Source: Bacteroidota bacterium (lineage in GTDB: Bacteria; Bacteroidota; Bacteroidia; Bacteroidales; JAADGE01). From it: a stretch of 35,122 bases of DNA. How positions within the stretch are numbered: position 1 is the first letter of the stretch; every line of letters begins with the position of its first letter. Positions 1-35,122 of this stretch are shown one piece after another. Made by a program: the position numbers and the translations under genes. The stretch spans positions 1 through 35,122 of the forward strand of contig JAJRUH010000148.1 in the NCBI GenBank assembly GCA_024277895.1, in the 5' to 3' direction. Below the pieces are notes generated by a model. The model was not told the DNA's origin and ran no database searches. It saw nothing but the letters and a program-made list of their open reading frames with translations.

Positions 1-1
1 A

Positions 2-880
2 AATATTCTTATAAAATTGATTAAAAGTATCCGATATATTTTAAAATTGGCATTTTTAAATCCCGATATTTTAATAAATACAAATGCAAATGCAATTGTC
101 GGAATAAGTGTTTTTTATTGCAAAATTTTTAACAAAAAGTTTATTTTCAGAACATCAAGTTTAATTGACGTAAACAAAGAGTACATAAAAAAGAACGGAC
201 TTTCCGGAAAGGTTTACAAATATGGCTTAACCGGTGCAAGCAAAATAATAACCCAAAATAATGAACATAAAAACCTTTTGAAAAAAAATCATAACATAAA
301 TGCCGAAGTTTTAAAAAATATGTTCAAAATATCATATCGAAATACTTCAGAAAAAAAACATATTCTATGGGTAAGCCGATTTGCAAAAATCAAAAATCCG
401 GAATTATTTTTTGAAATTGCTTTGCATTTTTTTGACGAGAAGTTTGTGATGATTTGTCCGCATAATACTGAAAATATTGAAACTTGGAAGAATTTGAAAA
501 AAGACGCCGAAAAAATTAAAAATCTTACCTTTATCAACAAAGTCCCTTTTACCGAAATTCAAAAATATTTTGATAAAGCAAAAATATTTGTAAACACATC
601 TGATTTTGAGGGCTTCCCTAATACATTTTTACAAGCCGCACAAGCTAAAACACCCATTGTTTCGCTTAATGTAAATCCTGATAATTTTATTACCGAATAT
701 AATTGCGGAATTTTTTCAGAAGGAAACTTTGATAAAATGTTATCCGAAATGAAAATTTTATTAAAAAATGAAAACGAATTGAAAATCAAAGGTGAAAATC
801 TATTCAAATATTTGAAAAATAATCACGATTTTAATATTATAGGAAAAAGGTTTGTAAATATCATTGAAAGTGTTTTATGA
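2..880 (+). CDS. GT4-type glycosyltransferase, 5' end cut by window edge
   Basis: This is the C-terminal three quarters of a GT-B glycosyltransferase of the RfaB/GT4 class, which would move a nucleotide-activated sugar onto a growing cytoplasmic glycan. The frame stays open to the left edge, so the gene begins outside the window. About 290 residues are visible against a usual 360-380. A TTG at 17 is only an internal candidate start. The donor-binding half is clear: a strand of type HILWVSRFAKIKNPE, then the E-G-F-P-N-T-F motif in which the family's conserved acidic residue sits, followed by a 'TPIVSLN' strand. The stop overlaps the next ATG by 4 bp (ATGA), which suggests translational coupling in a polysaccharide operon. 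The acceptor and donor sugars cannot be read from sequence. Confidence 0.85.
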   Translation, partial: NILIKLIKSIRYILKLAFLNPDILINTNANAIVGISVFYCKIFNKKFIFRTSSLIDVNKEYIKKNGLSGKVYKYGLTGASKIITQNNEHKNLLKKNHNINAEVLKNMFKISYRNTSEKKHILWVSRFAKIKNPELFFEIALHFFDEKFVMICPHNTENIETWKNLKKDAEKIKNLTFINKVPFTEIQKYFDKAKIFVNTSDFEGFPNTFLQAAQAKTPIVSLNVNPDNFITEYNCGIFSEGNFDKMLSEMKILLKNENELKIKGENLFKYLKNNHDFNIIGKRFVNIIESVL

Positions 881-1737
881 TAAAAATTGCATTAAAAAAT
901 ATAAGTTTTCTTGAAAAAGTTTCAAAAATACCGATTTTGAAATATTTTTTCATACTGAAAATTTCCGAAAAATTCAATGAAATTTCATCAGATACGGTTT
1001 TAGAAAAATTTTACACTGATATTTATGTAAGCAATAAAACATCAAAACGCACATACAAAAACCGATTTCCCGATTTAAACGAAATAAGTTCGGAAATAAT
1101 TAAAGAACAAAAAAATCCCGTAATTCACGATATTGCCGTATCAAGCGGAATAAGCTCTTCTGAATTTTATGATTTTTTGATACAAAACAAACTAAACTCC
1201 GATTTTTACATTTCCGATAAATTTGCCGAAATTTTTGTTAAAAAGGGTTTTTTCACGAAGGCGTTCGACGCCGAAAATAATCTGGTTTTTGCTTATGCAG
1301 GTTGCTTTTTTGCGGTTGATAAAAATATTTATTTCCCTTTAACCGTGCTGTTGCATAAAATTTTGAAAAAACAAAAAACACCGGAAAACTTTGATTACAA
1401 ACTCTTGCTGTTTCATCCCGATGTTCTGAAAAAAATTAACACCGGCGAACTGAAATTCATAAATTACAATATTTTTCAAACAAAAATCAGCGAAAAATTT
1501 ACTTTTGTAAGAGTAATGAATATTTTAAACCTCGGCTACTTTAACGGAGAAGAAGTAAAAACAGCTTTGAAAAACATTCTGATTTCAATGAAAGAAAATG
1601 CTGTTTTACTAATCGGCAGAACAAATTCCGAAGGTATTAACAATGCCGGATTTTACCGCAAACAAAACAAAAAACTCATTCATTTAAAAGACATTAATAA
1701 AGGCAGCGAAATAAAACATATCATAGAAAATTTATGA
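877..1737 (+). CDS. methyltransferase-like protein of polysaccharide locus, function uncertain
   Basis: A 286-residue soluble protein coupled by 4-bp overlaps to glycosyltransferases on both sides. The segment HDIAVSSGISSSEF near residue 88 sits where class I SAM methyltransferases have their first strand and loop. Near residue 210, FVRVMNILNLGYF is followed by a GEEVKTALKN helix and a late strand NAVLLIGRTN. That order fits a Rossmann methyltransferase-like fold, as seen in uncharacterised proteins of exopolysaccharide clusters. The usual GxGxG loop is degenerate, so it may be inactive as a methyltransferase or have another role. No signal peptide or membrane segment is seen. The family assignment is inference; the reading frame and operon membership are secure. 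Confidence 0.6.
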   Translation: MIKIALKNISFLEKVSKIPILKYFFILKISEKFNEISSDTVLEKFYTDIYVSNKTSKRTYKNRFPDLNEISSEIIKEQKNPVIHDIAVSSGISSSEFYDFLIQNKLNSDFYISDKFAEIFVKKGFFTKAFDAENNLVFAYAGCFFAVDKNIYFPLTVLLHKILKKQKTPENFDYKLLLFHPDVLKKINTGELKFINYNIFQTKISEKFTFVRVMNILNLGYFNGEEVKTALKNILISMKENAVLLIGRTNSEGINNAGFYRKQNKKLIHLKDINKGSEIKHIIENL

Positions 1738-2852
1738 AATTCCTGATTATTGCACCCCGCTTTCATACCAATTTATATTACCGTGCAAAAGCATTGCAAG
1801 ATGTCGGACACACCGTAAAAGTAGCTGTGCTGTATAAAGGAAAATCAGAATTTTATGAAGGTATTGACTTAATACAAATCAAAATTTCATATTTTTCAAA
1901 ACAATTGTTGAAAGTTATTGTTTTTTTCAATAAAAGCAAACTGAAGTCGGCAACAGAACTCCGCTTACAATCTCCCGGGAGGGAATTAAAAAATCTGTTA
2001 AAAATATTTAAACCCGATGTAATTCTTTTAAAAGCATATCAAAACGCCTTGGCAATTAAAACCTTAATGCTGACAAGAAAACAAAATGTAAAAGTTTTGA
2101 TGCTTACACAAACACCCTACAATCATATTAAAGGCTCTGAATTTTTGTTTAAACTAAACATAAAACTTTTTAAAGTTCTGAAAGTATATGCATACATAAC
2201 ACCTATAAAAATTAATTACGAAGTTTTTAAAAAATCGGGGATTGAAAATGTGTATTATTTGCCTTTTGTATATCCTTTGCAAATTTTAAAACGGGAAAAT
2301 ATCAAAAATAATATAAAAATTCTTTCGGTTGGTAAATTTCAAAAACGAAAATACCAATTGCTTTTATTAAAAGTTTTTAAAAGCTTAATTGATGAAGGTT
2401 ATAAAATTAAATTATGTTTAATCGGGGAGCTTGCCGATGAAAATTATTTCAGGAAAATAAAAAACTTTATTTCAGAAAAGAATTTGAATAAAAATGTGTG
2501 TTTAAAAACAAATCTGTCCTATCTCGAAATTTTAACAGAATATCCCCGATATGATTTGTTCGTACTGCCGGCATACAACGAACCTGCCGCTTACTCACCT
2601 GTTGAAGCTTTTAGCAACGGATTGCCGGTAATTTGCTCTGATGAAAACGGAACAAAATGCTATATTGAAACCGAAAAAAACGGTTATATTTTTAAAGCAA
2701 AAAACAAAGAAGATTTAAAAGAAAAGTTGAAATTTTGCATTTCCGATAAAGAAAACTTGAAAATAATTAAAGAAAATGCACTACTTTCGGCAAAACAAAA
2801 TCATAATCCTAAAAATTTTGCAAATAAAATTTTGCAAATTATAAACGAATGA
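1734..2852 (+). CDS. GT4-family glycosyltransferase
   Basis: A complete 372-residue GT-B fold glycosyltransferase. The N-terminal acceptor domain starts with MKFLIIAPRFHTN and a glycine-poor variant of the usual 'GG' loop. The C-terminal donor domain begins near residue 195 with the strand ILSVGKFQKRK. The nucleotide-sugar-binding region near residues 285-310 reads DLFVLPAYNEPAAYSPVEAF followed by GLPVICSDENG. The distal Glu of the family's EX7E motif is kept in SPVEAF. It overlaps both neighbours by 4 bp, so the four genes from 2 to 3649 form one coupled unit. The protein should act at the cytoplasmic face of the inner membrane during assembly of a lipid-linked glycan. Sugar specificity is not predictable. 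Confidence 0.88.
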   Translation: MKFLIIAPRFHTNLYYRAKALQDVGHTVKVAVLYKGKSEFYEGIDLIQIKISYFSKQLLKVIVFFNKSKLKSATELRLQSPGRELKNLLKIFKPDVILLKAYQNALAIKTLMLTRKQNVKVLMLTQTPYNHIKGSEFLFKLNIKLFKVLKVYAYITPIKINYEVFKKSGIENVYYLPFVYPLQILKRENIKNNIKILSVGKFQKRKYQLLLLKVFKSLIDEGYKIKLCLIGELADENYFRKIKNFISEKNLNKNVCLKTNLSYLEILTEYPRYDLFVLPAYNEPAAYSPVEAFSNGLPVICSDENGTKCYIETEKNGYIFKAKNKEDLKEKLKFCISDKENLKIIKENALLSAKQNHNPKNFANKILQIINE

Positions 2853-3649
2853 AAAGATATTTTGACAAAACTAATAATCGCCTTATTTACATAGGAAAAG
2901 CATCTGATGCAAACTATTGGGACGCACATTGGGATAAAAATACCATTGAAAAATTATACCCTAAACGCATAATGCCTACTGATTATGTTATTAACACCAC
3001 CCAAAAGTATTTGCCCAAAGGCAGCACAATTCTTGAAGGTGGTTGCGGTACCGGACAACAGGTTTTTAAATTGCAAAAAAGCGCTTACAAAGTTATCGGG
3101 ATAGATTATGCCGAAAAAACGGTTAAAATTGTAAAACAAGCTAAACCGGAATTGGATATTCGCTTGGGCGATGTAAGAAAGCTTGATTTCGATGATAATT
3201 ATTTTGAGGGATATTGGTCGTTTGGCGTTATTGAGCATTTTTATAACGGATACGATGAAATTATCAATGAAATGTACCGGGTAATTAAGCCCGGAGGATA
3301 TTTATTCATCACTTTTCCGCATATGAGCAAATTGCGTAAATTAAAAGCCAAAAAAGAAAAATATCCGGTATGGAATGAAAGTGAAGAAAACATCAAAAAC
3401 TTCTATCAATTTGCATTAAGTGAGCAAAAAGTAATTGCCGATTTAGAAAAATTAAATTTCAAATTAATAAAAAAGCAACATTTATCAGGAATTAAAGGTC
3501 TGAAAGATGAAATAAAGTTTTTAAAAAAGCCTTTACAGAAAATATTTGACAGTCGTAGTCTTTTCGGGATGGGTATGTCAAAAGTTATTTCTATGATTTT
3601 TAACAGGTTTTCATCACATACGGTATTGTTGATTTTAAAAAAGAAATAA
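2849..3649 (+). CDS. class I SAM-dependent methyltransferase
   Basis: A 266-residue class I methyltransferase. Motif I is ILEGGCGTGQQ near residue 61, and the acidic end of strand 2 is VIGIDYAEKT. A GDVRKLDF segment follows as motif II. The post-II region reads YWSFGVIEHF, and RVIKPGGYLFITFP is the typical Methyltransf_11/25 segment. The protein is longer than a minimal domain and has a C-terminal extension of about 80 residues with basic and hydrophobic stretches. In this setting it probably methylates a sugar or lipid-linked glycan. It starts inside the previous gene (ATGA overlap), and its TAA stop overlaps the ATG of the broken frame that follows (TAATG). Confidence 0.88.
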   Translation: MKRYFDKTNNRLIYIGKASDANYWDAHWDKNTIEKLYPKRIMPTDYVINTTQKYLPKGSTILEGGCGTGQQVFKLQKSAYKVIGIDYAEKTVKIVKQAKPELDIRLGDVRKLDFDDNYFEGYWSFGVIEHFYNGYDEIINEMYRVIKPGGYLFITFPHMSKLRKLKAKKEKYPVWNESEENIKNFYQFALSEQKVIADLEKLNFKLIKKQHLSGIKGLKDEIKFLKKPLQKIFDSRSLFGMGMSKVISMIFNRFSSHTVLLILKKK

Positions 3650-4008
3650 TGTACCCAAGAATATTACAAAAATTTGATAATTTTTTAGTCAAAACAATTA
3701 ATAAATACACTCGTATGTTTGCAAATATAAAAAATTAGACCGATTATTTTCTATTTTTGTATTATAGAAACATAATCGGAAGAAGGGAAGAAAAGATCAA
3801 ACACAAGATACGTTTAACGATATCGATAATTAGAATTATATCTTTCCTTCTATTTTCTAATTACAGATGGTATAATAATCCACAGACAAAAAAAATATTA
3901 GCAACTAAAAACGAATATTTAAAAATTTGGAACAAAGCAAAAAATATTAAATATCCGCTAATTAATGAATTTGAAGATAAATATGGTTTTAAGATTGATG
4001 AAAATTAA
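3649..4008 (+). pseudogene. remnant reading frame split by an in-frame TAG
   Basis: A TAATG overlap starts a 29-codon frame that ends in TAG at 3736-3738. The same frame then runs open, with no canonical ATG, to TAA at 4006-4008. Read through the TAG, it gives a 119-codon protein start with a hydrophobic stretch (IRLTISIIRIISFLLF) and a tail IKYPLINEFEDKYGFKID. The tail has the style of the N-terminal region of some polysaccharide-locus methyltransferases, but that match is from memory and weak. Nothing recognisable follows the second stop. It is best read as the 5' remnant of a deleted gene at the joint between two blocks of the locus. Two tiny real genes is the less likely alternative. Confidence 0.5.
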
Positions 4009-4046
4009 TTAATAGTTTCACTTAAAAAGCATATAGTAGTAATTTT

Positions 4047-5057
4047 ATGAAATTTCTTTTACATAAACTGTATTATAAAAAAAACACTCAGGGTAAAGTG
4101 CTTATCGGTTTTATTGTTTCTCATGTTACAACATATAACAGGGTAATGGCATCAACACGAATAAGAGTTTATGATATTATAAATTCATTTAAAAATCACA
4201 ATAATTTTAAACTCGAACTTTTTAAGGAGAAACAAAAATATAGTATTGTAATTTTTCAGAAAACTTTTAATGAAAAAGCATATATTTTAGCAAAAAAACT
4301 TAAAGCTCACGGAACACAAATAATACTGGATATAAACGTTAATTATTACGATAATAAATCATCCGCAATTTCAGAAAAACAATATCAAAACATTATAAAG
4401 TTTACAAAAATTTGCGATGCTGTTATTACTCCCTCATATCATATAAAAAACTATATTGAAAATTTAAAACTTAATAGTCCGGTACATTTAATAGAGGAAA
4501 GTATTAATGACAAATATTTTTTAATTCAAAAGACTGTCTTTTCAAAAACAAAAACACTCATTTGGTCAGGGTTTTCATATAAAGCAAAAGAAATTCTTTT
4601 AATAAATAGTGCTTTAGAAAAATTAAAAATTAAGTATGATTTTAAACTAATTATTATTGCGGAAAAAAACCCGTATTTAAAAATTAATAATTTACAAATT
4701 GATTTTGTAAAATATAAAGAACAAAAAATAGTACAACAACTTTTAACGGGAGACATCTTTATTGCCCCAAGAAACTTAAATGAAGAATATAATTTAGGCC
4801 ATTCTTTTACTAAAATTGGTGTAGCAATGGCACTGGGAATACCGGTTGTTGCCTCACCGGTTCCGTCTTATTTAAAATCCCCTGCTATAATTTGTACCAA
4901 TAACCAACAATGGTATAATGAATTAAATTTGCTGTTTACTAAAAACTCACAAGAAATTAAAAAATTTTCAGAAAAAGGAATTAAATATTGTTACGACAAT
5001 TACAACACAAATATTATTAAAGAAAAATATATTAATTTATTTTCAAGCCTGCTCTAA
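4047..5057 (+). CDS. GT-B type glycosyltransferase
   Basis: A 336-residue protein with the architecture of a divergent GT1/GT4 glycosyltransferase. The N-terminal half carries the ASTRIRVYDIINSF motif seen in transferases annotated only as 'glycosyltransferase'. It then has VIFQKTF, ILDINVNYYD and a strand CDAVITPSYHIKNYI. The C-terminal half has TLIWSGFSYKAKE opening the second Rossmann domain, GDIFIAPRN, and the donor-site helix FTKIGVAMALGIPVVASPVPSY. It begins 38 bp after the preceding remnant and is not translationally coupled to it, so it may head a second transcriptional block. It lacks the canonical EX7E spacing, so sequence alone cannot confirm that it is catalytically conventional. 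Confidence 0.75.
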   Translation: MKFLLHKLYYKKNTQGKVLIGFIVSHVTTYNRVMASTRIRVYDIINSFKNHNNFKLELFKEKQKYSIVIFQKTFNEKAYILAKKLKAHGTQIILDINVNYYDNKSSAISEKQYQNIIKFTKICDAVITPSYHIKNYIENLKLNSPVHLIEESINDKYFLIQKTVFSKTKTLIWSGFSYKAKEILLINSALEKLKIKYDFKLIIIAEKNPYLKINNLQIDFVKYKEQKIVQQLLTGDIFIAPRNLNEEYNLGHSFTKIGVAMALGIPVVASPVPSYLKSPAIICTNNQQWYNELNLLFTKNSQEIKKFSEKGIKYCYDNYNTNIIKEKYINLFSSLL

Positions 5058-5068
5058 AACTATAATTG

Positions 5069-6091
5069 ATGAAAATTAATATAATATATAATTATACAGA
5101 TGCACCGATTGGAGGAACAAATCAGTTTTTAAAAGCTCTGAAAAATTATTTTATTGAACAAAATGTTTATACGGAAAATGAAGAAGTTGCAGATGCTTTT
5201 TTATTTATTGCATATAAAAATCCGCTAAAAGTAATTAATTTAAAGCATAAATACCCAAACAAACTTTTCATACATCGCATTGACGGTCCTGTTCGAATGT
5301 ATTCAAAAATGTCGGACAAACGTGACTTTATAACAAACACAATTAATAACTACATTGCAGATGCAACAATTTTTCAGACAAATTGGTCAAAATTTAATAA
5401 TTTTAAACTGGGCTTAAAAAATAATCGGTTTGAAACAACGATTATTAATGCTCCGGATAACAAAATATTTAACAAAATAAATAAACATAATTTTATACGA
5501 AAAAATAAAATAAAACTTATTGCAACAAGCTGGTCGCCGAATATGAACAAAGGTTTTGAAATCTATAAGTATCTTGATAAACATCTTGATTTTTCAAAAT
5601 ATGAAATGACGTTTTGCGGCAATTCTCCGATTATTTTTAAAAACATAAAAATAATAAAGCCTTTGCCCAGTAAAGAACTTGCCGAATTATTAAAAAAACA
5701 TGATATTTATATAACTGCTTCTCAAAAAGACCCTTGTTCAAATTCCTTAATTGAGGCAATTCATTGCGGACTTCCTGCAATAGCTCTTAATGACGGCGGG
5801 CATCCTGAAATTATTCAAAAAAACGGCGAAATTTTTAATAAAAAAGAAGAAATAGACAAGCTGCTTTATAAAATAGTTAATAATTATAAAAATTACACCA
5901 ACAATGAACTACCCCTGATAAACGAGGTTGGTCATAAGTATTATAACTTTATTTACAATATATACCAAATGCAACAGCAGAAAAAATACAGCACAAAAAA
6001 ACTTGTATTTTGGCAAATTATAATAATATACTATCAAGTATTTAGAAGAAAAATATCTTTGCACCTAAAAAGATTAATAAAAAGGAAATGA
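5069..6091 (+). CDS. GT4-type glycosyltransferase
   Basis: A glycosyltransferase of about 340 residues. The N-terminus is MKINIIYNYTDAPIGGTNQF, where the GG loop marks the GT-B acceptor domain. HRIDGPVRMY and ATIFQTNWSKFN are typical of Bacteroidota and alphaproteobacterial capsule transferases. The donor domain starts at IKLIATSWSPNMNKGF, and the donor site is SQKDPCSNSLIEAIHCGLPAIALNDGGHPEII. That retains Glu in SLIEA and the GGHPE loop. A TTG lies one codon before the ATG; I chose the ATG because the hydrophobic first strand begins there. It ends in a basic, amphipathic C-terminus and overlaps the next gene by 4 bp (ATGA). Confidence 0.87.
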   Translation: MKINIIYNYTDAPIGGTNQFLKALKNYFIEQNVYTENEEVADAFLFIAYKNPLKVINLKHKYPNKLFIHRIDGPVRMYSKMSDKRDFITNTINNYIADATIFQTNWSKFNNFKLGLKNNRFETTIINAPDNKIFNKINKHNFIRKNKIKLIATSWSPNMNKGFEIYKYLDKHLDFSKYEMTFCGNSPIIFKNIKIIKPLPSKELAELLKKHDIYITASQKDPCSNSLIEAIHCGLPAIALNDGGHPEIIQKNGEIFNKKEEIDKLLYKIVNNYKNYTNNELPLINEVGHKYYNFIYNIYQMQQQKKYSTKKLVFWQIIIIYYQVFRRKISLHLKRLIKRK

Positions 6092-6750
6092 TAAACCGGC
6101 TAAAAACATATTATAATAGCAGTTACAGGCGGCAAATTTTAGACAAACTCCAAAACAAATATATTTCGGAATACAGAGGTATAGTTTTAGACATAGGAGG
6201 CAGAGACCGTGGCAAATTCAAAAAACCAAAAAACAAAGTTGAAAAATGGATTTTTGCCGATATTGAACAAAAACATAATCCCGATATTGTTCAGGATGTC
6301 GCAGATATGCAAAATATTGAAACCGAAAGCATTGACATAGTAAATGCAATAGAAGTTTTTGAACATGTTGAGAAAATAAATCAGGGAATTTCAGAATGTT
6401 ACAGAATTTTAAAAAAAGAGGGAAAATTAATAATGTCTGTACCGTTTTTATATCCTATACATGCCGACCCTTATGATTTTCAACGATGGACAATTACAAA
6501 ATGGGAAAATGAACTTACAAAATCCGGTTTCAAAATTGAAATAACAGAAATTATGGGGCGTTTCTTCACCGTAAGAACCGGAATGAACAAAACACTCATT
6601 CAATCTTTACCTTTTGGGATAAGACATTTTGGTTATTTATTATTTCCGTTTTTTAGATTATTGAACAAACTTGACAATACAAATTGGATTAAAAATCACC
6701 CGAAACTCGGAAATTATCACGGAGGTTATTTTATTATTGCAAAGAAGTAA
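6088..6750 (+). CDS. class I SAM-dependent methyltransferase
   Basis: A 220-residue methyltransferase. Motif I is IVLDIGGRDRGKF, a GGR variant of the usual GCGxG loop. The second strand is WIFADIEQKHNPDIVQD. The post-motif segment SIDIVNAIEVFEHVEKI contains the EVFEHV signature of the UbiE/Methyltransf_11 group, and YRILKKEGKLIMSVPFLYP follows. The late segment HADPYDFQRWT is common in methyltransferases of surface-glycan clusters. The gene overlaps its neighbour by 4 bp and lies 9 bp before a TylF-type methyltransferase, so this operon has two adjacent methyl transfer steps. The substrate is unknown. Confidence 0.87.
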   Translation: MINRLKTYYNSSYRRQILDKLQNKYISEYRGIVLDIGGRDRGKFKKPKNKVEKWIFADIEQKHNPDIVQDVADMQNIETESIDIVNAIEVFEHVEKINQGISECYRILKKEGKLIMSVPFLYPIHADPYDFQRWTITKWENELTKSGFKIEITEIMGRFFTVRTGMNKTLIQSLPFGIRHFGYLLFPFFRLLNKLDNTNWIKNHPKLGNYHGGYFIIAKK

Positions 6751-6759
6751 TACAATATA

Positions 6760-7509
6760 ATGAAAAAGTTAATATTAAGAATAATAAAAAAATTAGGATA
6801 TAAAGTTCAAAAAATAAACGAACCTGTATTTTTAGCAGATATGGACAAAGATTTTTTTGAACTTGCAAAAAAATGCAAACCCTTTACTATGACCTCGACC
6901 GAAAGACTTTATTCAGTATATAAAAGTGTAGAATATTGCATAAAAAACAATATTGAAGGCGATTTTGTAGAATGCGGAGTTTGGAAAGGCGGCAGCTCAA
7001 TGATGATTGCTTTAACTTTACAAAAAAACAATATTACAGACAGGAAAATTTATCTTTACGATACCTACGAAGGAATGAGTAAACCAAGCAAAGAAGATGT
7101 AAATTATGCAAACAACATAGCTGAAAAAAAATATACTGAAACAATGAACTCGGAAAGCGGTTCTGATTGGTGTCGCTCTGAAATTGAAGAAGTTAAAGCC
7201 CATTTATATTCTACCGGCTACCCGAAAGAAAATATAATTTTTGTAAAAGGAAAAGTTGAAGACACAATTCCCGAAACAATCCCCAAAAAAATTGCTCTGT
7301 TAAGATTAGATACCGACTGGTACGAATCTACAAAGCATGAAATGGAACATTTATTTCCAATTCTTTCAAAAAACGGAGTTTTAATAATTGACGATTACGG
7401 ACACTGGCTTGGCTGCCGAAAAGCCGTTGACGAATATTTTGATAAAAATAATATTAATATTTTACTGAACAGAATTGATTATACAGGCAGAACAGCCGTA
7501 AAAACATAA
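6760..7509 (+). CDS. TylF/MycF-type sugar O-methyltransferase
   Basis: A 249-residue protein of the macrocin O-methyltransferase (TylF) family. These Mg2+- and SAM-dependent enzymes methylate sugar hydroxyls. The recognisable order is: MTSTERLYSVYKSVEYC near residues 47-63; motif I, GDFVECGVWKGGSSM; the acidic strand IYLYDTYEGMS; the metal-ligand region LLRLDTDWYESTKHEME near residue 183; and LIIDDYGHWLGCRKAVDEYF near residue 210. The paired Asp residues of LDTD and IDDYG match known metal ligands of the family. Length is normal. It sits 9 bp after a second methyltransferase and 6 bp before a sulfotransferase, which suggests consecutive sugar decorations. Confidence 0.92.
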   Translation: MKKLILRIIKKLGYKVQKINEPVFLADMDKDFFELAKKCKPFTMTSTERLYSVYKSVEYCIKNNIEGDFVECGVWKGGSSMMIALTLQKNNITDRKIYLYDTYEGMSKPSKEDVNYANNIAEKKYTETMNSESGSDWCRSEIEEVKAHLYSTGYPKENIIFVKGKVEDTIPETIPKKIALLRLDTDWYESTKHEMEHLFPILSKNGVLIIDDYGHWLGCRKAVDEYFDKNNINILLNRIDYTGRTAVKT

Positions 7510-7515
7510 ATAAAA

Positions 7516-8370
7516 ATGAAAATCTTCTCACAAATACTAAATTTTTTCGGTTATAAACTTTGTAAAATAAAACTGCCGGATATATATATAATTTCATTTC
7601 CTAAAAGCGGAAGAACTTGGCTTAATATGTTACTGGGGAAATTATTTGAACAACATTGCGGACTCTCAAACCTATCACCGGATACTCTTCTAAATACCAA
7701 ACTTTTTAATTCTCTGTTTCCGGATAAAATACCTAATGTGGTTTTTTCGCATGATGACAATAAAAATTTTTTTCTTCCTCCCCGGAAAATCAAAAAATCA
7801 AAAAGAAAATATAAAAACAGCAAAATAATTTTTTTAGTTCGCGACCCGCGTGATGTTCTGGTGTCAAGCTATTTTGAGAAAACAAAAAGAGTTAAATTGG
7901 GAAAAAGAGAAGACAGTTTTTGGCAAAAATTTAACGGAACAATCTCCGATTATATTTATGAAAAAAAAGGCGGTTTCGACACTATTATTGAATTTTATAA
8001 TCTTTGGCATAAAAACAAAAATATTCCGCAAGATTTCTTATTAATCAGATATGAAGACCTTTATAATAATACCTTAAACGAACTTAATAAAATAATTAAT
8101 TTTCTTAACTTAAAGGATGTCAGTGAAAAATCAAAAAGTAACGCAATAAACTTTGCCTCATTTAACAATATGAGAAAAATAGAAGAAAAAGGCGGTACTC
8201 GTTCAGACAAGTTAAAACCGGCAGACATTAATGATACTGCTTCATACAAAACTCGTAAAGGCAAAATAGGCGATTACAAAAACTATTTTTCAGAACAAGA
8301 AATAAAATACTTAAATAAAAAAATGAAAAATAATCTATCTTCTTATTTCGGATACAATACTAATCTTTAA
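7516..8370 (+). CDS. PAPS-dependent sulfotransferase domain protein
   Basis: A 284-residue cytosolic-type sulfotransferase that would transfer sulfate from PAPS to a hydroxyl, here probably of the glycan made by this locus. All three cofactor motifs are visible. The 5'-phosphosulfate loop SFPKSGRTW is at residues 27-35. The 3'-phosphate motif FLVRDPRDVLVSSYF is near 106-120, with the conserved Arg and Ser. The C-terminal RKGKIGDYKNYF near 247-258 corresponds to the family RxGxxGDWKN motif. No signal peptide is seen. It is the last + strand gene of the operon, and its stop overlaps the convergent flippase gene by 11 bp. No PAPS synthesis genes lie in the window. Confidence 0.92.
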   Translation: MKIFSQILNFFGYKLCKIKLPDIYIISFPKSGRTWLNMLLGKLFEQHCGLSNLSPDTLLNTKLFNSLFPDKIPNVVFSHDDNKNFFLPPRKIKKSKRKYKNSKIIFLVRDPRDVLVSSYFEKTKRVKLGKREDSFWQKFNGTISDYIYEKKGGFDTIIEFYNLWHKNKNIPQDFLLIRYEDLYNNTLNELNKIINFLNLKDVSEKSKSNAINFASFNNMRKIEEKGGTRSDKLKPADINDTASYKTRKGKIGDYKNYFSEQEIKYLNKKMKNNLSSYFGYNTNL

Positions 8371-9604
8371 TAAACCAGGGAGTTAACACAATAAAAAACA
8401 AAATATTCAGAATATATATTTTTGTTAAGATAAAAAGTTCGGCATTACGACTGAAAACATACATTACAACAGATAATATAATTGCCGTTAACGGTATTAT
8501 AATCTTTGTATAGAAAATTCTTTTTTTATGCTTCTGAGCCGTCATTTTATTTGACAAAAGAGCATTTACAAATGTAAAAGGTATTACCAATAAAAATTTT
8601 TTAAAAAGTATCGCCGAAGCAAGATATTTGTCGGTGTACAACAAATTAATCAAGGGTTCTGACACAAAATACAAAATAATACTGAAAAACATTCCGGACA
8701 GCAGCAATAAGAAAATGATTTTATTACTTATTTTAATATTTTTTTTTGCAAATTTCGGAAAACTTATCTGATAAAAACTTTTAATAAACCCTTTTATTAC
8801 ACTTAAAATCTTTAAAGAAACTGCATAAACCGCCAATAACTTAATATCAAAAAAACCGATTAATATTTTATCAAAATTATTAACAATTATATTTAAAAAA
8901 CTAATTTTTGTCATATAAATCCCGTACGGAATACAATCTTTATCATTTTTTTTTGATTTTATAAACTTCATACTTGAAAAATGAGCATATAAATTGAAAC
9001 TCATCTGAAAAAAAAACATCACAAAAACAACGAGTAAAATATTGTCGGGAAAAAATACAACAACAAAAATAATAAACAACGCAGAGCTGATGTTTTGCAG
9101 TATTTGAATCTTTGCTATAACTCCAAACATTGCTTTACCTTTTAATAAAGCAATCCATTTATTAAATCCGTATATAAACGGAAAAAACAATACTGAAATG
9201 AGTAAAGCATAAGCCGTTGAGTTTTCATTTTGAATATAATACCAATAGGCAATACCCAAAAAAATCGGAATACTTAAAAAAGAAAAACGTAATCCTGTTT
9301 TGTATGCTTTAACATAAGAATAATCATACCCTTCGGCAATCGATTTTGCAATTGAAACATTTAATCCTGTCAAAGAAAAAATGCTCAAAATTCCGATTAT
9401 TGATAAAATAAGCTGATATTCACCGAAAGTTCCTTTGCTTAAATATCTGGCTAAAAAAACAGATAAAACCAATGATGCAAGCAGCGAAACCGCCTGGTTT
9501 AAGATTGACCAAAACCCGTTTTCCACAAAATACGGCAAATCAAAACCAAACTTATCGCCTGTCTTTTTTGAAATATCGTATATTTTGCGTCTGAGTCTTT
9601 TCAC
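8360..9604 (-). CDS. Wzx-type polysaccharide flippase
   Basis: An integral membrane protein of about 414 residues with many hydrophobic segments, consistent with the MOP/Wzx flippase superfamily that moves lipid-linked oligosaccharides across the inner membrane. Early on it has GFDLPYFVENGFWSILNQAVSLLASLVLSVFLARYLSKGTFGEYQ, typical of the family; later pairs of helices are separated by short charged loops. The frame extends to a TTG at 9625. I prefer the GTG at 9604, because a TATATTTG promoter-like box at 9623-9630 overlaps the TTG and the protein then starts MKRLRRKIYDISKKTGD. It runs against the transferase operon and overlaps the sulfotransferase tail to tail. Confidence 0.87.
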   Translation of the reverse strand: MKRLRRKIYDISKKTGDKFGFDLPYFVENGFWSILNQAVSLLASLVLSVFLARYLSKGTFGEYQLILSIIGILSIFSLTGLNVSIAKSIAEGYDYSYVKAYKTGLRFSFLSIPIFLGIAYWYYIQNENSTAYALLISVLFFPFIYGFNKWIALLKGKAMFGVIAKIQILQNISSALFIIFVVVFFPDNILLVVFVMFFFQMSFNLYAHFSSMKFIKSKKNDKDCIPYGIYMTKISFLNIIVNNFDKILIGFFDIKLLAVYAVSLKILSVIKGFIKSFYQISFPKFAKKNIKISNKIIFLLLLSGMFFSIILYFVSEPLINLLYTDKYLASAILFKKFLLVIPFTFVNALLSNKMTAQKHKKRIFYTKIIIPLTAIILSVVMYVFSRNAELFILTKIYILNILFFIVLTPWFIKD

Positions 9605-9780
9605 AAAAAAGCTTATCAGGTACAAATATAAAACATATCAACAACATTTTTTCGTTTTAAAAATAATTATCCTATTTTTGAAAGGTTAAGGTTAAAAAAT
9701 CAGTAACAAAGAACGGATAAAGAATTATTGTAAACTAAAAATTTAAGTGCGGAAATTGATAACAAAATAATATTTTTTCG

Positions 9781-10665
9781 ATGAAAAATAATGAAACAGT
9801 TAAACAATTTAATGATTTTAAGTGGATTGACTTGCTTAATCCCGATAAAAAACAATTAAATGAAATCAGCCTGAGTTCGAATATTGAAGTACATTTTATT
9901 AAAGATATATTGAAATATGATCACTTACCGAAAATCGAAAAAGTAAATGACTATACTTTTATTATTCTGAGAGCATATTCTGCTGATGAAAATAAAAATG
10001 TAACTACCATCGGTCAACTTTAAAATAAAATAGCATTTCTTTATAATGAAACTGAATTACTTACCGTGCATCACGTTGATTTTAGTTTTCTTCACTCAAA
10101 AAAATATCAGGTTCAGGACAGTGAATCCTTAGTGCTTGAATTTATAATGCAAATGTTGACGACTTATGAAACTCCTGTTCAAATACAGAGTGATAAAATG
10201 GATAAAATTGAATATAAAATGTTCTTAAAAGGCGGAAATTCTGTTTCTGTCGAAAATTTGTATTTTCATAAATCAAAAGCGAGAATCTCCAAAAAAGTAC
10301 TGCTGCTTACACAAAATGTGTTAAACCAATTTCCCGTTAAGAAAGAAAATAAATCAAAACTTCAAGACATAAAAGATACTTTACTTCAACTTATTCTGAT
10401 GTATGACGAAATTTTAGAAGATGCAAATTCTCTGTTTAATACTTATTTAGCTCTTAAAGCCCAAAAAACCAATGATGTGATGAAATTACTTACTGTTTTT
10501 TCTGCTTTTTTCTTGCCTCTTACTTTTATTGCGGGAGTTTACGGTATGAACTTTTATAATATGCCTGAACTCAGATGGAATTACGGATATTTTTTTATTA
10601 TCGGAATAATGAGTGTTATAGTTATAATTGTTTATGTTTGGTTTAAACGAAAAAAAATTATTTAG
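9781..10665 (+). pseudogene. corA: CorA-family Mg2+/Co2+ channel, interrupted by in-frame TAA
   Basis: Two pieces in the same frame make one CorA-like protein of about 294 codons, near the family's usual length. The first 80 codons (FKWIDLLNPDKKQLNEIS ... TFIILRAYS) form the cytoplasmic N-terminal domain. TAA lies at 10021-10023. The frame then continues NKIAFLYNETELLTVHHV with no shift, through a long helical region, to two membrane helices and the signature YGMNF just after the first. The join QL-stop-NKIA reads as continuous family sequence, so one substitution (for example TCA to TAA) explains it. A GTG at 10066 could start a C-terminal fragment, but that would lack the N-terminal domain. 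Real nonsense mutation and base-call error remain equally open. Confidence 0.8.
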
Positions 10666-10730
10666 TTTGACAGAAAATAAAGGATATTTATTTCTTAATT
10701 CCGATTACCGAAATATTTAAATATTAATAA

Positions 10731-13475
10731 ATGAAAAGAGAAAAACGAAAACCGTCAAATACCAAACAAGAGAAATTAAATAAAATCCGGAAACCGACTG
10801 AAAAACAAATAAGCAAACCAAAAAACGGTACAAAAACTTCCCCTTTTAATGTTTGGATATTAAGCGGAATTATAATTCTTATCGGCTTTTTTGCCTTTTC
10901 AAAATACCTTACCGGCGAATATCTGTTCTTTTTTAAAGACATCGGCAGTGACAGTATAAATCAAAATTATCCGGCAATTATTCATAAAATTAATCTTTTA
11001 AAAGAAGGATTTTTCTCAAAATGGTCTTTTTATAAAGGTGTCGGCGATGAGTATGTTTCAGGAATACCTGTTGAACCATACGGTTTATTACGCACAGGTA
11101 TTGACTATATAGGAGCAACTTACGTCGGAGCAAATTTCTTTATATTCGGCAGATTTTTGCGTATCTTTATTTTTTATTTCCTGTTTACCGGGATAACTGC
11201 ATATTTTTATTTCAGAACATTATCAGTAACAAAATTTGCTTCTTTGCTCGGTGCTTTGTTAATCACTTTTTCCGGATATATGGTTGTGGGAGCAGGATGG
11301 GGCTTTTCTTCCCATATTTTTAAAGCAATGTTTTTATTATTTGCTTTTGAACAATTATACCTGAAAAAGCGTTGGTATTTCTTTCCGTTTGCCGTTATAT
11401 GGTTATCTTCAAACCCTTATGTCCTCTATATCTATTCCGTTTTTTTGCTGTTGTACTCAGTTTTCAGATTTTTTTCGGAAAAGGAAAATAAGTTCACGAG
11501 TTATTTAAAACTTGTCGGAAAAATGATTCTTCTTGGTTTTGCAGGTTTAATGATGAATTTCTCACAATTACTGCGTGCTTTCTTGAAAATGTATAACAGC
11601 CCGCGTGTAGCCGGTGATGCTTCATACAGCAATCTTTTAAGTTCCGGACAAAATATCACCGAACACGGCAACCTTGCCGGCACGACAATTCTTCGTTTCT
11701 TTTCGAGCGATATTCTCGGAACCGGAAGCAACTTTCACGGCTGGTTCAATTATCTTGAAGCACCTTTGTTTTATATCGGACTGATTACCTTGCTTTTACT
11801 TCCGCAGATATTTATTCATCTTGATAAAAGAAAAAAAATTATCTTCGGTACTTTTCTCGGTTTTTGGATTTTAACCCTGTTTGTTCCGTATTTGAGATAC
11901 TCGATTTTAGCTTTTACCGGCGATTATTTTCGCTACGGTTTTGATTTTTTTATTCCGTTTACATTTCTGTTTTTTGCCGTTTATGTTCTTAATAAAATTA
12001 CCGAAAATTTTAAACTGAATCTGCCTTTGCTTGCGGCAACTCTTATCTTTTTAATTATTTTATTATTTGCACCTTACGAAAATATTTCTTCCGTATATAT
12101 CGATGAAACATTAAGAAAAACAATAATCGTTTTATTAGTGCTTTACACCTTTTTTATTTTTTTATTTTCAAAACAAAAATATCAAAATACGGCAAAAATT
12201 GCGATTTTGCTTCTTGTCGTATCCGAACTTTCTTATTTCTCTTATAAATCGTATGCCGACAGGGTGCCGGTAACAAAAACCGAATTTCTGAAAAATAAAG
12301 CGGGATATGCCGACGGAACAACAGAAGCCGTAAACTACATAAAATCAACAGATAAAACACTTTTTTTCAGAATAGAAAAAGATTATCAATCCGGAAGTTC
12401 AATACACGGAAGTCTCAATGATGCTCTCGCCCAAGGATACTACGGAACAACATCTTATTCATCATTTAATCAGCTTAATTATGTTCGTTTTTTGGAAGAA
12501 ACAGGCTTAATTGTTAAAGGAGATGAAACAGCAACACGTTGGATTACCGGTTTTCGCGGCTACCCGCTTTTGCAAACTTTCGGAAACGTAAAATATCAGT
12601 TTTCTAAATCCGAACATCCCGAGTTTTTAAAATTCGGTTTTGACTCGTTAACCGATATTGACGGAATTATAATTCTTAAAAACAGATTTTTCCTGCCTTT
12701 CGGCTATACTTACGATAAATATATTGAATTTAATGATTTTAAAAAACTCATAAATTATCAAATTTCCGTTCAGTCTTTAAATACGATTTATCAAGACTTG
12801 TCAAGAACAATTAAAGCACAAGAACTAAATAATATTATTGACAGATTAAAACCTCTACTCGGCAAAAAATTTGTTGATTATCAGTCTTTTTCGAAAGCTG
12901 TAAAATCTCAAATCGGCAATGATTCACAAAAATATCTTCCGACAATAACAAAATACTGTACGCTGAATTTTAAAAATCAAATTACTTTATTAAATGCTTT
13001 TGTATATGAAAAAGTTTTTGACGAAGGAATAAATCTTTCAAATTTTCAAAAAATAATGCCGAAAGATACTTCAGTAATTTTATCTCCTGAAAGATTTAAT
13101 TTTAAAGTTTACAAAAACATTACTGATAATTTAAAAAAAGATACTTTTCAAATAACAAGCTTTAAACAATCTGAAATAACAGGAAAAATCACTTTATCCA
13201 AAACAAAAATGCTTTTTTTTACAATTCCTTTCGATAAAGGTTGGAAAATAAAAGTTGACGGTAAAAATGAACAATTGCAAAGAATAAATATAGGTTTTAC
13301 GGGAATTGTTTTACCGAAAGGAGAACATAAAATCAGGCTTTATTATGTTCCTCAATACTATAAAATTGCAAATATTATTACGGTTATTTCCGTTATTATA
13401 TTTTGGTTATATTTGATACTTTATATTTATAAGAAAAGCAAATTAAAAAAACGGGAATACACTAAAAAATTGTAA
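10731..13475 (+). CDS. YfhO-family large membrane protein (GT-C like)
   Basis: A 914-residue membrane protein of the YfhO family, which in Firmicutes and Bacteroidota is linked to glycosylation of envelope polymers. A basic, Lys-rich cytoplasmic N-terminus of about 42 residues precedes the first helix near 43-60. The loop LFFFKDIGSDSINQNYPAI holds the acidic pair typical of the GT-C first periplasmic loop. About a dozen hydrophobic helices reach residue ~500. A large extracytoplasmic domain of about 360 residues follows, and then a final helix near 885-905 with a basic tail. Near the end, FDKGWKIKVDGKNEQLQRINIGFTGIVLPKGEHKI is typical of the family's terminal beta domain. It stands alone here, with no obvious partner. 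Confidence 0.88.
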   Translation: MKREKRKPSNTKQEKLNKIRKPTEKQISKPKNGTKTSPFNVWILSGIIILIGFFAFSKYLTGEYLFFFKDIGSDSINQNYPAIIHKINLLKEGFFSKWSFYKGVGDEYVSGIPVEPYGLLRTGIDYIGATYVGANFFIFGRFLRIFIFYFLFTGITAYFYFRTLSVTKFASLLGALLITFSGYMVVGAGWGFSSHIFKAMFLLFAFEQLYLKKRWYFFPFAVIWLSSNPYVLYIYSVFLLLYSVFRFFSEKENKFTSYLKLVGKMILLGFAGLMMNFSQLLRAFLKMYNSPRVAGDASYSNLLSSGQNITEHGNLAGTTILRFFSSDILGTGSNFHGWFNYLEAPLFYIGLITLLLLPQIFIHLDKRKKIIFGTFLGFWILTLFVPYLRYSILAFTGDYFRYGFDFFIPFTFLFFAVYVLNKITENFKLNLPLLAATLIFLIILLFAPYENISSVYIDETLRKTIIVLLVLYTFFIFLFSKQKYQNTAKIAILLLVVSELSYFSYKSYADRVPVTKTEFLKNKAGYADGTTEAVNYIKSTDKTLFFRIEKDYQSGSSIHGSLNDALAQGYYGTTSYSSFNQLNYVRFLEETGLIVKGDETATRWITGFRGYPLLQTFGNVKYQFSKSEHPEFLKFGFDSLTDIDGIIILKNRFFLPFGYTYDKYIEFNDFKKLINYQISVQSLNTIYQDLSRTIKAQELNNIIDRLKPLLGKKFVDYQSFSKAVKSQIGNDSQKYLPTITKYCTLNFKNQITLLNAFVYEKVFDEGINLSNFQKIMPKDTSVILSPERFNFKVYKNITDNLKKDTFQITSFKQSEITGKITLSKTKMLFFTIPFDKGWKIKVDGKNEQLQRINIGFTGIVLPKGEHKIRLYYVPQYYKIANIITVISVIIFWLYLILYIYKKSKLKKREYTKKL

Positions 13476-13480
13476 ATGAA

Positions 13481-13664
13481 TTGAATGATTGGATAAACTC
13501 TTATACTGATATGTACTTTTTTTACGTGCCGTATATAAAATTGCCGATTTTGAACGTGCCGAATATATTGTACAAAATACGTTTTTGGCAGCTTCATAAA
13601 ATATTCGTTCTTTTAAACATAAAAGCAATACTAAGACTTGGTTGTTTTCTATTTTAAAAAATAT
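13481..13664 (+). pseudogene. ECF-type RNA polymerase sigma factor fragment
   Basis: No intact frame exists here, but translated pieces spell an ECF sigma region 2. Frame one gives LNDWINSYTDMYF. After a run of seven T at 13517-13523 the homology moves by one frame to RAVYKIADFERAEYIVQNTF and LAAS. TAA at 13597-13599 interrupts it, and the same frame resumes NIRSFKHKSNTKTWLFSILKN. An eighth T would restore the first join. The fragment stops at the end of region 2; region 4, the DNA-binding half, is absent. What follows instead is the tail of an unrelated enzyme (next entry). Identification is by recall of the ECF consensus (DAEDIVQDTFL, KTWLFSILKN). Confidence 0.7.
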
Positions 13665-13763
13665 AAAATTAATATGCCGATAACCGATGCCGTTTACAAT
13701 ATTCTGTATAAAAATAAAATTCCTTCGGAAGAGATAAAAAAACTTACCGATAAATTGACATAA
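13656..13763 (+). pseudogene. gpsA: 3' tail of gpsA (glycerol-3-phosphate dehydrogenase)
   Basis: A 35-codon frame, KKYKINMPITDAVYNILYKN followed by a Lys/Glu helix and TAA at 13761, matches the extreme C-terminus of NAD(P)+-dependent glycerol-3-phosphate dehydrogenase. In that enzyme, a 'MPI-EAVY-ILY' segment followed by a charged helix closes the protein. The remaining ~300 residues are absent. It overlaps the end of the ECF sigma fragment in another frame within an A/T-rich stretch, so a deletion seems to have fused the front of one gene to the back of another. It cannot be functional. The match is from memory of the family. Confidence 0.6.
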
Positions 13764-13820
13764 ATCATATCCGGTTTTCTCAATAATTTTAATATTTGCA
13801 ACAAATTTATCAAACAAACA

Positions 13821-13864
13821 CTAAACACTAAACACTAAACACTAAACATCTAAACAATTAAACC
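13821..13864 (+). repeat. CTAAACA heptamer array with two octamers
   Basis: Four perfect tandem copies of CTAAACA (13821-13848) are followed by TCTAAACA and ATTAAACC. The same word, read on the other strand as TGTTTAG, makes up the array at 20133-20188, and 8-bp versions of it flank the other side of the gene there. This copy has no associated gene. It lies between the sigma/gpsA scar and hypF, immediately before the region where a hypF start codon would be expected. Confidence 0.9.
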
Positions 13865-13907
13865 AATCAAAAAACAAAATACATACCTTATAAAAATTAC
13901 CGGACTT

Positions 13908-16127
13908 GTGCAAGGTGTGGGATTTCGCCCTTTTATCTATGTTCTTGCCGAAAAATTTAATTTAAAAGGATGGGTTGAAAACAGAAACGACGGCGTTCTT
14001 ATTAAAATAAATTCCGAGAAAAAAACTGCCGAAAATTTCATTAAAGAAATAAAAAAACAAGCACCTCTCGCTTCTTCCGTAAAGGAAATTAAAATTGAGA
14101 AAACCGGTTACGAAACATTTCCCGATTTCAAAATAAAAAAAAGCGAAAGCAATTCCGATGCCGTTACCGAAGTAAGCCCCGATATTGCCGTATGCGATGC
14201 CTGTTTGGAAGATATGAAATCGCAAAAACACCGCATAAATTATCCTTTTACAAACTGCACCAATTGCGGACCTCGCTTCACCATAATTAAAGACCTGCCC
14301 TACGACCGCGAAAAAACTACGATGTCGGAATTTGCAATGTGCGACACCTGCAAAAGTGAATATACCGATATTTACAACCGCCGGTTTCACGCCCAACCGG
14401 TTGCCTGCAACAACTGCGGACCGCATTACACCCTGTATTACAAGTGTAATTTTTACAAAAAAATTGATGATATTCTTGAAGTAGTTGCTTACCTTACGGA
14501 AGAAGGGAAAATTATTGCCGTAAAAGGACTCGGCGGCTACCATCTGATGTGCGATGCACACAATGAAGAAGCCGTTTTAAATTTAAGAAAAATAAAAAAC
14601 AGAGAAAGCAAAGCGTTTGCCGTAATGGTAAAAAACATCGAAACTGCCGGAAAATACGCCGAACTTTCCGCCGAAGAAAAAACCGAACTTTCTTCGTGGC
14701 AAAGACCTATTTTGCTTCTGAAATCAAAAAAACAACTTGCACATCCGGTTACAAACGGCTTATCGAATGCAGGAATTATGCTACCTTATATGCCTTTTCA
14801 TCATCTGATTTTTGAAAAATTAAAAACCGATGCCGTTGTTCTGACAAGCGGAAATTTAACCGACGAACCCATTATCACAAGCAACGAAGAAGCATTTAAA
14901 ACATTTGAAGATAAAGCAGATGCAATTATCACATACAATCGTAAAATTCATAACCGCACCGACGACAGCGTTGCAATGCTCGTAAACAAAAAACTTCGTT
15001 TGCTGCGACGTTCTCGCGGTTTTGCCCCCTCGCCCGTTATTACCGATTTTAATACCGAAGGTATTTTTGCCGCAGGCAGTGAATTTGTAAATTGTTTTTG
15101 CATAGGCAAAGGGAATCAGGCAATATTCAGTCAGCATATCGGCGATTTGAAAAATTCGGAAACTTTTAATTTTTATAAAGAAAGTTATGAACTTTACAAA
15201 CGACTTTTTCGTTTTAAACCGAAAATTATTGTTGCCGATATGCACCCCGATTATCTTTCAAGCAAGTTTGCCGAAGATTTACACCGCAAATTTCCGGAAA
15301 GCAGGCTCGTAAAAGTTCAACACCATTATGCACACATAGTTTCGTGTATGGCAGAACACGGTTTAAACGAAAAGATTATCGGCATTGCCTTTGACGGCGT
15401 AGGTTTGGGCGATGACGGAAATATTTGGGGCGGAGAATTTTTTATTAACGACTTATCGGGTTACGAACGTTTCTCGCATTTCGAATACATAAAAGTTGCC
15501 GGCGGCGATAAGGTATCAAAAGAACCTTGGCGAAGTGCCGTTTCATATCTTTTTCATTATTTCGGTGAAGAATTTTTTGAAAAATCTGATTTTTTCAGAA
15601 GTAAAATTGAAACAAATCAAGTTCAAAATTATATCCGACTTCTGAAAAATAATTTTAACACATATAAAATTTCGAGTGCCGGACGTTTGTTCGATGCCGT
15701 ATCTTCGTTGCTTGATATTGTTCAAATTTCCGGTTACCACGCCGAAGCCCCTATGTGTCTGGAAAGTATTATTGCAGAGAATATTACCGACAGTTATGGT
15801 TTTGATGTTTCCGATTTTATTTCATTTAAAAAAACATTTACCGGCATAATTCAAGATATTAAAAACGACATTAATATTTCCGTAATTTCCGCAAAGTTTC
15901 ATAATACAATCGTTAATGTTATTCTTAAAATGAGTGAAGTTATGAAAGAAAAAACAGGCATCGGCAAAGTTGTTCTTTCCGGCGGCACGTTTCAAAATAA
16001 ATATTTGCTTACAAAAACCGAAAACCTGCTTTCCGAAAAGGGTTTTAAAGTTTTTTCACAGGAAAAAATCCCCTCAAACGACGGCGGTATTGCCTTGGGG
16101 CAGTTGATTATAGGGGCAAATATCTGA
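13908..16127 (+). CDS. hypF: HypF carbamoyltransferase ([NiFe] hydrogenase maturation), start uncertain
   Basis: HypF uses carbamoyl phosphate and ATP to make the thiocarboxamide on HypE that becomes the cyanide ligands of [NiFe] hydrogenase. Visible domains: acylphosphatase (GVGFRPF, residues 3-9); a double zinc finger with CxxC pairs at 96/99, 117/120, 145/148 and 167/170; a YrdC-like adenylation domain with the KGLGGYHLMCDA segment; and a Kae1-like domain with HHYAHIVSCMAEHG and GIAFDGVGLGDDGNIWGGEFF. The frame is open upstream and encodes TYLIKITGL, the expected first beta strand, but no ATG/GTG/TTG precedes it after the in-frame stop at 13851. The GTG at 13908 would remove that strand. 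No other hyp or hydrogenase gene is nearby. At about 739-756 residues its length is normal. Confidence 0.9.
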   Translation: MQGVGFRPFIYVLAEKFNLKGWVENRNDGVLIKINSEKKTAENFIKEIKKQAPLASSVKEIKIEKTGYETFPDFKIKKSESNSDAVTEVSPDIAVCDACLEDMKSQKHRINYPFTNCTNCGPRFTIIKDLPYDREKTTMSEFAMCDTCKSEYTDIYNRRFHAQPVACNNCGPHYTLYYKCNFYKKIDDILEVVAYLTEEGKIIAVKGLGGYHLMCDAHNEEAVLNLRKIKNRESKAFAVMVKNIETAGKYAELSAEEKTELSSWQRPILLLKSKKQLAHPVTNGLSNAGIMLPYMPFHHLIFEKLKTDAVVLTSGNLTDEPIITSNEEAFKTFEDKADAIITYNRKIHNRTDDSVAMLVNKKLRLLRRSRGFAPSPVITDFNTEGIFAAGSEFVNCFCIGKGNQAIFSQHIGDLKNSETFNFYKESYELYKRLFRFKPKIIVADMHPDYLSSKFAEDLHRKFPESRLVKVQHHYAHIVSCMAEHGLNEKIIGIAFDGVGLGDDGNIWGGEFFINDLSGYERFSHFEYIKVAGGDKVSKEPWRSAVSYLFHYFGEEFFEKSDFFRSKIETNQVQNYIRLLKNNFNTYKISSAGRLFDAVSSLLDIVQISGYHAEAPMCLESIIAENITDSYGFDVSDFISFKKTFTGIIQDIKNDINISVISAKFHNTIVNVILKMSEVMKEKTGIGKVVLSGGTFQNKYLLTKTENLLSEKGFKVFSQEKIPSNDGGIALGQLIIGANI

Positions 16128-16164
16128 TAATCTGCCGAAAAATTAAGAAATAAGAAATATTAAA

Positions 16165-16953
16165 TTATAAAATTTCTGCCCATTTAATTATTCTGTCTGC
16201 TACTTGATTAAAATCGGGTGACAGCATCATCATATGTGGTATTTTCTCAAAAATAACAGCTTCTGTTTTGTATTTTTCAGCCGTTTTAATCACAGATTTT
16301 TTTGAAATAGCTGAATCTTTTCCTCCTCCTAAAATTAGTAAGGGTGTTTTAATTTTCTTAACATTTACAAGATTTAGTCCGAGCATATCAATATAAGCAA
16401 GATAGGATTCTGTGTCTGTTTTTTCCAGATATTTTTCAATTTTTTCGTCCGCATAATTATCTGAACAAAGTATTCGTTTATACTTGCTGCGAGAGTTAAC
16501 GATATGTTTCAGATTAAATGTAACATTAGCTTTCAGAAAAGCACCCGTAAAGTTTTTCAGAACAAATAAAGTACCGTTCCAAATACCGAAAGGAGGGACA
16601 GATGCCATAAGAACAGCACCCGTTGCATCGTTTTTCTCAAGATATTTTTGCAGAACAAAACCTCCCATCGAATGTCCGACAATAATTAGTTTTTCATTAA
16701 TACCATCAATTACCTGTTTAATATCTTTAACATAATCACTAATTCTTAATAAGTTAAAGGGCTTCCGTTTGGCACTATTTGAATGATTTGATAAACTTAA
16801 GGCATATGCTTTTAATTCGTGCTTTTCAAAATAAGGCAGAAAATACGGTTCCCAACACCAAGCCCCATGCCACATACCATGAATAAAAAGAAAAGATGGT
16901 TTTTGAACATCAATATTTTTAGGGTTGTTGGTTAATAGTTCTAATTGCAACAT
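16165..16953 (-). CDS. alpha/beta hydrolase
   Basis: A 262-residue alpha/beta-hydrolase-fold protein. The oxyanion-hole strand is FLFIHGMWHGAWCWEPYF near residues 22-39, with HG and a nearby aromatic cluster. The nucleophile elbow is IIVGHSMGGFVLQKY, with Ser in GHSMGG near residue 95. The acidic member is probably Asp in LLILGGGKDSAIS near residue 208, and His is in EKIPHMMMLSPDF near residue 240. This layout is shared by esterases, lysophospholipases and dehalogenase-like hydrolases, so the substrate is not assignable. No signal peptide is seen. Its end converges on hypF with 37 bp between the stops, and no strong GC-rich hairpin is visible there. Confidence 0.88.
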   Translation of the reverse strand: MLQLELLTNNPKNIDVQKPSFLFIHGMWHGAWCWEPYFLPYFEKHELKAYALSLSNHSNSAKRKPFNLLRISDYVKDIKQVIDGINEKLIIVGHSMGGFVLQKYLEKNDATGAVLMASVPPFGIWNGTLFVLKNFTGAFLKANVTFNLKHIVNSRSKYKRILCSDNYADEKIEKYLEKTDTESYLAYIDMLGLNLVNVKKIKTPLLILGGGKDSAISKKSVIKTAEKYKTEAVIFEKIPHMMMLSPDFNQVADRIIKWAEIL

Positions 16954-17080
16954 ATTTTGTGTTTTTCACGGTTATGAATAATTCATTTTCAAATTACGAC
17001 AAATTCTATTTATTATTAATTCATTTATATTCGACACGATTTACCGAAAATATTATATTTTTTTGTGGATATGAACTAAC

Positions 17081-18369
17081 TTACTTGATTTTTATTTCTC
17101 GTTTTCTGAATTTTCTATATATATATTCAACGATAAAAGCACCAAGGAATGTAAATATACTGGCATAAAAAGCACTTTTTTGTGTATCCCATTGGTATTT
17201 TATTAAAGCTGCAAAAACAACTACAAGAACAGTTAAGTTAATGATTATAAGTATCTTGTTTCCTCCATATTTTTTTTGTAATTTTAAATGTGAGATTAAA
17301 ACGAAAATGTAAATAACAGTAAAAACAGTGCTGGTAATTGAAGCGATTGCTCCTAAATCAAAAAACAGTGCAAACAGAAGTCCCAACCCTGCAGTAATAT
17401 ACAAACCTTCAGTTGATTTAAACCAAATTTTTCTTTCAATAAAATCCGGTAATTCTCCGTCCTTTGCTAATGAATAGGCAATATTTGCTCCGCCGAAAAT
17501 AGTTGCATTTAAAGCAGATGAAATAGAGAATAATGCTCCGATTGTGATAAGAATAAAACCAAAATTCCCCAAAAATGGTTTTGCAGCAATAGCCAGGGCA
17601 TTTTCTTGTGCTTTAATAATATCTGATAACGGAAGGTTTCCTATTGTAACAAGCGAAATTAGTATATAGAAAACCATAACAAACAGGATACTGATAAATA
17701 TCGCTAAAGGAACATTTTTTGTAGGGTTTTTTATATTTTCAGATGCATTTGTAATAAGTCCGAAACCCATATATGAAAGGAAAATATGATAGAGGCATTA
17801 AGTAATCCGGTTGTATGAACCGTATCAAAACCCGGTTTAGCCATTCCCCAATTGATTGTCATAAATCCACCTAATATAAATACCAACAATATCAACAACT
17901 TAACTAAAACAATATAAAATTCAGCTCTTCCGACACTTTTACTTCCGAAAAAATTTAGTGCCGTAAAAAATGAAATAACGATTACTTCAACTATTCCAAC
18001 GGCAAATGTTGTAGATTCTACGTGTATAAAAGGAAGCAAATACCCTGCAAAACCTTTTACAAAAAGCGAAACAGATATTACATAAGTTAACCACATCAGA
18101 ATACTTAATGCACCGGTTACAATACTGTCTCCGAGTCCTTTTAAAATAAATGCAATAGGACCGGCATTTGATATTATTTTGCCTCCCAATATGGCATATG
18201 AATAAGCCACTACTAAAGCATAAATCCCTGAAAGAATAAACGCTTCCGGCAAATCATTACCTGCAATTTTAGCTCCTAAACCAAAAATAGAAAAGATACT
18301 GGCACCTATCATAGTACCTACTGCCATTGATATTACTTCTATTAAACTAAGTTTCTTATTTTTTTTCAT
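17081..18369 (-). pseudogene. APC-family amino acid permease, one-base frameshift
   Basis: Two overlapping frames together give an amino-acid/polyamine/organocation permease of about 430 residues. The first frame (from 18369) opens KKLSLIEVISMAVGTMIGASIF, the helix-1 motif of the family, and reaches NASIIF. The homology then moves to FLSYMGFGLITNASENIKNP, the family's conserved helix-6 and loop region, in the other frame. The shift lies at a run of four A (plus strand 17781-17784), and one more A would join the frames exactly. The second part ends in a basic tail FRKREIKIK. It could be a real loss of function, a phase-variable tract or a homopolymer sequencing error. Substrate is unknown. Confidence 0.82.
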
Positions 18370-18722
18370 AGTATTTATTTATAATTATTAAGGTGTTATG
18401 CTATTTGACGAATGAAGATATGCATCATCTTTTAATGAGTTTATTTTCGGATAAAATCTCTTTGTACAAACAAAAAAATCAGAAATAACATCAATATTAT
18501 AGTTACAGATAGATTCTTTATTTAAAATTTGTTAATATAAAAGTTAAAGATTAGACTTTACACTAAATTAGGTTTTTAATTAATTCTCATTAAAAAAGTC
18601 TAAAAATACGCTTTTATAAATTATTTTCAAAATGTCGTTATTAATCTCTTTCAACTAAAGTCAAATTTTACCGTTTATAAAATACATCTTAATACTTTCC
18701 GTTAAATTTAACAAATAAGTCA
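18370..18722. other. 353-bp A/T-rich intergenic region, no gene seen
   Basis: This stretch separates the end of pyrI from the start of the permease pseudogene; both neighbours are on the minus strand. I read both strands and found no frame above about 40 codons that looks coding, and no RNA gene or convincing hairpin. No clean TAnnTTTG box is visible on the minus strand, so the permease promoter remains unlocated. Confidence 0.6.
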
Positions 18723-19178
18723 TTAAAATCTAAATTTTACTTCATCAATAAAATATTTTTTTTCGCAATAGCCGCAACGAACTTCAACGGGATTTTTTCC
18801 GGCAAGTTCAAAACGTGTGGGAACTTCTTCGATATTGGTAATACATTTTGAATTAGGGCAAATTATGTGGTGATTTATTTCTTTCGGTATTTCGATGCCG
18901 AATTTTTTCACGACTTTATAATCTTCGATTATAATAAGCGTGGCAGTGGGCGAAATAAGAGCAATACTGCCGGCTTCTTCTTTTGAGAGTTCTCGGTTTT
19001 CTATTTTTATAATGTCTTTTTTGCCCATTTTTTTACTTGCAAGGTTTATGCCTATCATAATTTCATTGCCGTTATTTCCTACATTCAAAATTTCGGCAAC
19101 TTGAAGGGCTTTTCCGGATGTTATGTGGTCTATTACGGTTCCGTTTTTTATGGGATCGACTTTTAATTGTTTTTTCAT
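18723..19178 (-). CDS. pyrI: aspartate carbamoyltransferase regulatory chain
   Basis: A 151-residue PyrI, the regulatory subunit that binds nucleotides (CTP, ATP, UTP) and joins PyrB trimers into the allosteric holoenzyme. The N-terminal nucleotide domain has VDPIKNGTVIDHITSGKAL. The C-terminal zinc domain has cysteines at 107, 112, 135 and 138 (CPNSKC ... CGYC), the classic four-Cys site. Length matches the E. coli protein (about 153). It lies 29 bp after pyrB and is the last gene of the pyr block. Its presence implies feedback control of the committed pyrimidine step by end products. Confidence 0.96.
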   Translation of the reverse strand: MKKQLKVDPIKNGTVIDHITSGKALQVAEILNVGNNGNEIMIGINLASKKMGKKDIIKIENRELSKEEAGSIALISPTATLIIIEDYKVVKKFGIEIPKEINHHIICPNSKCITNIEEVPTRFELAGKNPVEVRCGYCEKKYFIDEVKFRF

Positions 19179-19207
19179 TTTTATTAGTTGAAAGTTTATA
19201 AAGTTTT

Positions 19208-20110
19208 TTATTTCAAATTTAAGAGTTCGGTTATTATTGCCTGACGCATAAAAACTCCGTTTCGTGCTTGTTGAAAGTAGTATGCATATTCGGTGTTGTC
19301 AACGTCTTTTGTAATTTCGTTTACGCGCGGAAGCGGATGCAGAACTTTAAAATTCTTTTTTACGTTTTCGAGCAATTTTTTTGAAATTATATAGCTGTCT
19401 TTTACTTTTTCATAATCTTCCAAAACGGCAAAACGTTCTTTTTGTATTCTTGTAACATACATAATATCAAGCTCGTGCATAACTTCTTTTATGTCTTCCA
19501 ATTCGGCAAATTCAATATTTTTTGCTTTCAAGTCGTCTTTTATGTAAACGGGCATTTGCAGGTGGCGAGGTGAGGCAAAATAGAATTTAGGATTAAAATC
19601 GGAAAGTGCTTGTGCCAAAGAATGCACGGTTCTGCCGAGCCGCAAATCACCAACCATTCCTATGGTAAGATTATTTAATGTTCCCTGCGTTTTTTGTATT
19701 GAAAACAAATCGAGCATAGCTTGTGTGGGATGTTGGTTTGTTCCGTCGCCGGCATTTATTACGGGAATTTTTACCGTTTCGGCGGCAAAGCGTGCGGCTC
19801 CTTCAATTACGTGCCTCATAACTATAATATCGGCATACATACTTATCGTCATCAAAGTATCTGCCAAAGTTTCGCCTTTTTTTACGGAAGTTGAACTTGT
19901 TCCGGACATTGAGAAAGTGTTGCCTCCGAGTTTTTTAACTGCCGTTTCAAAAGAAAAATGTGTTCGCGTAGAGGGTTCAAAGAACAGCAAAGCTGCCAAT
20001 TTACCAGTCATATCGACTTTTATTTTTCCTGTTTCGATTTTGTCTGCTAAGTCTATCAGTTTCAGAATATCTTCTTTACTGACATCGCGCATTGAGATTA
20101 GGTTTTTCAT
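19208..20110 (-). CDS. pyrB: aspartate carbamoyltransferase catalytic chain
   Basis: A 300-residue PyrB that makes N-carbamoyl-L-aspartate from carbamoyl phosphate and aspartate. The carbamoyl-phosphate loop is FFEPSTRTHFSFE near residues 43-55; His stands where E. coli has the second Arg of STRTR. The SSTSVKKGETLADT loop carries the conserved Ser and Lys contributed across the subunit interface near residue 76. HPTQAMLDLF near residue 127 and HPLPRVNEI near residue 262 are the other active-site segments. Length is close to E. coli PyrB. Upstream on this strand lie an 8-copy heptamer array and a four-helix-bundle gene that separate it from pyrEF. It probably depends on read-through from the pyrD promoter. 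Confidence 0.97.
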   Translation of the reverse strand: MKNLISMRDVSKEDILKLIDLADKIETGKIKVDMTGKLAALLFFEPSTRTHFSFETAVKKLGGNTFSMSGTSSTSVKKGETLADTLMTISMYADIIVMRHVIEGAARFAAETVKIPVINAGDGTNQHPTQAMLDLFSIQKTQGTLNNLTIGMVGDLRLGRTVHSLAQALSDFNPKFYFASPRHLQMPVYIKDDLKAKNIEFAELEDIKEVMHELDIMYVTRIQKERFAVLEDYEKVKDSYIISKKLLENVKKNFKVLHPLPRVNEITKDVDNTEYAYYFQQARNGVFMRQAIITELLNLK

Positions 20111-20132
20111 TTTGGGTTGTTTGATTGATTAA

Positions 20133-20188
20133 TGTTTAGTGTTTAGCGTTTAGTGTTTAGTGTTTAGCGTTTAGTGTTTAGTGTTTAG
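20133..20188 (+). repeat. eight tandem heptamers YGTTTAG
   Basis: Eight uninterrupted copies of TGTTTAG or CGTTTAG (six T, two C) run from 20133 to 20188. The last copy contains the stop codon (complement of tta at 20185-20187) of the four-helix-bundle gene, so that coding region ends inside the array. Relative to the CTAAAC octamers on the other side of the gene the orientation is opposite, so the two arrays form an imperfect inverted pair. The same heptamer occurs alone at 13821-13864. Confidence 0.93.
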
Positions 20189-20559
20189 TGTCTTTTTTTC
20201 TTATTAAGTTGAGATATTCTTAATTTATAAAGTTTGTTTACTAATTCTTCTATTGCAGGTCTTTGTTCATTAACATTTTCTGTTGAAATATATCCTAAAT
20301 CGACCGCAAGTATTAATTGATTTAGCACTTCCAATAAACTGCCGTATGCTATTTCGGTATATCGTGCTTGCTCTATACCGGATTGTCTTGATGATCCTTC
20401 TGCAATATTTGAAGAAACCGAAATTATTGCTCTGCGTATTTGTGATGTTAATCCGTATTTTTCTTCTTTCGGAAATTCTTCACTAATTTTATAAATGCTT
20501 ACGGCTAATTTTCGTGATAGTTGCCAAACATCAAGTTTCTCAAATGAAAATTTTCTCAT
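20185..20559 (-). CDS. four-helix-bundle protein (23S rRNA intervening-sequence type)
   Basis: A 124-residue protein of the bIVP/S23 family (TIGR02436-like), first known from intervening sequences within 23S rRNA genes. It is related in fold to the Avd accessory protein of diversity-generating retroelements. Family marks are the start FEKLDVWQLSRKLAVSIYKI, the central YGLTSQIRRAIISVSSNIAEGSSR near residues 35-58, and the long helix ARYTEIAYGSLLEVLNQLILAVDLGYIS. No role in translation or uridylate synthesis is known, and it is not in an rRNA gene here. It lies 73-74 bp from pyrEF and pyrB, and both spacers are filled by GTTTAG-type repeats. That suggests a small inserted element that leaves the operon co-directional. 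Confidence 0.93.
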   Translation of the reverse strand: MRKFSFEKLDVWQLSRKLAVSIYKISEEFPKEEKYGLTSQIRRAIISVSSNIAEGSSRQSGIEQARYTEIAYGSLLEVLNQLILAVDLGYISTENVNEQRPAIEELVNKLYKLRISQLNKKKRH

Positions 20560-20590
20560 AATATATAATTAATCTGTAAATCATACAACA

Positions 20591-20630
20591 CTAAACCGTT
20601 AAACAGTTAAACAACTAAACAGTTAACCGG
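20591..20630 (+). repeat. octamer array YTAAACNN
   Basis: Four tandem 8-bp words (CTAAACCG, TTAAACAG, TTAAACAA, CTAAACAG) are followed by a degenerate fifth (TTAACCGG). The array abuts the pyrEF stop codon (complement at 20632-20634). It shares the TAAAC core with the heptamer array on the other side of the four-helix gene, but in inverted orientation and with 8-bp instead of 7-bp period. Confidence 0.8.
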
Positions 20631-20631
20631 T

Positions 20632-21996
20632 TTATCCTTTATAAATTTTCCAAGCTCGTTCTTTATATTCTTTTGCCGCCGCTTCGGAGTTTTCGGCTTC
20701 AATAATTCCTCTTCCTACAATTATACAATCGGCTCCGCCTTGCATTGCATCTTCAACGGTTGTGTATTGCTGCCCGGTTGCATCTGTTCCGGCTTTTAAT
20801 TTCACACCCGGCATAAGCATTAATTGTCCTTTCGGGATTTTATTTTTCAGTTTTCTTAATTCTTCTTTTCCGTTTGCGTGGCAAATATATCCGCTGACCA
20901 CTTCGTGATATTTTTCGCCCATATTAAAGACATTTCGCGTGTAGGTTTCATTCATTAAATTTCCCTTTGATGACATTTTTGCCAAAAGAAACGAGCTTCT
21001 GCCTGTTACTCCGTTGAATAAACCCTGCAATATGCCTTCTCCGGGCGTTGCGTGAACAGTTATAAAATGTGCCCAAGTTTTTATCTTATAAATTCCTCCG
21101 GTGTATTGTTTTTTTACGGTATTTCCGATGTCGGCAAATTTACGGTCTTCAAAAATCATAAAATCGTATTTTATGGCGTATTCTTTGAGTTTTACGATAA
21201 ATTCGGGATTAAAATCTTTGAGAATGTCGATATGGGTTTTGAGCATTACTATATGTTTTGCCGTTTTATTGAGTATTTCAAATAAATCTTTTTGATTATC
21301 GACATCAAGCGACAAAATAAGGTTTGATTTTTTCTTTTCGATTTTATCTTTCAGAAGTTTTGTTAAATGGTTTTCGAGATTTTTTCCGGTTTTATTATCG
21401 TAACTTATTTTTCCGGTAAAATTTTTAATTCTTGTTTTTTGGTCGTTTGTAATTCTGTTATTTTCTTTCAGAACTTCAATAATTTTATCTAAATTTATTA
21501 AAGCGTGAAGATTGTATCCTTGTTGTGCAAGATATTTTTTGATATTGTTACTTCTGTCTATCAGAACAAAAAAATCGGTAATTTCAAGACCTTCTGTTTT
21601 GAATTTTTCAGCTGTTTCGAGCAAACTGTCTCCGGTAGTAATTAAATCGTCAATAATCAAGACCTTGCTTCTTTCTTCAAATTTTCCGATTACGGCATTT
21701 TTTGTTCCGTATGCCTTTTCTTCTTTTCTAATGTAAATCAGCGGTTTATCAAGAATGTCGGCAACAAGCGTTGCAACAGGCAAAGCCGTATAAGGTACAC
21801 CAGAAATATAATCAAAATCTAAATTTTTTATTTCATCAGCAATTAAATAAGCTGTTTTATTGAGCAGTTCGGGGTAGGAAATCATATCTCGCAAATCGAA
21901 ATAAAAAGGTGACTTATGCCCGCTTTTAAGCGTAAATTCTCCGAATTTTACAGCTCCTATATCGTGAAGCCTGAGTATGAAGTATTCTTTTTTCAT
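20632..21996 (-). CDS. pyrEF: UMP synthase: orotate phosphoribosyltransferase/OMP decarboxylase fusion
   Basis: A 454-residue bifunctional enzyme that converts orotate and PRPP to OMP and then to UMP. Residues 1-~200 are OPRT: KSGHKSPFYFDLR, SGVPYTALPVAT, RKEEKAYGTKN, and the PRPP motif VLIIDDLITTGDS at 112-124. From ~225 the decarboxylase domain follows. Its catalytic tetrad is visible as K253 (MLKTHID) and D284, K286, D289 (EDRKFADIGN), with MPGVKLKAG and ADCIIVGRG as phosphate-binding strands. Both domain order and decarboxylase subtype are those of animal and plant UMP synthase. Many bacteria instead have separate pyrE and pyrF. It lies 24 bp before pyrC's stop in the minus-strand operon and ends at the octamer array. 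Confidence 0.95.
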   Translation of the reverse strand: MKKEYFILRLHDIGAVKFGEFTLKSGHKSPFYFDLRDMISYPELLNKTAYLIADEIKNLDFDYISGVPYTALPVATLVADILDKPLIYIRKEEKAYGTKNAVIGKFEERSKVLIIDDLITTGDSLLETAEKFKTEGLEITDFFVLIDRSNNIKKYLAQQGYNLHALINLDKIIEVLKENNRITNDQKTRIKNFTGKISYDNKTGKNLENHLTKLLKDKIEKKKSNLILSLDVDNQKDLFEILNKTAKHIVMLKTHIDILKDFNPEFIVKLKEYAIKYDFMIFEDRKFADIGNTVKKQYTGGIYKIKTWAHFITVHATPGEGILQGLFNGVTGRSSFLLAKMSSKGNLMNETYTRNVFNMGEKYHEVVSGYICHANGKEELRKLKNKIPKGQLMLMPGVKLKAGTDATGQQYTTVEDAMQGGADCIIVGRGIIEAENSEAAAKEYKERAWKIYKG

Positions 21997-22020
21997 TTTT
22001 ATTTAGTTTTAAGATTAAAG

Positions 22021-23292
22021 TTATAAAATTTTAGATTTAAGTTTTAATTTTCCGTTTACAAATGTCATAACGATATCACCTTTGCCGGTTATTCCTTCGT
22101 AAGGAGAATATTTTGCTTTTGTTTTAAAATTTTTTGCTTCAATTTTCCAAGTTTTATTCAAATCTATTACTGTTAAATCGGCAAAAAAACCTTCTTTTAT
22201 TTGTCCCCTTTTTTTAAGTTTAAAAATTTCGGCACTTTTTTCGGAAGTTAACTCCGTTAAACGCTTTAATGAAAAATTTTCTTTATTTACTTCGTTTAAT
22301 AGTAAGGGTAAAGCAGTTTCCAGACCCGGAAAACCCGAAGGAGTTTCAAGATAGTTTTTAAGTTTTTCCGAAATAAGGTGCGGTGCGTGGTCGGTGCCGA
22401 TTGTATCAACGGTTCCGTCGTTAATTCCCTGCATAATTCGCTTGTTATCTTTTTCTGTTCGCAAAGGCGGATTTACCTTTCCGAAATTTCCGGCTTTTTC
22501 GAGAACATTTTCGTTAAGAAGCAGATGATGCGGTGTTATTTCGCAATAAACACGGCATTTATTTTTATTATTTTGAATAATGTCAATTTCTTCCGCCGTT
22601 GAAATATGGGCAAGATATATTTTGTTGCCGATTTCTTTTGCAAGCGAAATTACCAGTTCTGTTCCTCTTACGGAACACTCGCGGTTTCGCATAAAATTAT
22701 GCTCTTTTACGGTAGGATTTTTAACTTTTGAGCTGAATTTTTCTACGCATTTTTGCAGTTCGGTATGAATAATTACCGGCAAATCGTATTTTGAAGAAAT
22801 TTCAAAAATTCTTTTTATATCACTCTTATTATCAACATATTCATTAGAATTTGAGCCGGCTAAAAAAAGCTTTAAAGCGGCGACATCCTCGGGTTTTGTA
22901 TCAAGAATTTCGATGAGTTTGGTGATATTTTGCGAAGTTGCGGCAATGTTAAATTTATAATTGATTTTCGCAGTTTTTGCTTTTTCTCTTTTCAAATTCA
23001 GATATTGCAAATTTACGGTCGGAGGTCGTGTGTTGGGCATATCGAATATTGTTGTAATACCTCCCCGCAAAGCTGCGTTTGACGCACTTGTCCAGTCTTC
23101 TTTTTCGCTTTGTTTCAGGTCTCTTACGTGAACGTGAGGGTCGATTATTCCGGGAATTACGATTAAATTTTTCAAGTCGTATTCCGTATCGGCATCGGGG
23201 GTATTTTTACCGATGTAGTAAAAAATACTGTCTTTTATGAGAATATTTACCGTTTCATTATTGAGTTTGCAATTTTTTAAAAGTGTTTTCAT
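22021..23292 (-). CDS. pyrC: dihydroorotase
   Basis: A dihydroorotase of about 423 residues, class I/PyrC-like amidohydrolase, that closes carbamoyl-aspartate to dihydroorotate. The metal motif DPHVHVRD has His at 53 and 55. WTSASNAALRGGITTIFDMPNTRPP follows. LKLFLAGSN holds the Lys expected to be carbamylated, and later metal ligands sit in VIIHTEL, LAHISTAEE and TIGTDHAPH. The frame stays open to an ATG at 23376. I chose the ATG at 23292 because the first beta strand (MKTLLKNCKLNNETVNILIKD) begins there and the extra 28 residues look unlike the family. The 126-bp gap before it holds a short direct repeat. Confidence 0.94.
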   Translation of the reverse strand: MKTLLKNCKLNNETVNILIKDSIFYYIGKNTPDADTEYDLKNLIVIPGIIDPHVHVRDLKQSEKEDWTSASNAALRGGITTIFDMPNTRPPTVNLQYLNLKREKAKTAKINYKFNIAATSQNITKLIEILDTKPEDVAALKLFLAGSNSNEYVDNKSDIKRIFEISSKYDLPVIIHTELQKCVEKFSSKVKNPTVKEHNFMRNRECSVRGTELVISLAKEIGNKIYLAHISTAEEIDIIQNNKNKCRVYCEITPHHLLLNENVLEKAGNFGKVNPPLRTEKDNKRIMQGINDGTVDTIGTDHAPHLISEKLKNYLETPSGFPGLETALPLLLNEVNKENFSLKRLTELTSEKSAEIFKLKKRGQIKEGFFADLTVIDLNKTWKIEAKNFKTKAKYSPYEGITGKGDIVMTFVNGKLKLKSKIL

Positions 23293-23361
23293 GCGTTTAT
23301 ATTTATAATTTCCAAAGGTCACATAGGAACACGCGCATATAAAACTATTACTTTTTATAAG

Positions 23362-23394
23362 ATTTCTTGCGTGCAATAATCATTTCCTTGCGTG
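23362..23394. repeat. short direct repeat in the pyrD-pyrC gap
   Basis: ATTTCTTGCGTG (23362-23373) and ATTTCCTTGCGTG (23382-23394) are near-identical and start 20 bp apart, about two helical turns. They lie in the 126-bp gap between pyrD and pyrC. Paired direct sites at this spacing can bind a protein dimer or form part of an RNA leader, but nothing else supports either role here. Confidence 0.35.
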
Positions 23395-23418
23395 TCGAAT
23401 TTATTAGGCATGGTTGTT

Positions 23419-24453
23419 TCATCTGTTTTTCAATAATAATTTGTTGATTTTTTTCACCAATGAAGGCCCTTCATAGATAAAACCGGTAAAAGTTTGGATT
23501 AAATCGGCTCCGGCATTTATTTTTTCAAGAGCATCTTCGGGCGTGATAATTCCTCCCGAAGCAATAATCGGCAACTTACTTTTTGTTTTTTCGGCAATAT
23601 ATTTTATAAGTTCCGTTGAACGATTTTTTAAAGGTTTTCCGCTTAACCCGCCGTTTCCGATTTTTTGTATTTTCTCCGGTGATACGGTTAAATTATATCT
23701 TTGCGAAGTCGTATTTACGGCAACAATTCCGTCGAGTTTTGTTCGTTTTACGATTTCGAGAGTATCGTCGATTTGGGAAAAGTTTAAATCGGGAGAAATT
23801 TTAAGCAAAACGGGTTTCGGGTCTGGTTTTTCTTTGTTTATTTTTTGAATTCCGGAAAGGAGTTCGAACAGGGCTTCTTTGTCTTGAAGTTCGTGTAAGT
23901 CCCTGATATTAGGACAACTGACGTTTACGGTAAAATAATCTACATAAGGAAAAAGTTCGTTAAAACATTTAAAATAGTCTTCGTTTGCTTTATCGTTAGG
24001 TGTTGCGGTATTTTTGCCGATATTTCCGCCTATAATTATTTTTGATTTTCGTTTTTTCAAATTTTTAACGGCATTTTTCAGACCTTTGTTGTTAAAGCCC
24101 ATTCTGTTTATGATTGCTTTATCTTTTTTTATTCTGAAAAGTCGCGGTTTGGGATTTCCGGCTTGACCGAGAGGCGTAACGGTTCCTATTTCGGCAAAAG
24201 CAAAACCGAAGGTTTCGAGAGCATCAAAAACTTCGGCATTTTTATCAAAACCGGCGGCAAGTCCTACGGGATTTTTAAATTCAAGACCGAAAATATTTTT
24301 CTTCAAAACTTGATTTTTCGGCATAAAAAAAACCCTTAAAAGGGCTTTCGTAAAGGGAATATTATTTAATGCTTTTAAAAAGTTTATTGAAAAATGATGA
24401 ACGGTTTCGGGTTGAAACAAGAATAAAATCGGTCGAATAAAATATTTATACAT
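23419..24453 (-). CDS. pyrD: class 2 (quinone-linked) dihydroorotate dehydrogenase
   Basis: A PyrD of about 344 residues that oxidises dihydroorotate to orotate with FMN and passes electrons to membrane quinone. The N-terminal amphipathic segment (MYKYFIRPILFLFQPETVHHF) is the class 2 membrane and quinone tunnel region. GLAAGFDKNAEVFDALETFGFAFAEIGTVTPLGQ and RLFRIKKDKAIINRMGFNNKG are class 2 signatures. The catalytic base is Ser in FTVNVSCPN, as in class 2, where class 1 has Cys. IIASGGIITPEDALEKINAGADLIQTFTGFIYEGP is the phosphate-binding end. The frame extends 14 codons further upstream, but the ATG at 24453 fits the family start and a promoter box just upstream. It is the first gene of the pyr block. 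Confidence 0.95.
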   Translation of the reverse strand: MYKYFIRPILFLFQPETVHHFSINFLKALNNIPFTKALLRVFFMPKNQVLKKNIFGLEFKNPVGLAAGFDKNAEVFDALETFGFAFAEIGTVTPLGQAGNPKPRLFRIKKDKAIINRMGFNNKGLKNAVKNLKKRKSKIIIGGNIGKNTATPNDKANEDYFKCFNELFPYVDYFTVNVSCPNIRDLHELQDKEALFELLSGIQKINKEKPDPKPVLLKISPDLNFSQIDDTLEIVKRTKLDGIVAVNTTSQRYNLTVSPEKIQKIGNGGLSGKPLKNRSTELIKYIAEKTKSKLPIIASGGIITPEDALEKINAGADLIQTFTGFIYEGPSLVKKINKLLLKNR

Positions 24454-24467
24454 TTGCGATTTTGCGA

Positions 24468-24496
24468 CAAAGATATTAAAAAAGACAAAAGACAAA
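24468..24496 (-). promoter_or_regulatory. Bacteroidota-type promoter for pyrD operon
   Basis: On the minus strand, TATCTTTG (complement of 24468-24475) fits the -7 consensus TAnnTTTG. TTTG (24493-24496) lies 17 bp upstream as the -33 element. Transcription would begin only a few bases before the pyrD ATG at 24453, giving a very short leader. That also argues against the longer pyrD start, which would lie upstream of the promoter. Confidence 0.5.
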
Positions 24497-24623
24497 AAGG
24501 AAATTTAATTTTAAATTGCCGGTTTGACGGTCTCGATGTAAAATGCCTGATAAAAGCGAATTTAAAACGACCACAACATACTGTTTATAAGGCACTTATA
24601 TCGCAACCTGTCAACACGAATAT

Positions 24624-25319
24624 TTAATTTTCTTCAGGGTTTATAAATTTAGTTTTTTCGTTAAGATTAAATTTTAAATATGTTATTTTCATCCCGTCTT
24701 CAAGAAATTTTCTTTCATAAAAGGTTTTTATTTCCGTCGTTTCGTTTTTTATATCTGTTTCATAAAGATTATCAGTCGAATACAGAATATTTAGTTTGTT
24801 TAATTTTAGAATTTCTTTGGTGAATTCGTGCATTAAAATACTGTCGGTTTTGAGATGAATTATGCCGTTTGGCGATAGTATTTTTGAATAAATTTCAAGA
24901 AAACGAGCCGATGTCAAGCGTTTTTTCATTTTTTTCGGTTGCGGGTCGGGAAATGTTATCCAAATTTCATTTATTTCGTTTTCGGCAAAAAATGAGCTTA
25001 AAAATTCAACCTTATTACGAATGAAAGCAACATTTTTTAAATTTTCTTCTTTTACGGTTTTGCTTCCTCTCCACAATCTCGGTCCTTTTATATCGATACC
25101 GATAAAGTTTTTGTCAGGATTTTTTTTCGCCAAACCTACTGTATATTCGCCTTTTCCGCAACCTACTTCCAAGATTATCGGGTTATTGTTCTTGAAAAAA
25201 TTTTCGCCCCATTTTCCTTTCAGAAAAAAATCTTTTTCATACATTTCTTTTGCGGAAGGTTGAAAAAGATGCTCAAAAGTTTCGTTTTCTTTGAATCGTT
25301 TCAGTTTGTTTTTTCCCAT
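24624..25319 (-). CDS. trmB: tRNA (guanine-N7-)-methyltransferase
   Basis: A 231-residue TrmB that makes m7G46 in the tRNA variable loop. Motif I is ILEVGCGKGEYTVGLAKKNP, strand 2 is NFIGIDIKGPRLWRG, and the family block is IWITFPDPQPKKMKKRLTSARFLEIY near residues 118-143. IHLKTDS is the following strand, and the C-terminal TEIKTFYERKFLEDG matches the family's T-x-Y-E tail that contacts substrate. The QPKK form replaces the WPKKRH seen in proteobacteria. It starts directly after the 44-bp tandem array, so any own promoter would lie within or beyond the repeats. Length is normal. Confidence 0.95.
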   Translation of the reverse strand: MGKNKLKRFKENETFEHLFQPSAKEMYEKDFFLKGKWGENFFKNNNPIILEVGCGKGEYTVGLAKKNPDKNFIGIDIKGPRLWRGSKTVKEENLKNVAFIRNKVEFLSSFFAENEINEIWITFPDPQPKKMKKRLTSARFLEIYSKILSPNGIIHLKTDSILMHEFTKEILKLNKLNILYSTDNLYETDIKNETTEIKTFYERKFLEDGMKITYLKFNLNEKTKFINPEEN

Positions 25320-25330
25320 TTTTCGATTTT

Positions 25331-25829
25331 TATTTCACAGAGTTATTTTTAATTTTATTTCACACAGATTGCTCGGATTGCACAGAGTTATTTTAGTTCT
25401 TTTCACACAGATTGCTCGGATTGCACAGAGTTATTTTGGTTTTGTTTCACACAGATTGCTCGGATTTCACAGAGTTATTTTAGTTTTGTTTCACACAGAT
25501 TGCTCGGATTACACAGAGTTATTTTAATTTTATTTCTCACAGGTTGCTAGGATTTCACAGAGTTATTTTTGGTTTTGTTTCACACAGATTGCTCGGATTT
25601 CACAGAGTTATATTAGTTCTTTTCACACGGATTGCTCGGATTGCACAGAGTTATTTTGGTTTTGTTTCTCACAGATTTCTCAGATTTCACAGAATTATTT
25701 TTGGTTTTGGTTCTCACAGATTGCTCGGATTGCACAGAGTTATTTTAGTTCTTTTCACACAGATTTCTCGGATTGCACAGAGTTATTTTAGTTTTGTTTC
25801 TCACGGATTTCTCGGATTACACAAAAATT
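25331..25829 (+). repeat. tandem array of ~44-bp units, about 11.5 copies
   Basis: The anchor word CACAGAG (or CACAGAA) recurs at 25336, 25381, 25424, 25468, 25512, 25556, 25601, 25644, 25688, 25733, 25776 and, degenerate, 25820. Spacings are 43-45 bp. Each unit reads CACAGAGTTATTTT, a T-rich spacer with TTTTGTTTCAC or CTTTTCAC, then ACAGATTGCTCGGATT. Units differ by scattered substitutions, so the array is old and not a recent expansion. There are no unique spacers. It fills the gap between the CoA-type Nudix gene, whose stop codon at 25817-25819 lies in the last half-unit, and the trmB start. A related array lies at 28410-28595. Confidence 0.93.
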
Positions 25830-26461
25830 TTATTAAGTTCGGATTTTATTAAGTCGATAAATTCGCTTAAAATCATTGCCGAAGCACCCCATATTTCAAA
25901 TTCTTCAAAAATAAAAAAAGGTGCCTTAATTTTTTGGCTTCTTACATCAAATGTTTTTTCAACTGTTTTTGCCGACAAAATTTCTTCTAAATCAACCGTA
26001 AATACTTCTTCTACTTCATCGGTATTCATATTAATTGCGGGTTTATATTCAATAATTCCGACGAAAGGTGTAACGTGAAAGTTACTTACCGGAATGAATA
26101 AAGGTGTTAATTGTTTTAAAATTGTTATGTCTTTTTTGTTTATTCCCGTTTCTTCTTCTGTTTCTCGTAATGCCGTTTGTTTCAGGTCGTTATCTTTGTT
26201 TTCAAATTTTCCGCCGGGAAAAGCGATTTGACCGGAATGACGACTTCCGTCTTTTGCCCGTTTTATAAAAAGAAGTTTAAGACTGTTATTTTCAGAAAAC
26301 AGAAGCAACAGAACCGCACTTTTTTTTACGGTATTTTCGTTAAAATTCAAAGAAGTATTCAGGCGACTTTCGGGAATCATTTTTAAATGAGAAATTTCGC
26401 CGGGCAAATCGTTTTTCAGGGCATTTAAAAATTTATATTTTATACCTGAATCATCATTCAT
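25817..26461 (-). CDS. Nudix hydrolase, CoA pyrophosphatase type
   Basis: A 214-residue Nudix protein of the NudL/CoAse group, which cleaves coenzyme A to 4'-phosphopantetheine and 3',5'-ADP. It has KKSAVLLLLFSEN and LLFIKRAKDGSRHSGQIAFPGGKFE, where the SxHxGQIxFPGG block is typical of CoA pyrophosphatases. The Nudix box ends TALRETEEETGI near residue 96. VSNFHVTPFVGII and the EVEEVFTVDLEEIL segment complete the fold. Its start is 7 bp after the stop of the FtsX-type permease, so the two are probably co-transcribed. Its last codons run into the 44-bp tandem array. Confidence 0.9.
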   Translation of the reverse strand: MNDDSGIKYKFLNALKNDLPGEISHLKMIPESRLNTSLNFNENTVKKSAVLLLLFSENNSLKLLFIKRAKDGSRHSGQIAFPGGKFENKDNDLKQTALRETEEETGINKKDITILKQLTPLFIPVSNFHVTPFVGIIEYKPAINMNTDEVEEVFTVDLEEILSAKTVEKTFDVRSQKIKAPFFIFEEFEIWGASAMILSEFIDLIKSELNKIFV

Positions 26462-26468
26462 AAAAAAA

Positions 26469-27713
26469 TTATTTAAAATTTATTGTTTTCGCAGGATGAA
26501 TTTTTGCAACAAGAAATGCAGGTATAATTAAGACAAAAACGCTGATTAACAATGTTCCGATATCTAAAAGTAAAAAGTTGAAAAGATTAATATCAACCGG
26601 CACACTGTCCACATAATATAAATCAGGATTTAAAGGGATTAATTTAAAATATTTCTGAACAGCTAACAAGCTAATTCCAAGAATATTACCGATAACTAAA
26701 CCTTTCAAAATTAAAAATGCACCATTATAAAGAAAAATTGAAATTATTTTAGAATTATTTGCACCCAATGCTTTTAAAATACCAATCATTGTTGTGCGTT
26801 CTAAAATAATAGTAAGTATAGCCGCAATCATACTTAAAACCGAAACAATAATCATTAAAGTCAGAATAACGGCAACATTAGTATCGGACAGTTTCAGCCA
26901 TTGCACAATAAAGGTATTATCTCGCATATAGTTACTTACTTGTAACATACTTCCGTCTTTACTTATAATCGAAGCGACTTCATCCTGAACTTTTTCGGTC
27001 ATTTTTTCGGGATTTACATAATCGTCAATAAAAACTTCAAACCCGCTGATTTGGTCGGGAGTCCAATTATTAATTTTTTGAATTTGACGAATATCGCACA
27101 CGGCAATCATTTTATCCAACTCGGTCATTCCGGTTTTATAGATGCCGCAAATTTTAAATCGTCTTGCTTTCGGAGGATTTTGAATAAAATATATATCCAT
27201 TTTGTCTCCCACATTATAATTAAGCAAGTCAGCCGTTTTTTGCGAAATAAGAATTTCTTTTGATTTTTTTTCCGAACTGACATCCGGCAATGTTCCTTTT
27301 ACCAAGTTTTCTTTTAAAAAATTCCAATTATAATCTTTGCCTACACCTTTTAACACAATTCCCTGAACTTCGGTTTTGGTTTTAATAATTCCGGGTTTTG
27401 TGGCATAAATTTGAATATGGTTTATTCCTTTTATTTTTGTGATACCGGGATAAAACGGTTGTTTTTTACTGATAGGCAAAGTTTCGTAAGTTTCGTTTAT
27501 ATCTCTGTTTTTTATTGATATATGTGCCTGGAAACCTATTATTTTTTTATAAACTCCGTGTTTAAAGCCGGTAACCGTCGAAACCGTAATAATCATAACG
27601 GCAATACCCACAGCTACAACGCTTACGGCAATATTAAGTACCGATGCCGACATCTTTTTCTTATTTGAACGGGAAAAAGTAATCCGTTTTGCCGTAAATA
27701 ATGCGAAATTCAA
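26469..27713 (-). CDS. LolC/E-type ABC transporter permease (FtsX domain)
   Basis: A 414-residue inner-membrane permease. A cytoplasmic N-terminus (ALFTAKRITFSRSNKKK) leads to a first helix near 25-50, followed by a periplasmic MacB-like domain of about 220 residues and three helices near 280, 325 and 380. The first helix and its TGFKHGVYKKIIGFQAHISI join, and the later ERTTMIGILKALGANNSKIISIF segment, are diagnostic of LolC/LolE-type lipoprotein-release permeases. No ATPase (LolD) gene is next to it in the window, so its partner must be encoded elsewhere. A single permease of this kind is common in Bacteroidota. It heads a two-gene unit with the CoA-type Nudix. Confidence 0.9.
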   Translation of the reverse strand: MNFALFTAKRITFSRSNKKKMSASVLNIAVSVVAVGIAVMIITVSTVTGFKHGVYKKIIGFQAHISIKNRDINETYETLPISKKQPFYPGITKIKGINHIQIYATKPGIIKTKTEVQGIVLKGVGKDYNWNFLKENLVKGTLPDVSSEKKSKEILISQKTADLLNYNVGDKMDIYFIQNPPKARRFKICGIYKTGMTELDKMIAVCDIRQIQKINNWTPDQISGFEVFIDDYVNPEKMTEKVQDEVASIISKDGSMLQVSNYMRDNTFIVQWLKLSDTNVAVILTLMIIVSVLSMIAAILTIILERTTMIGILKALGANNSKIISIFLYNGAFLILKGLVIGNILGISLLAVQKYFKLIPLNPDLYYVDSVPVDINLFNFLLLDIGTLLISVFVLIIPAFLVAKIHPAKTINFK

Positions 27714-27743
27714 TGGTTCTTATTTTAATTTACCGATAAGGTG

Positions 27744-27776
27744 CAAAAATAGTTTTTATTTTTGTTTTGAGACAAA
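27744..27776 (-). promoter_or_regulatory. Bacteroidota-type promoter for the FtsX permease gene
   Basis: On the minus strand, TATTTTTG (complement of 27744-27751) matches TAnnTTTG. TTTG (27773-27776) lies 21 bp upstream as the -33 element. The distance to the ATG at 27713 allows a leader of about 20-25 bases. Both elements are short and A/T-rich, so a chance match is possible. Confidence 0.42.
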
Positions 27777-27789
27777 CGAGTATGGTAAA

Positions 27790-28407
27790 CTAACAAAAAA
27801 AATACTTTAAACTTGTATATGTTCTTAATTTATATCCCGACAATTTCTGATTATCACACCATTCGACTTTTGATATTCCTTCTTCGATTTGGGGAACCGG
27901 AGTTTCGTTTCCGGAATATTGCATATTAAACCAATGAGTTTTTTTAAGTGCTTTTTTGTTTTTGAAATCGTAGATATGAAAAGAGGGTTCTGCTTTGCCG
28001 GTTATTTTAAGTCCGGATATTCCGCATTCTTCTTCAACTTCTCTTATTGCCGCAGTTTCGGGAGTTTCGTTTTTTTCAATTTTTCCTTTCGGCAAATCGG
28101 GTTTTTCGAAACGGTGAATTATGAGCAATTCATTTTTTGAGTTTTTCACAAGTCCTCCGGCTGCTTCAATATATTTAAAATAGGATTTAAAATCCTTGAA
28201 AAGTTTTTCTAAATCGGGGTGTTCAAAACTTATTTCATCGATGCTTTCTTTTTCAAAAAAAGTATTCAGAATATTGCTCATTCTGTCGTTACACTTGTGA
28301 ATAAAGGGCTCGTCAATTTCAAGATTTTCTACCATATCTTCAAATTCAGGAGTAGTTTCCCAAAGGGTTATTTTTCGGGAATTATGATATATAGTGATTT
28401 TTTTCAT
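27790..28407 (-). CDS. Nudix hydrolase domain protein
   Basis: A 205-residue protein with an N-terminal part of about 85 residues of unknown role, followed by a Nudix domain. The domain begins AAGGLVKNSKNELLIIHRF and has a canonical box GKIEKNETPETAAIREVEEECGI near residues 108-130, with all catalytic Glu present. The LPKGKIE start of the box resembles diadenosine-polyphosphate and inositol-polyphosphate hydrolases, but substrate cannot be read reliably. It ends with a hydrophobic/aromatic LKYFFC. Upstream lies the second tandem-repeat array and then tex. The two Nudix genes of this block are not close paralogues. Confidence 0.88.
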   Translation of the reverse strand: MKKITIYHNSRKITLWETTPEFEDMVENLEIDEPFIHKCNDRMSNILNTFFEKESIDEISFEHPDLEKLFKDFKSYFKYIEAAGGLVKNSKNELLIIHRFEKPDLPKGKIEKNETPETAAIREVEEECGISGLKITGKAEPSFHIYDFKNKKALKKTHWFNMQYSGNETPVPQIEEGISKVEWCDNQKLSGYKLRTYTSLKYFFC

Positions 28408-28409
28408 TT

Positions 28410-28595
28410 TGTTTCACACAGATTGCACGAATGACACAGAGTTTTTTTGTTTTTTTCACACAGATTGCACAGATAGCACAGAGTTTTTTTGTTTTGTTTC
28501 ACACCGATTGCACGGATGACACAGAGTTTTGTTTTTTTGTTTCACACAGATAGCACAGATAGCACAGAATTTTTTTGTTTTTTTTCACACAGATT
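28410..28595 (+). repeat. tandem array of ~43-bp units, about 4.5 copies
   Basis: CACAGAG/CACAGAA anchors recur at 28435, 28477, 28520 and 28563 (spacing 42-43 bp). Each unit holds three CACRGA-like words about 9 bp apart (for example CACAGATTGCACAGATAGCA then CAGAG), followed by a T-rich tract of 15-19 bases. It is the same family as the array at 25331-25829, in the same orientation, but with GCACAGATAGCA in place of GCTCGGATTGCA. It fills the gap between the tex stop (28598) and the Nudix start (28407). Confidence 0.92.
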
Positions 28596-28597
28596 AA

Positions 28598-30727
28598 TTA
28601 TACATCTTTCATACTTAAACCTATTCGTTTTCTTACTAAATCAATGCTTATAACTTTTACTTTTACGTGTTGATGCAGTTTTAAAACATCAGCGGGATTT
28701 TTTATATATTCATTTTTTATGTTTGAAATATGAACAAGTCCGTCTTGTTTTACGCCTACGTCAACAAAAGCTCCGAAATTTGTAATATTTGTAACAATAC
28801 CGGGTAAAATCATTCCTATTTTTAAATCTTCAACGGTGAAAACATCTTTTGAAAATTCAAAAACTTTTGCTTGTTGTCGCGGGTCTCTTCCGGGTTTTTC
28901 GAGTTCTTTCATTATATCGGTTAAGGTCGGAAGTCCGACGGTATCGGTAACATAATTTTTTAAATTTATTTGTTTCCGAAGTTCGGAAGATTTTATGAAT
29001 TCTTCGAGACTTACATTGCTGTCTGCTGCCATTTTTTCTACAATATAATAACTTTCCGGATGAACGGCAGTATTATCCAACGGATTTTCGGCATTTCTTA
29101 TTCTTAAAAATCCGGCAGATTGTTCAAATGCTTTATCTCCGAAACGTTTTACTTTTTTAAGCTCATTTCTTGACTTAAACGAACCTTTTTCTTTTCTGAA
29201 TTCTATAATATTTTTTGCTGTTTGCTCATTTAAGCCCGATACATACACTAAAAGATGTTTGCTTGCAGTGTTCAAATCGGTTCCTACGGCATTTACGCAA
29301 CTTTCAACAACATAATCCAAACTTTTTTGCAGTTCTTTTTGATTTACATCGTGCTGATATTGCCCGACTCCGATAGATTTCGGGTCAATTTTAACAAGTT
29401 CAGCCAAAGGGTCAGCCAAGCGTCTTCCTATGGAAACGGCACCTCTTACGGTTACGTCGTAGTCGGGAAACTCTTCTCGTGCAACTTTTGAAGCCGAGTA
29501 AACCGAAGCCCCGTCTTCGCTGACAACAAAAACTTTTACGTCTCTGTCGAAACGAACTTTATTTCTGACAAAATCTTCGGTTTCGCGACTTGCCGTTCCG
29601 TTACCTATTGCAATTGCATCAATTTTATATGTGCTGACCAGCGAAGCTACTTTTTTACTTGCCGGAAAAGTTTCTTTTTGAGGCGGATGCGGATAAATTG
29701 TTTCATTATGCAAAAGATTTCCGTGTTCATCAAGGCAAACAACTTTACATCCTGTTCTGTAGCCTGGATCTATTGCCAAACTTCTTTTCTCGCCCAAAGG
29801 CGGAGCAAGCAACAGTTGTCTTAAGTTTTCGGCAAAAACTTTAATGGCTTCGGCATCGGCTTTTTCTTTTGCAATTTTAGAAAATTCGTTTTCGATAGAA
29901 GGCAAAAGCAATCTTTTGTATGCATCGTCAATTGCATCTTGCACGGCTGCCGTTGCATCGGTATCGCCTTTCAGAAAAATTCTGTCGAGTTTCTCTAATG
30001 CTTTGTTTTCGTCGGGTTGAATTTTAACCCTCAAAAAACCTTCGTTTGCACCTCTGAAAACCGCCAATAAACGATGCGAAGGAATGCGATTAAGAGCTTC
30101 TTCAAACTCGAAATAATCTTTATATTTTACGGCTTCCTCTTCTTTTGTTTTAATTAATTTTGAATATACTTTTGCCGAATATTTAAATTCTCTGCGAACA
30201 GCGTCTCTGGCTCTTTTGTCTTCGTTAATTTGCTCTGCAATAATATCTTTGGCACCTTGCAGTGCATCTTCAACCGTTTCAACATCATCATTCAAATATT
30301 TCAATGCTTCGTTTTCCAAGTCATTGAGATTTTGCTTAAAAATAATTTTTGCCAGAGGTTCCAAACCTTTTTCTTTAGCTTTTACGGCTCTGGTTTTCTT
30401 CTTTTGTTTATACGGGAGATACAAATCTTCCAATTCGGTTAAATCGTAAGTTGCCTCAATTTTAGCTTTCAGTTCCGGAGTTAATTTATCTTGTTTTTCA
30501 ATTGCCGATAAAATACTTTCCCTGCGTTTTTCAAGTTCTTCTAATTTTTCCGAAAGATTTTTTATGTCGGTAATCTGAACTTCATCCAAAGCACCCGTCA
30601 TTTCTTTTCTGTATCGGCTGATAAAAGGAATTGTTGCACCTTGTGAAAATAAATTTACGGTGTTTTCAACTTGTTTTGCCGTAATGTTAAGCTGAGAAGC
30701 TATAAGTTTAAAATGTTCTGAATTCAT
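28598..30727 (-). CDS. tex: Tex-family RNA-binding transcription accessory protein
   Basis: A 709-residue Tex protein, a conserved nucleic-acid-binding factor linked to transcription and RNA metabolism. The order is: an N-terminal HTH-like helical region with GATIPFISRYRKEMTGALDE near residues 29-48; LEDLYLPYKQKKKTRAVKAKEKGLEPLA near 97-124; a YqgF-like domain with SLAIDPGYRTGCKVVCLD near 318; the SIGVGQYQHDVNQKELQKSLD block; HhH motifs near 500; and a C-terminal S1 domain (GIVTNITNFGAFVDVGVKQDGLVHIS) to the end. Length is slightly under the ~720-780 usual because the charged tail after S1 is absent. It is transcribed towards the 43-bp repeat array. Confidence 0.96.
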   Translation of the reverse strand: MNSEHFKLIASQLNITAKQVENTVNLFSQGATIPFISRYRKEMTGALDEVQITDIKNLSEKLEELEKRRESILSAIEKQDKLTPELKAKIEATYDLTELEDLYLPYKQKKKTRAVKAKEKGLEPLAKIIFKQNLNDLENEALKYLNDDVETVEDALQGAKDIIAEQINEDKRARDAVRREFKYSAKVYSKLIKTKEEEAVKYKDYFEFEEALNRIPSHRLLAVFRGANEGFLRVKIQPDENKALEKLDRIFLKGDTDATAAVQDAIDDAYKRLLLPSIENEFSKIAKEKADAEAIKVFAENLRQLLLAPPLGEKRSLAIDPGYRTGCKVVCLDEHGNLLHNETIYPHPPQKETFPASKKVASLVSTYKIDAIAIGNGTASRETEDFVRNKVRFDRDVKVFVVSEDGASVYSASKVAREEFPDYDVTVRGAVSIGRRLADPLAELVKIDPKSIGVGQYQHDVNQKELQKSLDYVVESCVNAVGTDLNTASKHLLVYVSGLNEQTAKNIIEFRKEKGSFKSRNELKKVKRFGDKAFEQSAGFLRIRNAENPLDNTAVHPESYYIVEKMAADSNVSLEEFIKSSELRKQINLKNYVTDTVGLPTLTDIMKELEKPGRDPRQQAKVFEFSKDVFTVEDLKIGMILPGIVTNITNFGAFVDVGVKQDGLVHISNIKNEYIKNPADVLKLHQHVKVKVISIDLVRKRIGLSMKDV

Positions 30728-30846
30728 ATTTTGAAATTAAAAGGAATGCAAATTTAATATAAAAGAATTATGTTTGAGATTATTTAATTAAATTAGTATA
30801 TGATATTGAGAACAATTTTTTTTAAACTTTTTACGGCAAGAAAAGC

Positions 30847-33096
30847 TTAGAAATATCTGCTTAACTGAAAACTAAAAAATCGTTGGGGCATTATATTTCC
30901 CGGACGATCCATATATTCTGTATTTCCGATATTTTTTACGGCAAAAGAAAATTTAATATTTTTCTTAAATCGATACGATAAAAATATATCTATAACAACA
31001 GTTTCTTTATTATTGCTCGACCAATAATCGTAAAATCCCGGTAATAGGGCTTCTCTTGTCAACGGATTTAAGAATACATTATCAATATTTAATACTTTCG
31101 ATTTATAAAAGGCATTAACGCCAAATTCAATTTTTTTAAGATTTGCTCCGACAACAAATTTTGCTGTATGTTTTTTTCTGTATTTTAACCAAGTCTCGGT
31201 ATTAACATTATTATTCTTATCGAATTCAACAGGATAAATATAAGTATATCCTCCGCCGATATTGATGTTTAAATTTCCGAAATTTCTGTTTAGCAAAAAT
31301 TCTGTTTCAGCACCGTAAACTCTTGAATTTTCAATATTTGACGACCTGAATCCGAAACCAAAATCTTGTGAATAAGGATCCGGATAAATACCGAAAACGT
31401 ATTCAATCATATCCGTATTTTCGGAATAAAAAAATGAGAGGTCAAAATGTCCTAATAATTTTCCTGATTTAATGCCTTGTTTTACGCCTATTTCGGAACT
31501 CCAACCAAATTCAGGTTTAACTTCAGAATTAGGAAATATTTTTACGGTACCGAGTGTGGTATATGCATATTTTTCAGCAATCGAAGGATATCTGTATCCC
31601 TGACCGAATGAGGCTCTTAAAAAAGTGCCGTGTCTTATTTGATAATTAATTCCCGATCTGAAAACAGGAATAATTTTATCGGCAATTTTATCAAGTACAT
31701 TATATTCTAATCTTATGCCCGCACTTAATTTCAGTTTCATAAACAGTTTATATTCAAGCTGAGTATATGCGGCAATATTATCTCCTTTGTGATTGCCGTA
31801 TAATCCCGAAATTACCTTACTGAAGTAGTAGGATGTACCGAATATAACATTGAGTTTACTGAAAAACTGTTTGAAAAGTTGATATTCTGCAAAATTAGAT
31901 ATTGCTAAGCTGTTATTCAGACTTTTAACAGGATATCGGTTATCCGAAACTTGCAGTCTTATACGCATATCCTGTTTGTTTATATCGTTGTTTTTGAGTG
32001 AAATATAAGGGTCTAAAGTAATAAAAACGGCATTAAGTTCCGTAGCTGTGGCTTTATTTTGTATGAGAGCCCCGGCATTAGAGTTTTCCCACAAAATAAA
32101 ATCTGTTTTGTTGTCGTAACCGCCTAAAAAACCCAGCCCGTAACTTAATCCTTTTATTTTATTGCTGTGTTGTTTAATATTAAAGTTAAGGCGGGCAAGT
32201 TTTTCATCGTTTAATTTTCTGTATCCGTTATTATAAAGTAGATTGCTGCCGAGACTTATTTCTGTATTTTTTATTTTTTGTGAAAATGAAAATGAAGCAT
32301 CGGAATAACTTCTCGGAGTGTTCCACCATACCATAACTTTACGTTTGGGTTTATCGTAAATTCCCGATGTTAACGAATATTCGATTTGAGGTATAGTGTC
32401 TGCTTCTGCGGTTATAAAGTTAATTATTCCGTTTATAGCTGATGAGCCGTAAAGTACCGAAGATGCCCCTTTAATAATTTCGATTTGTGCTAAATTTTCG
32501 ATGGGTAAAAACTGCCAACGTATATTGCCGGCATCTGCAGAAATAACCGGTAAACCGTCGATTAATACCATTACTCTGCTTCCGGCACCGTAACTGAAAC
32601 CACTTCCGCCTCTTATTGATGCTTGCCCGTCAATTATTTCGATTCCTTGTGTTTGTTTTATTATTTCCTCAGCATTTACTATATGATTTTGTGTAATTTC
32701 ATAAGGTTTTATAACGCTCATTGAAACGCTGAGTCCTGAAACTTTTTGTTCCGTTTTGTCGGCACTGATAACGACTTCGTTAAGTTGATTAATAAACGGT
32801 TTTAAGCCGACAGATAATTCATTGCGGATATTAGATTGAATAATAATTGATTTGGTAAGAGTTTGGTAACCGAATAATATAAAAGTAATTTCTATTTTTC
32901 CGGGATTACATGAGAATTCAAAATATCCGGTTGAATCTGTAGTTTTTACTTTATTAGTGTTGTAAATTACTTGAACTTCAGTAAGAGATTTTCCGGTTTT
33001 ACTGTCAAAAACTTTTCCGCTGACAAGACTTTTCCGATTTTGAGCTGACAGCGAAAAATACAAAATTTGCAGCAGAATTATTAATAAATAACGCAT
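30847..33096 (-). CDS. TonB-dependent outer-membrane receptor
   Basis: A 749-residue TonB-dependent receptor. A signal peptide (RYLLIILLQILYFSLSAQ) is followed by a carboxypeptidase-regulatory-like beta domain near 24-105 (VSGKVFDSKTGKSLTEVQVIYN), typical of Bacteroidota. The plug domain near 115-240 has LNEVVISADKTEQKV, GIEIIDGQASIRGGSGFSYGAGSRVMVLIDG and IEIIKGASSVLYGSSAINGIIN. The rest is a 22-strand-type barrel ending in an aromatic residue (SFQLSRYF). No SusD partner is present, so metal, siderophore, haem or vitamin uptake is likelier than polysaccharide uptake. Its start is 14 bp after the stop of a small lipoprotein gene, so the two should be one transcript. Confidence 0.95.
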   Translation of the reverse strand: MRYLLIILLQILYFSLSAQNRKSLVSGKVFDSKTGKSLTEVQVIYNTNKVKTTDSTGYFEFSCNPGKIEITFILFGYQTLTKSIIIQSNIRNELSVGLKPFINQLNEVVISADKTEQKVSGLSVSMSVIKPYEITQNHIVNAEEIIKQTQGIEIIDGQASIRGGSGFSYGAGSRVMVLIDGLPVISADAGNIRWQFLPIENLAQIEIIKGASSVLYGSSAINGIINFITAEADTIPQIEYSLTSGIYDKPKRKVMVWWNTPRSYSDASFSFSQKIKNTEISLGSNLLYNNGYRKLNDEKLARLNFNIKQHSNKIKGLSYGLGFLGGYDNKTDFILWENSNAGALIQNKATATELNAVFITLDPYISLKNNDINKQDMRIRLQVSDNRYPVKSLNNSLAISNFAEYQLFKQFFSKLNVIFGTSYYFSKVISGLYGNHKGDNIAAYTQLEYKLFMKLKLSAGIRLEYNVLDKIADKIIPVFRSGINYQIRHGTFLRASFGQGYRYPSIAEKYAYTTLGTVKIFPNSEVKPEFGWSSEIGVKQGIKSGKLLGHFDLSFFYSENTDMIEYVFGIYPDPYSQDFGFGFRSSNIENSRVYGAETEFLLNRNFGNLNINIGGGYTYIYPVEFDKNNNVNTETWLKYRKKHTAKFVVGANLKKIEFGVNAFYKSKVLNIDNVFLNPLTREALLPGFYDYWSSNNKETVVIDIFLSYRFKKNIKFSFAVKNIGNTEYMDRPGNIMPQRFFSFQLSRYF

Positions 33097-33110
33097 CTGA
33101 GCAACTTCTT

Positions 33111-33530
33111 TTATTTAGGAATAAAGGTCATTCTCACAGCGGCAGTAGTTACAGGTGTAGTCGGCAAAGGAAATACAGTCGTAAGTTTTAAAGATTTGGA
33201 CGTAAGTTCTGCGATATTTGCAGTTACCGGTATTGCCAGAGAATCAGATGTAATAGTTACTGCTGTTTCTTCATCATTCGAGAATTTCCAAGTTCCCGTA
33301 ATTTCTCCTACATAGCCTGTACCGTCTTCATTAAATTTAGTATCACCTTTAAACATTTCCAGCAAACCGCCTTGACCGCTTGCATCCTTACCGTCTGCTA
33401 AAAGACTGTCAGCTGTCCAAATATGGTTTGTTAAAAGATTGAGATTATCAGAGGATGTTGTTTCTTTTTTACAAGAAATATAAACAGATGCAACTATAAC
33501 TAATGCCAAAAATAATACCGGTTTTTTCAT
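33111..33530 (-). CDS. small lipoprotein, lipocalin-like
   Basis: A 139-residue predicted lipoprotein. MKKPVLFLALVIVASVYISC gives a signal peptide with the lipobox YISC at the cleavage site, followed by a Ser/Thr-rich linker. The mature part (HIWTADSLLADG, FNEDGTGYVGEITGTWKFSNDE, AVTITSDS) has the alternating pattern of small Bacteroidota lipocalin-like domains. I chose the start at 33530, because the upstream 18 codons would hide the signal peptide. It lies 14 bp before the TonB receptor, so a surface or periplasmic role with that receptor is inferred. A TATATTTG box at 33571-33578 could be its -7 element, but no -33 match was seen. Confidence 0.85.
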   Translation of the reverse strand: MKKPVLFLALVIVASVYISCKKETTSSDNLNLLTNHIWTADSLLADGKDASGQGGLLEMFKGDTKFNEDGTGYVGEITGTWKFSNDEETAVTITSDSLAIPVTANIAELTSKSLKLTTVFPLPTTPVTTAAVRMTFIPK

Positions 33531-33622
33531 TTTTCTTTTTTTAAAATATATCGGAGGATTATGTTTGTTACAAATATACAACATTTTTATTAATCCGTAG
33601 TTATTCTGTTATATTTAAACAA

Positions 33623-34897
33623 TTAAATAAAAATCATAAAACCGACAGCTCCGAAACTTACAATGATTGTTATTAAAAATCCGATTAATATTGGTTTACG
33701 TAAAGTTTTACTTCCCAATATTAAAGCATAAATCATTTTTAAAATATTATTACTTGCCGTTGCTAATAATACAGCTTTTACAATTAAATCAATCGATAAT
33801 GTTTTTAATCCGTTTTGAAAAAGATTTAAGACAAAAGGATCAATATCCGTAACACCAACAACTAATGATAAAATATCAATTCCGGAATCGCCGTATTTCT
33901 TAACGACAAAATCAGTAAGAACGGAGAAAAAAGCAAATAAGAATCCGAAAATAAGAGCTGTTTTAAATTCAAGCGGGTTTTTATGCTCTTCTTTTCGTTT
34001 ATTGCTGATTTTTGTTTCATTTTTTTTAGAATAAAAAATATAAGTTATTAATGCGGTTACTAAAATTAATATCCCGAAATAAGGTATTAATTTAATTGCA
34101 ATCGGCGGATTAAAAATAAATGCCAATAGTTCTAATCGAAGATACATCATTGAAGTTGCAACAATAATGGCTGCAGTAACTTTAAAAGCTGATTTCTCTT
34201 CTCTGCTTTTTTTTGCCAGAATAATTGTCGTTGCCGTACTGCTGTACAGTCCGCCGAGAACTGCAGTCAGCAATACACCTGAATTCGGGAAAACAAACTT
34301 TTTTAAAATATAGCTGATGTAAGAAATTGATGATACAGCAACAATTGCCAGCCATATGTTATAAAGTGACAAATTTACGGTTTCGGAAATCGGTTTATCA
34401 GGAAGCAAGGGTAAAATAATTCCTGCCAAAACAATAAATTTTGCAAATGTTAAGTATTCATCTTGGCCGAATTTTTTTGCAAAATGTTTCAAATTCTTTT
34501 TAATTTCTGTTAAAATTAAAATGCTTACAAAAACTAACAGAACTAACCATTTGCTGTGCAAATATACCAACGGAGTTAAAGTATATGTTATCATAGCAAT
34601 AACAACTGTTGTTAACCCGAATTCGCCTGTTTTTACAATTTTTTGATAATACGAAACAGTTAATAAAATAAACAAACTTACACCGCCAGTCAAAAACGGT
34701 ATTAAATTATCAGGCGAAATTATGTATAAAATAAATCCTAAAATTCCGATTAATGTAAAGGTTCTGTCAGTTCCGAAAAGTTGATGTTTATCATCATCAG
34801 AGTGATGAATTCGTTGTTCTAAACCAATGAGGAGAGAAAAAACAAAGACTAATGTAAAATTTATAAAATCAGCCGGAATGTGTTCTAAAAAGTTCAT
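33623..34897 (-). CDS. MgtC/SapB-domain and DUF4010-type membrane protein
   Basis: A 424-residue inner-membrane protein with about 12 hydrophobic segments. The N-terminal part resembles MgtC (FSLLIGLEQRIHH, FGTDRTFTLIGILGFI, GEFGLTTVVIAMITYTLT). After a charged spacer it is followed by a DUF4010-like half (LTAVLGGLYSSTATTIILAKKSREE, VVGVTDIDPFVLNLFQNG, ASNNILKMIYALILGSK). The TDIDPF and SSTATT segments are the family's most conserved stretches. Its role is unknown; MgtC relatives affect Mg2+ stress and membrane energetics. It lies 92 bp upstream of the lipoprotein and 91 bp downstream of the IS30 transposase stop, so the insertion may have changed its promoter. Confidence 0.85.
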   Translation of the reverse strand: MNFLEHIPADFINFTLVFVFSLLIGLEQRIHHSDDDKHQLFGTDRTFTLIGILGFILYIISPDNLIPFLTGGVSLFILLTVSYYQKIVKTGEFGLTTVVIAMITYTLTPLVYLHSKWLVLLVFVSILILTEIKKNLKHFAKKFGQDEYLTFAKFIVLAGIILPLLPDKPISETVNLSLYNIWLAIVAVSSISYISYILKKFVFPNSGVLLTAVLGGLYSSTATTIILAKKSREEKSAFKVTAAIIVATSMMYLRLELLAFIFNPPIAIKLIPYFGILILVTALITYIFYSKKNETKISNKRKEEHKNPLEFKTALIFGFLFAFFSVLTDFVVKKYGDSGIDILSLVVGVTDIDPFVLNLFQNGLKTLSIDLIVKAVLLATASNNILKMIYALILGSKTLRKPILIGFLITIIVSFGAVGFMIFI

Positions 34898-34988
34898 ATT
34901 GTTTTTTCACACGAATATATGAAAACTATTTGAAAATCGGATAGTATTTTGTTAATTTTGAAATTTATCGGAATAATGTTTGCAGAAT

Positions 34989-35122
34989 TCAAGTCACTAA
35001 TGCAACTTTTTCTTTTGTTAATAATTCATTTTTTACAAATATAGGATTTTCATAATTAAATCTCTTTCTTGGTCTGCTGTTTATTTTAATTTGCACTTGT
35101 TTTATAAACTCATCTGTTATCG
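34989..35122 (-). mobile_element. 3' end of IS30-family transposase, truncated by window edge
   Basis: The minus strand from the right edge is an open frame of 44 codons ending TGA at 34989-34991. It reads ITDEFIKQVQIKINSRPRKR then FNYENPIFV and ends KVALVT. The NSRPRKR-F-YENPIF block is the C-terminus of IS30-family DDE transposases of the Bacteroidota type (IS4351-like). The terminal inverted repeat probably overlaps the stop region around 34980-35005. The opposite inverted repeat and target duplication fall outside the window, so the copy's completeness is unknown. Confidence 0.8.

What the first reader, a model, noticed from the sequence alone, without database searches (positions are those of the whole stretch)
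20133..20630. Candidate mini-element: four-helix-bundle gene between inverted GTTTAG/CTAAAC arrays inside the pyr operon
Seen: a 124-codon bIVP/S23-type gene splits pyrEF from pyrB. On one side lie eight YGTTTAG heptamers, the last containing the gene's stop codon. On the other lies an octamer array of YTAAACNN in inverted orientation that abuts the pyrEF stop. Known: proteins of this family occur in 23S rRNA intervening sequences and resemble the Avd partner of diversity-generating retroelements, but free-standing copies have no established function. Inference: the ~500-bp segment is a compact inserted unit whose ends are built from short GTTTAG words rather than classical inverted repeats.
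Basis: partly seen in the sequence, partly recalled or inferred. Interest (0 to 1): 0.72.

Follow-up and report, generated by a model that had tools for sequence, protein, structure and literature searches.

The report
Operon guest gene bracketed by word-repeats
A small gene of unknown function sits inside a nucleotide-synthesis operon between two arrays of one short DNA word pointing in opposite directions, and many of its relatives sit in other operons between arrays of their own words, so it looks like a tiny genetic passenger whose protein may read those words.

Summary
In detail: a 124-aa S23/bIVP gene (PF05635) lies between pyrEF and pyrB, with eight YGTTTAG heptamers over its stop and an inverted octamer array before its start. 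GTTTAG is local: no other S23 gene of the genome has it. The layout is wider. In 228 S23 loci (mostly Bacteroidota, 12 cyanobacterial, one Gemmatimonadota, one Alphaproteobacteria), 78 cluster representatives were tested: the left flank matches the reverse complement of its own right flank in 46, versus 82/6006 mispaired; control genes 13/242. A fresh phylum sample is weaker: 9/30 versus 12/870. The G-rich strand is 5' in 39/42 inverted cases. S23 is sense in co-directional gaps 191:6. Gene (dN/dS 0.06-0.14) and array cores are constrained. Words follow S23 protein lineage to other sites. Two junctions show filled, decayed or array-only, and empty states in relatives. One Azospirillum 23S rRNA intervening sequence has the same layout. 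I read the unit as a free-standing counterpart of the rRNA IVS, an operon passenger whose ends are word arrays, probably recognised by its own S23 ring. Binding and mobility are inferred. S23-rich genomes without a reverse transcriptase exist. GxxExxY genes also have flanking repeats.

The parts
20185..20559 (-). S23/bIVP four-helix-bundle gene, 124 aa
   Evidence: PF05635 E 4e-36, TIGR02436 112.5 bits vs cut-off 24; AF2 four helices, pLDDT 93; best PDB matches 2GSC, 2RLD
20592..20626 (-). 5' array of the unit (G-strand words, GTTTAAC/GTTTAGT, 8-nt pitch) between pyrEF stop and S23 start
   Evidence: TRF period 8; pairs with the 3' array in the RNA fold, z -4.87
20129..20191 (-). 3' array of the unit (C-strand words CTAAACA/CTAAACG, 7-nt pitch), overlaps the S23 stop codon and ends before pyrB
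   Evidence: TRF period 7, 9 copies; pattern hits
20632..21996 (-). pyrE-pyrF fusion, upstream host gene of the operon
   Evidence: TIGR01740, TIGR00336
19208..20110 (-). pyrB, downstream host gene of the operon
   Evidence: TIGR00670 371.9 bits
13816..13863 (+). gene-less array of the same word (CTAAACA) upstream of a HypF-type gene (name by recall), 6.3 kb away; the array is absent upstream of the orthologue in 6 of 6 relatives read
   Evidence: TRF, genome search, relatives

Best explanation
The segment 20129-20626 is an S23 unit: one S23 gene bracketed by two arrays of the unit's own short word in opposite orientation, sitting as a sense-strand passenger in a host operon. It is the free-standing counterpart of the 23S rRNA intervening sequence (IVS). 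Shown: the bracketing here, the matching of the two arms in many relatives, their polarity (G-strand 5', C-strand 3'), the sense bias, constraint on gene and array cores, travel of the word with the S23 lineage to other sites, empty and decayed sites, and the same layout in one rRNA IVS. Inferred: the word is the recognition site of the unit's own S23 ring (each 7-8-nt repeat one contact), the two arrays mark the ends of what is moved or kept together, and arm pairing plus host RNase processing lets host cistrons tolerate the insert. The enzyme that moves it is not encoded in the unit and remains unknown.
For: Own-word matching of the arms: 46/78 cluster representatives at score >=15 versus 82/6006 mispaired, 0/5000 permutations; control genes 13/242, size-matched ORFs 12/133; fresh phylum sample 9/30 versus 12/870. 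Period 7 or 8 in 99 of 105 array-bearing S23 gaps of the order set. G>C in the 5' arm 39/42. Sense 191 versus antisense 6 between co-directional neighbours; 107 versus 2 in the order set alone. dN/dS medians 0.06-0.14 at four sites. Array columns vary 0.02-0.075 on average versus 0.26 at four-fold sites, with AGA / TCT fixed or nearly so at 7-nt pitch, at two Chryseobacterium sites. Same word with S23 of >=65% identity at sites without homologous neighbours: 25/42 pairs outside the Chryseobacterium-rich block versus 217/7739 below 35%. Filled, decayed or array-only, and empty sites. S23 in Azospirillum 23S rRNA with inverted word arrays. Ring: 2GSC and 2RLD hold 5 chains each, and a paper on 2GSC is titled as five four-helix bundles (reference list of PMC10053308, passage).
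Against: 27 of 78 representatives pass neither the inverted nor the direct threshold. The fresh sample is clearly weaker: 9/30 inverted, 2/30 direct, and only 4 of 60 flanks reach array score 12. In the order set other gaps of the same short loci also carry arrays in 7 of 28, against 105 of 237 next to S23. Nine representatives match better in direct than in inverted orientation. Mismatches between arms show no excess of G-U-compatible changes (150 versus 148). Six S23 pairs of 71-78% identity differ in word (L002, L037, L178 against L180, L181), so the protein does not fix the word strictly. No binding, movement or processing was observed and no target-site duplication was identified. GxxExxY genes also carry flanking repeats, so arrays may be made by something not specific to S23. 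Some pairs scored as different sites may be one site, because neighbours were called mechanically.
Confidence: 0.6

Rival explanations
1. RNA-stem passenger: the arrays matter only because they pair in the polycistronic RNA and close the S23 reading frame into a loop that RNase III can cut out, as in rRNA IVSs; the protein is incidental.
For: Window unit folds with an array-array closing stem, z -4.87, 0/100 shuffles as good; inverted orientation in 42 of the 51 matched representatives; one rRNA IVS with the same layout; [quoted passage not shown]
Against: No wobble excess in arm mismatches; 9 of 51 matched representatives are direct; the protein is under purifying selection; words follow the protein lineage.
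Confidence: 0.35
2. Autoregulation: the S23 ring binds the G-strand array just upstream of its own start codon, much as TRAP binds spaced NAG triplets (comparison from recall), and limits its own translation; the unit is otherwise an ordinary operon gene.
For: 5' polarity of the G-strand 39/42; AGA core at 7-nt pitch upstream of the start; ring-forming homologues.
Against: The 3' array is conserved at least as strongly (mean variability 0.022 and 0.057 against 0.074 and 0.075 on the 5' side) and carries the complement; the clean empty sites lack both arrays.
Confidence: 0.3
3. Arrays are generic intergenic microsatellites of these genomes and S23 genes merely happen to lie among them.
For: Arrays without S23 exist: window 13816; 20/299 control gaps score >=12; 7/28 in the order set. 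PMC4679880 and PMC4692102 describe heptamer arrays in Cyanobacteria and Bacteroidetes or Xanthomonas and Nostoc; the term S23 does not occur in their main texts (passages).
Against: Mispairing controls, control genes and shuffles; word tracks protein lineage; arrays missing from clean S23-less junctions.
Confidence: 0.07
4. Retro-mobility: a reverse transcriptase acting in trans copies the S23 RNA, the relation to Avd being functional, and gene-less 3'-type arrays are 5'-truncated copies.
For: Fold match to Avd in 8UB7 and 4DWL (probability 1.00, TM about 0.75, but Foldseek E 0.1-0.4); sense bias; the array upstream of the HypF-type gene is of the 3' type only.
Against: No RVT_1 match in G000 with 9 S23 loci, nor in G005 (9) or G009 (10, only 77% complete); RT presence is unrelated to S23 presence, 23/45 versus 7/15.
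Confidence: 0.12

Closest known systems
23S rRNA intervening sequence with S23 ORF (for example Coxiella helix-45 IVS, PMC4990558, passages)
   Same: Same protein family; ORF between complementary ends; heptameric repeats (GACAGAT) reported just before the ORF
   Different: Lies in a protein-coding operon, not in rRNA; arrays on both sides are the ends; excision not tested
Avd of diversity-generating retroelements
   Same: Four-helix fold, weak sequence similarity (24.4 bits to NF033474, cut-off 80)
   Different: No RVT_1 match in the genome; template and variable repeats were not looked for
Heptamer repeats: TAACTGA (PMC4679880), GGGAATC (PMC4692102), cyanobacterial STRR (recall; listing)
   Same: Short 7-nt intergenic arrays in overlapping taxa
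   Different: The passages seen follow named words and make no link to S23; here the word goes with the S23 lineage and stands on both sides of the gene
GxxExxY genes (TIGR04256) with flanking repeats
   Same: Small genes in the same genomes with repeats on both sides (13/20 direct, 9/20 inverted)
   Different: More often direct; in the 6 of 40 flanks with an array the period was 5 or 9-11, not 7-8

Membership tests
S23/bIVP protein family (PF05635, TIGR02436) | Profile match above curated cut-off | tested here: met
   123.9 bits vs 33.8; 112.5 vs 24
S23/bIVP protein family (PF05635, TIGR02436) | Four-helix bundle fold | tested here: met
   AF2 model, 2GSC TM about 0.8
S23/bIVP protein family (PF05635, TIGR02436) | Pentameric ring | not testable with these tools
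   Only inferred from 5 chains in 2GSC and 2RLD
23S rRNA IVS element | Complementary ends closing the S23 ORF | tested here: met
   RNA fold z -4.87; inverted arrays
23S rRNA IVS element | Location inside a 23S rRNA gene | tested here: not met
   Between pyrEF and pyrB
23S rRNA IVS element | Removal by RNase III | not testable with these tools
   needs RNA work
DGR Avd | Associated reverse transcriptase | tested here: not met
   No RVT_1 match in G000, 95.7% complete
DGR Avd | Equivalog profile above cut-off | tested here: not met
   24.4 bits vs 80
Classical transposon / IS | Encoded transposase | tested here: not met
   The S23 ORF has only PF05635 and no other ORF of 80 aa or more lies wholly in the segment
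Classical transposon / IS | Defined terminal inverted repeats and target-site duplication | tested here: inconclusive
   Ends are word arrays; no duplication seen by eye in filled/empty comparisons

The most novel reading that the evidence does not exclude
S23 proteins are a large class of word-reading rings: each lineage recognises its own short word repeated at 7-8-nt pitch, and gene plus two word arrays forms a minimal passenger element without a recombinase of its own. The elements colonise intercistronic gaps of operons across phyla; rRNA IVSs, and perhaps the 'IVP' genes found in CRISPR operons, are just units that landed there.
Probability: 0.4. Interest if true: 0.87.

Novelty: new variant of a known kind. 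Interest (0 to 1): 0.75.

Why it matters
S23 genes are widespread in Bacteroidota (a match in 114 of 148 genomes sampled), and the function and origin of IVS elements are called unclear in PMC4990558 (passage). A link between the protein and a lineage-specific word on both sides gives a direct, cheap test of what the protein binds, may explain some unnamed heptamer arrays, and suggests that S23 genes inside CRISPR or biosynthetic operons can be guests rather than parts of those systems. In nine searches (open-licence PubMed Central only) I found no statement of this link outside the rRNA IVS.

Tried and rejected
GTTTAG as the signature of all units: rejected, it occurs only in this contig. Resident reverse transcriptase as necessary partner: not supported for present genomes. 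Phage origin: no tblastn match of one S23 protein (L001) in 50,697 phage records at E 1e-3. Wobble test for RNA pairing: no support. Recent insertion of the pyr unit: not favoured by the genus trees, which are single-gene and weakly supported in places. Exclusivity to S23: rejected, GxxExxY genes have flanking repeats of their own.

Limits of the counts. Neighbours are greedy ORFs, not curated calls. Loci are not independent: the named set is mostly Chryseobacterium, and the single-linkage clustering at 60% put 81 loci in one cluster. The threshold 15 was chosen after a first look (one search listed 16); the fresh set was scored with it unchanged. Array conservation used 13 of 14 purC/purF-site loci (one with a late start left out) and 21 of the 23 carA/carB-site references printed (L112 and L116 left out by me). 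The pyr-site dN/dS rests on 2 usable pairs of 3. Part of the output was cut. The S23 and RT counts per genome were copied by hand into.

Full report
Check of the observation. The protein is a clear S23/bIVP member, predicted as a four-helix bundle, with 2GSC and 2RLD as closest solved structures and Avd of diversity-generating retroelements further off.

The word is not general, the layout is wider. The genome has 9 S23 matches, 5 intact and 4 partial or with stops. None of the other 8 has GTTTAG arrays. Reading their flanks shows other words: GGGATTAG with its complement at L002, CAGTTGG on both sides in direct orientation at L004, CAAGG-type left and CAACCTG right at L005, CTCAAAT-type at L001. 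In the arm test 3 of the 9 (window included) are inverted, 2 direct, and 4 (L005 and the broken L006, L007, L009) pass neither threshold.

Wider sample. I gathered S23 loci from the order, from named genomes, nearly all Bacteroidota, and 14 from plasmids: 12 cyanobacterial, one Gemmatirosa, one Azospirillum. After 4 duplicates were dropped 228 remained. In the order set 105 of 237 S23-adjacent gaps carry an array scoring 12 or more, 73 of period 7 and 26 of period 8; dinucleotide shuffles gave 9 of 474; gaps at pyrB loci 2 of 61; but other gaps in the same short loci 7 of 28. In the named set it is 36 of 131 versus 14 of 289 control gaps, in the plasmid set 15 of 27 versus 2 of 7.

The two arms belong together. 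For 78 cluster representatives I scored the left flank against the reverse complement of the right flank. Own pairs reach 15 in 46 of 78, mispaired in 82 of 6006, and none of 5000 permutations reached the observed mean; direct matches are 11 of 78 versus 48 of 6006. By the better orientation 42 are inverted, 9 direct and 27 neither. Control genes in the same loci reach it in 13 of 242, size-matched ORFs in 12 of 133. A fresh sample of 30 loci from the phylum, scored unchanged, gave 9 of 30 inverted versus 12 of 870 mispaired and 2 of 30 direct versus 2 of 870; only 4 of its 60 flanks reach array score 12. The effect is real there but weaker.

Polarity and orientation. In the 42 inverted representatives the 5' arm has more G than C in 39, also where the unit is antisense to its host genes, as in L159 and L164. 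Between co-directional neighbours S23 is sense in 191 and antisense in 6; 13 further loci have mixed neighbours (210 loci with both neighbours called; 107 to 2 in the order set). Control genes have both neighbours on their own strand in 240 of 352, 31 of 43 and 12 of 13 in the three sets.

Constraint. dN/dS medians are 0.06-0.14 at four sites. At two Chryseobacterium sites (purC-S23-purF and carA-S23-carB; gene names are my reading of the neighbouring translations) the array stretches vary 0.02-0.075 per column on average against 0.26 at four-fold sites, and the fixed or nearly fixed positions recur every 7 nt: AGA on the 5' side, TCT on the 3' side. So the arrays are kept at a fixed pitch, beyond what the divergence of these genes would leave unselected.

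Words travel with the protein. Among loci without homologous neighbours, S23 pairs of 65-75% identity share words in 90% of 220 pairs (mostly the two sites of one Chryseobacterium subfamily), those of 45-55% in 22%, those of 25-35% in 2%. Leaving L091-L158 out, 25 of 42 pairs at 65% or more share words, 56 of 121 at 55-65%, 33 of 374 at 45-55%, and 217 of 7739 below 35%. L263 and L264 of genome G013, 88% identical with different upstream neighbours, are an example. Exceptions: six pairs between L002, L037, L178 and L180, L181 (71-78% identical) have different words.

Presence and absence. At the pyr junction, read in 12 genus genomes and two outside, G000, G009 and G012 hold gene and both arrays, G010 the gene end and its right array before a contig end, G001 a gutted gene with decayed arrays; G002, G006, G007 and the more distant G055 have neither; G011, G003, G004 and G008 have other sequence, partly other words, without S23; the G053 junction is not comparable. 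At an ABC-transporter junction (8 loci read) G000 and G008 are filled, G005 has the CAGTTGG array without gene, G012 a remnant, G009, G002 and G027 neither, and G022 other sequence. At a third junction (11 loci read) G000, G009 and G011 are filled, G005 has a broken gene with one array, G012 and G008 traces; in G001, G003, G006 and G007 the following gene differs and G002 is cut by a contig end, so this site offers no clean empty state. Single-gene trees place filled and empty genomes interleaved, so old insertion with repeated loss is likely for the pyr unit. The gene-less CTAAACA array upstream of the HypF-type gene in the window is absent from 6 of 6 relatives read.

Link to rRNA intervening sequences. 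The Azospirillum lipoferum 4B hit (L169) lies in a 23S rRNA gene and its S23 ORF is flanked by inverted GAGGACGG-type arrays. PMC4990558 (passages read) reports GACAGAT heptamers before the S23 ORF of the Coxiella IVS, complementary ends, RNase III cutting in that stem, and mobility only as a hypothesis. The window unit also folds with its arrays as closing stem. I therefore regard the unit as a free-standing relative of the IVS, not as an IVS, because it does not lie in rRNA.

Mechanism. I consider most likely that the word arrays are read by the unit's own S23 ring, at both ends. In favour are pitch, constrained core, both-sided matching and co-travel. Arm pairing in RNA is possible for inverted units but shows no sign of being selected pair by pair (no wobble excess). 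A resident reverse transcriptase is not needed in the genomes seen. How a unit reaches a new site is open. GxxExxY genes in the same genomes also have flanking repeats, more often direct, so the maker of such arrays may be a host process used by more than one passenger family.

Noticed in passing
window 25332-25823 and 28397-28595: Long 43-44-bp arrays built of CACAGAT-type words, with no GxxExxY match on this contig; similar words flank some GxxExxY genes elsewhere.
   Followed up: partly
L357-L376: GxxExxY genes have flanking repeats: direct match in 13 of 20, inverted in 9 of 20, versus 27 and 12 of 380 mispaired.
   Followed up: partly
G000:C164, G003:C37, G032:C400, G018:C24: S23 and GxxExxY genes lie within 2 kb of each other in four genomes (places); not tested against chance.
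   Followed up: no
L161, L165, L167: S23 genes sit inside CRISPR operons of cyanobacterial plasmids (cas6-S23-cas4 twice, cas10-S23-cmr3), with word arrays at their ends; PMC10910872 expands the IVP abbreviation in a figure legend on CRISPR-linked genes (passage).
   Followed up: partly
window, L140, L121, L159: Several units sit in nucleotide-synthesis operons: pyrEF/pyrB, purC/purF, carA/carB, nrdB/nrdA; whether more than chance was not tested.
   Followed up: no
L057, L058 (G003, G004 pyr junction): The S23-less junction holds a short foreign-looking remnant plus AACTTTT-type words, not identified.
   Followed up: no
L004 flanks: About 45 bp next to the CAGTTGG arrays are also repeated directly on both sides of this S23 gene, as if the unit had been inserted into or duplicated a longer stretch.
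   Followed up: no
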